Shown here in pieces: positions 1-64,000 of a DNA stretch of 64,000 bases (position 1 is its first letter; every line of letters begins with the position of its first letter). The position numbers were made by a program, and so were the translations under genes. The notes under the pieces are model-generated. The model did not search any database and had not been told where the DNA came from. It worked only from the letters and a program-made list of their open reading frames with translations. Source of the DNA: Pseudobacteriovorax antillogorgiicola (GTDB lineage: Bacteria; Bdellovibrionota_B; Oligoflexia; Oligoflexales; Oligoflexaceae); assembly GCF_900177345.1 (NCBI RefSeq), contig NZ_FWZT01000001.1:310001-374000 (forward strand), read 5' to 3'.

Positions 1-573
1 ATCTCTGTCTCGCAGTTTCGTCTGATAGTGTTCTATGGCTTTTCGTAGGTTTCGAACATCGGCTGAGAGTCTTTGGTAGTCTTTCTGATAGCGCTTCACA
101 ATCTCGTTTTGGCTGAGAAATTGGTCGAGGTAGTGACTGTGGTACTGTGGGTCAAGCAACTTGTGGTTATCATGCTGGCCGAAGACATCAATGAGATGAA
201 TACCGACAGATTTTAAGATCGATAAGGTAACCGGCACATCGTTAATCCATGCCTGACTTCGCCCCTTGGTGCTAATCTGTCGCCTGAGAATAAGGTCCGA
301 CTCTTCCGATGGCATCGGGAGCCCGGATGCTGTCAGTTGCTCGAAAGCCTGATGATCTGCCGGTAGCTGGAATACAGCCGACACAACGGCTTGATCCATC
401 CCCTTGCGAACCACATCAGGGCTCCCCTTGCCACCAAGAATCAAACTAAGGGCCTTGATCAGAATAGACTTACCGGCACCAGTTTCACCAGTGATCACAT
501 TTAGTTGGGATGAGAACTCGATACTGAGCTCATCAATTACAGCGAGACCTCGAATATAGATACTATGCAGCAT
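1..573 (-). CDS. recN: DNA repair protein RecN, N-terminal part (cut by window edge)
   Basis: RecN is an SMC-like ATPase that acts at DNA double-strand breaks. The 191 visible codons begin MLHSIYIRGLAVIDEL and carry a Walker A loop (GETGAGKS, about residues 31-38). The family's GQHDNHKLL segment lies near residue 145. The ATG at 573 is preceded by a GGGG stretch on the minus strand. The gene runs off the left edge, so its coiled coil and C-terminal Walker B half are not visible. It lies just downstream of the tRNA-Lys/tRNA-Glu pair on the same strand. I saw no convincing LexA box. Identity is secure from the N-terminal motifs. Confidence 0.93.
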   Translation of the reverse strand, partial: MLHSIYIRGLAVIDELSIEFSSQLNVITGETGAGKSILIKALSLILGGKGSPDVVRKGMDQAVVSAVFQLPADHQAFEQLTASGLPMPSEESDLILRRQISTKGRSQAWINDVPVTLSILKSVGIHLIDVFGQHDNHKLLDPQYHSHYLDQFLSQNEIVKRYQKDYQRLSADVRNLRKAIEHYQTKLRDRD

Positions 574-683
574 CAAAAACCCCGGATAAGAGACGGTATA
601 CGACACTAGAAAATACAAGGAATCTATTACAAAACAAGTGACTTTTTATCGATTGTAGGGAATAAAGACAAGTGAAGAGAGGG

Positions 684-761
684 TGGCGTCCCCAGCGGGA
701 TTTGAACCCGCGTCGCCGCCGTGAAAGGGCGGTGTCCTGGGCCAGGCTAGACGATAGGGAC
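684..761 (-). tRNA. tRNA-Glu (UUC anticodon)
   Basis: The minus strand folds as a 78-nt cloverleaf. The acceptor strand starts GUCCCUA, the anticodon arm is CCGCC-CUUUCAC-GGCGG with anticodon UUC, the T arm contains GGUUCAAAUCC, and CCA is encoded at the 3' end (TGG at 684-686 on the plus strand). It is the second tRNA of a two-tRNA transcript with tRNA-Lys. Confidence 0.96.
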
Positions 762-777
762 ATTTTTCCCCACGGGA

Positions 778-853
778 TGGTGAGCCCTGATGGATTCGAA
801 CCATCGACCCGCACATTAAAAGTGTGCTGCTCTACCAGCTGAGCTAAGAGCCC
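778..853 (-). tRNA. tRNA-Lys (UUU anticodon)
   Basis: A 76-nt cloverleaf on the minus strand. The acceptor is GGGCUCU, the D arm has AGCUCAGCUGGUAGAGC, the anticodon arm is GCACA-CUUUUAA-UGUGC with anticodon UUU, the T loop is GGUUCGAAUCC, and the 3' CCA is encoded. It is first in the tRNA-Lys/tRNA-Glu pair. Confidence 0.97.
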
Positions 854-876
854 GTCTCATCTCCGTGGGATTAAAG

Positions 877-905
877 TATGTACAGGCGAGCCCTTTTGAT
901 GTCAA
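877..905 (-). promoter_or_regulatory. sigma-70 type promoter for the tRNA-Lys/tRNA-Glu pair
   Basis: On the minus strand a perfect TTGACA (900-905) is separated by 17 nt from TACATA (877-882). This sits about 25 nt upstream of the mature 5' end of tRNA-Lys. Sequence match and spacing are close to consensus; the start point is inferred. Confidence 0.75.
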
Positions 906-937
906 CGTTTTTTTATAAAAAAATATGCGGGTAAGAA

Positions 938-966
938 TTGATTTTTGATACGTCTTCTTTTACTAT
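938..966 (+). promoter_or_regulatory. candidate promoter for the 1023-1328 gene
   Basis: TTGATT (938-943), a 17-nt spacer and TACTAT (961-966) lie about 57 nt upstream of the ATG at 1023. This is back to back with the tRNA promoter. It is a pattern match only. Confidence 0.45.
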
Positions 967-1022
967 CGAGTTCTCGAATTCCGTATCCACCCTAAACTCT
1001 CCTTAAAGGTTTAGTTCTACAT

Positions 1023-1328
1023 ATGACAGTCATTAAACGAGATCGAAACGAAACTGCGAAATCTCTTATGCAAGCAATCGACAAACTTTGTCTCTTGCTA
1101 GAGGGACAGGGCGAGCATGAAGCTATCGTAGACCTTAATAAAGCGAAGGACCTTCTGAAAACCAACGACCAGAAAGCCGCCATTGCCATCATCATTGACG
1201 CCTTTGAAGGTGATCATGAATTAATGGCGTATACAATGCAGCGAGAAGGGCAGCAGTGGACTGAAGTTGAAGAGCTTTCCCAAGCCAGTTCAAGAGTACT
1301 AAGCCTAGCCAGACGCATTCGAGTCTAG
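1023..1328 (+). CDS. small protein of unknown function (101 aa)
   Basis: I do not recognise this protein. It is 101 residues long, begins MTVIKRDRNETAKSLMQAID, is probably all helical, and has no signal peptide, cysteine cluster or membrane segment. The middle (about residues 20-60) alternates acidic and basic helix-like stretches. Supporting it as a gene are a promoter-like element 57 nt upstream and a hairpin just after its stop. An AAAGG lies about 13 nt before the ATG, so the ribosome site is weak. It stands alone between the divergent tRNA genes and the Arg/Gly-rich protein gene. Confidence 0.6.
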   Translation: MTVIKRDRNETAKSLMQAIDKLCLLLEGQGEHEAIVDLNKAKDLLKTNDQKAAIAIIIDAFEGDHELMAYTMQREGQQWTEVEELSQASSRVLSLARRIRV

Positions 1329-1335
1329 GCTCACC

Positions 1336-1358
1336 CCTCCACCCAAACTTGGGGGAGG
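1336..1358 (+). terminator. hairpin after the 1023-1328 gene, probable terminator
   Basis: CCTCC-A-CCCAA (1336-1346) pairs with TTGGG-GGAGG (1349-1358). The result is a 10-bp stem with one bulged A, 8 nt after the stop codon. The tail is AT-rich but has no solid T run, so termination is likely but not certain. Confidence 0.5.
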
Positions 1359-1555
1359 CCTAAGAATTCTTCTTCTCAGCCCCCTGATGGAATATAATAA
1401 GAGTACACGAATCGCGTCACACAAACTCATTTACGTCGAGGCAAGCCATTAACACGCAAAGTCCAAATAAACGGTCCAATTCGGTAAAACTTGATTATTT
1501 TCTGTATTCTTGTTTTGAATTTGAGCAAACCTGCAAGGCTACGCCTCATAGATCA

Positions 1556-2341
1556 TTGGGTTCAGAACGTTGGCCAGCCTTAGTTGAGTACTTCGAAGGA
1601 GAAACAGGTAAACTCGCCAACCTAGGCACCCTCGAAGAACAAATGCAGGCCTGCCTCAAATGGTATACCGAAACATTTAATTATCTCATCACTGAAAATA
1701 CTCTCAATCTGAGCAACATTAACGGCATCATTCCTGGTGTGGTCTTTATTGGGCTCGATTTACGCACCCTTGTTGCAAACGATAATACCCACGAAGTCCT
1801 TGTTTACAACGAAGCCCGCCCCAACCATGAACTTTGGAATTTGATTGAAAAGGTTCTAAAAAAGAGCATCCCTGGGTTCTCCAAGCAAACGTTGGCTTAT
1901 CTCCAATGGGCCTACGGTGAAAAGGAAGAAAAAACCTGGGAAATAGGCAGCCGGCCACCAATTGGCAAATATGCACCTTCGTTTCGTAACCGCGCCCGCA
2001 CCGGAGCGAATCGCGACCGAAACGAACGTGGCGGTAACCAAGGCGGCAATCGTAAGGGCAACTCACGAGGCAACCAAAAACGAGGCCAAGGTGGAGGTGA
2101 TCGCCGTGGCTCGTCAGAGCAAAAAGAAAAAAGCGCGCTACTCGATGTGAACAATGCGGTGAAAAAGCTGAAAAAGGACCCCAACTTGAACGAAGTGAAG
2201 CTCAGTCCGACCAACAGTTTCTATCGTCGCCTCCAACACAAGCACGCAATTTCCCAAGGCTTTGAATCGATATCATCTGGTGAAGGCAACGACCGATCGG
2301 TGGTTGTCAAACGAGGCAAGGACGAAGCCAATGAAGCTTAA
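1556..2341 (+). CDS. protein with Arg/Gly-rich low-complexity region, putative RNA-binding
   Basis: The first half has no family I recognise. It contains a predicted helical region with many Trp, Tyr and Phe residues. Residues about 140-190 form a low-complexity stretch rich in R, G, N and Q with repeated RGG, RGN and GGN units. This is followed by a lysine-rich segment and an acidic-basic tail. RGG-like stretches usually bind RNA; that role is an inference here. The position given starts at a TTG (1556) that lacks a good ribosome site. The frame stays open upstream to a stop at 1385 with no ATG or GTG. An ATT at 1448 follows GAGG by 6 nt and would add 36 residues. The stop codon overlaps the start of the next gene by 11 nt, implying translational coupling. 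Confidence 0.7.
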   Translation: MGSERWPALVEYFEGETGKLANLGTLEEQMQACLKWYTETFNYLITENTLNLSNINGIIPGVVFIGLDLRTLVANDNTHEVLVYNEARPNHELWNLIEKVLKKSIPGFSKQTLAYLQWAYGEKEEKTWEIGSRPPIGKYAPSFRNRARTGANRDRNERGGNQGGNRKGNSRGNQKRGQGGGDRRGSSEQKEKSALLDVNNAVKKLKKDPNLNEVKLSPTNSFYRRLQHKHAISQGFESISSGEGNDRSVVVKRGKDEANEA

Positions 2342-3107
2342 AGGTAAGTCTGTCTGCATCACCGGGGCGTCTGCAGGCATCGGCTCAGCCACAGCTCAGT
2401 ATTTTGCCCAAGAAGGCTGCCGGATTGCTCTCGGCGCACGCCGTATAGAACGGCTCCAGGCCCTACGCAGCCAGCTACTCGATTTGGGAGCCGAAAGTGT
2501 TGCAGTTCTGCCATTGGATGTTCAGCAAGACAGTTCTGTCACCGAGTTTTACGATGCTGTTAACTCCGACTTAGGTAGCCCCGACATCCTAGTGAACAAT
2601 GCTGGCTTGGTTTTAGGGACCGATCACATTGCCGACGGCAAGATTTCAGACTGGCAAACCATTCTTGATACAAATGTGATGGGCGTTCTACGGGTTTGCC
2701 GCGCGTTTATTCCAAAGATGAAGCAGGCTCAGCGCGGTCACTTGATTTTTGTTGGCTCAATCTCAGGCCATCAGGTTTATGAAGGTGGTGGTCCGTACTG
2801 CGCAAGTAAGCACAGCGTCAAAGCAATCTATCAAACTTTGAAGCTAGAACTCAGCGGCACCAAGATACGTGTGTCATCTGTAGATCCTGGTATGGTGGAA
2901 ACAGAGTTTTCATTGGTAAGACTAGGAGATGAAGATGCAGCTAAGAAAGTTTATGAAGGCTTTCAACCACTCACAGCTGAAGATATCGCTGAGTGTATTG
3001 GCTTTATCGCTTCGCGGCCCGCTCACGTCAACATCGACGATATGATTATCATGCCGCGGGAGCAAGCCACTGTTTACAAGGTCGATCGAAGTGGATTAGA
3101 GGCCTGA
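2331..3107 (+). CDS. short-chain dehydrogenase, YdfG-like (NADP-dependent 3-hydroxy acid dehydrogenase type)
   Basis: A classical SDR oxidoreductase of 258 residues. The N-terminal nucleotide loop is TGASAGIG (about residues 10-17), NNAG lies near residue 88, and the catalytic Ser and YxxxK are in VGSISG and YCASK. The C-terminal part, with DPGMVETEFS, LTAEDIAE, ARPAHVNI-like and MP residues, is closest to YdfG. YdfG reduces malonic semialdehyde and oxidises L-serine-type 3-hydroxy acids. The substrate cannot be fixed from sequence. The ATG at 2331 begins MKLKGKSVCITG and lies inside the end of the upstream gene (11-nt overlap). That start gives the normal SDR N-terminus; a longer reading from 2262 would add 23 untypical residues. 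Confidence 0.88.
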   Translation: MKLKGKSVCITGASAGIGSATAQYFAQEGCRIALGARRIERLQALRSQLLDLGAESVAVLPLDVQQDSSVTEFYDAVNSDLGSPDILVNNAGLVLGTDHIADGKISDWQTILDTNVMGVLRVCRAFIPKMKQAQRGHLIFVGSISGHQVYEGGGPYCASKHSVKAIYQTLKLELSGTKIRVSSVDPGMVETEFSLVRLGDEDAAKKVYEGFQPLTAEDIAECIGFIASRPAHVNIDDMIIMPREQATVYKVDRSGLEA

Positions 3108-3116
3108 GAGGCCTCT
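3098..3116. terminator. hairpin between convergent genes, stop codon in its loop
   Basis: AGAGGCC (3098-3104) and GGCCTCT (3110-3116) form a perfect 7-bp stem. The 5-nt loop contains the SDR gene's TGA. It sits in the 14-nt space between two convergent genes. There is no T run on either side. Confidence 0.45.
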
Positions 3117-3121
3117 GCAAT

Positions 3122-4105
3122 TCAGTTGGAACCCTCTACCACTTTTTGATCAATAGCTCCAAAGATCGAAGCCCCATTCTTATCGAGCATTTCAATGCGA
3201 ATCGTATCGCCAGCAACCATAAACGGGGTTCTAATTTCCCCATCATCGATCTTTTCAATCATTCGCTTTTCTGCCAAACAAGATGAGCCACGGGCACGAT
3301 CCTCATTCGAGACCGTGCCGCTACCTAAAATAGTTCCCGCAGTATAGGATCTCGTTTTTGTGATATGGCTGACGAGGTCGAAAAAAGAAAAGTGCATTTC
3401 TGGACCGGCATCTGGGTCACCGTACTTTTCACCTTTGTAATGAGTGATGAGTGGCAAATGAACGCGCCCCTCTCGCCAAGCATCTCCCAGCTCATCGGGA
3501 GTCACGAAAAAAGGTGCAAAAGCTGAGGCTGGCTTAGAGTTAAAGAAACCAAAGTTCTTAGCCAGCTCACCAGGGATCAGATTACGGAGTGATACATCAT
3601 TAACAATCCCAATTAACTTAACATACTTGGATGCCACTTCAGGCTTCACGCCCTGAGGAGTATCTCCCAAAACTACACAAACTTCAGACTCGAAGTCACA
3701 ACCCCATTCAGGGTTGGCAAGCTTGATATCATCAGTTGGTCCCAGCAAAACCCCTGAACCACCCTGATAGACGAGCGGATCTGTTTCTAGAGTCTCGGGA
3801 GGCTTGGCACCACGTGCCTTGCGAACTAATACTATATGATTGATGTAGGCTGAACCGTCGATCCACTCATAGGCTCTTGGAAGGGGAGCCATGAACTTGG
3901 CAAGCTCAACCTCCTGCCCAGATATCTTGCCTTCGTTAAGATCACGATAGATGGCTTCGAGCTGAGGAGCTTTTTGATCCCAATGATCTAAGGCAAATTG
4001 TAGAGTCGGTGCAATATCTGTGACTGTTGTATAGCTTTCACCTGACTTTGAAATCACCGCGAGTTGACCATCGCGAGTTCCATTTTTGACAGTTCCTAGT
4101 TTCAT
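3122..4105 (-). CDS. fumarylacetoacetate hydrolase (FAH) family protein
   Basis: 327 residues with the FAH-family C-terminal fold. The metal-binding acidic residues are visible in CDFESEVCVVLGDT (about residues 136-149), followed by GIVNDVSLRNL. A conserved end block contains GTILGSGTVSNED, then GDTIRIEMLD. Enzymes of this family cleave or hydrate beta-diketo acids such as fumarylpyruvate and acylpyruvates. The N-terminal part (about 90 residues) resembles the longer FahA-like members. The exact substrate is unknown. The start has a perfect AGGAGGT five nucleotides before the ATG, placed directly after the stop of the pseudouridine synthase gene. It is the last gene of the scpA-scpB-rlu operon. 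Confidence 0.85.
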   Translation of the reverse strand: MKLGTVKNGTRDGQLAVISKSGESYTTVTDIAPTLQFALDHWDQKAPQLEAIYRDLNEGKISGQEVELAKFMAPLPRAYEWIDGSAYINHIVLVRKARGAKPPETLETDPLVYQGGSGVLLGPTDDIKLANPEWGCDFESEVCVVLGDTPQGVKPEVASKYVKLIGIVNDVSLRNLIPGELAKNFGFFNSKPASAFAPFFVTPDELGDAWREGRVHLPLITHYKGEKYGDPDAGPEMHFSFFDLVSHITKTRSYTAGTILGSGTVSNEDRARGSSCLAEKRMIEKIDDGEIRTPFMVAGDTIRIEMLDKNGASIFGAIDQKVVEGSN

Positions 4106-4113
4106 ATGACCTC

Positions 4114-4866
4114 CTAGATTTGCTGCGACTCTTTCTTTAGCTTGGCAATCTCTTCCGAACTTAACTGTCGGTATTCACCCGGCTTCAAATCTTCGGGGAG
4201 TCTCAGATCGCCAAAGCCAAAGCGAATGAGGCGAACAACTTTGATATCAAAATGCTCAAATATCCGTCGAACCAGCCGGTTGCGACCCTCATGAACCGTG
4301 AGATAGTACCAGCTACCCTGACTCTTTCCAAGGTTCATACGCTGGGCATGACGAATGTCGACAAGCCCCGTCTTTCCGTCATCGAGTGTGATCCCTTTTT
4401 TGATCTCAGCCTCTTGGTCTTTGCTAAGCTTCTGATTCACAAGAGCATAGTAATGGCGTGGCATCTTGTACTTGGGATGTGTCAGGTGGTGAATGAACGC
4501 CCCATCGTTTGAAAGCAACAACAAGCCTTCGGTTCGATAGTCAAGCCGGCCGACGGTATTCAGCTTAAAGGGAACATTTTTTAAAACAGGAAGATCGAAG
4601 ACCGTATCCTTGCCACCATCGCCCTTATGACTCGTTAAATAAAAGTCTGGCTTGTTTAGCATCCAGTAAACGAGTGGAGGTGTCTTGGACTCCACCGGCT
4701 TGCCGTCAATGGCCAGCTCATCTTGCTGTGGGTCTATTTTTGTTCCTAGCTCACGGACAATCTGTCCATTGATGCTAACTCTCCCCTCCTGAATCCACTT
4801 CTCCGCTTCGCGACGGGATGCTAGGCCCAGTTGAGATATCCACTTCTGTATTCTTAAGGGTTCCAT
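4114..4866 (-). CDS. 23S rRNA pseudouridine synthase, RluB/RsuA family
   Basis: A 250-residue enzyme of the RsuA/RluB/RluE/RluF family, which isomerises uridine in rRNA. An N-terminal S4 RNA-binding domain (IQKWISQLGLASRREAEKWI, about residues 5-50) is followed by the catalytic core. The core has the active-site Asp in GRLDYRTEGLLLL, and the family blocks HPKYKMPRHYYALV and HEGRNRLVRRIFEH. I chose the ATG at 4866: GGAAG lies 6 nt upstream and the S4 domain begins at once. A longer reading from 4965 would be out of register with the family. The first 92 nt overlap the end of scpB. The scpA-scpB-rluB order is common in bacteria and supports a RluB-type assignment. Confidence 0.88.
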   Translation of the reverse strand: MEPLRIQKWISQLGLASRREAEKWIQEGRVSINGQIVRELGTKIDPQQDELAIDGKPVESKTPPLVYWMLNKPDFYLTSHKGDGGKDTVFDLPVLKNVPFKLNTVGRLDYRTEGLLLLSNDGAFIHHLTHPKYKMPRHYYALVNQKLSKDQEAEIKKGITLDDGKTGLVDIRHAQRMNLGKSQGSWYYLTVHEGRNRLVRRIFEHFDIKVVRLIRFGFGDLRLPEDLKPGEYRQLSSEEIAKLKKESQQI

Positions 4867-6022
4867 CATCTTCTTCCATAATTTGCTCATTTTGGCCATG
4901 CTCGGCGCCTGGCCGCATGACATCCTGCTCTTCGCTGCCGAAGTCCACTTCAAACGAGTCTTCACTATCTAGTTCTTCTGACTCTGAAGGTCTAGCTTCT
5001 TCTTCTAGCTCATGGTCTTCAGGCTCTGACTCAAGGCCCTCAGACACTTCTGGGGCTTCAAGTGTGTCATCACCGACGAACCCCTCAACATCAACAGCAT
5101 CTTCTGGCTCTTTTTGCGACGCTTCGGCGGTTTCTGCCGGCGGTTGAAACGAGGCGAGAGGCGGGAGTTGATCAAGACTCTCGATCCGGAAAACCTTTAA
5201 AAACTCAGCCGTTGTCCCAAACAACATAGGTCGCCCAGCATCCTCTTTCCTCCCAACGCACGAAATCAGGTCACGCTCCATCAGGTTTTTAATGATGCTG
5301 CCCGCGTCAACTCCCCGAATATATTCGATCTCTGCTCGCGTCGCGGGCTGGCGATAGGCAATGATAGAAAGAGTTTCAAGCGCGGCCCGCGACAAGGGGC
5401 GAGGCCTTGAGGAAAACATTTTTTCCATCAAATAGCTTGCTGCGACTACCGTTTGAAATTGATAACCAATGCCTGCTTCGTGAACCAGAGTAAAGCCACC
5501 AGATCGTTCATCATAGAGCTTCTGTAATTGTGATACGACCGACTCGATGTCTTTCGGCTTCAAGTTCTGATCTTCATCTTGAACAATATCAAGAATATCC
5601 TGAATTTTAAGGGGTTTCGCGCTAGCGAAGATTACGGCCTCAACTTGTCCCTCTAAGGTGAGTTCCTCGTCAAAATTTAACCCAGCAGGGTCCATCGTCT
5701 GCTGATGGCTTGCAATGGGCTTCGGTTCCTCATCATCATCCTCGAAGATACTAATAGGATCATCAGTAGGAGCTACGGATTCAGCCTCGCTATCTTCATC
5801 ATCAAGGTCTTCAAAGCTATGGTCTACCTCATCGTCGTCTTCTTCGCCGATCACTTCGCTCTCAGGGTGATCCTCGATTGCAAAAGCTAAGGCTTCTTCA
5901 GCCTCATCCGGCTCTGAGTCATCTCCATCAAGCTCAGTTTCGTCGCTTTCAAATTCAAACTCATCTGCTTCAGACTCTTGAATCGGGGCTTGCTTTTCTT
6001 GATCATCTTTCTTCTCTGTCAC
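4775..6022 (-). CDS. scpB: segregation and condensation protein B with long acidic extensions
   Basis: ScpB dimerises and binds ScpA to form, with SMC, the bacterial condensin complex. The ScpB core of two winged helices spans about residues 121-290: VEAVIFASAKPLKI at its start, LSRAALETLSIIAYRQPATRAEIE, then GRPMLFGTTAEFLKVF. The protein is 415 residues against about 180-220 usually. Residues 1-120 and about 291-415 are strongly acidic (runs of D, E and S) and look disordered. The start is a GTG at 6022 with AAGGAG six nucleotides upstream, 19 nt after scpA. The last 92 nt also encode the S4 domain start of the next gene in another frame. Confidence 0.93.
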   Translation of the reverse strand: MTEKKDDQEKQAPIQESEADEFEFESDETELDGDDSEPDEAEEALAFAIEDHPESEVIGEEDDDEVDHSFEDLDDEDSEAESVAPTDDPISIFEDDDEEPKPIASHQQTMDPAGLNFDEELTLEGQVEAVIFASAKPLKIQDILDIVQDEDQNLKPKDIESVVSQLQKLYDERSGGFTLVHEAGIGYQFQTVVAASYLMEKMFSSRPRPLSRAALETLSIIAYRQPATRAEIEYIRGVDAGSIIKNLMERDLISCVGRKEDAGRPMLFGTTAEFLKVFRIESLDQLPPLASFQPPAETAEASQKEPEDAVDVEGFVGDDTLEAPEVSEGLESEPEDHELEEEARPSESEELDSEDSFEVDFGSEEQDVMRPGAEHGQNEQIMEEDDGTLKNTEVDISTGPSIPSRSGEVDSGGES

Positions 6023-6040
6023 ACAGTGCTCCTTTTTCGC

Positions 6041-6832
6041 TTAGCTTGACTGCGAGGTTTCCGATGCTGCACCGATGGGAAGCTGCTCTCGATCAAAGTC
6101 GCTGCGATACAACCAAAGAGGGCCATTGATATCCTGCTGCAAAATCCTTATTTTACCGCCTTTCGAAAGCTCCAACGCGGCTAGAATATAGACCACAAGT
6201 TCATAGCGGGACTTGAATTTTTTATAGAATCCTTGGAACAATGCAAACTTCACCGTTTCAATCAGGTGCAAAAGCTCGTCTATCTTCTGTTCCACGGTGA
6301 CCATGTGCATCTTAGCTTCAACCTTCGCAGGCGGCTTGCGTTCAGCCATCTTCGCTAACATCTGTTCGTAAAGAATAACAAGTGAAGCTGAATCCCCTTC
6401 CAAAGGCGCTTCGATGTGTTCGTACTGCGGAGCTAATCGATCAGATTCATAGGATGTTTTGAGAATTAGGTCATAGCGAGGCCGAACTCCTAAAAACTCT
6501 GAGGCCCCTTTGAACTGCTCGTAAGCGATCAGCCTCTCTTGGAGAGTCTTTCGAGGATCTTCCTCTTCAAGCTCGTCTTCGCCATTTTCTCCTTCAGTAT
6601 TTGGGAGAAGCATTCTAGTCTTGATGTGGACTAAGGTTGCCGCCATCTCAAGAAACTCTCCTGCAGTACTAAGATCGTCGTAACGAATAGCTCTAAGATA
6701 CTGAAGATATTGAGTCGTTAAGAGAAAGATATCGATATTGAAGATATCGATTTCATTCACCTTAATGAGATGAAGTAGCAGATCGAGGGGGCCTTCGAAC
6801 TGGTCCAACTTGAGATAGTAGTGTCCTGCCAT
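6041..6832 (-). CDS. scpA: segregation and condensation protein A
   Basis: ScpA is the kleisin bridging SMC heads and ScpB in chromosome condensation. The N-terminal signature KLDQFEGPLDLLLHLI (about residues 9-24) and the following NEIDIFNIDI are diagnostic. The block GEFLEMAATLVHIKTRMLLP follows near residue 80. The C-terminal winged helix carries VVYILAALELSKGGKIRI. Length (263 aa) is typical. It is the first gene of a four-gene operon with scpB, an rRNA pseudouridine synthase and a FAH-family gene. The ATG at 6832 has only a weak ribosome site. Confidence 0.95.
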   Translation of the reverse strand: MAGHYYLKLDQFEGPLDLLLHLIKVNEIDIFNIDIFLLTTQYLQYLRAIRYDDLSTAGEFLEMAATLVHIKTRMLLPNTEGENGEDELEEEDPRKTLQERLIAYEQFKGASEFLGVRPRYDLILKTSYESDRLAPQYEHIEAPLEGDSASLVILYEQMLAKMAERKPPAKVEAKMHMVTVEQKIDELLHLIETVKFALFQGFYKKFKSRYELVVYILAALELSKGGKIRILQQDINGPLWLYRSDFDREQLPIGAASETSQSS

Positions 6833-6894
6833 TTACTAGCTTGCCTTTGGCATAAGATCGTTATATATACCGTTATTTTGACATCTTTTTCGAG

Positions 6895-6908
6895 GTGTCC
6901 AGGGACAC
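6895..6908. repeat. 14-nt palindrome between divergent scpA and LuxE-LuxC genes
   Basis: GTGTCC-AG-GGACAC is a perfect 6-bp inverted repeat in the 188-nt divergent intergenic region. Its dyad symmetry suits a dimeric repressor, but no factor can be named. Confidence 0.4.
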
Positions 6909-7020
6909 TTTAAGATTACTCTAAATAGCTGCGATTGAAAGCCCATAGTTCGAAACCCAGGCTAGGCAGCACCTCGAGGTAAAAAACGTACGATTTGTGA
7001 TATCACACAAGGAAAGTGCA

Positions 7021-9135
7021 ATGAAGGCCCAATCACTATTCCCCGCCCCATTCCCTTGGCAAACCAGGCTGGCAGCAAAGCTTTGGGACGACATATCTAC
7101 GCTATATTTTCATAGTATGAATAAATCAGAAGACACTTCGATTGCGATTCCCTCAGTGATCCAAGACAAATTAAATCTCATCGGCGAATCAGCTGCACTC
7201 GTTCCTATTGAAGCATTCAAAACCGATCCAGAAACCCTGAAACCTACACACGAAGAGCGCTACTTCCTTTCAAGCGGCACCACGCAAGAGCAACGATCTC
7301 GTTCGTCATTCTCACCAGACGGGTTAGAAATCTATCGCCGCAGCTCTGTACTTCATTTCTATCAGGTACTCAGTAGATACTTTGAGGATCCTGTTCATGC
7401 TCCTGGCCTAAGCCTAATCCCTACCAGCCAAGAATGGCCTGATTCTAGCCTTGCACAGATGGTTGAATGGATTGGCGAGCATAACCCTGTCTCTCGTGAC
7501 ATTCAAAGCCCTCTAGGCTGGAGCCAAGCCGGTTGGGTTTTCGCCACCGGATTCCACATTGTTCATGCCTTCGATCAAGGCTTAAAAGTGCCTTTGCCAC
7601 CAGGCAGCATCGTTATAGAAACCGGCGGTACCAAGGGTAAGTCTAGGTCCGTAAGCCGAAACGAGTTACACCAAATGATCAAAGTGGTGTTTGCGCTCGC
7701 CGACGAGCAAATTGTCAGTGAGTATGGAATGTGTGAACTGGCATCTCAAGCATATGAAAGCACTGCCTCTGGTTCGAACATCAGACTATTTCGATTCCCT
7801 AGATGGGTGGAGTGTAAAATACAAGATAGTCATGGAGAACTGGGAGATCAAGGCATTGGTGCCTTGGTGGTACACGACAAGGCTCGCATCGATTGTCCAT
7901 ACCCTATCCGGACACAAGATCTCGTAAAGCTGAATTCCGATGGAAGCTTTGCCCTTTTAGGCCGAGTTCCAGGAAGTGTGCTGAAAGGGTGCTCACTGAA
8001 TGCCGAAAGCTTAGTTATTCCTCATGCCGAGGTTCCTGCAAAGCAAGGGCTCTGGATACGACCAGACCAATCTTGGCAAGAGAGACTCCAATCTGGCTTC
8101 GGCCATCGACTTCAGAGACTTATAGCATCAAAAGAATACTATCAGGCGGTGGACGCAGAACTTGGCTCCCAGCAGATTACCTCAGCCGCCATTGAGGACT
8201 TGCTTGCAGATATTCCAAAAGATGATGCAACTTGGCAACAAACCCTTGTCGCCGCCGGTATGAATAGCAAGCTTCCCAAACAATGGCTGTTGATCCCTCC
8301 ACAAACTCATGGTGTTGCGATCATCTACCCTCTAATTGTTGCCAACCTCTTAAATTTAAACGTCAAGGTCCGCCAGCGACGTGGCCATCCAAAAATGGAT
8401 GCACTTCTTGCAAATTTCCTAGAACAAGAAGGCTGTGCAACCACTTGGCTTCCCAACGAGTTTAAGATCGGTGAGGTCGAAGAAGATTGGGACGCTATCC
8501 TTGTCTTCGGCAGCGATGAAACTATCGATACCATACGCTCCGCTAGCCAGGCTCCTGTAAGAGGCTTTGGGACGATTATTAGTACCAGTATCATTACGGA
8601 CGTAGGGGAGTCTCAGCAACTAGCTTCCGCCAAGAGGGACATGCTCGCCCTTGCTCAGTTAGGATGCCTATCGAGCCGAATTCGTTTTGTATTGCTTCGT
8701 GATGCGCAAGACGACAAAGAGTTAACCAATTGGGATCATTCACAAAAGCCAGTCCTCTCTGATGCCCAAATCATTGGCTGTCGCCAAGCATTGTGGAGTC
8801 TTTGGAGTAGAGGTATTTCAGCTCAACAGCTTGCTGACGGCTCTATTAGCCAAACCTTTGTCTTCGACGATCAATTGCAGCCTGAGTCCTATCTCCTGCC
8901 CCAGCAGTTTTCTCAGGCAACGGTTCTCATTCGTCCAGAGGATGAAAAATCGTTTTGGATTTGGATAAACAAACAACCGTTTCTTAGAACGGGAGTCCCT
9001 CAAGGCGTAGCTGAGAAACAAAACTTGAAATCCTTCTATAGCCTTGGATCCGCCAACCGCAATCCTTGGAGCGGCTACCACCAAGGACAGCCATTATTTC
9101 TATTCGAAACACAAAAGGATCTCGACCGATGTTAA
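7021..9135 (+). CDS. fused LuxE-like acyl-protein synthetase and LuxC-like acyl-CoA reductase
   Basis: A 704-residue protein joining two families of the bacterial fatty-acid reductase. The N-terminal part (about 1-340) has the LuxE/AMP-binding motif SSGTT (residues 84-88), an EYGMCELASQAYE block, and the end motif GRVPGSVLKGCSLNAE. The C-terminal part (from about 420) resembles LuxC. It has a nucleotide-fold start near LLIPPQTHGVAI and the catalytic cysteine in QLGCLSSRIRFVLL (Cys549). LuxE adenylates a fatty acid and takes it as a thioester; LuxC reduces acyl groups to the aldehyde. The chain is shorter than the two families combined. The ATG at 7021 has AAGGA 7 nt upstream; a GTG at 6997 is less likely. 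It overlaps queA by 7 nt. No luciferase genes are present. Confidence 0.8.
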   Translation: MKAQSLFPAPFPWQTRLAAKLWDDISTLYFHSMNKSEDTSIAIPSVIQDKLNLIGESAALVPIEAFKTDPETLKPTHEERYFLSSGTTQEQRSRSSFSPDGLEIYRRSSVLHFYQVLSRYFEDPVHAPGLSLIPTSQEWPDSSLAQMVEWIGEHNPVSRDIQSPLGWSQAGWVFATGFHIVHAFDQGLKVPLPPGSIVIETGGTKGKSRSVSRNELHQMIKVVFALADEQIVSEYGMCELASQAYESTASGSNIRLFRFPRWVECKIQDSHGELGDQGIGALVVHDKARIDCPYPIRTQDLVKLNSDGSFALLGRVPGSVLKGCSLNAESLVIPHAEVPAKQGLWIRPDQSWQERLQSGFGHRLQRLIASKEYYQAVDAELGSQQITSAAIEDLLADIPKDDATWQQTLVAAGMNSKLPKQWLLIPPQTHGVAIIYPLIVANLLNLNVKVRQRRGHPKMDALLANFLEQEGCATTWLPNEFKIGEVEEDWDAILVFGSDETIDTIRSASQAPVRGFGTIISTSIITDVGESQQLASAKRDMLALAQLGCLSSRIRFVLLRDAQDDKELTNWDHSQKPVLSDAQIIGCRQALWSLWSRGISAQQLADGSISQTFVFDDQLQPESYLLPQQFSQATVLIRPEDEKSFWIWINKQPFLRTGVPQGVAEKQNLKSFYSLGSANRNPWSGYHQGQPLFLFETQKDLDRC

Positions 9136-10223
9136 AAAGATCTGACTTTTTCTATAATCTGCCTGACGAATTGATCGCTCAGTATCCTGCAGACCATCGC
9201 ACCGACTCGAAACTATTGGTCTATCGCGACCAATCCATTAACGATAGCGTCACCCGCAACCTGGCAATGCATGTTCCAGAAAACGCCGTCTTTGTGAGAA
9301 ACAACAGTCGTGTCATTCCTAGTAGACTTCTCGGTGAAACCCAACACGGCGGCAAAGTTGAACTTATGCTGATTGAGCCCATACCAGGGAACGGGGATGC
9401 TACATGGAAAGCTTTTGGCAAGCCCCTCAAGAAAATGAAACCTGATTCAAAGCTATTCTTCAATGGAGGCAACGCATACATTGAAGACCGAGTTCAAGAT
9501 GAAGACTCACCCTACTTGATCGTATCATTTGATAAGAGCTGGGCTGAATTTTATTCATGGATTGATAAGGTCGGCTACATACCCCTGCCTCCCTACATAA
9601 AGAGGGAAAAAGCGGAAACAGCACCGCAAAGCACCGATGCTATTCGCTACCAAACCGTTTACGCAGAGCCGAAAGGCAGTGTCGCCGCGCCAACAGCGGG
9701 CTTACACTTCACAGACGACTTGATTCGAACCATGGTCAATGACAAAGGTATCGAGTTTGTCGACATCACCCTGCATGTCGGGGCCGGCACCTTTTTACCT
9801 GTAAAATCAGAAGACATAGACCAGCACAAGATGCATTTTGAAACTTACATGCTGCCATCGGCTAGCTTTCAAGCAATTCAGAAGGCTCGCGCTGAAAATA
9901 GGAAAGTGATTGCAGTCGGCACCACGTCCTTACGATGCCTGGAGTCTTTCTTCCGCTTAGGGTGCGATACCCATTCGTGGGATAACTACCTGGACCTGTG
10001 GCACCAAACCAATCTGTTTATTCGACCTAAAACTAAGAATGACCGGTTTCGCCCAGGCCTCATCGATGGGATCATGACAAACTTTCATCAACCCGAAAGC
10101 ACACTCCTCATGCTTATCAGTGCAATGTTCGGGTATGATGAGGTAAGAAGAATTTATCAGCATGCTATCGAGCAGAGGTACCGTTTCTTCAGCTATGGTG
10201 ATTCTAGCCTACTTATGTTTTAG
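9129..10223 (+). CDS. queA: S-adenosylmethionine:tRNA ribosyltransferase-isomerase
   Basis: QueA transfers and isomerises the ribosyl part of SAM onto preQ1 in tRNA, giving epoxyqueuosine. The 364-residue protein begins LKRSDFFYNLPDELIAQYPA. It shows the family blocks NNSRVIPSRLLG, GYIPLPPYI, RYQTVYA, GSVAAPTAGLHFT, THVGAGTF-like LHVGAGTFLPV, VGTTSLRCLES and MTNFHQPESTLLMLISA. The ATG at 9129 lies within the last codons of the LuxE-LuxC gene (7-nt overlap), so the two are probably cotranslated. The 3' end overlaps the convergent HTH gene by 11 nt. Another queuosine gene, queE, occurs at 45.7-46.4 kb. Confidence 0.97.
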   Translation: MLKRSDFFYNLPDELIAQYPADHRTDSKLLVYRDQSINDSVTRNLAMHVPENAVFVRNNSRVIPSRLLGETQHGGKVELMLIEPIPGNGDATWKAFGKPLKKMKPDSKLFFNGGNAYIEDRVQDEDSPYLIVSFDKSWAEFYSWIDKVGYIPLPPYIKREKAETAPQSTDAIRYQTVYAEPKGSVAAPTAGLHFTDDLIRTMVNDKGIEFVDITLHVGAGTFLPVKSEDIDQHKMHFETYMLPSASFQAIQKARAENRKVIAVGTTSLRCLESFFRLGCDTHSWDNYLDLWHQTNLFIRPKTKNDRFRPGLIDGIMTNFHQPESTLLMLISAMFGYDEVRRIYQHAIEQRYRFFSYGDSSLLMF

Positions 10224-10794
10224 ATTCACGATCGTACATCTTAATCAGGATTTGGAGATCCTCAACCTGCTGCTTGAGCTGTGCGATTTCCATATCCTTG
10301 CGTTTATTTTCAGACTCTAGGCGGGCAAACTTGTGTTGGTATGACTCAGCAAGATGACGCTCAATCGAGTTGATACGGTTGATTGATCGCTCACAGTAGT
10401 CGAGCATAGCTTTCATATGAGGGTCTTGATCAGTCCGATCGAGCATGTGATCGAGATCCTCATGCCGTGACTTAATAAGGTTTTCAGGCTTCGACCAGTT
10501 CCCAGCATTCACCGCTCCCCCCTTTTCATGATGAAGCATGGGCTGCCGCGGCACACTGTTTGAACGGTTTGCCGATGGGGCTATATCAGGTGTATTAGAG
10601 GGAGGGCTTGTAAATGTATCCAGAGTGGGAGCACTCATTTGCTTTGCCACATTGGGACTATCAACTTGAATAAAATATTTTCCATCACGAAGCACTGCAT
10701 TCAATTTACCATTTTTGATGCGTCGCCTGACAGTCATATCTGAAATTGAAAAGGTGCGAGCGTACTCTACAATCGACATCCACTGTTCAGCCAT
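10213..10794 (-). CDS. helix-turn-helix (excisionase/MerR-like) protein with C-terminal coiled coil
   Basis: A 193-residue protein. Residues about 5-45 (WMSIVEYARTFSISDMTVRRRI, then a short wing NGKLNAVLRDGKYFI) look like an excisionase/MerR-like winged HTH of the HTH_17 type. The middle is low-complexity and proline/serine-rich. Residues about 130-190 form a heptad-like coiled coil, probably for oligomerisation. It may be a DNA-binding regulator; no target can be named. The ATG at 10794 has AGGGGG four nucleotides upstream; a longer reading to 10866 is unlikely. It follows the slt-like gene on the same strand and its end overlaps queA by 11 nt. Confidence 0.75.
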   Translation of the reverse strand: MAEQWMSIVEYARTFSISDMTVRRRIKNGKLNAVLRDGKYFIQVDSPNVAKQMSAPTLDTFTSPPSNTPDIAPSANRSNSVPRQPMLHHEKGGAVNAGNWSKPENLIKSRHEDLDHMLDRTDQDPHMKAMLDYCERSINRINSIERHLAESYQHKFARLESENKRKDMEIAQLKQQVEDLQILIKMYDRESKT

Positions 10795-10874
10795 GAGTCC
10801 CCCTAAACAATGTCTGTTCTCATTATAACAAGCGTCACTAGGCAAATTTTGTTCTAACGAAGCCAAAACTCTAG

Positions 10875-12860
10875 CTAGTATAAGCGATTCTCGAAGCCAT
10901 TGTGGAGCTTGGACTGTTGATCAACAAGGTTTGGAATCAACTGACCACGATAAATTCTGGAATACATAGCATAATTCGCGACAACTTTTTTCACATAGTT
11001 TCGGGTTTCTCGAAAGGGAATCGAGTCGACGAACTCATCAGTTTCACAAACCTGGCACGTATTCAGCCATTCGTCGACTTTTAATGGCCCTGCGTTGTAG
11101 CTTGCTACCGCGTAGAAGACATTTCCTTTGTAGTGTTTGAGCAGCTTAGCCAAATAGTACCCCCCGTAAAGGATGTTGATAGCGGGGTCCGTGAGTTGGG
11201 TGACCTGAAACTGAGGATCACCTAAATCCTGGCTGATATTAAAGCCTGTATATGGCATGATTTGCATAAGCCCACGGGCACCAACAGGAGACTTTGCACT
11301 CGGATTATAGAAGCTTTCCGCTCGCATTACGCTGTATAGGAGCAGCGGGTCGAGTGCCCAAAAGTCTTCCACAGCTTGCGCCCAATCCTGAAATGGCTGT
11401 GGGTACTTAAGTTGCCAGTACTCTGGATTTTCTTGAATATCGGTGTATAAGCTAGTCACTGAGCGAAGCTTCGATCTTTTTTCAGGTCTAGGTTTGCTTT
11501 GTTCCTCATACCATCTTCTAACATCGAAGACATCGCGGCCTTTAGTTTTCATAGAAATCGGGATAACTTTTCCGCGACCGGCAGTGTAATCTCCAGGTTT
11601 CAGTTGACCAAGATATTTTTGCATAACCAAGGTAGCATAGAACCCATTACCCCACCTATCGAGAATCTTTCGATCGAGAGCCAAAGCCCCCGGAGTATCA
11701 CCGCTTTTCTCTAACACCCTAGCACGCCAATAGTCTCGCATTTCTGGGACATGACGATCAAGAGACCGGTAGCGCCTGGATTGAATCATGGTTTTAGCTT
11801 TATCTAAGTTCCTAGCACGATAGTTCGACCAAAAAGCCGACCATCGAATCGAACGGCTATACGTCTTCTTTGAAGCCTTGCTCAATTCATCCGACGCTTG
11901 ATCCAGAAACCCTCGCCGCGCCAAGAATCTCCCATAACTGGCCCAAAGCCTCATCGTCGCCGAGTTTCGACCTAACCTTTCTAGGTAGGACTCATAGGTA
12001 CTCCGTGCTTGGTCTAGATCTTGGCGAGCTTCGTAGGCACGGGCCAGCATCTCCGCAATATCAGCCGTATCCTTTACCCTAAGCTTACGTTCAAGCTTAT
12101 TCTTGGCAAGATCGATGAGCCTTAGGTTATCTTTCATATAAAACAGAAGTCTCACTTTTAGATAGTGTGAACTGCGCCTCTGACCGCGAAAGCTCACCTG
12201 ATTGCTAAGGACTTTGTCATGCAACCAGTCGCGAATGTTCGGTGCTCGCCGTCCCAAACGACTTAGCTTCCGCGCAACACGATATGGTATCGACCCTGCC
12301 TTGTAACTCTCTTGAAAATGAGCGAATGACGCCAGCGACGCACCCGTATATGGGTAGTCTGAAAGTGCCTTACGAGCATAGCTCTGCCATACCTTTGGAT
12401 ACCGAGATGAGATTTGCTCCTTAACCCTGTAGAAGATATCCGTTTCTTCTAGGAAGTGTAAATACTTACTCGCTCTAGTTCTTCGCGAAATCTGATTTCT
12501 AATTTTGCGCTTGTGGCCCAGCTCCAACTGGAGTCTGAACCTCATTTCAAGAAAAAAAATATAGTCGCTAAGTGGTAGATTTTTATCATCCACGGCTGCA
12601 AGGGTCTTATAGGCACTTGCATAAGCACCAGTGAAGTAGTGAATTTGAGCCTTGTGCCAGGGATCCTGTGACGATTGCCGCAGCAGACTCATACCCTGAG
12701 AGATCTGCTGAGCATGCTGCCGGTAATCTAGTAAGAGCTTGCGATAGGTGTTTATGGTATCTGCCGACGCGGAATTACCCTCAAGCCCACCAGTTGAGAC
12801 AACGACAATCCATACCGCCAAGATCTTCCTAAGATTCCGAAGACACCGCAATGTCACCAT
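10875..12860 (-). CDS. soluble lytic murein transglycosylase-like protein (GH23)
   Basis: A periplasmic or outer-membrane-associated enzyme that cleaves murein glycan strands to 1,6-anhydro products. The 661-residue chain starts with a signal-like stretch (KILAVWIVVVSTGGLEG). A long helical repeat region (about 40-450) resembles the Slt70 U/L superhelix. The C-terminal GH23 catalytic domain contains SVMRAESFYNP with catalytic Glu515, then GARGLMQIMP and AVASYNAGP. The first 32 nt overlap the end of the clpC-like gene. Family identity is strong; it is Slt-like rather than provably the orthologue of slt. Confidence 0.9.
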   Translation of the reverse strand: MVTLRCLRNLRKILAVWIVVVSTGGLEGNSASADTINTYRKLLLDYRQHAQQISQGMSLLRQSSQDPWHKAQIHYFTGAYASAYKTLAAVDDKNLPLSDYIFFLEMRFRLQLELGHKRKIRNQISRRTRASKYLHFLEETDIFYRVKEQISSRYPKVWQSYARKALSDYPYTGASLASFAHFQESYKAGSIPYRVARKLSRLGRRAPNIRDWLHDKVLSNQVSFRGQRRSSHYLKVRLLFYMKDNLRLIDLAKNKLERKLRVKDTADIAEMLARAYEARQDLDQARSTYESYLERLGRNSATMRLWASYGRFLARRGFLDQASDELSKASKKTYSRSIRWSAFWSNYRARNLDKAKTMIQSRRYRSLDRHVPEMRDYWRARVLEKSGDTPGALALDRKILDRWGNGFYATLVMQKYLGQLKPGDYTAGRGKVIPISMKTKGRDVFDVRRWYEEQSKPRPEKRSKLRSVTSLYTDIQENPEYWQLKYPQPFQDWAQAVEDFWALDPLLLYSVMRAESFYNPSAKSPVGARGLMQIMPYTGFNISQDLGDPQFQVTQLTDPAINILYGGYYLAKLLKHYKGNVFYAVASYNAGPLKVDEWLNTCQVCETDEFVDSIPFRETRNYVKKVVANYAMYSRIYRGQLIPNLVDQQSKLHNGFENRLY

Positions 12861-15279
12861 CCACTAAGCCTATTTTGATTAAATTAATCGAGTCAGAAGA
12901 TTTTACTATCAGATGATTGGCGATTTCGTTTTCCAATAAATCTTGAACCTTGCGCTTTAAGGGCCTAGCACCATATTGATTGGTATCGATGCTACCCAAG
13001 ACGAGCTGCTTCACCTCTTCATCCACTTCAAGCTTCATTCCAAGCCCTACGACCCGGTCGCGCAAGTCTTCGAGAACAATATCGAATATTGCTCGGAACT
13101 CGTCATCATTCAGTCGATTGAAAATAATTATTTCATCGAGTCGATTGATAAACTCAGGGCGAAGATGTCGTTTTACAACCTTGAAAACTTCTTTGCTTTC
13201 GTCATCCTTAGACCATTCTGTAACCCTCGACCCGATACCAATGGGAGTCTTTTTTTCACCCATAACTTCAGAGCCAAGGTTTGAGGTCCCAATGACAACG
13301 GTGTTGGCAAAACTAACCCTCTGGCCTTCAGAGTCTGTCAACCACCCTTCATCGAGAATTTGAAGCAAGAGATTAAAGACATCTGGGTGAGCCTTTTCGA
13401 ACTCATCGAATAATACCACAGAATACGGCTGACGACGGACCTTCTCTGTTAGCTGCCCCCCTTCTCCATAGCCGACATAACCAGGTGGCGATCCAATCAA
13501 CTTGCTGACATCATGCCTCTCCATGTACTCCGACATGTCGATGCGAATGATACGACTCTCATCGTCCATCACTTCAGCAGCAATCGCCTTGGCTAGCTCA
13601 GTTTTTCCGACACCAGTAGGACCCAAAAACAAGAACGACGCAATCGGTGTATTTTTTTTCTTGAGCCCTGATCGGTTTCTTCTGATAGCGTTGGCCACAG
13701 AACCTACCGCATGCTCTTGGCCAATCACTCGTTTCTGTAGATGGCTTTCCAATTGCATGAGCTTTTCTGACTCATCTGAGACCATCTTTTGAGCTGGGAT
13801 ACCAGTGTTCTTGCTAATGAGATTGGCGATCGTTTCATGATCAACGAAAGTGTCTAAGCCTTCCCTCGCCGAGTCCACAGCCTTTCTTTTTTCTGCTAGC
13901 TCATCCTCTAATTGAGCCAGCTTCATCTGAAACATAGACATTTGTTCGAAGTCTTGCTCATTGAATGCCTTCGATTTTTCATCAATCAAATCTTGTCGTT
14001 CTTTTTCTAGTTTACGGAGCTCTGGAGGCACATAGATTACTTTGAGGCGACGCTCCGACCCTGCTTCATCGATGAGGTCTATGGCCTTGTCAGGGAGGCT
14101 CCTTTCCTGCAAGTAGCGATCCGATAGCTCCGCCGCTGCAACCAAGGCATCATCAGTATATTGAATCCCATGATGGGCTTCGTAGCGTGCCTTAAGACCT
14201 TTTAAGATCTCGATCGTTGTAGCGACCGATGGCTCCTCAACGCGCACCACCTGGAATCGTCGCTCTAGAGCTTTGTCAGACTCAATATATTGCTTGTATT
14301 CCTTATTGGTTGTAGCCCCAATACACTGTAAATCACCACGTGCTAGCGCTGGTTTGAGCATGTTTGATGCATCAAGCCCACCTGATGAGCGACCAGCTCC
14401 AACAACAGTATGGATCTCGTCAATGAATAGGATGATCTGGCCCGCTGCTGCAACAATTTCATCTGTAATGGCCTTGAGCCTCTCTTCGAATTCACCCTGC
14501 ATCTTAGCGCCAGCCAAGATGTTAGAAATTTCCAAGCTCAGAATACGCTTGTTTCTCAGATAATCAGGAACATCTGCGGAAATGATACGATTGGCGAGTC
14601 CTTCAGCAATCACCGTTTTACCGACTCCCGGCTCTCCAAGAAGCAAAGGATTGTTTTTCTTGCGCCGCGACAGGATCTGAATGACCCGATCAATCTCAAA
14701 ATCTCTCCCGATCACCGGGTCCAGTTGTTCACGGCGAGCCATCAAAGTCAGATCGGTTGTGTATTCTTCTAATACTGACTGGCGAGATTCTTCCTCGCGA
14801 TCAGAGATCTTCTGATTGCCACGAATATCTTCCAATGCCTTAGAGCATGCCTGATAGTCTAATCCTACCTCGCTCAGGATATTAGCGTTGGCTGGGACTG
14901 ACCCATCAAAACAAGCCAAAAATAGCGCTCCCGTGGAGATGTATGTATCCCCCATGCGCCGACGCTCACGATCTGCTGCCTCGAAGAGGTTCTCAACTTC
15001 CTTTGTCATCCTAATTTGACTTACTTGGCCAGGATGAAACTGCGGGAGGCTGTTAATGGAAGAAATAGCAATGTCCACGATTTTAGCGCGCACATCCCCA
15101 GGATCTTTATCCAACTCATTGAGGACTTTAATAACAATCGAATCTTTTTGGTCTACCAAGGCAACCAAGATGCCCTCGGGCCCAACTACTGACTTTCTCT
15201 GATTCGCATATTCCATCAAAGCAGCCTGCAACGCCTCTGTAACTTTGACTGTGGAGTTTTTAATAAGTCTTTGAACCAT
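12829..15279 (-). CDS. clpC: ClpC-type AAA+ unfoldase
   Basis: An Hsp100 unfoldase of 816 residues. It has an N-terminal Clp repeat domain (about 1-145) and a first AAA module with Walker A GEPGVGKT and [12 protein letters not shown] short UVR-like linker ([20 protein letters not shown], about residues 410-450) follows. The second AAA module has [26 protein letters not shown] and [14 protein letters not shown]. The short linker argues for ClpC rather than ClpB. A PIGIG tripeptide-loop-like segment after the second module could dock on ClpP. ClpC feeds proteins to ClpP for degradation. It is the first gene of a run with the slt-like and HTH genes. The ATG at 15279 has a weak ribosome site. Confidence 0.88.
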
Positions 15280-15355
15280 AAATCACCCAGCTCTTGAACT
15301 TCGAAAAGACTGTTCTATAGTATCAACGATTCGCTTTAAAACGGAAGGCAGGCAG

Positions 15356-16021
15356 ATGACAAAAAACCTTGCAGCAGTTCTATTTGATTTTGACGGTGTC
15401 GTCGTGGACAGCATGCCCGCTCACCTCCAAGCTTGGAAAATAGCTTATGAAGAACTTTTCAACGAAACCTTAAGCGCTGAAGACCTCGATAGGCTTGTTG
15501 GTAAATCCACCAAAGTTATCAGCGGCATTCTCGCTGCTCGGATGAATAAGGGCTTACTCTCCGACGAGCTGGCCCAACGCAAGATTATGGCCTTGCAGGG
15601 GTTGATTGCTGACGTCGCCCTTCTACCGGGTGTCAGAGAAACTTTCCAAAGCTTGCACTCACAAAAAATCCCCTTTGGAATTGTCAGCAACGCCAGTCGT
15701 GAATTTATCGGAGGACTCCTTATGGCTCACGACCTCGATGTTCCATTTTTTCTTGGCATTGAGGACTACACCAAGCCCAAGCCTCACCCACAGCCTTACT
15801 TTCTCGGTGCAGAGAAAGCAGGGTTCACCTTCTCCGACTATAAAAATATCATGGTTTTCGAAGATAGCGTTCATGGTTTAAAAGCTGCCCTAGGGGCTTC
15901 CATGATAGGCGTTGGGGTTACCACCCAGCACAGCGCCGATGTCCTTGCGGGAGTCGGGGCACATCACACCTGTGCGCATCTCGACGAAGCCTTAGCCCTT
16001 GGACTTTTGCCTCCCCTCTAG
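15356..16021 (+). CDS. HAD-superfamily phosphatase, beta-phosphoglucomutase-like
   Basis: 221 residues with all HAD motifs. Motif I is LFDFDGVVVDS (nucleophile and acid Asp), motif II is GIVSNAS, motif III Lys is in YTKPKPHPQPY, and motif IV is VFEDSVHGLKAA. The cap-1 helical domain lies between residues about 20 and 85. This is the subfamily of sugar-phosphate phosphatases and beta-phosphoglucomutases; the substrate cannot be told. It is divergent from clpC across 76 nt, and its last 30 nt overlap the convergent DUF3050-like gene. Confidence 0.88.
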   Translation: MTKNLAAVLFDFDGVVVDSMPAHLQAWKIAYEELFNETLSAEDLDRLVGKSTKVISGILAARMNKGLLSDELAQRKIMALQGLIADVALLPGVRETFQSLHSQKIPFGIVSNASREFIGGLLMAHDLDVPFFLGIEDYTKPKPHPQPYFLGAEKAGFTFSDYKNIMVFEDSVHGLKAALGASMIGVGVTTQHSADVLAGVGAHHTCAHLDEALALGLLPPL

Positions 16022-16822
16022 ATTTTTTCCGCCAGGGAGAAGAGTGAGAGACGGCATTCCCTGGACACCTAACTTTTCCGAGTAGTCTTCTAGGCTATAA
16101 GAGATGCTGTTCCATAGATCCAAGCGAGCTTTCATGGCTTTTTCAGCCGTTCTTTCTGCCTCGCTCTGATAACTCCCACTTTGCATGCACAGAATCTCAA
16201 CCAGGCGACCTGAAGCTGAAAAACCTGGTCGCTTCAAGCCTTCAATATGACTTTCAAAGTAGTCAAGCAAGGCGTTAACTTCAACTTTTGGTAGCATCGA
16301 TTCAATATTCATCAGAAAGTGATCCGGGATGTAAGGCTCACCCTCATAAAACAGAACTGCTGCTTTCTGATATGCTGGAGCTGATAGAAAAGGCAAGATA
16401 CTTCGACAGTATCTCTGGACTTCCTCAGGCAATCGGGCACAACGCAAGGCTCGATAAACGTCCTTTTCCTTATCAATAAGTTCAAAAAAGCAAAATACCG
16501 GCCCAATATTGGCTCCGATATCCTCCATAGCATTGATATAGAGTTCAAGGTGACTCTGAATCTGACCATCACCCTGGTCTTCCACTACTTCGTCAAGAAT
16601 AACTTCTGTTATGAGCCGAAGGCATTCCTTTTGCTCACATGAGTTGATGGACTTTAGATCATTCACAAGTTCATTGTGAAGGCTCTTGATAAGGCTATGG
16701 TAGAGCCAAACACATATAACGTGCCGCTCCATAAAATAGGTCAATGATTGCCGATTGAAAACCAAGTCATAAACTTTATGGTTTTCAAGCATTTGAAAGT
16801 ATCGATCGGTCATGAAAGACAT
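15992..16822 (-). CDS. DUF3050-like protein (heme oxygenase-like helical fold predicted)
   Basis: 276 residues. The blocks HKVYDLVFNRQSLTYFMERH, VWLYHSLIKSLH, RLITEVILDEVVED and SHLELYINAMEDIGAN match what I recall of the DUF3050 family. That family is predicted to adopt a helical fold like heme oxygenase or TenA. The conserved His and Glu residues could form a metal site. Function is unknown. The start ATG at 16822 has GGAGG 9 nt upstream. The end overlaps the HAD gene by 30 nt. Family assignment is from memory of the sequence pattern, not from a search. Confidence 0.72.
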   Translation of the reverse strand: MSFMTDRYFQMLENHKVYDLVFNRQSLTYFMERHVICVWLYHSLIKSLHNELVNDLKSINSCEQKECLRLITEVILDEVVEDQGDGQIQSHLELYINAMEDIGANIGPVFCFFELIDKEKDVYRALRCARLPEEVQRYCRSILPFLSAPAYQKAAVLFYEGEPYIPDHFLMNIESMLPKVEVNALLDYFESHIEGLKRPGFSASGRLVEILCMQSGSYQSEAERTAEKAMKARLDLWNSISYSLEDYSEKLGVQGMPSLTLLPGGKNLEGRQKSKG

Positions 16823-16942
16823 GAAAATCCACCTCCAGTGGGAACACCAGACCTTGGGAATTAAGTCGTTGAGGAATACTTTTAGTATAAGGAAAAAATA
16901 GCCAAGCGCCTAGGCTTGCAAACACTGGGGGACTTCGGTTAT

Positions 16943-16964
16943 AGGGTGCGAACAAGCGCACCCT
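16943..16964 (-). terminator. hairpin downstream of the glycosyltransferase gene
   Basis: AGGGTGCG (16943-16950) pairs perfectly with CGCACCCT (16957-16964) over a 6-nt loop, 15 nt after the stop at 16979. There is no strong T run, so it may be a rho-assisted or 3'-protective hairpin. Confidence 0.5.
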
Positions 16965-16978
16965 TAAGAACGACTGTA

Positions 16979-18106
16979 CTAGTCTAGAAACTGTGATTTA
17001 ATCTCAGATGTTGCCCGAATCACACGTTCTACAGACACTTGGTCGTAGCACTTGATCTCACGGTCACATCTTTTTTTCCAGCAAGGGGTACAAGGAACAT
17101 CTGCCTTAAGATGGACACCCTTGCCATAAAGATCGATTTCCTGGCTACAAGAAACACCGAACCATGCGATACAAGGCTTTCCAAGGCCAATTGCAATATG
17201 AAGACCAAGAGAGCAGCCAGAGAAAACCATGTCGGCGGTATCGACCCACATCATTCCTGAGCGCAAGCCCTCACGAGTCGGCGTATTGATCACAGCTGAA
17301 TCGTCTGCGAAAGCCGCCTTTATTGACTCTTGCCTCTCAGTATCTTCTGGACCTCCAAGCAGGGCCACGGCATAGTCGGGGAATTCCTTACGCCATCCAG
17401 CAACCAGCTCAATCGCACGGGAAACCGTGAACTTTTTATATGGGAACAGAACAGAGCAGCCGGTATTGTAACCAATAATTTTCTTGGCTCCGGTCGAACC
17501 CAGGATCTCGGTACGTCTCGCCTTGACCGTAGATTTTTCATCCTCGCTTAGTTCTAGGATATATGGGTCGCGTTCCCAAGTGAGGTTCATCGTCTCGGTT
17601 ATCTGCTGCGTCTCAGGTTTTTGATTGATAAAGAACTTGAGATCATCATTGAGTCCCACATCAAACTGATAGTTGCCATGCTCGGTAAACGGTCGGATCA
17701 CGCCGTTGCCATCGCAAGCAAACCCATACTTTTTCTTAGCAGTTATCTGGCTGCTCAGCGCTCCCGCTTCGTTCGATTTATCAACTGCATACAGCTCATC
17801 GAACTCTAAGGTTTGCAGCAAGGGAAGTGTCTTTGGCTCCACCACAATCAAGCGATCGATCAGTGGATTATTGTCAAGAAGTGGCTTAGCATTCTTTAAG
17901 GTGATCCACGTAATATGAGCCCCAGGATATTTTTTCCTGATAGGCGGCAACAAGCAAGTGGAACGTAGCACCGCCCCCATAGCCTCAAGACTAACAATGG
18001 CAATTCTTTGGGTCACTGGGTCATAGTGCGGACATGCTTCACAAGCCCTCTTGTACTTACAAGGTTTATAGCCTGTGAATTGGCGGCAATCGAAATTATA
18101 TGCCAT
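16979..18106 (-). CDS. glycosyltransferase family 9 (heptosyltransferase-like)
   Basis: 375 residues. GT9 enzymes move heptose or related sugars onto lipopolysaccharide core. Seen here are RIAIVSLEAMGAVLRSTCLLPPI (the N-terminal nucleotide-binding start, about residues 33-55), IGYNTGCSVLFPYKKF, ALLGGPEDTER and FSGCSLGLHIAIGLGKPCIAWFG. Both ends carry cysteine clusters: residues 7-26 (C..C..C..C) and a CTPCWKKRCDREIKC segment near residue 335. These resemble a GT9 subgroup that could hold a metal. It is monocistronic, with a hairpin after the stop. The acceptor is unknown. Confidence 0.85.
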   Translation of the reverse strand: MAYNFDCRQFTGYKPCKYKRACEACPHYDPVTQRIAIVSLEAMGAVLRSTCLLPPIRKKYPGAHITWITLKNAKPLLDNNPLIDRLIVVEPKTLPLLQTLEFDELYAVDKSNEAGALSSQITAKKKYGFACDGNGVIRPFTEHGNYQFDVGLNDDLKFFINQKPETQQITETMNLTWERDPYILELSEDEKSTVKARRTEILGSTGAKKIIGYNTGCSVLFPYKKFTVSRAIELVAGWRKEFPDYAVALLGGPEDTERQESIKAAFADDSAVINTPTREGLRSGMMWVDTADMVFSGCSLGLHIAIGLGKPCIAWFGVSCSQEIDLYGKGVHLKADVPCTPCWKKRCDREIKCYDQVSVERVIRATSEIKSQFLD

Positions 18107-18122
18107 AAGTTCCTTTCCAAGG

Positions 18123-18131
18123 TGCTATAAT
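18123..18131 (+). promoter_or_regulatory. extended -10 promoter for ldcA-mpl
   Basis: TGCTATAAT (18123-18131) is an extended -10 with a perfect TATAAT, 23 nt before the ldcA ATG. No good -35 is visible, which is usual for extended -10 promoters. Confidence 0.55.
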
Positions 18132-18153
18132 AACAAAAAAAGTTAGGCGAGCG

Positions 18154-19035
18154 ATGGACCAACTTCAGATTAAACTCATTTACCCAGCCAGTAAGGCCCC
18201 AGACGATACCCCGAAAGACTCGATTTTAGAACTAAAAAAAGCTGGCTTCAAGATTGACGAAGCTCCCCTTGGAGAGCCCGGCAAATGGAATTTTCATGCA
18301 GCCCGCTTTCAAGATCGCCTGAGCATCCTTAGCGACGCCCTTCTAGCCACTGATATCAATGTAATTTTAGCCGCAAGAGGAGGCTACGGCATGAGTGACC
18401 TCCTCCCAGATTTGCCATGGGACAAGCTCCAATCCAGCAGTCGCAAGATGATTGTGGGCTATTCAGATCTCACCGCACTGCAATCAGCTTGCTATACCAA
18501 ATTAGGATGGCAGTCTCTACATGGCCCTATGCCCATGACAAGCTACTGGGGGCAGCTCTCAGACTCCGATATTGACGCTCTTTGGAAAGCACTAATACAT
18601 ACGGAACGTGAGAATAAGATCGCCCTTGATGCTTCTTGGGGCGGAAAACCTCACATGGAGGGGATTCTATTTGGAGGCTGCCTTTCTGTTCTGTCCAACT
18701 TGATCGGTACACCCTATCTGCCCAAGCAGCTCGACGGACACATTCTATTCTTCGAAGATGTCAACGAACACCCCGGAAAATTATTTCGCTATTTGAATCA
18801 ATGGTATCAGTCAGGGCTTTTTGCTGGCGTCGAACACCTTATTCTAGGGGACTTCTGTGGCCTTGGGGATATGGGCTATGATAAGCACGAATTTTGCGCG
18901 GACGTACACGAGCGCTACGGGCTAAGTGTATCTTCTAGTTCGGCGTTTGGACACTGCACCCCCAATTATCCGGTGGGCATTGGGTCTCATGGGTGCATTG
19001 ATGATTTGACTCTAAGCTGGCAATGGAGGACTTAA
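18154..19035 (+). CDS. ldcA: LD-carboxypeptidase (muramoyltetrapeptide carboxypeptidase, S66)
   Basis: LdcA removes the terminal D-Ala from tetrapeptides during murein recycling in the cytoplasm. The 293-residue chain has AARGGYG (about residues 73-79), the nucleophile Ser in VGYSDLTAL, and HGPMP. The later blocks GGCLSVLSNLIGTP, FFEDVNEHPGK and SAFGHCTPNYPVGIG carry the Glu and His of the Ser-Glu-His triad. The stop overlaps the mpl start by 1 nt (TAATG). Pairing with mpl defines a murein tripeptide recycling operon. Confidence 0.93.
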   Translation: MDQLQIKLIYPASKAPDDTPKDSILELKKAGFKIDEAPLGEPGKWNFHAARFQDRLSILSDALLATDINVILAARGGYGMSDLLPDLPWDKLQSSSRKMIVGYSDLTALQSACYTKLGWQSLHGPMPMTSYWGQLSDSDIDALWKALIHTERENKIALDASWGGKPHMEGILFGGCLSVLSNLIGTPYLPKQLDGHILFFEDVNEHPGKLFRYLNQWYQSGLFAGVEHLILGDFCGLGDMGYDKHEFCADVHERYGLSVSSSSAFGHCTPNYPVGIGSHGCIDDLTLSWQWRT

Positions 19036-20474
19036 TGAAACTTAGTAGCAACGCCCAACTTTACTTTATAGGCATCGGCGGCACCGGCATGGCATCCACG
19101 GCCGGACTTGCCCAAGAGGCAGGCTTCCAGGTTTCAGGGAGTGATGCAAACCTGTATCCACCGATGTCGACCCTTCTAGACGATTTAAAAATCCCGGTCC
19201 GAACGCCCTATAGCAAGGACAATATCAATGGCCTAAAAACCGATATGGTTATTATAGCAAACGCTTTGTCCCGTGGTCATGAAGAGCTTGAGGAGATCCT
19301 CAGCCAAGGATTTCCCTACACAAGCTTTCCAGAGTTCCTGGGTGAGATGATACTCAAACAAAGGCAGTCCATCGTCGTTGCAGGGACTCACGGTAAAACC
19401 ACCACGACGTCGATGATGGCACATGTTCTACGTTCACTTGGACATGATCCCGGCTACCTTATTGGCGGAATTCCAAAAAACTTCAGCAAAAGCTTTCATC
19501 TTGGGTCCGATGCTCCCTTTGTCATAGAAGGTGACGAGTACGACACAGCATTCTTCGATAAGAACTCTAAGTTCCTTCACTACTATCCCAAATTCCTGAT
19601 CTTCAACAATCTTGAATTTGATCATGCCGACATCTTCAAAGACTTGGCGGCCATAGAGCACCAATTCGATTTACTGTTCGATCGGATGGACAATAAAAAA
19701 AATGTTCTGGCAAATTGGGATGATCCTGGCGTGCGCAACTTCCTTGAAACCAGAAAGCTGGCTCATGAGGTCACTCGGGTCAGTACGGTAGGGGAAAATG
19801 CAGACTGCGACTTTCATCTAGAGGATGTCATTCCTGGGCAAAAATCTTGGCGTGCTGTGGTAAAAACGCCACGCTGGGGTCAACTGAATTTCGAGACCAG
19901 TGCTATTGGTCAGCACAATATCGCCAATTTTACTCAAGTTGTTGCCTGCATTGATCGACTCGTCTCTGCCCAGGTTATTCCGGAGCCAGACAGTTTATCC
20001 CTAAGTCAGAGTATCGCGAGCTTTGAAGGCGTTCAGCGCCGTCTAGATCATCTTGCCTCTGTCAATGATATTGAAATCTACGAAGACTTCGCTCACCACC
20101 CAACTGCTGTCGCCCTTGTGCTGCAAACTTTTAAGCGTTCATACCCCGACCGAAGGCTATTTGTTGCTTTTGAGCCACGGAATGCCACCAGTCGGAGGAA
20201 CATTTTCACAAAAAGATATGCCGAAGCATTAAATATCGCTGACCAGGTCTTGCTAGGTTATTGTCCAGTTGATAAGAGAATTCCTGAAGAGTTGAGGATG
20301 AACACTGCAGTGATTGCAGAAAGCATCGGCTCAAAGGCAGAATTCTTCGAAAGTAACGAGGATCTGCTCAATTCATTAGTTGCAAAGATGAAGCCGAAAG
20401 ATGCTATAATCTTTATGTCCAGTGGCAGTTTTTCGGGAATCCAGTATAAACTTGCCAATAGGCTTTCGGTTTAA
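19035..20474 (+). CDS. mpl: UDP-N-acetylmuramate:L-Ala-gamma-D-Glu-meso-DAP ligase
   Basis: Mpl reattaches recycled murein tripeptide to UDP-MurNAc, bypassing MurC, MurD and MurE. The 479-residue protein has the Mur-ligase N-terminal loop FIGIGGTGMAS, the ATP loop AGTHGKTTTTSMMAH, the Mpl-type EGDEYDTAFFDKNSKFLHY segment, NNLEFDHADIF, and EDFAHHPTAV. The ATG at 19035 has GGAGG five nucleotides upstream and overlaps the ldcA stop (TAATG). A start at 19023 is less likely. Confidence 0.94.
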   Translation: MKLSSNAQLYFIGIGGTGMASTAGLAQEAGFQVSGSDANLYPPMSTLLDDLKIPVRTPYSKDNINGLKTDMVIIANALSRGHEELEEILSQGFPYTSFPEFLGEMILKQRQSIVVAGTHGKTTTTSMMAHVLRSLGHDPGYLIGGIPKNFSKSFHLGSDAPFVIEGDEYDTAFFDKNSKFLHYYPKFLIFNNLEFDHADIFKDLAAIEHQFDLLFDRMDNKKNVLANWDDPGVRNFLETRKLAHEVTRVSTVGENADCDFHLEDVIPGQKSWRAVVKTPRWGQLNFETSAIGQHNIANFTQVVACIDRLVSAQVIPEPDSLSLSQSIASFEGVQRRLDHLASVNDIEIYEDFAHHPTAVALVLQTFKRSYPDRRLFVAFEPRNATSRRNIFTKRYAEALNIADQVLLGYCPVDKRIPEELRMNTAVIAESIGSKAEFFESNEDLLNSLVAKMKPKDAIIFMSSGSFSGIQYKLANRLSV

Positions 20475-20546
20475 TAGGTAAAAGCACTGATGAGAGATGC
20501 CTCTTCATCGAAAACTCATTGCATAGTAGTTAGTTAATGTTTACGA

Positions 20547-20574
20547 TTGAGCTTCACTAGAAGCTGAGTATCAT
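20547..20574 (+). promoter_or_regulatory. candidate promoter for pal
   Basis: TTGAGC (20547-20552), a 16-nt spacer and TATCAT (20569-20574) lie 38 nt before the pal ATG, in the 137-nt gap after mpl. Moderate match only. Confidence 0.35.
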
Positions 20575-20611
20575 TTTTCATAAATATTCTAGGTTGTCAG
20601 GAGAAGATAGG

Positions 20612-21106
20612 ATGACGTTAAAGAAGACATGGAAGCCGATTGCAGTATTGGTTCTTTCTCTAGGACTTGGCTTTGGTTGTGCTGAAGATCAACAGCCCGC
20701 AGAGGAAGTTGTTCAGCCGACGGAAACTGAAGAGCCAGCAGCTCCACCCGAAGAGATGGTCAGCGTTGAAGAAGTTACACAGCCTGTGTACTTTGCGTTT
20801 GACGACTATACTCTAAGCATTTCCAGTCAAGATAGCCTAAGCCAGCTCGCTGACTACTTGAAGAATAACACCGCAGCTGTGGTACAAGTCGAAGGTCACG
20901 CTGACGAACGTGGTTCAATTGAATACAACTTAGCCCTTGGCCAGCGTCGGGCTCAATCGGTTAAGAACTACCTTGTTGAGCTTGGTATCGATCCAAGCCG
21001 TCTTCCTACTATGAGCTACGGCGAAGAGCGCCCAGCAGTGGAAGGCAGCGATGAAGGGGCCTGGGAAAAGAACCGCCGCGCAGAGTTCGTTCTATCGAAC
21101 CCCTAA
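20612..21106 (+). CDS. pal: peptidoglycan-associated OmpA-family lipoprotein (Pal-like)
   Basis: An outer-membrane lipoprotein that anchors the envelope to murein. The 164-residue chain has a signal peptide ending in the lipobox LGFGC (Cys about 23). An acidic, proline-rich linker follows, then an OmpA domain (about 60-164) with VYFAFDDYTL, VEGHADERGSIEYNLALGQRRA and NRRAEFVL; these blocks carry the DAP-binding Asp and Arg. The ATG at 20612 has AGGAG 8 nt upstream. The tol genes that usually precede pal are not here. A strong terminator follows. Confidence 0.9.
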   Translation: MTLKKTWKPIAVLVLSLGLGFGCAEDQQPAEEVVQPTETEEPAAPPEEMVSVEEVTQPVYFAFDDYTLSISSQDSLSQLADYLKNNTAAVVQVEGHADERGSIEYNLALGQRRAQSVKNYLVELGIDPSRLPTMSYGEERPAVEGSDEGAWEKNRRAEFVLSNP

Positions 21107-21118
21107 TATCGAAGACTC

Positions 21119-21152
21119 AGCCTTCCCGATTGGGAAGGCTTTTCTCGTTTTG
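21119..21152 (+). terminator. rho-independent terminator after pal
   Basis: AGCCTTCCC (21119-21127) and GGGAAGGCT (21132-21140) form a perfect 9-bp stem with a GATT loop. The tail is TTTCTCGTTTT. It lies 12 nt after the pal stop. Confidence 0.92.
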
Positions 21153-21227
21153 CCCCCTTAAAGCCTTCCTGGTTTTTGCATAGACCTTTGCCCGAAGTTC
21201 CCTTAGATTCAGATTTCTGAAAGCATC

Positions 21228-21257
21228 TTGCCCTCTTGGCTAATGTTTACGTACAAT
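21228..21257 (+). promoter_or_regulatory. candidate promoter for rny-ymdB
   Basis: TTGCCC (21228-21233), an 18-nt spacer and TACAAT (21252-21257) lie 137 nt before the TTG start of rny, after the pal terminator. This would leave a leader of about 130 nt. Confidence 0.45.
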
Positions 21258-21394
21258 CGGAATCATGGTTTACAAATTTAATCTCACCTCGTTGCAAACT
21301 TCGCTTGATCGGGATACCATCACCAGTCCAGTCAACTGTGTCGGCTCGACTAGGTTGTCCAGTTTGGCTATTTGCACACCACGGAGGCTACCCA

Positions 21395-22960
21395 TTGGAT
21401 ACGGTCATCTCTATAACAGTAGGGCTCTTTTTTGTTATCGTCGGCTTTATGCTTGGCATACTATTTCACCGAAAGAGTCTTAAAAAAACTTTTGACGCGG
21501 CTCAGATGGATTCGGAAAAGATCCTTGAAGAAGCAAATCAAGAACGGGATCGCATCATCAAAGAGGCCCATCAGGAGGCCAAACAAGAAAACCGCCAGCG
21601 ACGAACTCAGTTCGATGCTGAAATTAAGAAACGTCGCACTGAATTCCAGAAACTTGAAAATAAGGTCAAGAATCGCGAGCAATCTGTTGAGAAGAAATTA
21701 AGTGTACTAGAGAAGAAAGAGTCTGACCTAGAAAAAATGACAGGTCATCTCAATCAGCAAGAAGCTCACTATCGAAGCATGATCAAAGAATGCGAACTCA
21801 ACTTGGAAGAGAATCGCAAGACCTTAGAATCCATCGCAAACATGTCTCAGGAAGAAGCCAAAAGGGAGCTTATCAAGTCTCTCGAAGCAGATGCTAAAAA
21901 AGCTGCTCAGGAAAGACTACGCCAAATAGAAGAAGAAACTCGTGTGGAAGCCGACCGGATCGCACAGTCGACCGTCAGCCTCGCGGTACAAAGGGTTTCC
22001 AGTGAATACGTCAATGATTCTACAATTACCGTTGTTGGGCTACCTTCAGACGAGATGAAAGGTCGCATCATTGGTCGTGAGGGTCGTAATATACGCGCCA
22101 TCGAACAGGCTACAGGTGTCGACCTGATCATTGATGACACTCCTGAAGCTGTTATTTTGTCATGCTTTAACCCCATCCATCGAGAAATTGCAAAGATATC
22201 CCTTGAGCGACTCATCGCTGACGGACGAATCCACCCTGCAAGAATCGATGAAACTGTTAAAAAAGTAAGCTCTGAATTTGATCAGGTGATCATCGAAAAC
22301 GGCGAACAAGCGGCATTCGACAGTGGTATTACTGACCTACACCCTGAGTTGGTTAAGCACTTAGGGAAGCTCAAATATCGCACTGCCGGACAGCAGACGG
22401 TGCTTCAACATGTTGTCGAAGTTGCTCACATTTGCGGGATTATGGCCGCTGAAATGGGCATCGATGTCAAAAAAGCGAAACGTGCTGGGCTTTTGCACGA
22501 CATTGGCAAGTCGGTTGATCAGGAAGTAGAAGGGCATCACTCAAAAATCGGCGCTGATTTGTGCTCAAAGTATAACGAATCAGCTGATGTTATCGAGGCC
22601 GTTTTGGGACACCATACTGAAGAATTGAACTTTGCAAGCCCCTTAACCATTGTGGTTCACGCCGCCAATGTGTTATCAGAGAGACGACCTGGCGCCCGCC
22701 GCGAGGTCCTAGAAACCTACATCAAACGCCTCAAAGCGATGGAAGACATCGTCAACGGCTTCGAAGGTATTAGTGAATCATTTGTGATTCAAGCTGGCCG
22801 GGAAATTAGAGCTCTCGTTTCACCGACTGGCATATCAGACTCCGAAGTGATCGACTTATCAAACGATATCGCCTTCAAACTCAGAAAAGAGTTAACTTTC
22901 CCTGGGCAGGTTAAGGTCACAGTCGTAAGAGAGAGCAGACAAGTTGACTTTGCGAAATGA
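21395..22960 (+). CDS. rny: ribonuclease Y
   Basis: RNase Y is a membrane-anchored endoribonuclease starting mRNA decay. The 521-residue chain has an N-terminal membrane helix (VISITVGLFFVIVGFMLGIL). A long charged coiled coil (about 25-200) follows. The KH domain has GRIIGREGRNIRAIEQATGVDLI (about 210-235), and the HD domain has LLHDIGKSVDQEVEGHH and AVLGHHTEE. I chose the TTG at 21395: GGAGG lies 8 nt upstream, the length becomes family-typical, and the membrane helix starts at once. A reading from 21236 would add 53 untypical residues. The stop overlaps ymdB by 4 nt (ATGA). Confidence 0.93.
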   Translation: MDTVISITVGLFFVIVGFMLGILFHRKSLKKTFDAAQMDSEKILEEANQERDRIIKEAHQEAKQENRQRRTQFDAEIKKRRTEFQKLENKVKNREQSVEKKLSVLEKKESDLEKMTGHLNQQEAHYRSMIKECELNLEENRKTLESIANMSQEEAKRELIKSLEADAKKAAQERLRQIEEETRVEADRIAQSTVSLAVQRVSSEYVNDSTITVVGLPSDEMKGRIIGREGRNIRAIEQATGVDLIIDDTPEAVILSCFNPIHREIAKISLERLIADGRIHPARIDETVKKVSSEFDQVIIENGEQAAFDSGITDLHPELVKHLGKLKYRTAGQQTVLQHVVEVAHICGIMAAEMGIDVKKAKRAGLLHDIGKSVDQEVEGHHSKIGADLCSKYNESADVIEAVLGHHTEELNFASPLTIVVHAANVLSERRPGARREVLETYIKRLKAMEDIVNGFEGISESFVIQAGREIRALVSPTGISDSEVIDLSNDIAFKLRKELTFPGQVKVTVVRESRQVDFAK

Positions 22961-23787
22961 TTAAATTGATTGCCATTGGCGATGTGATGGGTAAGGCGGG
23001 CAGGCGTTGCCTCGCTAAAGCCCTACCCAAGATTCAGGAACTCCACGCCCCCGATATATTGATCGTCAACGGCGAGAATGCTGCCGGTGGTTTTGGAATT
23101 ACAAAAAAAATCTATAAACAGCTTATTGAAAGCTTCGGTGTAGACTGCGTTACAACAGGCAATCACTGGCATGACAAGCGCGAGATCTACGAGCTGATCC
23201 CGTCTGCGGAGCGGCTTGTGATCCCCGGCAATATGATGAACGTGGACTCCATTCATCATGGCTATAAGATCCTTGAGACCAAATCGGGCACTCCCTTCGC
23301 AGTGATCAACGTCATAGGTAGTGCCTTCATGCACCCAGATAATCGCAATCCTTTTCACTGTGTCGATGAGATTATGAAGCACATTCCGGAGCAGGTTCGC
23401 ATCCGGGTTGTGGATGTTCATGCGGAAGCCACCAGCGAAAAACAGGGAATGGGTCGCTATCTGGCAGAAAAAGCTTCTCTTGTTTTCGGAACCCATAGCC
23501 ACGTGCCAACAGCCGATGAGCGCATCCTCGACAACTATACGGGCTTTATTACCGATATTGGCATGACAGGCCCATACGACTCCGTGATCGGGATTCGCAA
23601 AGAGGCCGCCATCGCCCGCATGACTGGGGGAGAACGGAAGAAGTTCGAACCAGCCACAAAAGACTTGTGGATGCCTTTTGTTGCCGCAGAGATCGATGAG
23701 CAATCGGGTGCATGCCTAAAGATCGAGCGCTTCCGATGGGAGTTGGAACGCATGGATCTGGAGATAAATGACTCACCTTTAGATTGA
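22957..23787 (+). CDS. ymdB: YmdB-type metallophosphoesterase (2',3'-cyclic nucleotide phosphodiesterase)
   Basis: 276 residues of the YmdB calcineurin-like family (TIGR00282 type). The metal ligands are in IGDVMGKAGRR, NGENAAGG, TTGNHWHDKREI, VDVHAEATSEK and GTHSHVPTADERIL. The family hydrolyses 2',3'-cyclic nucleotides. In Bacillus it is encoded next to rny and affects motility and biofilm choice. Here it overlaps rny by 4 nt, so the linkage is preserved and supports a joint role in RNA turnover. Confidence 0.93.
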   Translation: MIKLIAIGDVMGKAGRRCLAKALPKIQELHAPDILIVNGENAAGGFGITKKIYKQLIESFGVDCVTTGNHWHDKREIYELIPSAERLVIPGNMMNVDSIHHGYKILETKSGTPFAVINVIGSAFMHPDNRNPFHCVDEIMKHIPEQVRIRVVDVHAEATSEKQGMGRYLAEKASLVFGTHSHVPTADERILDNYTGFITDIGMTGPYDSVIGIRKEAAIARMTGGERKKFEPATKDLWMPFVAAEIDEQSGACLKIERFRWELERMDLEINDSPLD

Positions 23788-23798
23788 CGTTTCGCCAT

Positions 23799-23814
23799 GC
23801 CTATTCAGATAGGC
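23799..23814 (+). terminator. small hairpin after ymdB
   Basis: GCCTAT-TCAG-ATAGGC is a perfect 6-bp stem 12 nt after the ymdB stop. No T run follows, so it is only a possible terminator. Confidence 0.3.
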
Positions 23815-23946
23815 TTAAAGGCTGCCGTCGCCCTGAACTTGGTTTTACATAGCTTATCAAGAAAAAAGCGTGGTATGTATTTTTTCTAGTGCCTATTCTT
23901 GAGAGCTAACGTGTCTGCTTAGAATGTAGCATAGGAAATAGAGTTA

Positions 23947-25563
23947 ATGATTTTAAAACGCGCAATCTTTACTTCACTGGCCATGGCCACTATGGCAAGC
24001 AGCCCAGCGCTTGCCGTTTTCATCGACGGACATGGTAGCTATGCGCTTCGCGGAGAAACAAGAACGAAGCCTGGCTTTAATCAAGAAACGGGAGTTTACC
24101 AAGCTGTTGATCAGTTTTTTCAACTTGATACAGAGATCAGAACCTCTGATAAGGCTAGCTTTTTCTTAGAGTTTCGCTTGTTTGACCAGGATCGCGAGTC
24201 TAACTTGGGCGATGATACCCAACTCGATACCTGCCCAACACCCATTGGTGCTGGTGAAGACTACAACTGTGCTGAGCAGTCGGGCTTGCAGCAGGACGCC
24301 ATCGAACCTCGTTACAAAGACCTCCAACCTCGTGTCACTAAGGCATATGCTCAGTACGCCATGGACTACTGTCTCTTGACCGTTGGCCGCCGCGATCGAC
24401 ATTGGGGACTCGGCCTCTACCTTGACGGTGGTAACGATGTCTTCGATACCGATGCCTCGATTTACGATGGTGTAACTTGTGACATCAATCTTCAGAAGAG
24501 CCAGACTCTTGGCTTCTCCGTGGGATACGACAAGATTTCGGAAACCGGTGGTAGTATCTATGCTACTGGCATCGCAGATCAGAACTACGGTCCCAATAAT
24601 CGTAGTGATGATCTCGATCAGATCTTTTTTACGATCGAGTATAACGATCATAAAACCAATGCTGGCAAAGGCTTCTCTCAGCAAGTCGGTATTTACTTCG
24701 CCAACATTTTCGGTGGCGGCAACACTGGCACTGATATCAAAGTCGCTGATCTCTACCTTAACTTCATCATTTCAGACCTCGTCATTCAAAACGAGATTCT
24801 TTTCCGCTTAGGTGAATCTGCAGATCCTAACCTAGCATTGCTAGGAGGTGCTCGTCGCCTGAACGACACTGACGAGTTTAAAAACAACGTGCAATCCATT
24901 GCCGCAGCAGGCTCCATCGAGTACTTCTTATCCCGCTCAGGCTCTGTCCTGGGTCCAGCAAAGTTTAAGCAAGGAACGGCTACCAGCCATTCATTGTTCT
25001 TTGACTACGCTTTTGCACCTGGCGACCCCGATGGCTACTTGCCCGAATACGAAAGCCTTTCTGATCCTGAGAGCGCTCGTGATCGCTCGGTCAAGGCAGT
25101 CGCATTCCACCGCAATTTCAAGCCCGGTTTACTATTGTTCAACGGCACTACTGGAATTGACGACAAGCGAGTTGATGGGATCTTCGACCCTTACCGCGTG
25201 ATGAATGCTAGCGTTTTCTCTCTCGGTTATCGCTACAAAAGCTTGGTAAATGGCAACTTTGAAATCAAGTTCGTCACAGCCTCACTCAATGAGTCTATCT
25301 CAAGCGATGCGAAATCTTTTTATCAGTCAGGGGACGATGAGCTGACACAAGCTGAGAGAGACAACAAGGAGCGACCTATAGGCTTCTACGGCGATAGCTT
25401 GGGCATGGAGCTTGATGTTTCATACTCAAAAAGCCTGGGTGAAGGGCTTGAGCTAGGCGTTGCTGGAGCCATCGCTCAGGGTGGTGATGCTTGGAAAGTT
25501 AAAGACTCACAATCCGCTCAAGATAACTATCTTCTTCAAGGGCACATTTCATTTCAATTCTAG
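23947..25563 (+). CDS. putative outer membrane beta-barrel protein (porin-like)
   Basis: 538 residues with a cleavable signal peptide (AIFTSLAMATMASSPALA). A body of alternating hydrophobic beta-strand-like segments follows, ending in aromatic FQF. The end LLQGHISFQF is a typical BAM recognition tail. Two cysteine pairs (near residues 94 and 105, and near 139 and 178) could form disulphides. Many acidic loops with D/N/G recall calcium-bound extracellular loops. It may be a porin; substrate unknown. AGGAAA precedes the ATG by 11 nt. It stands alone between ymdB and the degenerate lyase gene. Confidence 0.75.
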   Translation: MILKRAIFTSLAMATMASSPALAVFIDGHGSYALRGETRTKPGFNQETGVYQAVDQFFQLDTEIRTSDKASFFLEFRLFDQDRESNLGDDTQLDTCPTPIGAGEDYNCAEQSGLQQDAIEPRYKDLQPRVTKAYAQYAMDYCLLTVGRRDRHWGLGLYLDGGNDVFDTDASIYDGVTCDINLQKSQTLGFSVGYDKISETGGSIYATGIADQNYGPNNRSDDLDQIFFTIEYNDHKTNAGKGFSQQVGIYFANIFGGGNTGTDIKVADLYLNFIISDLVIQNEILFRLGESADPNLALLGGARRLNDTDEFKNNVQSIAAAGSIEYFLSRSGSVLGPAKFKQGTATSHSLFFDYAFAPGDPDGYLPEYESLSDPESARDRSVKAVAFHRNFKPGLLLFNGTTGIDDKRVDGIFDPYRVMNASVFSLGYRYKSLVNGNFEIKFVTASLNESISSDAKSFYQSGDDELTQAERDNKERPIGFYGDSLGMELDVSYSKSLGEGLELGVAGAIAQGGDAWKVKDSQSAQDNYLLQGHISFQF

Positions 25564-25603
25564 CCCAAGGAACATAGCTTCTTTAGACTTACCAGCCGTG
25601 ATA

Positions 25604-25633
25604 GCCTCCTAAATGGGACACCAAACAGGAGGC
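25604..25633 (+). promoter_or_regulatory. hairpin that sequesters the ribosome site of the ArgH-like gene
   Basis: GCCTCCT (25604-25610) pairs perfectly with AGGAGGC (25627-25633) across a 16-nt loop. The right arm contains the full AGGAGG Shine-Dalgarno, 5 nt before the ATG at 25638. Folding would block initiation. It could also act as the end of the preceding transcript. Confidence 0.5.
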
Positions 25634-25637
25634 AATC

Positions 25638-26834
25638 ATGGCAGAATCATTTCATGCTCCCAAAGTTTCATGTTTTCGTGATTACCACACAGCAGTCGCT
25701 GCGAGTCTGCAGGCTGAAAGGCTAATTGACAGTGACACCGCCGACTCACTTAGAGACTTCCTCAGACAGCAACTCTTCCAGTGTGATCCATCTCAGTCAC
25801 TATTTGAACGCTTGATTACTGATGCACCAGGATTTTCCATAGCAGCAAGGTCATACTGTAGTGATCATGCCTTGTTTAGCAACTATTTCAAAGGCCTGCT
25901 CCGCCTTTGGCTACCTCCTGTGATAGAGCAACTCAGAATCTGTGGTGAAGACGTTTTGGATCGATCCCAGCTCATGTTCAACCGCCCCTTTCAGCTGGTT
26001 CGAAATCAGCAGCTCGAAGCACAAAGCCTCTTTAGCGGTGTCCTGCTCCTATTTGCTGAATCCATCATCGAGTGTCGCCAAAGGCTGCAAAAGACCTACA
26101 AGGAATCAACATGTCTTACTTTAAGCCTTGACCAACCATCATTAGACAAGGCCTGGAGCCAAGAGCTGGGGCTGACGGTGGGTGAACCGAGTCACCTGCC
26201 TCTACTGGCCGAAAACCGAATGATTCATGACCTTGCCCACAGCTTTGAGTCCTTATTGGATTGTACAAGGCTGATTTTTGACCAACTAAGGCACAATATT
26301 CAGCCCATCGATTCTCAAAGAGGCCGCCCTATTCCTGTCATGCTCAGCGAGGCCATTTCCATCTGCCACACCCTCCGCACGATGGAGTTCGCTTGGCAAG
26401 ACTCTCTGATTCCATGGGAGCATGTCCTACTGTCTGTTGAAGACTACTGGTGCAAACTGGTCCAGCTAACGACGAACATACTCGCAGATCTCACCTCTGC
26501 AGTTAAGACTAAGTCGATTCAATCTAGCTTTCTACCTCCTCGCTCTATGTTTGATCGTGCCACTACCTGCCTACTAAAGCGTGGGGTGAAGCCAGAGGAA
26601 GCGTCAAAGATTGCTGACGAACTAGCCAAATATTGTCATGTTAACAAAATCGGGATAGAGGATATCACACCCGTCGAAATCGGTAGGATCAGCCCAAAGG
26701 TCTCACCCAGGCTCTTGCATGAGCTTCAAGAAATCGCTAAAGATATGTCAGTCAATCAGCGTAAGGCTTCTGAAAAAGAGCTCATCCTGACCAGGACAAT
26801 GGCATTAACCCAAAATATTCGGCAAGAAATATGA
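25638..26834 (+). CDS. degenerate argininosuccinate lyase-like protein
   Basis: 398 residues, all helical, with no signal peptide. The C-terminal part (about 303-352) follows the ArgH end-domain pattern: SMFDRATTCLLKRGVKPEEASKI, then KYCHVNKIGIEDIT and ISPKVSP. Residues about 190-290 fit the ArgH central helices by spacing. The lyase signature with SS.MP.K.NP is absent (RGRPIPVMLSEA is at that place), and the usual catalytic His and Ser blocks are not recognisable. It is probably not an active lyase. It overlaps an LptM-like lipoprotein gene by 4 nt and is followed by dapA-dapB. This is the place where argH sits in many proteobacteria (argH-lptM-lysA/dap). The assignment is an inference from pattern and context. 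Confidence 0.6.
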   Translation: MAESFHAPKVSCFRDYHTAVAASLQAERLIDSDTADSLRDFLRQQLFQCDPSQSLFERLITDAPGFSIAARSYCSDHALFSNYFKGLLRLWLPPVIEQLRICGEDVLDRSQLMFNRPFQLVRNQQLEAQSLFSGVLLLFAESIIECRQRLQKTYKESTCLTLSLDQPSLDKAWSQELGLTVGEPSHLPLLAENRMIHDLAHSFESLLDCTRLIFDQLRHNIQPIDSQRGRPIPVMLSEAISICHTLRTMEFAWQDSLIPWEHVLLSVEDYWCKLVQLTTNILADLTSAVKTKSIQSSFLPPRSMFDRATTCLLKRGVKPEEASKIADELAKYCHVNKIGIEDITPVEIGRISPKVSPRLLHELQEIAKDMSVNQRKASEKELILTRTMALTQNIRQEI

Positions 26835-27016
26835 AGTGTTCCCTACAAATAACCCTACTGTTAATGCTAGCAAGCTGTGGTGTTAAAACGGCACCCCGTT
26901 CTGATGTGAAGGACCTGCGCCCCAGCATTCCCTATAAAACACCTGCAGAGCCTCCACAGGATGAAGCAAAGAAGCCTCAGAACAGTAAAGAAAAAGGAGT
27001 CAAACGTGAACTTTAG
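26831..27016 (+). CDS. small lipoprotein, LptM (YifL)-like
   Basis: 61 residues. A signal peptide (ITLLLMLASC) ends in lipobox LASC, with Cys about 16 followed by GVKTAP. This resembles the CGLKGPL motif of LptM, which helps LptD mature in the LPS translocon. The rest is charged and proline-rich. It overlaps the ArgH-like gene by 4 nt (ATGA) and dapA by 11 nt. LptM-type genes commonly sit between argH and lysA/dap genes, which supports the call. Confidence 0.7.
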   Translation: MKCSLQITLLLMLASCGVKTAPRSDVKDLRPSIPYKTPAEPPQDEAKKPQNSKEKGVKREL

Positions 27017-27908
27017 TATCAAGGGTGTTCATACCGCAATCGTCACCCCGTTCGACAAGGACGGCAATTTAGACTGGGATTCATTCGAGAAGCTGCTCGA
27101 TCACCAAGCAAAGGGTAAGGTGGATGGGGTCGTGATCAGCGGTACCACAGGGGAGTCTCCAACTCTGACTGTTCAGGAAAAGCTGGCTCTCATACGAAAG
27201 GCCCGGGCCTATCTGCCCGAAAGCATCCAAGTCATGGCCGGGGCAGGCAGTAACAATACTCAAGCATCGGTAGAAATGGCGAAGCTGGCTGTAGATGCGG
27301 GCGCTGACTCTCTTCTTGTTGTAACCCCACCCTACAACAAGCCGAGCCTTAATGGCTTAAAGCTTCACTTCAGTAGCATAGCTACAGCAACCAACCACCC
27401 GATCTGTCTCTATCATGTCCCTGGTCGCACAGGACAGCTTTTGAGCGCAGCAGAACTGGCCGAACTTTGCGCTATTGAGCAAGTGGTCGCTGTAAAGGAA
27501 GCTAGTGCTGATATTTCTTTGTTCAGCCGGGCTGAACGTATTTCCCAAGCCAACTATCTGAGTGGCGATGATTTTACGTTTCTAGGCTCATTGGCAGTAG
27601 AGGGCGATGGCGTCATCAGTGTCGTCACCAATATATACCCGCAAGCCTTTCGAGTGCTCTACGATGCGTTTAAAGCTGGCGACAACCCTAAGGCTGCCAG
27701 AATCCACAAGGCTCTGCTCCCGGCTATCGAAGTTCTCTTCTACGAATCGAATCCTGGCCCAAGCAAAGCCATTCTCGCAAATAAAGGCCTGTGCCAAAAC
27801 TATTTCCGCGCACCAATGGTACCTGTTAGCCAAGAAAGCTATGCCCACATCATGAATGTAGTGGAAGACACTGAGCGGGCATTGAGCGACCTGGGAGTGG
27901 AAGTATGA
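27006..27908 (+). CDS. dapA: 4-hydroxy-tetrahydrodipicolinate synthase
   Basis: DapA condenses pyruvate with aspartate semialdehyde in the lysine/DAP pathway. The 300-residue protein has TAIVTPF, GTTGESPTL, VTPPYNKPS, the Tyr in YHVPGRTG and the Schiff-base lysine in VVAVKEAS (Lys164). The start is a GTG at 27006 with AAGGAG 6 nt upstream; the longer reading from 26961 has no ribosome site. It overlaps the LptM-like gene by 11 nt and dapB by 4 nt. Confidence 0.96.
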   Translation: MNFSIKGVHTAIVTPFDKDGNLDWDSFEKLLDHQAKGKVDGVVISGTTGESPTLTVQEKLALIRKARAYLPESIQVMAGAGSNNTQASVEMAKLAVDAGADSLLVVTPPYNKPSLNGLKLHFSSIATATNHPICLYHVPGRTGQLLSAAELAELCAIEQVVAVKEASADISLFSRAERISQANYLSGDDFTFLGSLAVEGDGVISVVTNIYPQAFRVLYDAFKAGDNPKAARIHKALLPAIEVLFYESNPGPSKAILANKGLCQNYFRAPMVPVSQESYAHIMNVVEDTERALSDLGVEV

Positions 27909-28687
27909 CCAAGGTTTGGCTTCATGGATACCATGGCCGCATGGGCCAAGAAATTTTGCACCTGCTTGAAGAAGATTCTCACTTGAAGTTTTTAGGAGGA
28001 TCAAGCCGTAACCAACTGATTCTTCCTGGAAGAGAGCCGAATGGCTATTCTCCAAACGATCTCGTCGAGTCTTTGGGAGAAACCGACGTGATTATCGATT
28101 TTTCAAATATCGCTGGGAATCAAGCTATTTTTAAGGCTTGCAAAACACATAAACTTGAACCCAAGGCCTTTGTAATTGGCACCACAGGACTAGATAGAGG
28201 CGCTCGCAACGCCTGGAAAGACCTTTGCCGTGAAGCTGGTCATCGTTTGCTGTTTGCGCCCAATACTAGTCTTGGAGTTTTACTCACAATGAAAATGAGC
28301 CAGCAAATGGCTCAAGTTCTAAGTCCCATGGGTTTTGATATTGAGATTATTGAGTCCCACCACCGCAACAAAGTCGATTCACCAAGCGGAACTGCGATGT
28401 TTCTAGCCGACCGAATCTGCGATAAGGTTGACCTTAAAGTGAGTACCCATCGCACGGGGAAACGGGAGGCTAATGAACTCGGGGTATTTGCATTGCGCGG
28501 TGGATCGGTGTTTGGAGAGCACGAAGTCCGCTTTATGGGCGACCATGAAGAGCTAGCAATATCACATCGTGCCTTATCTCGGACCCTTTTCGCAAAAGGG
28601 GCTCTTTTACTAGCAAAATGGATCCAGAAGCAGAAGCCCGGCCAGCACTATGGGCTTCCAGATGTGGACCTTAATGACCTCGCCTAG
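27905..28687 (+). CDS. dapB: 4-hydroxy-tetrahydrodipicolinate reductase
   Basis: DapB reduces the DapA product with NAD(P)H to tetrahydrodipicolinate. The 260-residue chain starts with WLHGYHGRMGQEI (nucleotide loop). It has VIIDFSN, IGTTGLD, APNTSLGV and the catalytic segment ESHHRNKVDSPSGTA, then FGEHEVRF. Start overlaps dapA by 4 nt (ATGA). Its stop overlaps the stop of a convergent gene by 4 nt. Confidence 0.96.
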   Translation: MTKVWLHGYHGRMGQEILHLLEEDSHLKFLGGSSRNQLILPGREPNGYSPNDLVESLGETDVIIDFSNIAGNQAIFKACKTHKLEPKAFVIGTTGLDRGARNAWKDLCREAGHRLLFAPNTSLGVLLTMKMSQQMAQVLSPMGFDIEIIESHHRNKVDSPSGTAMFLADRICDKVDLKVSTHRTGKREANELGVFALRGGSVFGEHEVRFMGDHEELAISHRALSRTLFAKGALLLAKWIQKQKPGQHYGLPDVDLNDLA

Positions 28688-30642
28688 CGTTTCGGCACTA
28701 GGGGCGCTCCTGTCTGTGTCACGGTCGTAAGCCAGTAGTCTACCGGAATCGTGGTTGCATCGACCCAATGATTTCGGGAGGACTCAACAATCAAGGTATA
28801 AATCCCTGGCTGCAAGTTAAAAAACACCGCCTTGATAAACCCGCTATCTGTGGAACCAAAGAACCAAGGATCTTGAACGTCTTGTCCTAGGTGGTTGACA
28901 AGTCTTATCGAGAGCTGGTCAAGGTTCTCACCAGCCTGGGCACCATGCCTTACAAATACACTTCCTAGCGAAGGGTCGAAGGCGATGCTCGGCGCACTGT
29001 CTTGCAAGTAGAGTTCATTGAAAAGGTCTTCGATGAATCCTCTTTGTAAAAGCGGTGCCACCTGAGAGAAAGAACTTGCCTTACCATGAATGACTGGATC
29101 GAAGGAGTAGAGAGATGTCTCAAATTCAGCTCCTTGCACCAGCCCGTATAAACGGCCGCGGTAAAAGGTATGTCCCGGCTCAAATCTTAAGACGCCCGGG
29201 CCGTGATAATTAACGTCATCGTTGTCACCAACAGCAATCATCTCAGTGTAGTCTACCGGAAGAAACTGATTTCGTAGTTCACGTCCACCGTACATGGCTT
29301 GAACTGCGCTGGGCATCGCTACCAAATGAGAATCAACTTTTTGACCATTAGCCAGATAAATGTCGTCTTCCAAATGATTCCCAGCGACCAGCGGTATCGT
29401 CACCGCGCTCAAGTAGTCTTCACCATCAAAAAAACTTACTTCGACTAGACCAGGATCAACATTGAAAAAGCACATCCGACCATCTTCTGCACCAGATTCC
29501 TCATTGCCATCGGGCCCGAATTCGTTAAAGTAGTAAGGACCATCAGCCCCTACATTAATTTCCGCACGCACCCCAGCTAAAGTCGACAAGCCATCTGGAG
29601 TCATCGCGCGGAGGCAAAGAGACGCTAGGTTCGAGCGCTGCGCGACCCCAAAGACGCTGCTGTAGAGAAAATAGGAGCGAAAGGAGAGGGCTCTAACCCG
29701 GAACAGCTCACTATCCCTATTTGGCTCTGTTGCCACCTCAATCACCTGATCTAATACCCTACCACTTTGATCTTTAAGACGAACCATGAAGCGACCACCC
29801 GCTGGCACGTCAGCAATCTCAACAAGTCCACGAGCATTGGTTCGAGCGCGAAAGTCGCTGCCCACTAACTGAACCGAAACACCTTCAACCGGGTAAATCT
29901 CTTTCTCTTCTGGTTTTGAGCGCTCATCAACCACCTGAATTGCTATATTTTTGTAGAGACTTTCTTGCTCTTTGCGCACGACTTCTACACCAAGCTCATT
30001 TCCTGCATCAATAACGATCTCAGAGTCGCTATCCCTAAGGCTTGGCGCGATGCCCTTGGTATCATAAGGAACAGAAAGCTGACTCAGGGGCTTTCCTGAT
30101 TGCGAGAGAATATTTTTCAAGGCCGACGACTGCACATCGACTGCCAAGTCGCTGGCGGGGTTTGCTTCATTATCTTTTACCTCGACCTTGACAATGGTCA
30201 TCTGGTTTTCAGCGACAATATAAACTTCTGAGTTACCGTACGATTTGGATTCAAGCTCATGGGTCTCATCGTTCCACGCTACTACATCAGGGTCACGAAC
30301 GAATAGGGTGCCACTTACGTCTTGGCCAAATGGGAGTTTAGCGGACGAGCCTAGCCCGGCAATGGTAAGCTCTTTAAGGGGTGCCTCGTCGCTTGGAGTT
30401 TCTGGAGCAGGCTCAGGAGACTTAAGGTTAACGGGTTGCCCTCTCAGGACAGGCACTCCAAAAAAAGTCTCGACAGCTTGAAGCTCTTGGCTCAAAAGCT
30501 GACTTACTGGCTTATCGAGATTACGGTAGGGAATCTCCAGTGGAGTTTGTGCGACGAAAAGATCCTGACTATCTTGACTATGAGCAAGATTTGCCATGAA
30601 GAAAATACCAAGCACAAGGATCATGTTTGTAGCGGGTTGCAT
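28684..30642 (-). CDS. large exported protein of unknown function
   Basis: 652 residues with a signal peptide (MILVLGIFFMANLAHS). No lipobox is seen. The remainder looks beta-rich. Residues about 250-320 resemble a carboxypeptidase-regulatory or Ig-like fold (EGVSVQLVGSDFRARTNARGLVEIADVPAGG). Similar PG-G-Y/F strands recur near 390-420 and 590-630. Two isolated cysteines lie near residues 344 and 392. It is probably periplasmic or surface-located; I do not recognise the family. It converges on dapB with a 4-nt overlap. Confidence 0.65.
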   Translation of the reverse strand: MQPATNMILVLGIFFMANLAHSQDSQDLFVAQTPLEIPYRNLDKPVSQLLSQELQAVETFFGVPVLRGQPVNLKSPEPAPETPSDEAPLKELTIAGLGSSAKLPFGQDVSGTLFVRDPDVVAWNDETHELESKSYGNSEVYIVAENQMTIVKVEVKDNEANPASDLAVDVQSSALKNILSQSGKPLSQLSVPYDTKGIAPSLRDSDSEIVIDAGNELGVEVVRKEQESLYKNIAIQVVDERSKPEEKEIYPVEGVSVQLVGSDFRARTNARGLVEIADVPAGGRFMVRLKDQSGRVLDQVIEVATEPNRDSELFRVRALSFRSYFLYSSVFGVAQRSNLASLCLRAMTPDGLSTLAGVRAEINVGADGPYYFNEFGPDGNEESGAEDGRMCFFNVDPGLVEVSFFDGEDYLSAVTIPLVAGNHLEDDIYLANGQKVDSHLVAMPSAVQAMYGGRELRNQFLPVDYTEMIAVGDNDDVNYHGPGVLRFEPGHTFYRGRLYGLVQGAEFETSLYSFDPVIHGKASSFSQVAPLLQRGFIEDLFNELYLQDSAPSIAFDPSLGSVFVRHGAQAGENLDQLSIRLVNHLGQDVQDPWFFGSTDSGFIKAVFFNLQPGIYTLIVESSRNHWVDATTIPVDYWLTTVTQTGAPLVPKR

Positions 30643-30826
30643 CTAAAAATCCTTCCCGATCGAATGCGATGAATTCAGTAACTTAGTCGGAAGGAGCCTA
30701 GGACTCTTTAATGGGAATTGTGATAATCCTAGCATGATAGCTGCTGCTTCGCGCAGAGCAAAAACCCCCGACCCTAAAAGATATTTCTATAGCTAAAGAA
30801 CCATTAGAAAACTATGTGATTCTTCG

Positions 30827-31417
30827 CTAGGGATTAACCTGAGCATTCACTTCTGGGAGTAGCAACAGATGGAACAGTGACTCCCCGCAACGGTTCGTTG
30901 GGTTCAAGCCCAATTTTTTTTCGAAATTTGCAATAGTTGCTTTGGCTTCATCTAAAGTTTGGCAATTAGTCGCTTCGATCTCGATACATCGAACGCTTTT
31001 TTCCTTAAAGTGAGCCTCATAGTACACAACTTCGCAGTTTTTGAAATAATAGGCCCAAACATCCTTCTCGATCACACCAGACCATTGGATGCCCAACGGC
31101 TTAAGAAATGCAGCAACCCTATCGCCCTGATCACCGCGATGAAGCCCCAAATCAAGATTAACTTCAATCCTGGTTTCTGAATCCTTTCCTAACCCCTTAA
31201 GGGTGAGATGCTGAATCTCTTGATCCAAACGGTGACGATAAATATGGCTTGGGTTGGACTCACAAAGATAGTACCGATCACTAACCCGGACTTGAGACCG
31301 GCCGCTCGGCTCTAATCTTTCCACCATCTGCAAAAATGGCTGCTGGTCAAAATCATCTTCAAGTAGAAACTTGTGTTCGATTTCAACAAATTCAATATTT
31401 TCCAAGTTCAATCTCAC
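30827..31417 (-). CDS. CYTH-domain protein (triphosphate tunnel metalloenzyme family)
   Basis: 196 residues. The N-terminal EIEHKFLL (about residues 12-19) is the ExExK motif of CYTH proteins. RVSDRYYL, IYRHRLD, HLTLKG and RIEVNLDL follow in the order expected for strands of the tunnel. Members act on triphosphates (thiamine triphosphate, inorganic tripolyphosphate) or make cAMP. The substrate cannot be told. It overlaps the upstream barrel protein gene by 4 nt (ATGA), which is an unusual partner. Confidence 0.8.
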   Translation of the reverse strand: MRLNLENIEFVEIEHKFLLEDDFDQQPFLQMVERLEPSGRSQVRVSDRYYLCESNPSHIYRHRLDQEIQHLTLKGLGKDSETRIEVNLDLGLHRGDQGDRVAAFLKPLGIQWSGVIEKDVWAYYFKNCEVVYYEAHFKEKSVRCIEIEATNCQTLDEAKATIANFEKKLGLNPTNRCGESLFHLLLLPEVNAQVNP

Positions 31418-32361
31418 AGGTGGTAGGTTACGCGCATGATATTCCGCAATGCTGGCTCAGCCCCTCGGGTCCTGCCGCTGAAGAATCCTGTATAGTGGTA
31501 GTAAAAATCATTTGAAAGCACAATCCTTGTCGCGATTGCATAATCTAATTCGACGCGATGATATGACTCTTTTTTAACCTTATAGCGGTCGTTTAGACGG
31601 CCTTGCTCATCTAGATCGTAGTACGGGTAATGAGTCATTTTTATGTAAGATGTTACAGAGAATACCGCCCTCTTAAGATACAGAGGGGATATGGCGAAGC
31701 CTAACTTTGCAATAGCCTGCATCGTGGCGGAGCTTTCTGCAACCTCATCCCTCACAATAAGAGAAAGAGCATCCTGGCTTGCATGTTCCGCAAGCACTAC
31801 TTGTTCTCGTGAGTAGAGTCGAGTCCAAATATCAGCTCCTACTTTGCCGTGAAAGTTAAACCAATCAAACTTAATCGGTAGCAGAAATGTGGGTGCCAGA
31901 CCTATGGTATAGATACTCCCCTGCTGGGATGGCAATCCATAGTCGGGATTATAGTCCGACTCTGCAAAGGGGAGGTGAAGCATCTGATAGATTGCAATTT
32001 GCCCGAATGGAGAGATCCAAGGATAGAGGTCCAGCTCAAGATAAGGTCGCTTTTGAATAACTTTGAGGCTTTGGGACTTTTTTATCGCTCCAAAGGTGCC
32101 ATACAACTCACCTTGCCCTCCCCAGAAGCTTGTCCCAATCCTCCCACGAACATGAAGGCTCGCATCTTCTCGTGGCTCTGATGTCTCTAGATCGATGCGC
32201 TGAAGGTTCTGATGACTCAAAGCGATTGAGCTGAAGAGTTGTGGATCGAGGCGAAGCGACAAACGTTCTGCTTTTAGCTCTACTTCCCGATCTAGCTCTG
32301 CATGGGCGAGATGGCTTCCCGATACTAGAAAAAATAAGATGGCTGTTCCCAAGCGAAACAC
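31414..32361 (-). CDS. putative outer membrane protein
   Basis: 315 residues with a signal peptide (AILFFLVSGSHLAHA). The strand-rich body has alternating aromatic residues and terminates in MRVTYHL, compatible with an outer membrane barrel. I do not recognise the family. The start is a GTG at 32361 with a perfect AGGAGG 5 nt upstream. It is first in a two-gene operon with the CYTH gene. Confidence 0.68.
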   Translation of the reverse strand: MFRLGTAILFFLVSGSHLAHAELDREVELKAERLSLRLDPQLFSSIALSHQNLQRIDLETSEPREDASLHVRGRIGTSFWGGQGELYGTFGAIKKSQSLKVIQKRPYLELDLYPWISPFGQIAIYQMLHLPFAESDYNPDYGLPSQQGSIYTIGLAPTFLLPIKFDWFNFHGKVGADIWTRLYSREQVVLAEHASQDALSLIVRDEVAESSATMQAIAKLGFAISPLYLKRAVFSVTSYIKMTHYPYYDLDEQGRLNDRYKVKKESYHRVELDYAIATRIVLSNDFYYHYTGFFSGRTRGAEPALRNIMRVTYHL

Positions 32362-32397
32362 GAAAACCTCCTGCTCCAGCGATAGTACTCAGTCATA

Positions 32398-32403
32398 ATT
32401 ATA
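32398..32403 (-). promoter_or_regulatory. candidate -10 element for the barrel-CYTH operon
   Basis: On the minus strand a perfect TATAAT lies 37 nt before the GTG at 32361. Two direct copies of GTAGTCAT (plus-strand ATGACTAC at 32405-32412 and 32417-32424) lie immediately upstream, where a -35 would be. They may be activator sites. Confidence 0.4.
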
Positions 32404-32456
32404 CTATGACTACGCCATGACTACAGCAGGTGGCCTTTGTCTTCTTAAGCTATGAT

Positions 32457-33872
32457 CTAATCCAAAGTTTGGATGGTGAAGAGATTACTATCTTCCCGGC
32501 TCAAAGACGAAATCGAAACGGAAACAAATACATACTTATCACCTTCCTTAAGCCAGCTATCCCGGAGCAGCATGTTGTTGATCAATGGCAAGACTTCATC
32601 GATCGGAGGAAGCTCATCGAGGAATACACCTTCCACACCGCGCACTAACTCCAGCCTACGCACGGCTTCCTTACTGAGTGATACAGCAATAATAGGAGTT
32701 TCAATGTCAAAAGATGCTAGGTGGAGGGCTGTATTGCCCATTTTTGTAATACAAACAATAGCTTTGGCATCATTTCGATAGGCTGCCCGATAGGCTGCAT
32801 AGGTTACAGCCTCGATCTCTTCTTCAACCTTGGGGGTATACTTCTGCCAATTTAGGGGCTCTTCATCTGAGTTTTCTACGTCCCAAACAGTTTTCTTAGC
32901 CAGCTCTAGGCCCCGAACACCGTGAGGGCCATGAGCCAAATCCTCTGAAAGGACAACGCCATCGGCTCCATCAAACACGGCATTTCCAATGTCAGAAACC
33001 TCCGCACGAGTAGGCGTAGCGTTGTGTCTCATCGACCCGAGCATTTCGGAAGCAACGAGAGACAATTTCGCATAGCGGTTGCACTTGCCAATCGCTTCTT
33101 TGGTTAGCATAGGGACTTTGGCGGGGTCCATCCCCATGGATAGCTCTACCCTGGAAATCACCACACCTTGCACGAGTGGAAGGAGCGACTCAAGACTTTC
33201 ATAGGTCGCCATAGAACCTACTTTCAGCAAAACCCACGGATGATGCTCCTGATCCTCAATAAGCTTGATCACATGCTTCAGGTCTTCTGCGTTCTCAAAT
33301 GAGGGAAGGATCACACAATCTACATTCGAAGACTTGGTGGCTAGCCATGAGTCTTCTGGCAGGTCTTCAAACTTAACAGGCGTTTTTGTCGAAGGTACGT
33401 GGATTTCCATCTCATCGAAAATTCGCCCTCCCTGCACAACTTCCAACTCTACCTTGCGCTTAGAAATGGACACTGGCTTGAGTGCCACATCACCCGTGCC
33501 TAGGTATACCGACCGGCCTTCGTTGAACAAGGTATCCCACTCATTCGTTTGAATGAAAAAATCTCCTTCCCCATCGATTGGAGAAAAGGTCAAGCGGTCA
33601 CCGAACTTATATTCAATGCCAGCATCCGAACCACCCTTGATGATCGCGCGCGGCTGGCTATAAAGATCAACGAGAACAGGGGTTCGCTCACTGAGGGCAC
33701 CGCTAGACTTTGCGGATTCCAGAAACTCAAGACAGTGAGTCATTTTCCCTGCTTCAGGACTAAGTCGGATTGCATCAACATCTTGCGATCGAATGGTTTC
33801 GATAAGATCTGGTCCAAGGCAGCTGCTTTCGAAAGACCAAACTACTGTGGTACGCCTTCCCTGCTTCAACAT
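32457..33872 (-). CDS. divergent pyruvate kinase-like protein
   Basis: 471 residues with pyruvate kinase architecture. The strongest match is MRHNATPTRAEVSDIGNAVFDGADGVVLSED (written as two blocks around residues 281-310). The C-terminal alpha/beta domain also matches (about 345-471). Key active-site segments are altered. RLNFSHG is RLSPEAG (36-42), LDTKGPE is VDLYSQP (68-74), KIEN is KVGS (216-219), RGDLG is RVELS (240-244), and ATQML is ASEML (273-277). Loss of the KIE glutamate and the potassium-site residues suggests low or altered activity. It lies 12 nt after psd, with AGAGAGGA before its ATG. It may be a regulatory relative of PK rather than the glycolytic enzyme. Confidence 0.8.
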   Translation of the reverse strand: MLKQGRRTTVVWSFESSCLGPDLIETIRSQDVDAIRLSPEAGKMTHCLEFLESAKSSGALSERTPVLVDLYSQPRAIIKGGSDAGIEYKFGDRLTFSPIDGEGDFFIQTNEWDTLFNEGRSVYLGTGDVALKPVSISKRKVELEVVQGGRIFDEMEIHVPSTKTPVKFEDLPEDSWLATKSSNVDCVILPSFENAEDLKHVIKLIEDQEHHPWVLLKVGSMATYESLESLLPLVQGVVISRVELSMGMDPAKVPMLTKEAIGKCNRYAKLSLVASEMLGSMRHNATPTRAEVSDIGNAVFDGADGVVLSEDLAHGPHGVRGLELAKKTVWDVENSDEEPLNWQKYTPKVEEEIEAVTYAAYRAAYRNDAKAIVCITKMGNTALHLASFDIETPIIAVSLSKEAVRRLELVRGVEGVFLDELPPIDEVLPLINNMLLRDSWLKEGDKYVFVSVSISSLSREDSNLFTIQTLD

Positions 33873-33884
33873 GACGATTCCTCT

Positions 33885-34727
33885 CTAGGCATTCAGCAGA
33901 TTTTCACCCATTCGAATGGGCTTTTTCTGCGATAAATCAGACAGTTCAAATTCGTTTGCGGCCAACTCATCGAGGACCAAAACAACAGTAGACCCTAGCA
34001 TAAAGGTTCCGAGTTCATCACCTGCCTTTATGTCGATATTCAGGTCATTCTCAAAACCTTTACCTGAGTTCTTAAACCAATCATTGGTCACAAAGTCCGG
34101 CAAATGTGGGCTACTAATACGGCCAACGTTGAGCGCTCCCACCATAACGGCATACACATAGCCACCTCCTGGCAGCTGAATATCAAAAACCAAGCGTTCG
34201 TTGCGATTGAATAGCTTGGGCATGAATTTCACAAATGGCTCGTTCACAGGCCAGAGCTGTCCTGGGATATAGCGAATTTTCTTGATAGCCCCAGAAACAG
34301 GAGCGTGGACTCTGTGATAATTGTGAGGTGCAAGATAAACTGTAGCGAACGAGACTAAACTTCCCTGGCGTACAACTTGTCCTTCAAAGACAAGGTCTAT
34401 AAGCTCATAGTCCAGCCCCTTAGCCTGCACCGCACGGCCTTCTTGAGCACCACCACGCTGAGAAAGTACCCCATCTGCTGGCGATATAAACAAACCATCA
34501 ATGGGCCTCGCTCCAGGCTTAAGGCCTCGGGTAAAAATATCCTCGATCGATGTGTACTCAACCATCGGTCGTTCTGCCTCTTCCATATCAATGCGAAAAA
34601 CCGTCACAAACAGACTATTCACAAGCCAAGAAATCGGCTTTGGCCACTTCACACGAACCATGACCCCTAGTAAGAAACTGAGAAGATTTAACGGGACAAG
34701 CTTTTCAAGCGGATGATTCTTTGCCAA
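33885..34727 (-). CDS. psd: phosphatidylserine decarboxylase proenzyme
   Basis: Psd makes phosphatidylethanolamine at the inner membrane. It self-cleaves at an LGST motif to form a pyruvoyl group. Here FMLGSTVVLV places the cleavage at Gly245-Ser246 of 280. Other blocks are DIFTRGLKPGARPI, SPADGVLS, YLAPHNYHRVHAPVSG and PVNEPF, with catalytic Asp and His. The start is a TTG at 34727 with AGGAG 9 nt upstream. It is cotranscribed with the pyruvate kinase-like gene downstream. A 15-bp inverted repeat lies in its leader. Confidence 0.95.
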   Translation of the reverse strand: MAKNHPLEKLVPLNLLSFLLGVMVRVKWPKPISWLVNSLFVTVFRIDMEEAERPMVEYTSIEDIFTRGLKPGARPIDGLFISPADGVLSQRGGAQEGRAVQAKGLDYELIDLVFEGQVVRQGSLVSFATVYLAPHNYHRVHAPVSGAIKKIRYIPGQLWPVNEPFVKFMPKLFNRNERLVFDIQLPGGGYVYAVMVGALNVGRISSPHLPDFVTNDWFKNSGKGFENDLNIDIKAGDELGTFMLGSTVVLVLDELAANEFELSDLSQKKPIRMGENLLNA

Positions 34728-34795
34728 GGTGAGGCACTCCTTTTTTCGCGAAACATAAAAACTGGAAACAACTAGTCACAAGAAATGCAAAGAAA

Positions 34796-34844
34796 ACATG
34801 TATCACATGAAGTCGGCTATCTAAGGAAATCATGTGATACATGT
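34796..34844. repeat. 15-bp perfect inverted repeat between trmFO and psd
   Basis: ACATGTATCACATGA (34796-34810) is exactly inverted at 34830-34844 (TCATGTGATACATGT) around a 19-nt spacer. It starts 9 nt after the trmFO stop and lies in the psd leader. There is no T run, so it is as likely an operator or mRNA-processing hairpin as a terminator. Confidence 0.7.
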
Positions 34845-34853
34845 CATAAGTTA

Positions 34854-36194
34854 CTAGATTGTAGACGAAAAGTCCTGGAACTTTTCGAAAGCACGGGAGC
34901 ACTGCTCGGCCTTGCGATCGGCTTTGCTAACGCCTCGCTTTTTGGGAATTGTAGGCAGCAATCCAAGATTTGCATTCATCGGGGAATAGTCACCCCGCCC
35001 GCCAGATACGACGTGACTCAGGAGACTCCCCATCATGGTCTCTTGGGGAGGCATTGCTGCTGCGGCTTTTCCAAGAACTTTGGCGGCAGCCGCTCGGCCC
35101 GCTAAGAGCCCCATAGCTGCTGACTCGGTGTAACCTTCAACGCCAGTAATTTGCCCGGCCAGCAAAATCCGACGGTTTCGTTTGAATGAGAGATCATCAG
35201 TTAGTACTTTAGGGCTATTGAGATAGGTGTTTCGGTGAACAGAGCCGAGCTTGAAAAATTCGGCATTTTCCAAGCCAGGTAAGGTTCTAAAAATCCTCTT
35301 CTGCTCCGGCCACTTCATCTTTGTCTGGAAGCCCACCATGGAGTACATCGCTCCCTCACGATCTTCCATGCGAAGTTGAATATTGGCGTATGCCCACCGC
35401 CCAGTCGCCGGGTCGTTTAGCCCTGATGGCTTCATTGGCCCAAACCGTAGGGTATCACGCCCTCGTTCGATCATGACTTCAATGGGCAAGCAGGATTCAA
35501 AATATTTCACATCTTCGAAGTCATGAAGAGGCATTTTTTCCGCAGCGATCACTTCGTCAACGAAGGCGTTATATTGGTCTTTGTTGAGTGGTATATTGAG
35601 GTAATCCCCCTCACCTTCTTGCCAACGACTTGCACTATATACAACAGACCGGTTGATACTATCCCCCTCTATCACGGGAGCGATAGCGTCATAAAAATGA
35701 AGTTCGTCTTCTTCACCACATAGCTTCAAAAGCTCTTTTGAAAGATCATTACTGGTCAAAGGACCAGAAGAAACAATCCAGCAGTCACCAGATTTGAGAA
35801 GCTCGTCTTCAGTGGGCAAGGAGCTAACTTCATCTTCGACTAACTCAAAATTTGGGTTATTTTGAAGAGTCTTGGAAATAATCCCAGAAAACTGCTCGCG
35901 ATCCACTGCTAAGGCTTGACCGGCAGGAACCCGGGCCTCTTTCGCAGCCTTCACCACGAGGGAGTCCAATAGTTCCATCTCGCGCTTGAGCAAGCCTGGG
36001 GCTGACCCCTCATTAAGTGATTTGAGTGAGTTTGAGCAGACGAGCTCTGCTAAAAGCCCTGTCTTATGGGCCGGCGTGAGCTTTTTTGGCCTCATTTCAT
36101 AAAGCCGTACTTTACACCCCTGCCTGAGAGCTTGCCAGGCAGCTTCGGAACCAGCCAAGCCACCACCAACAATGTGGACCCAATTATCTGACAT
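34854..36194 (-). CDS. trmFO: methylenetetrahydrofolate-tRNA (uracil-5-)-methyltransferase
   Basis: TrmFO makes ribothymidine at position 54 of tRNA using methylene-THF and FAD. The 446-residue chain has the FAD loop VHIVGGGLAGSEAAW. It also has YEMRPKKLTPAHKT, LVCSNSLKSL, PAGQALAVDRE, APVIEGDSIN, FESCLPIEVMIERGRDTLRFGPMKP, and the C-terminal GQITGVEGYTESAAMGLLAGRAAA. GGGAAGG lies 5 nt before the ATG but within a 10-bp hairpin. Confidence 0.97.
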   Translation of the reverse strand: MSDNWVHIVGGGLAGSEAAWQALRQGCKVRLYEMRPKKLTPAHKTGLLAELVCSNSLKSLNEGSAPGLLKREMELLDSLVVKAAKEARVPAGQALAVDREQFSGIISKTLQNNPNFELVEDEVSSLPTEDELLKSGDCWIVSSGPLTSNDLSKELLKLCGEEDELHFYDAIAPVIEGDSINRSVVYSASRWQEGEGDYLNIPLNKDQYNAFVDEVIAAEKMPLHDFEDVKYFESCLPIEVMIERGRDTLRFGPMKPSGLNDPATGRWAYANIQLRMEDREGAMYSMVGFQTKMKWPEQKRIFRTLPGLENAEFFKLGSVHRNTYLNSPKVLTDDLSFKRNRRILLAGQITGVEGYTESAAMGLLAGRAAAAKVLGKAAAAMPPQETMMGSLLSHVVSGGRGDYSPMNANLGLLPTIPKKRGVSKADRKAEQCSRAFEKFQDFSSTI

Positions 36195-36195
36195 A

Positions 36196-36235
36196 AAGGC
36201 CTTCCCTTTATCTGATATTCAAATAGGAAGGCCTT
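36196..36235 (-). promoter_or_regulatory. hairpin burying the trmFO ribosome site
   Basis: AAGGCCTTCC (36196-36205) and GGAAGGCCTT (36226-36235) are a perfect 10-bp inverted repeat with a 20-nt loop. On the minus strand the proximal arm contains the GGAAGG Shine-Dalgarno of trmFO and ends 1 nt before its ATG. It also lies 60 nt after the tpiA stop and may end that transcript. Confidence 0.6.
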
Positions 36236-36294
36236 ATACACACAATAGAAGATTGGCGCAGCAAATCTTTAATGATCTTAATAAAAACAGAGAA

Positions 36295-37047
36295 TTACTT
36301 CATTGCCGCCTGAACCATAGCTGCGAAGTCTGCTGGTTTAAGCGAAGCTCCACCAACCAAAGCACCATCGATATCATCTTGAGCTAGCAGACCTGAGATG
36401 TTGGCCGGCTTTGCGCTGCCGCCATAAAGGATACGGACGGTGTCTGCTTGCTCCCCGATCTCCTCTTTGAGTAAGCGGCGAATAAGCGCGTGAACATCTT
36501 GCGCTTGCTCTTGGCTCGCTGTTAGCCCTGTCCCAATCGCCCATACCGGCTCATAAGCCACAACAAAATCTCCACCTGTGAGTTTGCTAGCAAAGGACTT
36601 GATTTGTCGGGTAATGACTTCGACCGTCTTGTCGGACTCACGTTCCACCTGGGTTTCGCCAACACAGATGATTGGCGTCATTTTCGCTGACAAAAGCGTT
36701 CCGACCTTGTTAGCAACAGTTTCATCAGTTTCTGCGAAGTACTGACGGCGCTCACTATGGCCCACAAGGGCATAGTTGAGCCCTAGGTCTTGAATCATTG
36801 GAATCGATATTTCACCAGTAAAAGCCCCTGCGCTTTCCCAGTGGACATTTTGTGGGGCGAAGGAAATTCCAGACTCCTCGCCGATATCGAGCAAACGGTC
36901 AAGATGAGTCGCAGGCACCGCAAATACGACATCCACTTGCTCTTTCTGCCATTTTGAGAGTTCCAGAAACTCAGGGAAAAAGTCAGCTGCCTCCGAGGGA
37001 AGCTTATTCATTTTCCAGTTGCCAGCCATGAGTGGTTTACGAGCCAT
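36295..37047 (-). CDS. tpiA: triosephosphate isomerase
   Basis: Interconverts dihydroxyacetone phosphate and glyceraldehyde 3-phosphate. The 250-residue chain has GNWKMNK (catalytic Asn and Lys), VGHSERR (catalytic His), the catalytic Glu in AYEPVWAIGTG, and the phosphate loop ILYGGSAKPAN, then GALVGGASLK. It lies 15 nt after pgk on the same strand, a common pgk-tpiA order. AGAGGT precedes the ATG. Confidence 0.97.
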   Translation of the reverse strand: MARKPLMAGNWKMNKLPSEAADFFPEFLELSKWQKEQVDVVFAVPATHLDRLLDIGEESGISFAPQNVHWESAGAFTGEISIPMIQDLGLNYALVGHSERRQYFAETDETVANKVGTLLSAKMTPIICVGETQVERESDKTVEVITRQIKSFASKLTGGDFVVAYEPVWAIGTGLTASQEQAQDVHALIRRLLKEEIGEQADTVRILYGGSAKPANISGLLAQDDIDGALVGGASLKPADFAAMVQAAMK

Positions 37048-37062
37048 TTGTTTACCTCTTCA

Positions 37063-38250
37063 TTAAACAGAAAGAACCTTAACACCAGGAAGCACCTTAC
37101 CTTCAAGAAACTCTAAAGATGCACCACCACCGGTAGACACGTGATCCACCTTATCCGCAACGCCCGCCTTATTAATTGCCGCCACAGAATCCCCACCACC
37201 AATGACAGTGTACGCCTTGGTCTCAGCACAGGCTTCCGCAACCGCCATAGTTCCCTGGGAGTAAGCCTCCCATTCGAATACTCCCATAGGCCCATTCCAA
37301 AGAACAGTTGCGGCTTGTTGAATTTTACTTTTGTACAGAGCTGCTGTTTTTGGGCCGATATCAAGGCCCATCAAACCTTCTGGAATGTCAGCACCATCGA
37401 TTATCTGAGCAGGGCTCGATTCGTCGAAAGCAGGCGCAGCTCGATGATCGATCGGCAGAAGGATTTCCACCCGCCGAGACTCGGCATTGCGGTAAATAGA
37501 TTCAACCAGTTCCAGCTTGTCTTCTTCGACCTTGGATGTACCCACAGAGTGGCCTTTGTACTTCAAAAAGGTGTAGGCCATCGCTCCGCCGATTAGGAGC
37601 TGATTGCAGTTGTTCAGGAGATTTAGGGTAACACCAATCTTGTCCGACACCTTCGCACCGCCGACAATCGCTACAAAAGGTGCGCGGGGATTCTTTTGAA
37701 CCTCAGACAAAACGCGAGTTTCTTTTTGCACCAGAAAGCCTGCAGCCCTTTTCTCAGCTGGCAATAGCTCCGGAACGCCGACAACGCTGGCATGAGCCCG
37801 GTGCAAGGTACCAAACGCGTCATTCACGTAGTAATCAAAACCCTGGACCAAAGATTGTGAAAAATCTCGATCGTTTTTAGTTTCGCCCTCATGGAAACGC
37901 AGATTTTCTAAAAGAATAATCTGATTGCGATCCAATTGATTTAAAACCTGTTCGAGAGGCTCGGTCGTATAATCGCGGACAAAAACGACGTCTCTATCGA
38001 GTAGTTCCGCTAGTCTCAAACCCACTGTTTCCAGGCTCATGCCTTCAACAACCTGCCCCTTCGGTCGCCCTAAATGAGACATGATTGCAATTTTGTTTGT
38101 GCGCTCTGTGATGTACTTCAAAGTCGGAAGCGCAGCTTGAATTCTGGTGTCGTCGGTAATTTGGCCGTTTTTCAGAGGGACGTTCAGGTCGAGTCTGACT
38201 AAAACCTTCTTGCCATCTAATTCTAATTGATCAAGTTTTCTAAGATCCAT
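37063..38250 (-). CDS. pgk: phosphoglycerate kinase
   Basis: Converts 1,3-bisphosphoglycerate and ADP to 3-phosphoglycerate and ATP. The 395-residue protein has VLVRLDLNVPL, MSHLGRPKG, LLENLRFHEGE, DYYVNDAFGTLHRAHAS, VGGAKVSDKIG, NGPMGVFE and GGGDSVAAIN. The ATG at 38250 (MDLRKLDQLEL) has AGGAAGG 7 nt upstream; a start at 38301 would add 17 untypical residues. First gene of pgk-tpiA. Confidence 0.97.
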   Translation of the reverse strand: MDLRKLDQLELDGKKVLVRLDLNVPLKNGQITDDTRIQAALPTLKYITERTNKIAIMSHLGRPKGQVVEGMSLETVGLRLAELLDRDVVFVRDYTTEPLEQVLNQLDRNQIILLENLRFHEGETKNDRDFSQSLVQGFDYYVNDAFGTLHRAHASVVGVPELLPAEKRAAGFLVQKETRVLSEVQKNPRAPFVAIVGGAKVSDKIGVTLNLLNNCNQLLIGGAMAYTFLKYKGHSVGTSKVEEDKLELVESIYRNAESRRVEILLPIDHRAAPAFDESSPAQIIDGADIPEGLMGLDIGPKTAALYKSKIQQAATVLWNGPMGVFEWEAYSQGTMAVAEACAETKAYTVIGGGDSVAAINKAGVADKVDHVSTGGGASLEFLEGKVLPGVKVLSV

Positions 38251-38350
38251 GCTCGCACCTTCCTGGAGTTTCACAGTTGTTGCATAGCCGCGGGAATCCA
38301 TCTACACTCTGACCCCGTAAGGCCGACTCGATTTACGACAGGATTCACCG

Positions 38351-39316
38351 ATGGCACAACACAAACACCTCTTTGTAATGGATCTAGTAGAAAATCTAAA
38401 CCTGAAACTTGACTCATCCTTAAGGCTTGCCCAAGCCCTATTGAGCGAAGGGCACCAGTGCTTTATGACCAACCCAAAGGCCATGAGCATGCTGCATACA
38501 AAGGGTCAATCACAACCCGTTTGTAACGCCATAGAACTTCTACCATCTCACCAGGAAACACCGGAGCTGGGTGGCGAAAGCCGTTTGTTTCTAAAGGATT
38601 GCGATGCCATTCACATGCGGAAAGACCCCCCCTTCAACATGGACTACATCGCCTGTACATGGCTACTTTCTGAGGCAGCAAAGAGCGCTCGCGTTTTCAA
38701 TGACCCCGAAAGGCTTCGCAGCCTCAATGAAAAACTAATTATTTTTGAGTTTCCAAGATATTGCCATGATGGCATTGTTAGTTCACAGTCCCAGGAGATT
38801 GTGGACTTCATCCAAAATCATGCCGAATCAGATGGTATATTAAAGCCATTGGATCTTTATGGCGGCCGGGGGGTCGTTCGTCTCAATATCAACAAAATTG
38901 GTTTGGAAAAGGCTAGAAACCTGGTTTCCGATGAAACACAGGAAGGGGAGCACATGCGTCTGGTGCAGCCTTTTAATAAGGCTATATTCGAAGGCGAAGT
39001 TCGAGCTTTCACCTGCTGCGGCGAACCAATCTCGTGGTGCCTTAAGGTTCCTGCTAAGGGAGAATACCTGGCCAATACTCGAACTGGAGCCACGCTGGAG
39101 CCCTACACTCCAACTGAGAGCGAACTGGCTATGGTTACTGAAGTCTCTGGAAGACTCGCTGAAATGGGAATTCAAATGGTTGGCTACGATATCATTGGGG
39201 GAGTTATTTCTGAGATCAACATCACTAGCCCAAGACTTCTACTCCCTGAGGGGGTCGATCCACGGCCATCTTACAGCCGTATGGCTCAATTGATTGAGCA
39301 AAACTTGCTTCCTTAG
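38351..39316 (+). CDS. gshB: glutathione synthetase-like ATP-grasp protein
   Basis: 321 residues of the prokaryotic GshB type. It has VMDLVENLNLKLDSS at the N-terminus, HMRKDPPFNMDYIACTWLLS (glutathione synthetase hallmark), LIIFEFPRYC, KPLDLYGGRGVVRL (ATP-grasp loop), GEVRAFTCCGEP and ISEINITSPR (metal-binding Glu and Asn). GshB ligates glycine to gamma-glutamylcysteine. No gshA is in the window. It is divergent from pgk. Confidence 0.87.
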   Translation: MAQHKHLFVMDLVENLNLKLDSSLRLAQALLSEGHQCFMTNPKAMSMLHTKGQSQPVCNAIELLPSHQETPELGGESRLFLKDCDAIHMRKDPPFNMDYIACTWLLSEAAKSARVFNDPERLRSLNEKLIIFEFPRYCHDGIVSSQSQEIVDFIQNHAESDGILKPLDLYGGRGVVRLNINKIGLEKARNLVSDETQEGEHMRLVQPFNKAIFEGEVRAFTCCGEPISWCLKVPAKGEYLANTRTGATLEPYTPTESELAMVTEVSGRLAEMGIQMVGYDIIGGVISEINITSPRLLLPEGVDPRPSYSRMAQLIEQNLLP

Positions 39317-39362
39317 AAACTGCTTGTATTAGCCGAACCTTCTCTAAAATGGGGAGGTATCA

Positions 39363-39641
39363 ATGAAACGACTAGGTATCGCTTGTGGGCTTGCATTTTT
39401 CCCAATTAAACTTCTGGGCGCCGAATCTTTTATCCTATTCACACCTTCAGGTTCGAAGATCAAGTCTGAGCTTGTAGTCAAAACAAACAGGACTAACGAC
39501 ACAAAAATACCTAACTATTTTCATCCAGAAAATGGACGGTCCCTTTTTAAGCTTCTGATCGAAAAAGAACTTAAATCCAAAGAGGACATGGAACGCCAAG
39601 AATCTGACGCCAAAGAAAATGCAAGTAATGTTAGCAACTAA
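39363..39641 (+). CDS. small exported protein of unknown function
   Basis: 92 residues. A signal peptide (GIACGLAFFPIKLLGA) is followed by a short, lysine-rich, charged mature part ending in KENASNVSN. GGGGAGG lies 5 nt before the ATG, an excellent ribosome site that supports the gene. No family recognised. It sits between gshB and a LysM lipoprotein gene. Confidence 0.6.
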   Translation: MKRLGIACGLAFFPIKLLGAESFILFTPSGSKIKSELVVKTNRTNDTKIPNYFHPENGRSLFKLLIEKELKSKEDMERQESDAKENASNVSN

Positions 39642-39731
39642 TGATTACAACCCTAAAGAACTCCCCCCAAGGACCGACTTTAAGACCATTCAATTTACTC
39701 AATCACTAAGACTTGTTTAGGGAGATTTACC

Positions 39732-40565
39732 GTGATTCGATCTTTTAAGCCGGTTATGGCCACAATATTTGCGTTTGCCGTTGGACTCACCTCTTCTTGC
39801 GCTTCGAGTAGCGATGAGGAAATGGAAGACATCGCAATGGAAGAATACGACCAAGAAGAAATGGTCGAAGAAGAGCTTGTGGAAGAACCGGCCATAGGAT
39901 CATCAGAAATAAGCTCCGACGAAGCATCTGAGGAAACAGAGCTAGTAGAGGAAAGCTCGGAGTCTTTAGCATCTGAGCTGGATAAGCTGGCAGCTCCAGA
40001 TAGCCAACCAACAGATGCTTTGGCAGACCCGATGACAGGAATGGAGACGGTTTCTGACCCGACAATGATGGACAATTCGATGGCAGCTTCAGAACCCGCA
40101 CCTATGGATACATCTATACCAGAACCAAAACAGCTACCAGTCATCGATGGTGAAGTTGCAGAATACGTCGTTCAACCCGGGGATACATTAGGAGCGATCG
40201 CCTCAAAGGTATATGGGACGAGCTCGCGCTGGCCTCAGCTAGCGAGCGACAACGCCATCAACCAACCGAGCTTGATCTATCCTGGAGATGTGATTCGGTA
40301 CCGAGTCAACGATCGAGCAAGAGACTTTAAATCAGCATACGAAGCCGTCGAGCAAGAGGTTATCATGGTCCAGGACGGGGACTCACTCGAAGTGATTGCC
40401 GAACGACTCTTTGGTCGCCGCGATTACTGGAAGCCTATGTGGCTCCTTAACCGTAACGAAATCCCAAATCCAAATCTGATCTACTCCGGTCAAATCATAC
40501 GCTACCTTGATCCCAAGAAAGTCGCGCAGACATTGACTGACAAAGGCCTCAACATGGCCCATTAA
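39732..40565 (+). CDS. LysM-domain lipoprotein with acidic linker
   Basis: 277 residues. The N-terminal signal and lipobox (LTSSC, Cys about 23) lead into a strongly acidic, low-complexity linker (about 28-135). Two LysM-like domains follow: EYVVQPGDTLGAIASKVYG (about 144-192), and IMVQDGDSLEVIAERLFG, then NPNLIYSGQIIRYL (about 210-262). LysM binds peptidoglycan, so it is probably an outer membrane lipoprotein touching the murein. The start is GTG at 39732 with GGGAG 7 nt upstream. A strong terminator follows. Confidence 0.83.
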   Translation: MIRSFKPVMATIFAFAVGLTSSCASSSDEEMEDIAMEEYDQEEMVEEELVEEPAIGSSEISSDEASEETELVEESSESLASELDKLAAPDSQPTDALADPMTGMETVSDPTMMDNSMAASEPAPMDTSIPEPKQLPVIDGEVAEYVVQPGDTLGAIASKVYGTSSRWPQLASDNAINQPSLIYPGDVIRYRVNDRARDFKSAYEAVEQEVIMVQDGDSLEVIAERLFGRRDYWKPMWLLNRNEIPNPNLIYSGQIIRYLDPKKVAQTLTDKGLNMAH

Positions 40566-40597
40566 TATACTAATGACGATTGAACCCTAAACTTGAG

Positions 40598-40627
40598 CCC
40601 TCAGAATTCTTACTGAGGGTTTTTTTT
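40598..40627 (+). terminator. rho-independent terminator after the LysM lipoprotein gene
   Basis: CCCTCAG (40598-40604) and CTGAGGG (40613-40619) form a 7-bp stem followed by TTTTTTTT. Confidence 0.93.
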
Positions 40628-40748
40628 GGTCTCTTCAACGATCAACCTACCGAAATACCTAGCTATATTTTTTCATTTCTCAGAACGTCAAGTGGCTGCT
40701 GGGGCCAGTCGATAAGACTCTAAGCCAATCTATTCGTGTGAGGTAGTC

Positions 40749-41636
40749 ATGGGATCCAAATATTTTCAGGGTGTTATGATGAGATATGCTGCAGGGGTCG
40801 CAGGTATCATCGTAACCTTCGGCAACTTCGTCGCTTGCGGTAGCCAACTCTACCAAGTCTCGGTGAAAGAAGACTTTTCCCCCTCCGAGCAAGTCAAGGC
40901 AGCAAACCCAGAGATGGAGAATCCTGACTCAACCCTTTATGGGATCCATGCACCCTCCGGCTGGAAAGAGCTTCCGATTCGATTCCAATTCGGCAAGGAC
41001 ATGAATCAAGAACAAAAAGTCCATTTTCTGGCAGCAATTAAAACCTGGGAATGGGCCGTAGGAAAGAACCTTTTTGAATACCTCGGTACTCATGAGCAGA
41101 CGAATGGCGATACCTTTGTGGACCTCTACAGCTCGTTGACAGACGAGGTGAACGGTCAGTACCTAGATGCCAATTGGGTAAAAACTAAGAAACCAAACTA
41201 CGTTCTTGCCACAACAATCTGGAATAATGGCCCAGACTACAGTTTGATCACAAAAGCAGATATTCGCTTTAATGAGGAGCACTACATCATCGGTAACAGC
41301 CTTACGAACTTCGCTACTGACACAAAAGAAGTTGTCGATATGCAATCCTTAGCCCTTCACGAGCTTGGACACTTTCTCGGCCTAGCTCATGTGGATGCCG
41401 AAGTCGATTCGCTCTCGATCATGAACCCTTCTCTATTCATAGGCGAAGGTCTTACATCGCGACGCTTATCTCGGGGAGACATTGACCGCATTCAACTTGT
41501 GTACGGCTGCGAAGGCAATTCCTGCGATGTTGACGCATTGCTTGAAGAGGCCGAAGACATGTACAGCAACGAGGCCTTCGAAAAGACTGCTGCACTATGG
41601 CTCGACTCGAATGCTCCAAGCCTTCGAGCCCACTAA
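40749..41636 (+). CDS. matrixin-like zinc metalloprotease lipoprotein
   Basis: 295 residues. An N-terminal hydrophobic segment ends in a lipobox-like NFVACGS. The catalytic domain has the metzincin motif HELGHFLGLAH (His204, Glu205, His208, His214) and a Met-turn SIMNPSLF about 12 residues later. LSRGDIDRIQLVYGC then matches the end of the M10A/matrixin domain. It probably digests proteins at the cell surface. No cysteine-switch pro-segment is visible. The ATG at 40749 has GAGGT 4 nt upstream. It has its own terminator. Confidence 0.85.
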   Translation: MGSKYFQGVMMRYAAGVAGIIVTFGNFVACGSQLYQVSVKEDFSPSEQVKAANPEMENPDSTLYGIHAPSGWKELPIRFQFGKDMNQEQKVHFLAAIKTWEWAVGKNLFEYLGTHEQTNGDTFVDLYSSLTDEVNGQYLDANWVKTKKPNYVLATTIWNNGPDYSLITKADIRFNEEHYIIGNSLTNFATDTKEVVDMQSLALHELGHFLGLAHVDAEVDSLSIMNPSLFIGEGLTSRRLSRGDIDRIQLVYGCEGNSCDVDALLEEAEDMYSNEAFEKTAALWLDSNAPSLRAH

Positions 41637-41664
41637 GAACCATCATCAAATCAGACAAGCTCTC

Positions 41665-41699
41665 AAAATGGCTCGATATCGGGCCATTTTTGCTTTTTC
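41665..41699 (+). terminator. rho-independent terminator after the metalloprotease gene
   Basis: AAAATGGC (41665-41672) pairs with GCCATTTT (41683-41690), extended inward by CGA/TCG. TTGCTTTTTC follows. Confidence 0.85.
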
Positions 41700-41713
41700 C
41701 ACTAAAAAAGCCA

Positions 41714-41742
41714 TCGACGTATAGATCAGGACGCCCTATATT
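41714..41742 (+). promoter_or_regulatory. candidate promoter for valS
   Basis: TCGACG (41714-41719), a 17-nt spacer and TATATT (41737-41742) lie 46 nt before the valS ATG and after a terminator. Confidence 0.5.
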
Positions 41743-41787
41743 CTCTCCTCTACAGCTAGTTTTATTTGACACACAGGATTCCCAGCG

Positions 41788-44448
41788 ATGATCGAACTAG
41801 AGGCAACTTACAATCCCAAGCAATACGAAGATAAGTGGTACAAGACCTGGCAGGACAAGGGGCTGTTCTCTGCTAAAGTGGATTCAGACAAAAAGCCATT
41901 CACCATCTTAATGCCTCCGCCAAATGTGACGTCGCAGCTCCACATGGGCCACGGCCTAGGATACACCATTCAAGACCTTCTCACTCGCTGGAACCGCATG
42001 AAAGGCCTCAACGCTTGCTGGTTACCAGGTACTGATCATGCTGGCATAGCCACCCAGATGATGGTCGAGAAGGACCTCGAAAAAGAGGGAAAGACCAAGA
42101 ACGACTTGGGGCGGGAACGTTTTGTTGAGCGGCTACACGCCTGGAAAGAAAAGTATGGCGGAATTATCCTCGACCAGTTCAAGAGTATGGGCTTCTCCTG
42201 TGACTGGAGCCGCCTAGCCTACACCATGGACCCACAGTTATCAGAAGCAGTGAGACATGTGTTTGTCGAGCTTTATCAAGAAGGTTTGATCTATCGTGGT
42301 GAGCGCCTCGTCAACTGGGATACCGTTTTGAAAACGGCGATCTCCGATGATGAGGTGGAAAGCAAAGAAGTCAATGGCCACCTATGGTATTTTCGCTATC
42401 CTATCGAAGGCACTAAAGAGTTTATACCCATCGCCACCACTCGCCCTGAAACGATGCTGGGTGATACTGCTGTCGCTGTAAATCCAGATGATGAGCGCTT
42501 TAAGCACCTCATTGGCAAGCAGGTTCGGCTACCGTTTACCAATCGCTTGATTCCCGTTGTTGGTGATGACTATGTGAAGAGTGAGTTCGGTACTGGTGCG
42601 GTCAAGATCACACCTGCTCACGACCCCAATGACTTTGAAATTGGCAAGCGCCACAATTTGCCATTTATTTCGGTCATGAATGACGATGGAACTATGGCAG
42701 ATAACTGCCCAGATTCATTTGTGGGTGTAGACCGCTTCGTAGCTCGTAAACAGGTCATAAAAGGCCTGAAAGATCTCGATTTATTCGATGAAGAAAAACC
42801 TTACAAACATGCAGTGCCTCATTCGGAAAGAAGCAAAACTGTTATCGAACCAAAGCTATCGCTACAGTGGTATGTTCGGATGCAGGAACTGGCAAAACCA
42901 GCAGCAGATGTCGCCCGGAGCGGAGAGCTTCGCTTTTACCCGGACTCCTTGAAAAAAACCTACTTGCACTGGCTAGACAATATTCAAGACTGGTGCATCT
43001 CACGCCAGCTTTGGTGGGGTCACCGGATTCCCATTTGGTATTGTAATGACTGTGAAGGTGTATCGACCGGCATCGAAGATCCAACAAACTGCGATCACTG
43101 CGAGTCGAAGAACATTCGTCAGGATGAAGACGTCCTCGATACATGGTTCAGTAGCTGGCTCTGGCCCCTAAGCCCCTTTGGTTGGCCAAGCGACGATGAG
43201 CAAAACGAAGATTTAGAGTATTTCAATCCGACTGATGTGCTCGTCACAGCACCTGAAATTATCTTTCTCTGGGTCGCTAGAATGGTGATGGTCAATCTCA
43301 AATTCAAACAGAGACTGCCATTTAAGTCGATCTATTTCAATGCAACCGTATGCGACAAAAAGGGTCGTAAGTTTAGTAAGACCTTAGGCAATGGGATCGA
43401 TCCTCTAGAGGTCATCGAGAAGCACGGTGCTGACGCAGTGCGGTACACAGCCATCAGCCTGGCACCTCTTGGGGGCAGGGTGCGGATGGATGTCTCAGAT
43501 TTCGAAAATGGCGCCAGATTCATCAATAAAATCTGGAATGCTGCACGGTTTCTACTACAAAATGTTGATGAGTCGCGGCCCATCAAGCCCCTAAATGAAC
43601 TGGAGCTCACCCTACCCGACACCTGGTTGATTTCTGCCCTAAAAGATACCGCTAATGAGGTCAACCGTTGCTTAGAGAGCTATCGGGTAAACGATGCCGT
43701 CGAGCACGTATATCACTACATTTGGGGCTCTTTCTGTGACTGGGGCCTTGAATGCGCCAAGGAAGCAATGACTGGTGACGATCAAGACGCCAAAGACCGA
43801 GTAATTTCGGTTCTTGTTTATGCCTTGGATGGCTGTTTGCGATTAGCTCATCCGGTAATGCCTTTTGTTACAGAAGAGCTTTGGCAAAAGCTTCCACAGC
43901 ACCCCGATTGGGATCGCCCTGAAAGTATCGTCGTGGCGAATTTCCCTAGTTTCGAAGCTGAGAAGAATCCGACTGACGCTGACAACTGGGCCAAGGTGCA
44001 GGACATCATTACAAAGGTTCGTTCAGCACGACAACAGTCTGAAATATCTCCGAAGGAAACTCTTGAGCTATATATCAGCACCCAAGACCCTGACTTGAAG
44101 GACGTTATCGAGCGGGGCAGCCCTTGGATCTGCCGCCTAGCAAACGTCTCGAAAGTCGTAACCGAAGCAAACTTGAAGAAACCCCAGCAATCCCTGACAC
44201 AGGCTGGCCCCGGCTATGAGCTGTTCGTTCCCGTAGAAGGTCTCTTAGATGTCAGCAAGGAAATCGCTAGGCTTGAAACAGAAGCCAAGCGCCTCACGAA
44301 AGTTCTTACTGGTCTTGAGAAAAAGCTAGGCAATGAGAACTTTGTAAAACGTGCGCCAGAGGATGTGATCCAGCAGACCACATCCCAAAAGGACAATCTT
44401 GCTGCTCAGCTGGATGTAATCGAGAAGAACCTAGAAGCCTTAAAGTAG
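41788..44448 (+). CDS. valS: valyl-tRNA synthetase
   Basis: A class I synthetase of 886 residues that charges tRNA-Val. It has the HIGH box as HMGHG in PPPNVTSQLHMGHG. The CP1 editing domain contains TTRPETMLGDTAV and GTGAVKITPAHDPND. WCISRQLWWGHRIPIWYC and a Zn-like C..C..C..C set follow, then the KMSKS-type loop KFSKTLGNGIDP. The C-terminal coiled coil (about 815-886) is the ValRS tRNA-binding arm. An intrinsic terminator for it lies in the 3' end of the convergent aminotransferase gene. Confidence 0.97.
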   Translation: MIELEATYNPKQYEDKWYKTWQDKGLFSAKVDSDKKPFTILMPPPNVTSQLHMGHGLGYTIQDLLTRWNRMKGLNACWLPGTDHAGIATQMMVEKDLEKEGKTKNDLGRERFVERLHAWKEKYGGIILDQFKSMGFSCDWSRLAYTMDPQLSEAVRHVFVELYQEGLIYRGERLVNWDTVLKTAISDDEVESKEVNGHLWYFRYPIEGTKEFIPIATTRPETMLGDTAVAVNPDDERFKHLIGKQVRLPFTNRLIPVVGDDYVKSEFGTGAVKITPAHDPNDFEIGKRHNLPFISVMNDDGTMADNCPDSFVGVDRFVARKQVIKGLKDLDLFDEEKPYKHAVPHSERSKTVIEPKLSLQWYVRMQELAKPAADVARSGELRFYPDSLKKTYLHWLDNIQDWCISRQLWWGHRIPIWYCNDCEGVSTGIEDPTNCDHCESKNIRQDEDVLDTWFSSWLWPLSPFGWPSDDEQNEDLEYFNPTDVLVTAPEIIFLWVARMVMVNLKFKQRLPFKSIYFNATVCDKKGRKFSKTLGNGIDPLEVIEKHGADAVRYTAISLAPLGGRVRMDVSDFENGARFINKIWNAARFLLQNVDESRPIKPLNELELTLPDTWLISALKDTANEVNRCLESYRVNDAVEHVYHYIWGSFCDWGLECAKEAMTGDDQDAKDRVISVLVYALDGCLRLAHPVMPFVTEELWQKLPQHPDWDRPESIVVANFPSFEAEKNPTDADNWAKVQDIITKVRSARQQSEISPKETLELYISTQDPDLKDVIERGSPWICRLANVSKVVTEANLKKPQQSLTQAGPGYELFVPVEGLLDVSKEIARLETEAKRLTKVLTGLEKKLGNENFVKRAPEDVIQQTTSQKDNLAAQLDVIEKNLEALK

Positions 44449-44451
44449 GCT

Positions 44452-45693
44452 TTAACGGTCTTGTATATGAGCTATAATTCGATCGAAGGCCTCCCAAAGG
44501 AGGTCTTTTTTTATGGTTAGAGCTGGCGTCATAGATAGACTCTCTCCATGCTCCCCACTCGCCAAGGCAATCACGCCTTTAGCTCTCAGTTCGTTCATCA
44601 ATGCAGCGCCCTCGCCCGCTTTCTCGAACTCAATACCTAACATCAAGCCAGTCCCGCGAACCGCTTTAACTGCTTCTTGGTTAGCTAACTGACTTGAAAG
44701 ATAGTCAACCGCTTCTTTACCAAGACTCTTAGAGCGCTCCCAAAGGCGATCTTCACTCATACGGCGCAATACCGACACTCCCATCCTGCAAGAAAGAGGG
44801 TGGCCAAAAAATGTTCCTGTATGGATGGCTTCTCCACTGCTTTGTGGCCAGCGCTGAAATGCTTCCTCAGTACCGATACAGGCTGACAAAGGAAAACCGC
44901 CCCCGAGAGCCTTGCCAAGGCATATCAGGTCGGCATGGACTTCAAACGAACTGGTTAAGGTCCCAATCCGCCCCATACCTGTGAACACCTCATCAAATAC
45001 CAGAAGACCATCCTCTTGATCGCAAACGTCCCTTAACATAGGCAGCCAACTAGGATCGCTAGGTCGAATACCGGCACGACCTTGGATGGGCTCGACAAAA
45101 ATCCCAGCGAGGCCATGTGGCATACCTGCGATTGCTTTCTCGATCTCATGACGCTCACAATGATACGGTAGCTCGACCACTCGGCCTTGGGGCAACCAAG
45201 ATCCGAACGGATCTTTGAAGTCTCGGCGCGAAGTCAAAGGCAAGACCCCTAGGTCCAGCCCATGGTAGCTACCCTGAAAGCATATGAAGTCGCCTTGGGG
45301 CTTGTATAAAAGGCATGTTTTTAACGCTATTTCAACAGCTTGCGATCCTGTTAGAGAAAGAGCTGCCCGCTTTAAGTGAACAGGCATCAAAGCCAGAAGC
45401 TCTTGAATAAACATTATCTTAGCTTCAGACGGATACACATCGCCCATACCATGCACCATTGGTGCTCGTGGGGACTCAAGCTGGGCGCGAAAGAGCTCTT
45501 GGATCTCTGGTGAGTTGTGCCCTAAGGCCATCACGCCAAAACCTGCGCACAGATCGATGTAAGCCTGACCTTCGACATCCCAAATCTGCGAGCCTTCAGC
45601 GGAGGAGAACACTAACGGCGGCTTTGCTTTTGTGTATGTACTATCAGGACATTCAGTTTGGTCTAGCTTAGCCAGCCATGATTCGTTTTTCAT
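44452..45693 (-). CDS. class III PLP-dependent aminotransferase
   Basis: 413 residues. It has AYIDLCAGFGVMALGHNSPEI, LTGSQAVEIALK, GSYHGLDLG, the PLP-contacting Asp in LLVFDEVFTGMGR, and the Schiff-base Lys in LGKALGGGFPLSA. HTGTFFGHPLSC follows. Class III enzymes use omega-amino donors (ornithine, GABA, DAPA, glutamate semialdehyde). Nothing here fixes the substrate. The ATG at 45693 overlaps the queE stop (TGATG) after AGAAGGGGG, so it is translationally coupled to queE. Its 3' end contains the valS terminator. Confidence 0.88.
   Translation of the reverse strand: MKNESWLAKLDQTECPDSTYTKAKPPLVFSSAEGSQIWDVEGQAYIDLCAGFGVMALGHNSPEIQELFRAQLESPRAPMVHGMGDVYPSEAKIMFIQELLALMPVHLKRAALSLTGSQAVEIALKTCLLYKPQGDFICFQGSYHGLDLGVLPLTSRRDFKDPFGSWLPQGRVVELPYHCERHEIEKAIAGMPHGLAGIFVEPIQGRAGIRPSDPSWLPMLRDVCDQEDGLLVFDEVFTGMGRIGTLTSSFEVHADLICLGKALGGGFPLSACIGTEEAFQRWPQSSGEAIHTGTFFGHPLSCRMGVSVLRRMSEDRLWERSKSLGKEAVDYLSSQLANQEAVKAVRGTGLMLGIEFEKAGEGAALMNELRAKGVIALASGEHGESLSMTPALTIKKDLLWEAFDRIIAHIQDR
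44488..44512 (+). terminator. valS terminator embedded in the convergent aminotransferase gene
   Basis: GGCCTCC (44488-44494), a CAAA loop and GGAGGTC (44499-44505, one G-T pair) are followed by TTTTTTT. The hairpin lies 40 nt after the valS stop and inside the last codons of the opposite-strand gene. Confidence 0.88.
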
Positions 45694-46355
45694 CAAACCC
45701 CCTTCTTTTTAGGGCTCCAGATATATTTATGCTGCTGCAAATTAAGACGTACGTTGATATCAGCATCGAGAATCCAATCCACCAACTCTGCTGGCGCTAG
45801 GAGCCCAAAAGCAACAGACATCAGACAATGAAATCGAGATGTGAGATCATGTCTCGAAATGACATGACAGGCCCAATCAAAGTCATCCCGATTGGCAATG
45901 ACAAACTTGATCTCGTCGCTCGGTTTGAGGTGGTTTAAATTCTCCCAGAGGTTACGATCCGCCATACCACTGCCAGGACATTTTAAGTCCATGATAAGTG
46001 TCACTTCTGGAGGAACCCCCTCTACGGGCTCACTGCCACCAGTTTCGCATATAACCTGAAAGCCGGCCTCAATCAGCGCCTTCATCAAACCCACTGTGTT
46101 TTTCTGAGCAAGAGGTTCCCCGCCAGTAATCTCCACCAAAGGCACCCCTAAGGCTTTGATGTCATCAACAAGCTCGCCAATGCTTCGCTCTTGGCCGCCC
46201 TCGAAACCATAAACCGTGTCACACCACCGGCAACGAAGAGGGCAGCCTGTAAGTCTCACGAACGTGCACGGCAAGCCTGCGTACGAAGACTCTCCTTGAA
46301 CGCTTCTATAGATCTCAGTTATGACTAAGGATTGACTTTCGACGGTATGATTCAT
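45693..46355 (-). CDS. queE: 7-carboxy-7-deazaguanine synthase
   Basis: QueE is a radical SAM enzyme that contracts the ring of carboxy-tetrahydropterin in queuosine synthesis. The 220-residue chain has EIYRSVQGESSYAGLPCTFVRL. The iron-sulphur cluster cysteines are 38, 42 and 45 (CPLRCRWC, the QueE Cx3Cx2C form), then WCDTVYGF, EITGGEPLAQ and CETGGSEP. It is coupled to the following aminotransferase gene. Its start is only 13 nt from the divergent membrane-protein start. Confidence 0.93.
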   Translation of the reverse strand: MNHTVESQSLVITEIYRSVQGESSYAGLPCTFVRLTGCPLRCRWCDTVYGFEGGQERSIGELVDDIKALGVPLVEITGGEPLAQKNTVGLMKALIEAGFQVICETGGSEPVEGVPPEVTLIMDLKCPGSGMADRNLWENLNHLKPSDEIKFVIANRDDFDWACHVISRHDLTSRFHCLMSVAFGLLAPAELVDWILDADINVRLNLQQHKYIWSPKKKGV

Positions 46356-46368
46356 CCTACGTATCCGA

Positions 46369-47298
46369 ATGAGTGTGTTTATGGAAAAAAATGACCGTGA
46401 TTACTCCACTAGCTATCGATTCTCCCCTTGGAAAATGGGGTTCGATATTATAGCGCAACTCAGAACTAGACTGGTCTATCTTAGCCTGGTCGGAATGGCA
46501 ATACCTTTAACGGTGTTCGAGGTCTATCTCGCTGTAATAGCGGAAAAAAAGTCTGAGGTTTTCTATAACTTGAACCAAGCAGGAGTCAATCGAACTTTCA
46601 CCGATCATTTGATTCCACTGAGCGAGTATGCTAGCCATTACGGCATATCTTGGTTCGGCATCACCTGTTTTTTGCTACTCGTGTTTTTCACTTTCGTCAA
46701 GCTCTGCTCCGACCACTTTCTTGGGAACAAAGTAAAAGATACCATCTTATGGCAGCATTCATTGAAGACCTTAGTGCCCCGAGGAATTCTGGCGACGTTG
46801 ATACTATGCGTTCTCACGGTGATGCTCACCGTGCTGACGATGACGGTATTCAGCATCTTTGGGCAATTGCTATTTCTGACTGCCATGGCACTCTGCTGCG
46901 CAATCCCCTACCTACTGGTCGTGGAAGGGCAAGGCCCTTGGAAAGCTATCGTAAATTCACTAACCCTTCGCTATGCGCCACCGATTCCCGGCATCAAATG
47001 GAGTATCTTCTTCCAGCTAAGTAGCGCTTTATTGTTCCTAGTAGCATTGATGATATTCTTTGCGATGCTAAAGCACTATATTGTAAATTTGGACTTAGCC
47101 CTCGGTATTCCTCGATCCATTTGGGCTATGAGCAGCCCTTGGCCACCGCTTAGTTGGACCTACATACTTGCTCATTTTGTTTACTCATTTTTGGTGGGCC
47201 TATTGTTGGCAGCATTCGCCGTTATCACCACCACTTTCTTTATGATAATCAGGCAGACGCGATCCATGGAGGACCTTCTTGATGCTCAAGATTTATGA
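46369..47298 (+). CDS. multi-pass inner membrane protein of unknown function
   Basis: 309 residues with about six hydrophobic helices (about 35-55, 100-115, 142-165, 165-188, 220-240 and 265-295). A polar N-terminus precedes them. I recognise no transporter motif; the layout resembles helical integral membrane proteins of the YihY/DUF type but no family is assigned. No clear ribosome site is visible before the ATG at 46369 or the alternative ATG at 46381. The end overlaps the ArsC-like gene by 17 nt. Confidence 0.65.
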   Translation: MSVFMEKNDRDYSTSYRFSPWKMGFDIIAQLRTRLVYLSLVGMAIPLTVFEVYLAVIAEKKSEVFYNLNQAGVNRTFTDHLIPLSEYASHYGISWFGITCFLLLVFFTFVKLCSDHFLGNKVKDTILWQHSLKTLVPRGILATLILCVLTVMLTVLTMTVFSIFGQLLFLTAMALCCAIPYLLVVEGQGPWKAIVNSLTLRYAPPIPGIKWSIFFQLSSALLFLVALMIFFAMLKHYIVNLDLALGIPRSIWAMSSPWPPLSWTYILAHFVYSFLVGLLLAAFAVITTTFFMIIRQTRSMEDLLDAQDL

Positions 47299-47635
47299 AT
47301 ACAAAAATTGTAGCACTTGTAAAAAAGCAATTAAGTTTCTTGATAGTAGCGACCTTGAATACAAAGCGATCCCAATCGTGGATCAGCCACCTAGCAAAGC
47401 GGAAATAAAGAAGATGCTTAGCTATCTGGATGGCGATATTAAAAAGCTCTTCAACACCTCAGGCCAAGTCTATCGCGAGATGGGGCTCAAAGAGCAGTTA
47501 CCAAATATGTCCTCTACTGAAGCTATAGAGTTACTCTCTGAGCATGGCAAGCTTATCAAGCGCCCCTTTCTGATCGGGAAGGACTTTGGGACTGTTGGAT
47601 TTAAAGAAGATCGCTGGAGTGACCTTCTATTATAA
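47282..47635 (+). CDS. ArsC/Spx-family thioredoxin-fold protein (YffB-like)
   Basis: 117 residues. The CSTC pair (Cys10 and Cys13) follows a first strand (KIYEYKN). It has SGQVYREMGLKEQL and the family's KRPFLIGKDFGTVGFKEDRW end, matching the ArsC/Spx/MgsR group. Arsenate reduction is not implied: YffB- and Spx-like members have other roles. The ATG at 47282 follows a GGAGG by 9 nt. It overlaps the membrane-protein gene by 17 nt and the convergent esterase-like gene by 6 nt. Confidence 0.85.
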   Translation: MLKIYEYKNCSTCKKAIKFLDSSDLEYKAIPIVDQPPSKAEIKKMLSYLDGDIKKLFNTSGQVYREMGLKEQLPNMSSTEAIELLSEHGKLIKRPFLIGKDFGTVGFKEDRWSDLLL

Positions 47636-48268
47636 AGACTTTGCTTGAGAGATTAGTTCTTTCAGCGGTTTATATCGAAGTTCGTGGGCACCATCAAACG
47701 GTGAGAAAAAGACTGGAAAGTTTCTTTTCTTAAGATCCTCATGATACCGCTGCGCTCTTGCGTACATTTGGTCTCGCTTACCAATATGAATCATAAGAGA
47801 GCCACACTCTTTAGCCTGGTCTGGCACCGAACTGCTGTGTCCACGAGCTCCCGCTACAATAACAACCTGCTCTTTGTTGAAAGCACACGATACGAACAAC
47901 CTATTAACCAAGTAGCCACCATTTGAGAAGCCCATAGCAATCTTGAGGGTTGCTTGACCGAGGCAATTCTGGCTTTGAGCTTTCACCCGCTGGAATACTT
48001 GCCTAGCACGGTTTATGGTATAGTGGGCCCAACACACTTTGCCTGGCCTACATTCTAGAGTTCCACGAGGGACAAATATTCGGAGATTTTCTTTAAGAGC
48101 CACTTTTTCTAAGTGCCGACGATTCTCTCGCTCCATGGCGTCTGGACTGGGATTGTCGATACCATGGAAATAGATCATCCCTGTCTTGGCGCTTTTAGAT
48201 CCATAGCAAGCTTCCTGGCCATATCCTTCGAACCCCCAAAGGCCTGCTAGTAAGAGACAAATTCTCAT
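47630..48268 (-). CDS. exported alpha/beta-hydrolase-like protein
   Basis: 212 residues. The signal peptide MRICLLLAGLWGFEGYG is followed by an esterase/PHB-depolymerase-like fold. MIYFHGID marks an oxyanion segment, the nucleophile Ser is in GFSNGGYL, a possible Asp is near IGKRDQ, and His is in DGAHELRY. Substrate unknown; periplasmic. Five cysteines suggest disulphides. I chose the ATG at 48268, which starts the signal peptide directly with GGAG 6 nt upstream, over a longer start at 48289. Confidence 0.75.
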   Translation of the reverse strand: MRICLLLAGLWGFEGYGQEACYGSKSAKTGMIYFHGIDNPSPDAMERENRRHLEKVALKENLRIFVPRGTLECRPGKVCWAHYTINRARQVFQRVKAQSQNCLGQATLKIAMGFSNGGYLVNRLFVSCAFNKEQVVIVAGARGHSSSVPDQAKECGSLMIHIGKRDQMYARAQRYHEDLKKRNFPVFFSPFDGAHELRYKPLKELISQAKSL

Positions 48269-48303
48269 GACGACTCCACACGGCGACAATCATATCGGTC
48301 TCT

Positions 48304-48975
48304 TTAAATATTAGCACGCTTGAGAAGGTGAGGAATATGACTCTCCAAAGGACTTGTCAGCTCTGCACCTAGATGACTTTTGACATAAGATTCCAATTCA
48401 CCCTCTAGAATTCGATGACATACTTCAGCGCTAAAGCGACTGTCTAATTCCTGTAATCCTACCAGAAAATCCCGATGATGGCGGCCTTTCCGGTAGTCTG
48501 GCTCTTTACTAGGATGCTGCAGATAACGATTGATCGTTTCAATATTTAGGTCCACCAAAATGGATGCTTGATACAAAAGGTACTGCCGGCTACGGAATAA
48601 AGATGTACCAACGAACTTGCGATCTTCATAGACAATATCACTGAAGCCTCGTTGCAAGAATTCATAGCCCTTGAAGTGCTCAATAAAGCAGTCAATCAAA
48701 GACTGATTTAAGAGCTTGAAATAGAGATCGTTATTATACGGACTCTCAACCCAGCAACCTACTGAGGCTACTACACAACCAGGATGAAGAAGTACCGTTC
48801 CACCGCCACCATAACGTTTCAGAACTGGAATATTATCTTCTGCACATCGATCTTCATGAACCTCTAGCTCAGCTTTGTTGCTACGGCCGAGAACAACTGA
48901 TTGCCCACTTGGAATAAAAGTTTCAATATGCAGCGGCTTATCACAATGCCGAATAACTTGGTCGTCTATCCACAC
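48304..48975 (-). CDS. lipoate-protein ligase A-like protein
   Basis: 223 residues of the LplA/LipB/BirA catalytic family. VVLGRSNKAELEV, RYGGGGTVLLHPG (lipoyl-AMP loop) and the catalytic-lysine segment VYEDRKFVGTSLFR are visible. It is probably a lipoate or octanoate transferase for 2-oxoacid dehydrogenase or glycine cleavage proteins. It lacks an obvious C-terminal accessory domain of LplA. The start is a GTG at 48975, 4 nt after the mgtE stop, without a clear ribosome site. Confidence 0.8.
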   Translation of the reverse strand: MWIDDQVIRHCDKPLHIETFIPSGQSVVLGRSNKAELEVHEDRCAEDNIPVLKRYGGGGTVLLHPGCVVASVGCWVESPYNNDLYFKLLNQSLIDCFIEHFKGYEFLQRGFSDIVYEDRKFVGTSLFRSRQYLLYQASILVDLNIETINRYLQHPSKEPDYRKGRHHRDFLVGLQELDSRFSAEVCHRILEGELESYVKSHLGAELTSPLESHIPHLLKRANI

Positions 48976-48978
48976 GAA

Positions 48979-50343
48979 TCAAAAACCCATATATTTCGAT
49001 ATAATTATCGCTATGTTAAATAAAATGAAGATCCCAAAAATATCCACGAGGGATGCAATCACAGGCGATGATGAGACAGCAGGATCAAGTTTCATGCCTT
49101 TAAGAATAAAAGGCAGCATCGAGCCAGCTACAGCACCAAATGTGACCACAGCTACAAGGGAAAACCCGATTGCAATTCCTGCTCCCAGACCGTGATCCCC
49201 AATCCAAACCACTCGCCAGTAACCTAGAGCGCCTAGAACGATGCCCAGGCCAAGCCCCATAACAATTTCCCGTCTCAAGACTTTGGCCCAATCGCTCAAA
49301 TTGATATCCTTGACAGCAAGTCCCCTGATAATTAGGGATGCAGCTTGGGAGCCTGAGTTACCGCCACTTGAAATGATGAGTGGTAAAAAGATAATGATAA
49401 ACTTAAGAGCAAACGAATCCTCATAGGCTTGTAGGACATTGGCTGTGAACATCATCATGAGAAAGATAGTTGCCAACCAACCGCCTCTCTTTTTAAACAA
49501 AGTAGTCATCGGAGTGTGAAGGTAACTATCTTCGAGTGAGGCCTGGCCACCAAAGGCTTGAATATCTTCTGTCGCCTCTTCTTCGGCAACGTCGAAGATA
49601 TCATCTGCTTCGACGATACCAACCAATACCCCATCATTATCAACTACTGGAATGTAGGGCCGATCGTATTTTCTAAAATAATCAACAGCCACCCCTTCGT
49701 CCTCATAGACTGAAATTGAATAGGGGGTCGGGTCAACAAGTTCGGAAACTTTCTTTGATCCAGGATCAGCTACAACGAGAGACGCAAGGTTTAAATGACC
49801 TTGAAGACGCCCCTTCTCATCGATTACAAAAATATGATTGAGTAGGCTTTCTCTAATTTTTTCTGCATTCCATCGAATGTCTGCCAATGCTTCGCGAACT
49901 GTCATCTTTGCAGCGATAGCAAGGAACTCAGGACTCATCAAACGCCCGATGGAATCTTCGGGGTAGCTTAATAATTGCCATGCCATATTCCGTTCTTCGG
50001 GGTCGAGCATTGCAATCTTCTTAACCCGCACATCTTCGGGCAGTTCTTCGAGAAGCTGAGTTCGATCGACAGGCTCCATCTCGTTGAGGACATTGACTGC
50101 AACGATCTGGGGAAGCTTTTCTAGCATCTCTCTCTGCCGCTCGAACGGTAGATATGAGAACACTTCTGATCGGCGATCCTTTGGAATCATACGAAAGAAC
50201 GCGATAGTATAGGATAGATCAAGATCTTGAAGAATCTCTGAGATATCTGCAATTTCCATCGACTTGAATGCAGACCGAATTTCCTCAAAATTCTTTGAAT
50301 CCATATACTGGGTAAGGCTTTCAGCCGTTAGCTCTTCGTGCAC
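48979..50343 (-). CDS. mgtE: magnesium transporter MgtE
   Basis: A dimeric inner-membrane Mg2+ channel. The 454-residue protein has an MgtE N domain (about 20-130, EVFSYLPFERQREMLEKLP). Two CBS domains (about 135-260, DIFDVAEEEATEDIQAFGG at the end) and five membrane helices (about 285-454) follow. PLIISSGGNSGSQAASLIIRGLA carries the pore motif. The start is GTG at 50343, with GGAGG 4 nt upstream and 1 nt after the previous stop codon. The longer reading from 50418 is untypical. Confidence 0.96.
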   Translation of the reverse strand: MHEELTAESLTQYMDSKNFEEIRSAFKSMEIADISEILQDLDLSYTIAFFRMIPKDRRSEVFSYLPFERQREMLEKLPQIVAVNVLNEMEPVDRTQLLEELPEDVRVKKIAMLDPEERNMAWQLLSYPEDSIGRLMSPEFLAIAAKMTVREALADIRWNAEKIRESLLNHIFVIDEKGRLQGHLNLASLVVADPGSKKVSELVDPTPYSISVYEDEGVAVDYFRKYDRPYIPVVDNDGVLVGIVEADDIFDVAEEEATEDIQAFGGQASLEDSYLHTPMTTLFKKRGGWLATIFLMMMFTANVLQAYEDSFALKFIIIFLPLIISSGGNSGSQAASLIIRGLAVKDINLSDWAKVLRREIVMGLGLGIVLGALGYWRVVWIGDHGLGAGIAIGFSLVAVVTFGAVAGSMLPFILKGMKLDPAVSSSPVIASLVDIFGIFILFNIAIIISKYMGF

Positions 50344-50344
50344 A

Positions 50345-51376
50345 CTACCTCCGAAGTTCCGTCGTTTCACACAAACTATCGAGGGCTTTGAAATTATCTT
50401 CAAATTGCCCCTCAGCATCTTTCAAGGCACTCAGAAACTTACCTAGCGACGGCCGCCCGACACAGTCATAAGACTGATAGAAGCGCTGTGTATCGGGAGT
50501 ATAAAGAGATGCTCCCAGGATGGACGCATTGTTCCATGCCTTGCGCCGCACATAGTCATACCTGTTCGTTTCAAATTGGGGAAGCTCTCTTGTTCGATAA
50601 CGATCGATTATTACCCATTTCTGATCGATCTTTTCTTGCCTAGAAAGGCCTTCTCTTTGATACATCTCTTCAAGCTCTTGTCGTAATTGGCCCAACCATT
50701 CCTTAAACTTAGCCTTATCACGACGTCTGGCAAAGTATGTTTCCGAAGAGGTCGCTTCACCGGTCGTTTCAAGATAGGCTACCATCAGAACCTCTGCTCC
50801 AAACTCAGCTAGATTCTCATTGAAACGTACTGATCCGGCGGACCAAAAGGTCCGATGGACTAACTCATGGAAAAAAAGGTGGGCGATGTCTAGATCCGAA
50901 CGACGAATCATTGAAGTATAAATAGGATCCTCAAACCATCCCAGGCTTGAAAATGCTCCTACATTGCCTTTAGCGACATCGTAGCTTGCGGATAGGCGTT
51001 GAAACTCCTGATCCCGCTCAACACTGTCAAAAAAGCCCAGATATGGCACCGACCCTACGATCGGAAACCACCACTTTTTGAATTTAAGCCGATCCTGCTC
51101 GGCAGCTTGGACGAGATAGGAAACACTGCCAGACTTACTGTGGATATAGTATTCGTAGGCTCCCTCCGTGTTGAGCCCTTGACTATCGGCGAATTGAATC
51201 ACCTCTGTGACATAGCTAAGCTTCTCTTTTACCTTGGGCCGAGTATTGTCATCACCTAAGACCGCTGAAACTTTTTGTCTTGAATTGAAAAGGTTATTGA
51301 AATGATAAGCCTGACGAAGAGAGTAACAAGAGAAATTGGCGCTCGCGAGTATGACAAGTAAGAGAAACGGCGGCAT
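50345..51376 (-). CDS. putative aminopeptidase lipoprotein (PF10023-like, HExxH)
   Basis: 343 residues. The signal is followed by a lipobox-like ANFSC (Cys 17). Blocks LGWFEDPIYTSM, FFHELVHRTFW (zinc motif HELVH) and FNENLAEFGAE (third ligand Glu) match the putative aminopeptidase family PF10023. Middle residues form helices rich in K and E. It is probably periplasmic and anchored to a membrane. It is followed after 1 nt by mgtE and preceded by a 12-bp hairpin after ileS. Confidence 0.83.
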   Translation of the reverse strand: MPPFLLLVILASANFSCYSLRQAYHFNNLFNSRQKVSAVLGDDNTRPKVKEKLSYVTEVIQFADSQGLNTEGAYEYYIHSKSGSVSYLVQAAEQDRLKFKKWWFPIVGSVPYLGFFDSVERDQEFQRLSASYDVAKGNVGAFSSLGWFEDPIYTSMIRRSDLDIAHLFFHELVHRTFWSAGSVRFNENLAEFGAEVLMVAYLETTGEATSSETYFARRRDKAKFKEWLGQLRQELEEMYQREGLSRQEKIDQKWVIIDRYRTRELPQFETNRYDYVRRKAWNNASILGASLYTPDTQRFYQSYDCVGRPSLGKFLSALKDAEGQFEDNFKALDSLCETTELRR

Positions 51377-51400
51377 AAAAGAAAATCCTGGAAATTCACA

Positions 51401-51432
51401 ATGGCCCCAGGAGATTCAGTTCCTGGGGCCAT
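51401..51432 (-). terminator. strong hairpin after ileS
   Basis: ATGGCCCCAGGA (51401-51412) and TCCTGGGGCCAT (51421-51432) form a perfect 12-bp stem with an 8-nt loop, 3 nt after the ileS stop. No clean T run follows on either strand. It could stop or tune read-through into the peptidase-mgtE genes. Confidence 0.6.
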
Positions 51433-51435
51433 CTG

Positions 51436-54400
51436 TCAAACTGTTTGAATTCCGATTCTACAGGATTCATCACCGATTTCGAAGCCTTCAATGAACTGAT
51501 GCTTCACATCTGCCTCTCCTACCAAGTCTAGACTGTCTGCCTGAGTCTCTGTAGAAATATAGTCAGTATTTTCCCGTACTGCATCCTGAAGCATCTGTGA
51601 GCCAGCGAATTGGATCGCAATTCGATCGGTAACTTGGAAGCCGCTATCTTTACGAAGATTTTGAATCCGGTTCACAACCTCACGGGCGAGCCCCTCACGA
51701 ATCAACTCATCGGTAAGCTGAGTATCGAGAAGAACCGTGACCCCACGATGGGTCGCAATTAAGCGATCGTCCTTTGGCCCTCGATCAATCAAAAAGTCTT
51801 CAAGGTTCAAGGTTTCACCAAGAACACTCACCTGACCCTTATCTTCCACCTCACCAAGTAGGGCAGCAACTGCATCGGGGTCCTGACTTACCGACTCTAA
51901 ATGCTTTTTGAACTCGTTGAGTCTCTTTCCTAACTTGCGACCTAAAGTTCTCAGGTTTGGCTTCACGGAAAGTCGCACATACTTTGCTTCTTCAGTAGCG
52001 AAGGTCAATTCCTTGAGATTGAGTTCCCCTTTAATAAGATCAGCTGCTTCTTCGACCTTACGGATGTCTTCATCAGATCGAGCGATGATCATCATTCCAG
52101 GAAGAACCTGCCTCGTTTTGATCTGGTGTTTCGCTCTAAGGCTACGGCCAAGTTCAGCAACGTTCCGCACCAGCTCCATTTTTCGCTCAAGCCCTTGATC
52201 AACAAGCTGCTCTTGAAATTCAGGCATGTCACACAAGTGTACAGACTCGGCCACACCATCGAGCCCTTCTGTTAGGACACGATATAACTTATCTGCTGTG
52301 AACGGCGCAAACGGTGCGAATACTTTGGCGAAGTTTGCTAAAACATAGAATAGAGTTTCATAAGCTTCTCGGGTCTCTTGACTCATCGTCTTTTGACCGC
52401 CCCAAAACTTACGACGACTCTGCCTGATATACCAATTAGTTAGATCTTCGATGAACTCCAGAACATTTGGTACGACGTTGTAAAGGCGATAGAGCTCCAT
52501 CTCTTTATGCACCGCACCAACCAAAGTCTGAAGTTTTGAAATCAACCAGCGATCCAGCTCACCACTTACCTTTGGTGCTTGGTTCACCAAATCTGCTGAA
52601 GGCTGCCAACCATCAGCATCCGCATAGGTTGTCATAAAACTCAACGAGTTCCACAGTGGCAGAATTACCGCTCGGGTGGTTTCCTTAACGCCATCGTTGG
52701 TAAACTTCAGATCTTCTCCGCGAAGAATCGCGGAATTAAGCATATACAAGCGCACACTGTCGGCACCGAACTCATCGATGAGCTCTAGCGGTGGCGTATA
52801 GTTCCGCCAACGCTTCGACATTTTGCGGCCATCAGAAGCTAAAACCAAACCATTAACAACAACATTTTTGAAAGCTGGCCTTTCAAATAGTGCAGCACTC
52901 AACACAGCAAGCGTATAGAACCAGCCTCGTGTTTGATCGAGGCCTTCAGCAATAAAATCAGCTGGAAAGTTGTCTTCAAATCGATCTTTGTTCTCGAAGG
53001 GATAGTGTAACTGAGCATAAGGCATGGACCCAGACTCAAACCAGCAATCGAATACTTCGTTGATTCGCTTCATCGTTCCACCACAATCGGGGCAGCTATA
53101 GGTCAGATCATCGATGAAGTGTTTATGCAGGTCCTCAACCTTTGTTCCAGTTTTCTCTTCCAAAGATTTGATGTCGCCTAAGCACTCAATATGGGACTCA
53201 TCTTTATCACAAACCCAGATTGGCAAAGGTGTTCCCCAAAAACGATTGCGACTAATAGCCCAATCACGGGCGTTCTCCAGCCACTTACCCATGCGGCCAG
53301 CTTTTAAATGTCCGGGCACCCAGTTGATAGTCTTGTTGTTCTCGACAAGCTGATCCTTGATTTGCTCCACTGCCACATACCATGAGGGAATCGCTCTGTA
53401 GATCAAAGGACCATTGGTTCGTTCGCACATGGGGTAGCTGTGGACAATAGTATCTTGCTTGAAGAGCTTGCCTTGATCTTTCAAGTCCTTGATAATTTGC
53501 TTATCCGCATCCTTAACAAATAAACTCTTGTATTCGGGTATCTCATCCTTGAAACAACCCTCGTCATCGAGAGGGTCGATCAATTCGATGCCAGCTTGGC
53601 GACAGGCAGCAAAGTCATCCTCACCATATGCTGGTGCCAGATGAACAATCCCGGTACCATCTTCTGTCGTGACATAATCAGCCCCCAAGACTTTGAAGCT
53701 ATTGCTGTGATCCTTGAAGTACGGGAAAAGTGGCTCGTAAGATTTTCCGATCAGATCCTGACCTTTGAGTTCTTCTAGGACTTCATATTTTGGCTCTTTA
53801 TCTTTCTTCGACTTCTTAAAGACCTTATCCAAAAGCGCTTTGGCAAGATAAACCTGCTCATCGGTTTCACGCACACGAACTTTCACGTATTCAATCTCTG
53901 GCCCGACAGCCAGAGCCAAGTTCGAAATTAAAGTCCAGGGCGTTGTGGTCCATGCAAGAAAGCAGACATCCTCATCAGAAAGCTTAAACTTAACGGTAAT
54001 CGCTGGATCTTGGACGTCTTGGTAGTTCTGATTCGCCTCGAAATTTGAAAGAACCGCTGTGATACGTGGCGAGTAAGGCACAACCTTATGGCTTTGATAA
54101 ACCATGCCCTTGTCATATAGGGATTTGAAGACCCACCAGACCGACTCCATGAAAGATGGGTCCATCGTCCGATATTGTCTATCCCAATCAACCCATCGAC
54201 CCAAGCGGGTGATGGTTTTCTGCCACTCTCCGGCATAATGAAGTACGGACTCACGGCACTTCTCATTGAACTTATCGACACCCATGTCAATAATATCTTG
54301 ACGCCCCTTGAGCCCTTCGTTCTTTTCAACTTCGAATTCTACAGGCACGCCATGAGTATCCCAGCCGAAGCGACGGTCAACATCGTAGCCCCGCATATTC

Positions 54401-54612
54401 CAATAACGAGGTACCGTGTCTTTAATCGTGTTGGCCAGGAGGTGTCCGTAATGAGGCAAACCGTTCGCAAAGGGCGGCCCATCATAGAAGTTAAACTCCT
54501 TGGCCCCTTTGCGGTTATCATTGGATTTTTTAAAAATGTCGTTTTGATTCCAGAAGTTTAGGATCGTTTGCTCAAGTTCTGGAAGGTTGACACTGGACTT
54601 TACGGGCTTCAT
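51436..54612 (-). CDS. ileS: isoleucyl-tRNA synthetase, eukaryotic-like (type 2) form
   Basis: Charges tRNA-Ile. The 1058-residue chain has GPPFANGLPHYGHLLANTIKD (HIGH box as HYGH), RRFGWDTHGVPVE, editing-domain blocks LAWTTTPWTLISN and GTGIVHLAPAYGEDDF, WAISRNRFWGTPLPIW, and GRKMSKRWRNYTPP (KMSKS loop KMSKR). The length and the YGH/KMSKR pattern point to the IleS2 group shared with eukaryotes. That group is generally less sensitive to mupirocin than IleS1. ATG at 54612 (GTG at 54615 also possible). Confidence 0.95.
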   Translation of the reverse strand: MKPVKSSVNLPELEQTILNFWNQNDIFKKSNDNRKGAKEFNFYDGPPFANGLPHYGHLLANTIKDTVPRYWNMRGYDVDRRFGWDTHGVPVEFEVEKNEGLKGRQDIIDMGVDKFNEKCRESVLHYAGEWQKTITRLGRWVDWDRQYRTMDPSFMESVWWVFKSLYDKGMVYQSHKVVPYSPRITAVLSNFEANQNYQDVQDPAITVKFKLSDEDVCFLAWTTTPWTLISNLALAVGPEIEYVKVRVRETDEQVYLAKALLDKVFKKSKKDKEPKYEVLEELKGQDLIGKSYEPLFPYFKDHSNSFKVLGADYVTTEDGTGIVHLAPAYGEDDFAACRQAGIELIDPLDDEGCFKDEIPEYKSLFVKDADKQIIKDLKDQGKLFKQDTIVHSYPMCERTNGPLIYRAIPSWYVAVEQIKDQLVENNKTINWVPGHLKAGRMGKWLENARDWAISRNRFWGTPLPIWVCDKDESHIECLGDIKSLEEKTGTKVEDLHKHFIDDLTYSCPDCGGTMKRINEVFDCWFESGSMPYAQLHYPFENKDRFEDNFPADFIAEGLDQTRGWFYTLAVLSAALFERPAFKNVVVNGLVLASDGRKMSKRWRNYTPPLELIDEFGADSVRLYMLNSAILRGEDLKFTNDGVKETTRAVILPLWNSLSFMTTYADADGWQPSADLVNQAPKVSGELDRWLISKLQTLVGAVHKEMELYRLYNVVPNVLEFIEDLTNWYIRQSRRKFWGGQKTMSQETREAYETLFYVLANFAKVFAPFAPFTADKLYRVLTEGLDGVAESVHLCDMPEFQEQLVDQGLERKMELVRNVAELGRSLRAKHQIKTRQVLPGMMIIARSDEDIRKVEEAADLIKGELNLKELTFATEEAKYVRLSVKPNLRTLGRKLGKRLNEFKKHLESVSQDPDAVAALLGEVEDKGQVSVLGETLNLEDFLIDRGPKDDRLIATHRGVTVLLDTQLTDELIREGLAREVVNRIQNLRKDSGFQVTDRIAIQFAGSQMLQDAVRENTDYISTETQADSLDLVGEADVKHQFIEGFEIGDESCRIGIQTV

Positions 54613-54615
54613 CAC

Positions 54616-54938
54616 ACTCTCTTTGGTTTAAATTCTGGCTGTGTCGCTAGTTAATAGCTCTATAGAATTAGAAACTTATTCTTCTACACCCTATCGTTCT
54701 TTAGAGAAATAGGAAAGCTTCCGAAAACAAGCATGTCAGGGCAATTATTAGAGCTTGCCCACCTTTTTATCAAACGAACAACTTCTAAACACTCCAGATG
54801 GTAATAACGTTGGAGCAATCCATCGGCAAAGGCAGTCATATCAATATTTTATCTAGAGATCAGAAAGATCATGCTTGGCCGAGGCCTTGCAGCAGCGGTT
54901 TAGACGACCTGACCGACTGTTGCTGGAGCCGAACGACC
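54616..54938. other. 323-nt divergent intergenic region with an orphan terminator-like hairpin
   Basis: This gap separates ileS (minus) from the exported-protein gene (plus). It holds GGGCAA (54739-54744) and TTGCCC (54755-54760) followed by ACCTTTTTAT, which looks like a weak plus-strand terminator with no gene before it. I saw no convincing -35/-10 pair, tRNA or T-box. The plus frame from 54798 to 54938 is open, but its codons do not look coding. Confidence 0.4.
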
Positions 54939-56060
54939 ATGCCTGCTTGGATAAATGTAATTCTATTTGCCGCACTCAGCATTTGCTGGACCTCAGATTG
55001 TTTCGCCGACAAGTGGCTTCCTCTGGATCACATCAAATCTGCCCCCAAGGCGAAATTGGAACGTTCTGCATGGAGTCATTGGATTGATAATACAACTCGC
55101 AGCATGTTCTTAGATGGTGAGAACTGGAGACGGACCCAAGAGTCTTACGACGCTAGCCAGGCAGCAAACCCAAAGACGATTCGGAGCTTCGAGCTTCTCG
55201 ATCGCAATATGAGTTTTGGGCAACAACAAGCTCTCAATGATTTATTCCTAGCTTTTTCTGAACGAGAAGTTCAGAAGATTGATTTCTTTCAATCCTTCAA
55301 AGGTGGGCTCAATTTTAAGTGGGACTTTAAGGAGTCTACCAAAAAATCACAGCCTACTGCCCCTAAAATTAACGATCCCATTCGCTACGGATTGGTAGTT
55401 AAAGGCATCAAACCAAGTGAGGATCAACATCTTACAGCTGCTTTAGGCCACGAAAATTACCACTTAATCGACTCTGCACCGAAGGCTCAGGTACTTTGGG
55501 GGATTGAAAAGAAAGTACTTAAGAACGTTCCACGAAATCCATATCAAGTTTCTATTGAGCCTGATCGTACGATCGCTAACCCATATTTGAGCTGGTTCCA
55601 TAAGCGTATCATAGACCCGATTACGAGCCTAAAGATCTCAGGAAACGTTCGGCCCCACAACCCCGACCCCAAAGCGACTGCTGGTCAAGGATTGCCTCCT
55701 CAAGTGATTTCACTGAACCAGGACAATGGGATCTACTCATTGCAACTTATTACGAACTCAGATCTTGAACCCGAGCAGATGCTACACGTTATCCAAGTAG
55801 ATTTGGGTGGCGTTGTCTATCGAAACGAAATGAACATGGACTGGGACGTTCAAAAAGTTTCACTTTTGGGTATCGCCGCCTTCAAGAATGTTTCTGCAAA
55901 CATTCATCACATTATCGAAGCTGAACGCTATCAATCTGAAATCGCGATCCACGGCCCCGGGCAGATTTGGAGCCTCCGCACAGACACCACAATCGACTTC
56001 ATGGATGAGTGGGATCATGACAGCCACTTCTTAGAGCTTGGTCTCACTCAATATTTTTAG
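54939..56060 (+). CDS. exported protein of unknown function, possibly outer membrane
   Basis: 373 residues. A signal peptide (INVILFAALSICWTSDCFA) precedes a soluble-looking N-terminal region. The second half has strands of the barrel type and ends FLELGLTQYF, an aromatic outer-membrane tail. No family recognised. The ATG at 54939 has GGAG 10 nt upstream; an earlier ATG at 54798 would place 47 polar residues before the signal. It lies upstream of the PilZ gene. Confidence 0.65.
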   Translation: MPAWINVILFAALSICWTSDCFADKWLPLDHIKSAPKAKLERSAWSHWIDNTTRSMFLDGENWRRTQESYDASQAANPKTIRSFELLDRNMSFGQQQALNDLFLAFSEREVQKIDFFQSFKGGLNFKWDFKESTKKSQPTAPKINDPIRYGLVVKGIKPSEDQHLTAALGHENYHLIDSAPKAQVLWGIEKKVLKNVPRNPYQVSIEPDRTIANPYLSWFHKRIIDPITSLKISGNVRPHNPDPKATAGQGLPPQVISLNQDNGIYSLQLITNSDLEPEQMLHVIQVDLGGVVYRNEMNMDWDVQKVSLLGIAAFKNVSANIHHIIEAERYQSEIAIHGPGQIWSLRTDTTIDFMDEWDHDSHFLELGLTQYF

Positions 56061-56087
56061 CAGTTGCTGGCTTTTTTCAAAGGCCCA

Positions 56088-56117
56088 TGGACTTCATATT
56101 CCCCGATGGCCTATAAT
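56088..56117 (+). promoter_or_regulatory. candidate promoter for the PilZ gene
   Basis: TGGACT (56088-56093), an 18-nt spacer and a perfect TATAAT (56112-56117) lie 39 nt before the GTG start. Confidence 0.55.
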
Positions 56118-56155
56118 TTAGAAATAGACCAATATTTACGCCCTAGGGGGATTCG

Positions 56156-56539
56156 GTGTCTTCAGAATCGAAGCCTATACAAAAGATAGCCAAGAACCGG
56201 GCTCAACGATATATCTCACACGCTCTTGTGGAAGTGCGCCGCTTCAAGCTGTTGCCTTTTTTTTGTGATAGCGCAGTACTCTTGGACATCAGTATTGGTG
56301 GCTTTAAACTCGAATTTACAGGAGAGATTAAGGTCGTTCCCGGCAATCAGTACTGGCTGAACATTCCCCTCTCTCCTCTAGGTATTTATGCACCCAAAAG
56401 ACTTATCTGCAAATCAGAATGTCGATGGTTCGACGATACTCGCTATCGGATCGGTGGTACATTTATCGATTTAACCAAGACCGAGCAGATGCTCATCGAA
56501 CAGATCGTTTCAAGCCTCAAAAGCCGCGGCCAGCTTTAG
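56156..56539 (+). CDS. PilZ-domain protein (putative cyclic-di-GMP binder)
   Basis: 127 residues. A basic segment with RAQR near residue 15 stands in for the RxxxR motif. LLDISIGGFKLEF supplies DISxGG, and YRIGGTFIDLT closes the barrel. PilZ domains bind cyclic-di-GMP and control motility or exopolysaccharide. The RxxxR arginines are spaced NRAQR, so binding is plausible but not certain. The start is a GTG at 56156 with AGGGGG 5 nt upstream. It converges on the large lipoprotein gene. Confidence 0.82.
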   Translation: MSSESKPIQKIAKNRAQRYISHALVEVRRFKLLPFFCDSAVLLDISIGGFKLEFTGEIKVVPGNQYWLNIPLSPLGIYAPKRLICKSECRWFDDTRYRIGGTFIDLTKTEQMLIEQIVSSLKSRGQL

Positions 56540-56551
56540 TGGAATTAGTAG

Positions 56552-58528
56552 TCATCCTTGGCTAGGCTTAAACCAGGGGGTATCATCGCAAAACTGCCCC
56601 GACTTCTCTACGGATATCTGCAAGCTAACCTCTTCTACATTGAGCGCAGCATTGATCGGAACTTTGATTTCAAAATCTCGAAAACCGAGGGAGAACGGGG
56701 TATTCACACTGGGACCGTCGACATATCGATAGGATCGCTGCCGACTATCCACGACGATACCGAAATTTTGTGTTTCAGCGAAGTCCACTGAAATTCGCCA
56801 CACCACCGATTCAGTATCAGAACGCTCATCTATCAAACTTGCTCCCACATAAAGGCTACCATCCACTTTCAAACCGGAATAATAAGCTAGGTCTATGCCA
56901 GGGCATGTGGTCGTACCCACCCGATCATCAACCAGAATCCGTGCCGGGATGAGATCGAACCATTCTCCAAAAGAGCCATCAAATACAATCCCTTCTGGAT
57001 AGCTGACCGGATTCCGTGGATCAAATCCCTCGATAAACTCAGTAAAGTCGGTCCAGCCGTCACCATCTGTATCCGGATTACTGGGATCGGTTTTAAGATT
57101 CACTTCCACGATTTGAGGCAGACCATCACCATCTAGATCAGACAAAAGGCTCAAATTCAGAGCAAGACCTTCGTCTCCGGCCTTCCAACGGACCAGAAAC
57201 TGATCTGTATCCTGCTCGGGCAACAGATTTGCCAAAATGCAATCGAGGTGGAGTTTCTCATTTTCACTAAGGCACTGAAAAACCGCGCTAATGATTTCTT
57301 TGTCACTGAATCGAAGACCCAACGCCAAAGCCAGAGATTCCTCACTTGGCTCACCCCACACCTTGCTCTGCAGATCAACATTAATCAGAGATTGAAGATC
57401 TCCAAAAGCAGACCTCATCGCTGATTGTTCAAGGGCCCCCTGCAAAACTCTTGGATAGGCCAAGTCGCTAAGTGGCAGCTGCCTTAACCAATGGAAAAAG
57501 TACTGCCTCAAGGCCTCCCGATACCACTGAGAGTCTTGGAAAAGCTGATTAAATTCTGAGCCGCCTGGAAAATCCTGTATCCTAATAGTCAAGCTTTCTG
57601 AGTCATCGAGAGTTTCAGCTGCATGTTGCCCCGCCACCAATACAATATCGATCGCCCTATTGATGGCATTTGTTGCCCGCAGAGCCTTAATGAGTAAGCT
57701 TTCTGTTGTGGTCATGATTTCCTCCGCAATGTTGCGTTGGGTGTACCATGCAATCGATGCAGCTCCAGCCTGCGCCTTACACCGACGAAGTATGAACTGT
57801 CGACTTCCCGAAAAGTTTGATTGAAACAAAAAGGGCAGAAATTTTCGTGTCACACCCTGGCGCTCAAACTCCAGGCTTAATTCCCACAGTGGGAAGTATC
57901 GGACTCGATCAAGAAGCCACGGAGACAGCACAACTTCCCACTGCCCCTCTGCTCCCATTGCCCTTACAAGCTGATTACCTGGCACAAGATCACCATCAAC
58001 TCGAACACCGTCCTCGCTCAGGCTCACCCGTGTCGCAGGACCGAGTTTGATGAAATTATCTTCGAGGTAAGAAGGCTGCAGGACGATCGCCCAAGAGCTT
58101 TGCATGGCACCGGTCATAGCAAAGGCAAGTCCCTCGTTATAGTTCTGAATCTTGATCGAGGCAGGACTCTCCCATAACTCCACCTCCTGACGGGCAATAG
58201 CAATTTTCTCCCATTCATCGTGCTGGCCATCGAGGACAAGCTCTTCCTCCGCAGAAGGCGCTGCGAATAGATCTTGAATGATACAGCTTTCGAACACAAA
58301 GGTAGGGGTTGTAAAATCTAGAGTTTTGACTCCTTGTTTTTTTACAAGATCATCCTCTACCGGGAGATCACTAGGAAAGCTCGGTGCGAGTTGCGGAGCG
58401 TCTTTGCCATTCCCCGATTTCGAACAAGCCAAAACCATGGAGACTAAATAACAAAGCCCTAATCCTACTTTCACAGTCTTTAAGATATCCTTGAAAATCG
58501 GCACTTTTCGATCCCTTTGCAGTGACAT
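56552..58528 (-). CDS. large lipoprotein with Ca-binding DxDxD repeats and repeated DGxxxEW modules
   Basis: 658 residues. N-terminal hydrophobic part ends in lipobox LVSMVLAC (Cys about 35). DLDGDGLPQIVE and DTDGDGWTDFTEF (about 470-505) are thrombospondin type 3-like calcium repeats. VLDGQHDEWEKIAIARQ (about 98-114) and VFDGSFGEWFDLIPARI (about 520-536) are related modules of the kind seen at the start of CBM9-like beta domains. The middle is helical. Surface-attached; function unknown. It is divergent from fadI. Confidence 0.72.
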   Translation of the reverse strand: MSLQRDRKVPIFKDILKTVKVGLGLCYLVSMVLACSKSGNGKDAPQLAPSFPSDLPVEDDLVKKQGVKTLDFTTPTFVFESCIIQDLFAAPSAEEELVLDGQHDEWEKIAIARQEVELWESPASIKIQNYNEGLAFAMTGAMQSSWAIVLQPSYLEDNFIKLGPATRVSLSEDGVRVDGDLVPGNQLVRAMGAEGQWEVVLSPWLLDRVRYFPLWELSLEFERQGVTRKFLPFLFQSNFSGSRQFILRRCKAQAGAASIAWYTQRNIAEEIMTTTESLLIKALRATNAINRAIDIVLVAGQHAAETLDDSESLTIRIQDFPGGSEFNQLFQDSQWYREALRQYFFHWLRQLPLSDLAYPRVLQGALEQSAMRSAFGDLQSLINVDLQSKVWGEPSEESLALALGLRFSDKEIISAVFQCLSENEKLHLDCILANLLPEQDTDQFLVRWKAGDEGLALNLSLLSDLDGDGLPQIVEVNLKTDPSNPDTDGDGWTDFTEFIEGFDPRNPVSYPEGIVFDGSFGEWFDLIPARILVDDRVGTTTCPGIDLAYYSGLKVDGSLYVGASLIDERSDTESVVWRISVDFAETQNFGIVVDSRQRSYRYVDGPSVNTPFSLGFRDFEIKVPINAALNVEEVSLQISVEKSGQFCDDTPWFKPSQG

Positions 58529-58638
58529 AAAGATGTCGATGGAATGGAGAAGCTATGATAGGATGCGCGTACCCATATTATGACATGATTGGGGTGATCA
58601 AAACAGTGAAGCTCATCCTAACAAGCTACCCAACCATG

Positions 58639-58668
58639 TTGACTTGGATTCAAGTTTGAAACTAAATG
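58639..58668 (+). promoter_or_regulatory. candidate promoter for fadI-fadJ
   Basis: TTGACT (58639-58644), an 18-nt spacer and TAAATG (58663-58668) lie 44 nt before the fadI ATG. Confidence 0.4.
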
Positions 58669-58711
58669 CGAGCGTTTGAGCAGAAACGTTGTAACTATTC
58701 GGGAGCTAGGT

Positions 58712-60031
58712 ATGGAAGTGAAAAAGTATCGTGGAGCATTCCCCGAGGGAAACGGTAATCCGGTGTTTATTGATGGTGTCCGAACTCCATTCGTGAAGTC
58801 GTTTGGAGCATTTCAGAAAGCTGATACTCTGGAGCTATTCAGCCGGGTCGTCGAGGGCCTCCTTCGAAAAACAGGAATTGACCCAGAGCAAATCGACGAA
58901 GTTAGTGCAGGAGTTGTCATCCCCCAAACTAAGAATGCCAATGTCGCTCGTGATGCGATCATCAATCTTGGTTTGCCAGACCACATACATGGCTACACTC
59001 TCAATCGAGCTTGTACTTCGAGCATGCATAGCATTGCCGATGCAGCTAAGGAGATTAAGTTCGGCCATCCGGCGATGATACTAGCAGGTGGTGTCGAATG
59101 CCTAAGTGATGTTCCCATCGCCTACTCAAAGAAGGCTCAGCAATTCCTATTAGAGCTTAATAAGGCAAAAACAGGGGCGGACAGGCTTGCCATAGCGAAA
59201 AAGTTCTCCGCTAAGGACTGGTTACCCAAGCCTCCCGCTCTGGCTGAGCCTTTGACCGGCTTAACCATGGGCGAAAGCGCAGAAATCATGGCCAAAATCA
59301 ACGAGATTTCGAGGGAAGATCAGGATAAGTTCGCCGCTGCTTCTCACCTGAAAGCCGCAGCTGCACAAAAAGATGGCCGCTTTGATGAAGAAGTGATTCC
59401 TGTATGGGCATCGCCATCATTCGATTGCGTGGAAGCGGATAACATTATTCGCGCTGACACCTCAGCAGAAAAAATGGCTAAGTTAAAGCCAGTATTTGAT
59501 AAGAAGTACGGTTCGTTGACTGCAGCGAATTCTTCACCTTTAACCGATGGCGCATCAGTATCGCTTATCATGGACGAGAAGAGAGCACAGGATTTGGGAC
59601 TATCTCCAAAATCCAAGATTCTTGACTTCACGTTTGTTGGGATTGACCCTACAGAGCAACTTCTTATCGGCCCTGCGATTGCTATTCCGCTACTTCTCAA
59701 GCGCAATAACATGACTTTCGACGATATCGACCTCTTCGAAATCCATGAGGCCTTTGCTGCGCAAGTACTGAGTTGCACGAAGTCTATGGACTCAGCTGAT
59801 TTTTGCGAAAGATACTTCGGCGATAGTAAAGCTTTCGGAGCTGTTCCTGAAGACAAACTGAATGTTAACGGCGGCGCTATTGCTATTGGTCACCCATTCG
59901 GAGCAACAGGTTCTCGTTTGGTCACCACACTGAGTAATGAGCTGATTCGTCGTGACAAGAACATCGGCCTGATTGGAATTTGTGCAGCTGGTGGCATGGC
60001 TGGAGCTATGCTGATCGAACGAACCAAGTAA
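58712..60031 (+). CDS. fadI: acetyl-CoA acyltransferase (FadI-type thiolase)
   Basis: Last step of fatty-acid beta-oxidation: cleaves 3-ketoacyl-CoA with CoA. The 439-residue chain has FIDGVRTPFVKSFGAF, the acyl-accepting Cys in NRACTSSMHSI, HEAFAAQVL, NVNGGAIAIGHPFGATGSR and the acid/base Cys in CAAGGMAGAM. The length and pairing with the multifunctional protein match FadI. The ATG at 58712 has GGAG 7 nt upstream; an earlier TTG at 58676 is less likely. It is 11 nt from fadJ. Confidence 0.93.
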   Translation: MEVKKYRGAFPEGNGNPVFIDGVRTPFVKSFGAFQKADTLELFSRVVEGLLRKTGIDPEQIDEVSAGVVIPQTKNANVARDAIINLGLPDHIHGYTLNRACTSSMHSIADAAKEIKFGHPAMILAGGVECLSDVPIAYSKKAQQFLLELNKAKTGADRLAIAKKFSAKDWLPKPPALAEPLTGLTMGESAEIMAKINEISREDQDKFAAASHLKAAAAQKDGRFDEEVIPVWASPSFDCVEADNIIRADTSAEKMAKLKPVFDKKYGSLTAANSSPLTDGASVSLIMDEKRAQDLGLSPKSKILDFTFVGIDPTEQLLIGPAIAIPLLLKRNNMTFDDIDLFEIHEAFAAQVLSCTKSMDSADFCERYFGDSKAFGAVPEDKLNVNGGAIAIGHPFGATGSRLVTTLSNELIRRDKNIGLIGICAAGGMAGAMLIERTK

Positions 60032-60042
60032 GGGAGACCAAA

Positions 60043-62184
60043 ATGACTGGATATTTTAAAGTAGAAAAGATTGAAGGCGACATTCAGGTCTTTACCTTCG
60101 GTCACGCAGATAAAGCCGTAAACACACTGGGAGAGGAACCGCTTCGGGAACTCAATGACCTTCTTGACGATCTAATTGAAAAGAAAAGCGCGCAAGGCCT
60201 TATCATCACCAGCGATAAAAAAGACTTCATCGTAGGTGCAAATATCAAGGAGATTGAGGCCTTCAAAAGCGCTGAAGAAACCCGTGACGGTTCTCTAAAA
60301 ATGCAAGGAATTCTCAACAAACTAGAGAACTTGGACATCCCTACAGTTGCTGCTATCAAAGGCCAGTGTCTCGGCGGCGGACTAGAGTTAGCACTTGCTT
60401 GTGATTGGCGTGTTGCTGAGCAAAGCGCGAAACTCGCGCTTCCTGAAATCCAGCTAGGCTTGATTCCTGGCTCCGGTGGCACCCAACGTTTGCCCCGGCT
60501 GATAGGCATTCAATCCGCTCTCGACATGATTCTCACAGGCAAACGCATTGAGGGAAAGAAAGCCCTAAAAATGGGCCTTGTAGACGCAGCGTGCCATGAG
60601 AAAGTTCTTTTCAAAGTCGCCAAAACATATGCTTTGAAAAAACGCTCTCAGAAGCTCAAGCCCAAAACCAAAGGCCTCAGTGACAATATCACACGTTTCG
60701 CAACCGAGAGTAACCCCCTTGGTCGAAAAGTAATGGAACGAAAAGCACGAGAGATGGTGGAAAAAAACACCAAAGGATTCTACCCTGCTCCTTTTAAGGC
60801 CTTGTCCGCAGTTTTTGATGGCTTTGAGAAGAAGCTTGAGAAGGGACTAGAGCTTGAAGCTAAGCTTTTCGGTGAGCTTTCTCAGACCAAGGAAAGTAAG
60901 AGTCTTATCCACCTTTTTCACGCTACGACTCATGCTAAGAAAAACCCGTTCGAAAGTGCGAACAAGGAAGTTTTTAAGGGCGAAAAGACCTCACTTGCAG
61001 GGGTGATCGGCTCAGGCTTCATGGGCGCTGGGATTGCCACGGTGCTAGCGGATAAGGGTGTTTGCTCACGCTTATCGGACCCTAACCCAGAGTCTACAAG
61101 TCGCGCTCTGAGTGGCGCATATAAATACTTCACCAAGAAAGCCAAGCGTAAAAAGATCAAACCATTTCAGGTTGATCAAAAAATGGCGCACATCTCACCG
61201 GGACTCAATACGAACGGCTTTGAGAGTACTGATGTCGTTATCGAAGCAGTCTTTGAAGACGTTGCATTAAAACAAAAGATTTTAAAAGAGGTAGAAGAGA
61301 AGGGCCACGATCGACAGATCTTTGCCAGTAACACCTCTGCTCTTCCCATTGCTGATATTGCGGCTCAAAGTGCTCATCCCGAGCGAGTCTTGGGCATGCA
61401 CTTTTTCTCTCCTGTCGAGAAGATGCCCCTACTTGAGATTGTGGTTACGGATAAGACAGCTGAGTGGGCCACAGCAAGAGCTTTCGAACTAGGCCAAACC
61501 ATGGGCAAGCAGATCATTATCGTGAAAGATAGCCCTGGTTTTTATACCACTCGTGCACTTGCTTTCTTTATGGCCGAGGCCGCTCTAATCTTGGTTGAAG
61601 GCAACAAAATTGAGAAGATTGATGCTGCACTTACCGAGTTTGGATTCCCTGTGGGACCAATGACTTTGATGGACGAGGTAGGAATCGACGTCGGTTCTCA
61701 CGTTCTCGATACTATGAAAAAGGCTTTTGCTGATCGTGTTTCGATCCCAGATGGCCTGGAAGCGATCAAAGAGTCTGGTCGTTTAGGGCGAAAAAATGGC
61801 AAAGGATTCTATGAGTATCACGATGGCAAAAAAGGTGATCCTGATGAAGGAATCTACCAACTTGTACCTAACTGGAAGGCATCCAGCTTGCCAACTGATG
61901 AAATCATAGACCGCTGCGCCCTAGTATTCATCAACGAGTCTGCCCACTGCCTCGATGAGGGCGTGTTAAACCATCCCTACGATGGCGATATCGGTGCAGT
62001 CTTTGGGCTAGGTTTCCCTCCATTCTGGGGAGGACCTTTTAAATATGTTGATCACATGGGCGCAAAAGTCATTGTGGATCGCCTCCGCGGTCTCGCCGAC
62101 AAGTACGGAAAGCGCTTCGAGCCCGCTAAAGCACTCGTAAAGATGGCTGAAGAAGGTGGTAAGTTCTTCCCCGAAGAGAATTAA
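60043..62184 (+). CDS. fadJ: fatty-acid oxidation multifunctional protein (enoyl-CoA hydratase / 3-hydroxyacyl-CoA dehydrogenase, FadJ-type)
   Basis: 713 residues combining two enzymes. An N-terminal crotonase domain (about 1-190) has SDKKDFIVGANIKEI, GQCLGGGLELALACDWR and PEIQLGLIPGSGGTQRLPRL with catalytic Glu residues. The dehydrogenase part (about 320-713) has the NAD loop GVIGSGFMGAGIA, SNTSALPI, the catalytic His in GMHFFSPVEKMPLLEIV, KDSPGFYTTR and FGFPVGPMTLMDEVG. GGGAG lies 6 nt before the ATG at 60043. With fadI it makes a full FadIJ module. A long hairpin follows. Confidence 0.95.
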   Translation: MTGYFKVEKIEGDIQVFTFGHADKAVNTLGEEPLRELNDLLDDLIEKKSAQGLIITSDKKDFIVGANIKEIEAFKSAEETRDGSLKMQGILNKLENLDIPTVAAIKGQCLGGGLELALACDWRVAEQSAKLALPEIQLGLIPGSGGTQRLPRLIGIQSALDMILTGKRIEGKKALKMGLVDAACHEKVLFKVAKTYALKKRSQKLKPKTKGLSDNITRFATESNPLGRKVMERKAREMVEKNTKGFYPAPFKALSAVFDGFEKKLEKGLELEAKLFGELSQTKESKSLIHLFHATTHAKKNPFESANKEVFKGEKTSLAGVIGSGFMGAGIATVLADKGVCSRLSDPNPESTSRALSGAYKYFTKKAKRKKIKPFQVDQKMAHISPGLNTNGFESTDVVIEAVFEDVALKQKILKEVEEKGHDRQIFASNTSALPIADIAAQSAHPERVLGMHFFSPVEKMPLLEIVVTDKTAEWATARAFELGQTMGKQIIIVKDSPGFYTTRALAFFMAEAALILVEGNKIEKIDAALTEFGFPVGPMTLMDEVGIDVGSHVLDTMKKAFADRVSIPDGLEAIKESGRLGRKNGKGFYEYHDGKKGDPDEGIYQLVPNWKASSLPTDEIIDRCALVFINESAHCLDEGVLNHPYDGDIGAVFGLGFPPFWGGPFKYVDHMGAKVIVDRLRGLADKYGKRFEPAKALVKMAEEGGKFFPEEN

Positions 62185-62190
62185 CATCCC

Positions 62191-62219
62191 GCTTGAGAGG
62201 CTACTCAAACCTCTCAAGC
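62191..62219 (+). terminator. hairpin after fadJ
   Basis: GCTTGAGAGG (62191-62200) and CCTCTCAAGC (62210-62219) form a perfect 10-bp stem with a 9-nt loop, 7 nt after the fadJ stop. The tail TCTCTCT is only partly T-rich. Confidence 0.6.
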
Positions 62220-62223
62220 TCTC

Positions 62224-62355
62224 TCTAGTGCCAAGTCAAGTTGAATTCTCGGCTAGGCGACAAGGAGCGAGCGAGGAGACAGTACGGGCTGGACATGGTG
62301 ACGAGCGAGTGACAAAGTCAACATCGCCGAGGCTTCAAATCGACTAGGCACTAGA
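62224..62355. repeat. 132-nt element with imperfect 30-bp terminal inverted repeats
   Basis: The left end (62224-62253: TCTAGTGCC, AGTC, TTGAA, CTCGGC) is matched by the inverted right end (62326-62355) with five mismatches. Internal direct-repeat-like segments GGAGCGAGCGAGGAGACA and TGACGAGCGAGTGACA lie between the arms. The right end covers the stop codon of the PAP2 gene. It looks like a small palindromic repeat (MITE- or REP-like) in the convergent gap. Confidence 0.6.
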
Positions 62356-62932
62356 AGACGTTGATCATCCTCACCCTGACCCACTCAACCCGCTTCATCA
62401 TTAAAGACAAAACACTAGCCCAAGTTAGTCCAAGCAAAAAACCGAAGCTAATATCGAGAGGGTAGTGAACACCTAGATACACACGAGATAAGCCGACGAG
62501 CAAACTAATAGCGACAAAAACCCCACCTACCAATGGCCGCGACCACCACAAAAGAATCCCAGCCAATACCATAGAATTAGTGGCATGATTCGACGGGAAA
62601 CTATACATCCCGCCACATGAATGCACCACCCGTACCATCTCATCAACCTTACAAGGCCTCAAACGACCAAAGTATGGCTTGAGAACTTGATAGGCAAATA
62701 AGTCTGCGAGCCCGACACCGATGAGTAGCAAGAGTACTCCTAGCCACCAAAACTTTTGCTTCCTTCGGATGCAAAGATAAGCCCACCCCCCAAGGGGAAT
62801 AAGCCATATTGTATGACTTGAAATAGCTCTCATGATGAGATCAAGAGCTGGATTAGACCATCCCAAATTGACTTGATATAGAAGGTAGAGGTCTGCAGAT
62901 TTTAAGAAATTGAGCACGTCACCAAAATTCAT
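62351..62932 (-). CDS. PAP2-family membrane phosphatase
   Basis: 193 residues with five to six membrane helices. The three PAP2 motifs are intact: KPYFGRLRP, SFPSNHATN and SRVYLGVHYPLD. They hold the catalytic His residues. The family removes phosphate from lipid phosphates such as undecaprenyl diphosphate, phosphatidic acid or lipid A. Substrate unknown. Its stop codon lies in the right end of the 132-nt inverted-repeat element. Confidence 0.88.
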   Translation of the reverse strand: MNFGDVLNFLKSADLYLLYQVNLGWSNPALDLIMRAISSHTIWLIPLGGWAYLCIRRKQKFWWLGVLLLLIGVGLADLFAYQVLKPYFGRLRPCKVDEMVRVVHSCGGMYSFPSNHATNSMVLAGILLWWSRPLVGGVFVAISLLVGLSRVYLGVHYPLDISFGFLLGLTWASVLSLMMKRVEWVRVRMINVF

Positions 62933-63114
62933 GAATCTCCTGACACCAAAAAAGATTTTTTAATTGACCAGCCAGCCAGATATTGCTAGAAAAACGTCCA
63001 TACACATTCAAAAAAGACAGTCTGAACGGCGGCACAAAACGGGAAAGGGCACCCCGATCTATATATCGCGATGGATCGGAGAAAACCAGGAACAATGGGA
63101 TGCCAGGGGAGCCT

Positions 63115-63546
63115 TTAACGAGAGCTCTTGCGAGCGTGATGTTCTTGCTGGCTTGCTTGCCTAAATAGCCTAGTTTTCAAGGGGATATTTAGCTCTTGAT
63201 CGGCTCTGTATAGATCCAGGGGCTCTAGTTGGAACTGCACTCTGGGTGATGCAATTCGGCCTTTGATGGCAAGTGATGAAAATTTAAGCTGTGATTCCTT
63301 TCGAGGCTCCATCCCAGGATCGCGGAACTCAATCTCCCGCCTTCGTGTCAGGCCAGCTTCGCCCAACGGAATGGGGTCCCTGAGAACACCTCGGCGTCGG
63401 AGGGGCTTTTGTTCGCCTTTGATTGTCACTGGGGCATATAGTGCTTCATCCTCGATGATGTAAACTCGCTTGCCAACCGGTGGTAACGATTTTGCCTGCG
63501 AAACTTCTGCCAGCAATAGAGCTACATATAGGTATGTAATTCTCAT
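63115..63546 (-). CDS. small exported protein of unknown function
   Basis: 143 residues. A signal peptide (TYLYVALLLAEVSQA) precedes a basic, proline- and arginine-rich mature part (about 20-143) with an RRRGVLRDPIPLG segment. No cysteines and no known domain. GGGTGA lies before the ATG. It is divergent from the FHA gene by 163 nt. Real gene status is moderately supported by the signal peptide. Confidence 0.6.
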   Translation of the reverse strand: MRITYLYVALLLAEVSQAKSLPPVGKRVYIIEDEALYAPVTIKGEQKPLRRRGVLRDPIPLGEAGLTRRREIEFRDPGMEPRKESQLKFSSLAIKGRIASPRVQFQLEPLDLYRADQELNIPLKTRLFRQASQQEHHARKSSR

Positions 63547-63709
63547 CGGTCACCCATCAAAGGTAGTTTCTTAGTTGTTCGGAACTTGCTGTCAAAACTT
63601 TAGACACACTGCTATGTATCCTTCCGAAACTAGTTGGAAAAATATTCCCTCAAGGGCTCCTCTCAACGAGCCGATAAGTCGGGCAGAAAAATAGACACGT
63701 GGGGCGAAG

Positions 63710-64000
63710 ATGACGTTTCTGGCAGTGGAGCGGGGAAAAGAAGCGGGAAAAAGATATGAGTTGCAGGTGTTTCCAGCCACAATTGGCCGGGACCCTAAGA
63801 ACGTTGTTGTCATCGCTGATGGCGAGGCATCCCGATATCATTTTCGGATCAAACAACGGGGTCGGCTGTATATCCTGGAAGACCTGGAATCCCGAAATGG
63901 CACCTATGTGAATGGTGACAGAGTCATCAACACAACCTTGAAAGGCGGCGATAAAATTTTGCTTGGTAGCACCGAGCTTATATTTTTTGCACCGGACAGT
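63710..64000 (+). CDS. FHA-domain protein, N-terminal part (cut by window edge)
   Basis: 97 visible codons. TIGRDPKNVVVI, SRYHFRI, LEDLESRNGTYVNGDRV and LKGGDKILLGSTELIF are the FHA core, which binds phosphothreonine. The domain starts within 22 residues of the N-terminus. The ATG at 63710 has a GGGGCG stretch 3 nt upstream, and the frame is closed by a TAG at 63692. The C-terminal partner domain, which would tell the function, lies outside the window. Confidence 0.9.
   Translation, partial: MTFLAVERGKEAGKRYELQVFPATIGRDPKNVVVIADGEASRYHFRIKQRGRLYILEDLESRNGTYVNGDRVINTTLKGGDKILLGSTELIFFAPDS

Follow-up and report, generated by a model that had tools for sequence, protein, structure and literature searches.

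The window, a 64,000-nucleotide stretch of the Pseudobacteriovorax antillogorgiicola genome, carries at 25638..26834 (+) an open frame of 398 amino acids, with an ATG start and AGGAGG just upstream, whose product is very probably a functional but dead ArgH-fold protein, an argininosuccinate lyase (ASL)-like pseudoenzyme that is called pseudo-ArgH hereafter. The next gene, which overlaps it in an ATGA, encodes an LptM-like small lipoprotein of 61 residues (26831..27016, +; LLLMLAS-CGVKTAPRSDVKDLRPSIPY), and is followed by dapA (4-hydroxy-tetrahydrodipicolinate synthase; 27009..27908, +; TIGR00674, 272 bits) and dapB (4-hydroxy-tetrahydrodipicolinate reductase; 27905..28687, +; TIGR00036, 177 bits), both scoring over their cut-offs. 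Upstream of pseudo-ArgH lie a rny-like ORF, a ymdB-like phosphodiesterase gene (22957..23787, +; PF13277, 9e-87), which is a conserved neighbour in an order shared with relatives, and an ORF for an outer-membrane barrel-like protein (23947..25563, +; C-terminus HISFQF), so called from its composition and C-terminal F only. In addition, a hairpin at 25595..25642 (+; MFE of -33.3 for 97 nt, z of -4.8) encloses both the Shine-Dalgarno sequence (AGGAGG) and the ATG of pseudo-ArgH, and this candidate element possibly serves attenuation or translational control of the gene. A separate observation concerns two relatives, G001 and G013, in which terminator-like hairpins that carry T-runs lie directly before the pseudo-ArgH start.

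The likeness of the window protein to ArgH needed a profile to be seen. Used alone, the 398-residue sequence gave no Pfam or NCBIfam match, even at an E-value of 10, and so had no hit to TIGR00838, PF00206 or PF14698, and a PDB search with this single sequence returned no convincing match among solved structures; PF14698 was matched below its cut-off in three relatives. A profile built from 18 relatives (A1) matched the C-termini of delta-crystallin/ASL structures in the PDB at 1.7e-7, in agreement with the ArgH-like C-terminus described in a previous, sequence-only reading of this DNA, and the likeness reaches well beyond that end: alignment of the pseudo-ArgH profile with 13 true ArgHs by hhalign spanned 378 columns (E 8e-15, probability 98%), whereas the control against the unrelated DapA gave E 0.07 and a probability of 0.8%. 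Moreover, the AlphaFold2 model of pseudo-ArgH (pLDDT 87.8, pTM 0.84) had ArgH and delta-crystallin as its top Foldseek matches (E 1.9e-10, TMq 0.58-0.67, 11-16% identity) rather than a fold unrelated to the aspartase/fumarase superfamily; a true ArgH folded from its single sequence reached a pLDDT of 38 and was uninformative. These computations show that pseudo-ArgH is homologous to ArgH along its whole length. With ArgH (TIGR00838; PF00206 plus PF14698) it shares the full-length profile alignment, a mostly helical fold, an ASL_C2-like C-terminal region and the type of locus, but it is approximately 60 residues shorter, is missed by the ArgH models and lacks the three signature blocks of the enzyme.

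These blocks, C1 (RSRND), C2 (THxQxAQ) and C3 (GSxxMxxKxN), were found in none of the 35 pseudo-ArgH members, as against 15, 17 and 18, respectively, of 18 true ArgHs. Loss of the lyase signature and catalytic blocks, already noticed for the window copy, thus extends to the family, and from the absent blocks pseudo-ArgH is predicted to have no lyase activity; the proposal of a catalytically dead ArgH-fold pseudoenzyme is borne out by this absence together with the hhalign, AlphaFold2 and Foldseek results. Aligned with ArgH, pseudo-ArgH has nothing that corresponds to the RSRND loop or to the catalytic serine, and His159 is replaced, while E326 of ArgH corresponds to E261 of pseudo-ArgH, kept in 31/35 members; further conserved residues (E347, K380, G178 and N115) are specific to the family. 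Strong conservation, including the positions of E261, N115 and E347, could also point to a membrane-anchored enzyme that uses the old ArgH fold for a new chemistry, whether in the diaminopimelate (DAP) pathway or elsewhere, and the location of the gene beside dapA-dapB in most genomes would suit such a role. We nevertheless consider a new enzyme unlikely, given the missing catalytic-serine and RSRND loops, the presence of a separate dapA, and the fact that pseudo-ArgH stays when dapA moves. Non-catalytic use of the ArgH fold is known from delta-crystallin I, an avian lens protein that is an ArgH relative without lyase activity, the delta-crystallins being near to ArgH in sequence. Delta-crystallin I is among the top structural matches of pseudo-ArgH, but the latter, a bacterial protein, has only 11-16% identity to solved ArgH/crystallin structures, no longer has the active-site loops and is fused to a lipoprotein. 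No description of bacterial ArgH-type pseudoenzymes, or of an inactive bacterial ArgH, was found in the open-access literature.

A second, intact argH was looked for and found in the window genome (G000:C2:139708-141075, 613 bits), where it adjoins argG, with an argR-like end before argH. Its presence, the fold in common, and the frequent regulation of active cousins by pseudoenzymes (PMC11266112) are what one would expect if pseudo-ArgH were a regulatory or hetero-oligomeric partner of true ArgH that tunes arginine synthesis. However, true ArgH was not detected in several genomes that carry pseudo-ArgH, including every one of the six genomes in genus g10, of which G013 is an assembly of 8 contigs and 97% completeness, and pseudo-ArgH is not sited with arg genes. 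An arginine-only link was rejected because ArgH-less genomes keep pseudo-ArgH, and partnership with ArgH in general appears very unlikely.

With the single window sequence as query, relatives were retrieved from 27 of 56 related genomes, and a survey of the clade for the degenerate form with profile A1 then recovered full-length pseudo-ArgH in 35 of 43 Oligoflexales genomes, a count that takes in G007, in which the profile match is partial but the ORF is whole. The protein is dispensable, since 8/43 members of the order have no full-length copy; G008, G009 and G026 keep the lipoprotein only, and in the remaining order members without pseudo-ArgH the lipoprotein was likewise not found. Where it is present, comparison of close species shows strong purifying selection on the ASL-like domain, with Nei-Gojobori dN/dS values of 0.05 (G020/G024), 0.10 (G027/G030) and 0.08 (G028/G021) in the three least saturated pairs, all of them relatives outside the genus of the window species; constraint is weaker in the transmembrane and tail part, with values of 0.13-0.29 for these pairs. 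These values largely refute the view of the gene as a functionless argH remnant, decaying between useful genes and joined to the lipoprotein by read-through. Such a remnant would account for the identity of only about 20% between families, for the absence of pseudo-ArgH from several small genomes, and for the window copy, which is split and deviates at residues conserved in the family (G28R, R73Y, G75S, F179L and R264L). Against it stand, besides the dN/dS values on which it was rejected, full-length frames in 35 genomes, the conserved family-specific residues and a clean, confident predicted fold, and we regard it as highly improbable for the family as a whole. As to the window species itself, the changes at family-conserved residues suggest that its pseudo-ArgH may be drifting.

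The closest association of pseudo-ArgH is with the lipoprotein. In 33/35 genomes (31 tabulated together, plus G032 and G040, which were inspected singly) the two are encoded in one reading frame, laid out as approximately 400 residues, a hydrophobic stretch, a Cys-Gly lipobox and a short tail, with no stop in between. The Cys-Gly lipobox is present in all 35 genomes, and the tails measure 24-70 residues in the 33 tabulated, most of them with the pattern KT...RP.IPF. A start codon from which a separate signal peptide could be made is absent in several fused members, including G035 and G012. Only the window genome and G015 have the split form, and as fused relatives exist in the family of each (G001-G006 and G022, respectively), both splits are probably secondary; because the window genome is one of these two, the fusion is not visible from the window. 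When two proteins are fused in one set of genomes and encoded by adjacent genes in another, this usually signals a functional link. Between the two window ORFs there is a -1 frame change, and the split there may be a sequencing indel. A programmed frameshift linking them was rejected, since inspection by eye revealed no canonical slippery site at 26815-26834.

The sequence-only reading had also placed the gene in a classic argH position, and this was confirmed from two sides: dapA-dapB do lie downstream, and a true argH, a small lipoprotein gene and lysA are adjacent in two alphaproteobacteria, Azospirillum p1 and Sinorhizobium K101, an order read from plasmid or chromid records. On the strength of that order, the pseudo-ArgH locus looks like an old argH locus that has been repurposed, even though the third partner differs (lysA in the alphaproteobacteria, dapA-dapB here). 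These loci also prompt the question of what holds argH, lptM-like and lysA or dap genes together. Pseudo-ArgH adjoins dapA-dapB in most Oligoflexales loci, which would fit a structural module that joins DapA and DapB in a complex for cell-wall precursors, as had been suggested. Yet the fused gene is kept in G032 and G035 though dapA is elsewhere, its fusion partner is a lipoprotein segment and no Dap enzyme, and the gene order resembles the inherited argH-lipoprotein-lysA loci, which makes a DapA/DapB module quite improbable. A role in cell-wall precursor supply, for which gene order was the sole basis, is accordingly not upheld by these loci, the tightest genetic link being to the lipoprotein. 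The barrel and lipoprotein genes also lie side by side in G008 and G009 though dapA is elsewhere, and ranked by gene order the lipoprotein is the first associate of pseudo-ArgH, the barrel the second and dap the third.

The overlap claimed with an LptM-like gene stands, as an ATGA overlap, but the name is less secure, with a PF13627 score of 14.1 bits for the window lipoprotein against a cut-off of 27.3. E. coli LptM (YifL), which is approximately 6 kDa in size and has no N-terminal cytosolic domain, is a lipoprotein of the LPS translocon (PMC10567701, PMC12644819). It stabilises LptD while this protein is assembled (PMC10567701), and the ten residues directly following its N-terminal cysteine are close to the lateral gate of LptD (PMC12644819). 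The Oligoflexales protein resembles it in being a small lipoprotein with a Cys-Gly lipobox, a short tail and lysine/DAP genes nearby, but differs in its sub-cut-off score, in the predicted cytosolic domain attached to it, and in its lineage, LptM-like genes having been reported to be virtually absent outside Proteobacteria (PMC10567701). We found no paper in the open-access literature describing an LptM-similar lipoprotein beyond Proteobacteria with a dead enzyme attached. As judged from sequence matches to LptF/G and to an LptD_2-type protein, the Lpt pathway exists in the window genome, in which PF04453 (LptD) had no match. The LptD_2 match (G000:C7:185430-185693) is the only LptD-like one there, and among control genomes this model matched only Bacteroides. 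Moreover, the barrel-like protein, which has no Pfam family and eluded assignment, shares 37-57% identity with its relatives in Oligoflexales. In every named locus of this order that was read, it is the neighbour of the lipoprotein segment, staying beside it even where dapA or pseudo-ArgH is missing, and it may be the partner of the lipoprotein.

As the order keeps a dead ArgH under strong selection and nearly always joined to a lipoprotein, pseudo-ArgH has most likely taken on a job in the cell envelope. Taken whole, our best explanation, to which we assign a probability of roughly 0.5, is that a dead ArgH family was repurposed as the cytosolic half of a lipoprotein precursor, most likely starting from an argH copy at an old argH-lipoprotein-lysA/dap locus. 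The fused protein would insert in a type II manner: its hydrophobic stretch would be the signal-anchor, and the ArgH-like domain, which like ArgH is probably an oligomer, would stay in the cytosol. The lipobox cysteine would be the target of Lgt and LspA, and the short tail would travel to the outer membrane as an LptM-like partner of LptD or of the conserved upstream barrel. Before cleavage, the ArgH-like domain, tethered to the membrane, might serve as a scaffold or regulator by holding the lipoprotein or timing its release, and we offer such control of lipoprotein and outer-membrane assembly tentatively. Any cooperation in the window species would have to be in trans, since the two halves come there from separate, overlapping genes. 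Somewhat more doubtful is the further idea of a new precursor architecture, with a pseudoenzyme of 400 residues in the cytosol as N-terminal 'pro-domain', in which a single polypeptide, once processed by Lgt/LspA, would yield both an ArgH-fold regulator, cytosolic or anchored in the membrane, and a lipoprotein of the outer membrane, and would in this way couple envelope assembly to a signal from the cytosol; no precedent for a lipobox, internal or otherwise, behind a cytosolic domain of approximately 400 residues was found in the open-access literature. If true, cytosol and outer membrane would be linked in a new way, by a dead metabolic enzyme that fronts a lipoprotein precursor on the cytosolic side, and the occurrence of fused and split forms inside one order opens the idea to direct test.

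Other ArgH-like proteins were observed in family f12 of the same class. Several f12 genomes carry, between scpA-like and rplM/rpsI-like genes, an ORF of approximately 410 residues with an ArgH-like C-terminal region, detected by hhalign (E 5.6e-6 to ArgH and 5.5e-7 to pseudo-ArgH); ORFs with such a C-terminus lie at L165 6405-7628 (-), L167 2572-3870 (+), L168 5477-6706 (+) and L166 5964-6881 (-), and the approximately 410-residue ORFs are perhaps, going by these alignments, a second degenerate ArgH family. Two f12 genomes, both with a separate true ArgH, have ArgH-like matches within open frames of 902 amino acids (G051:C24:145484-146578 and G044:C3:518170-519267), which possibly encode an ArgH fused to another domain.
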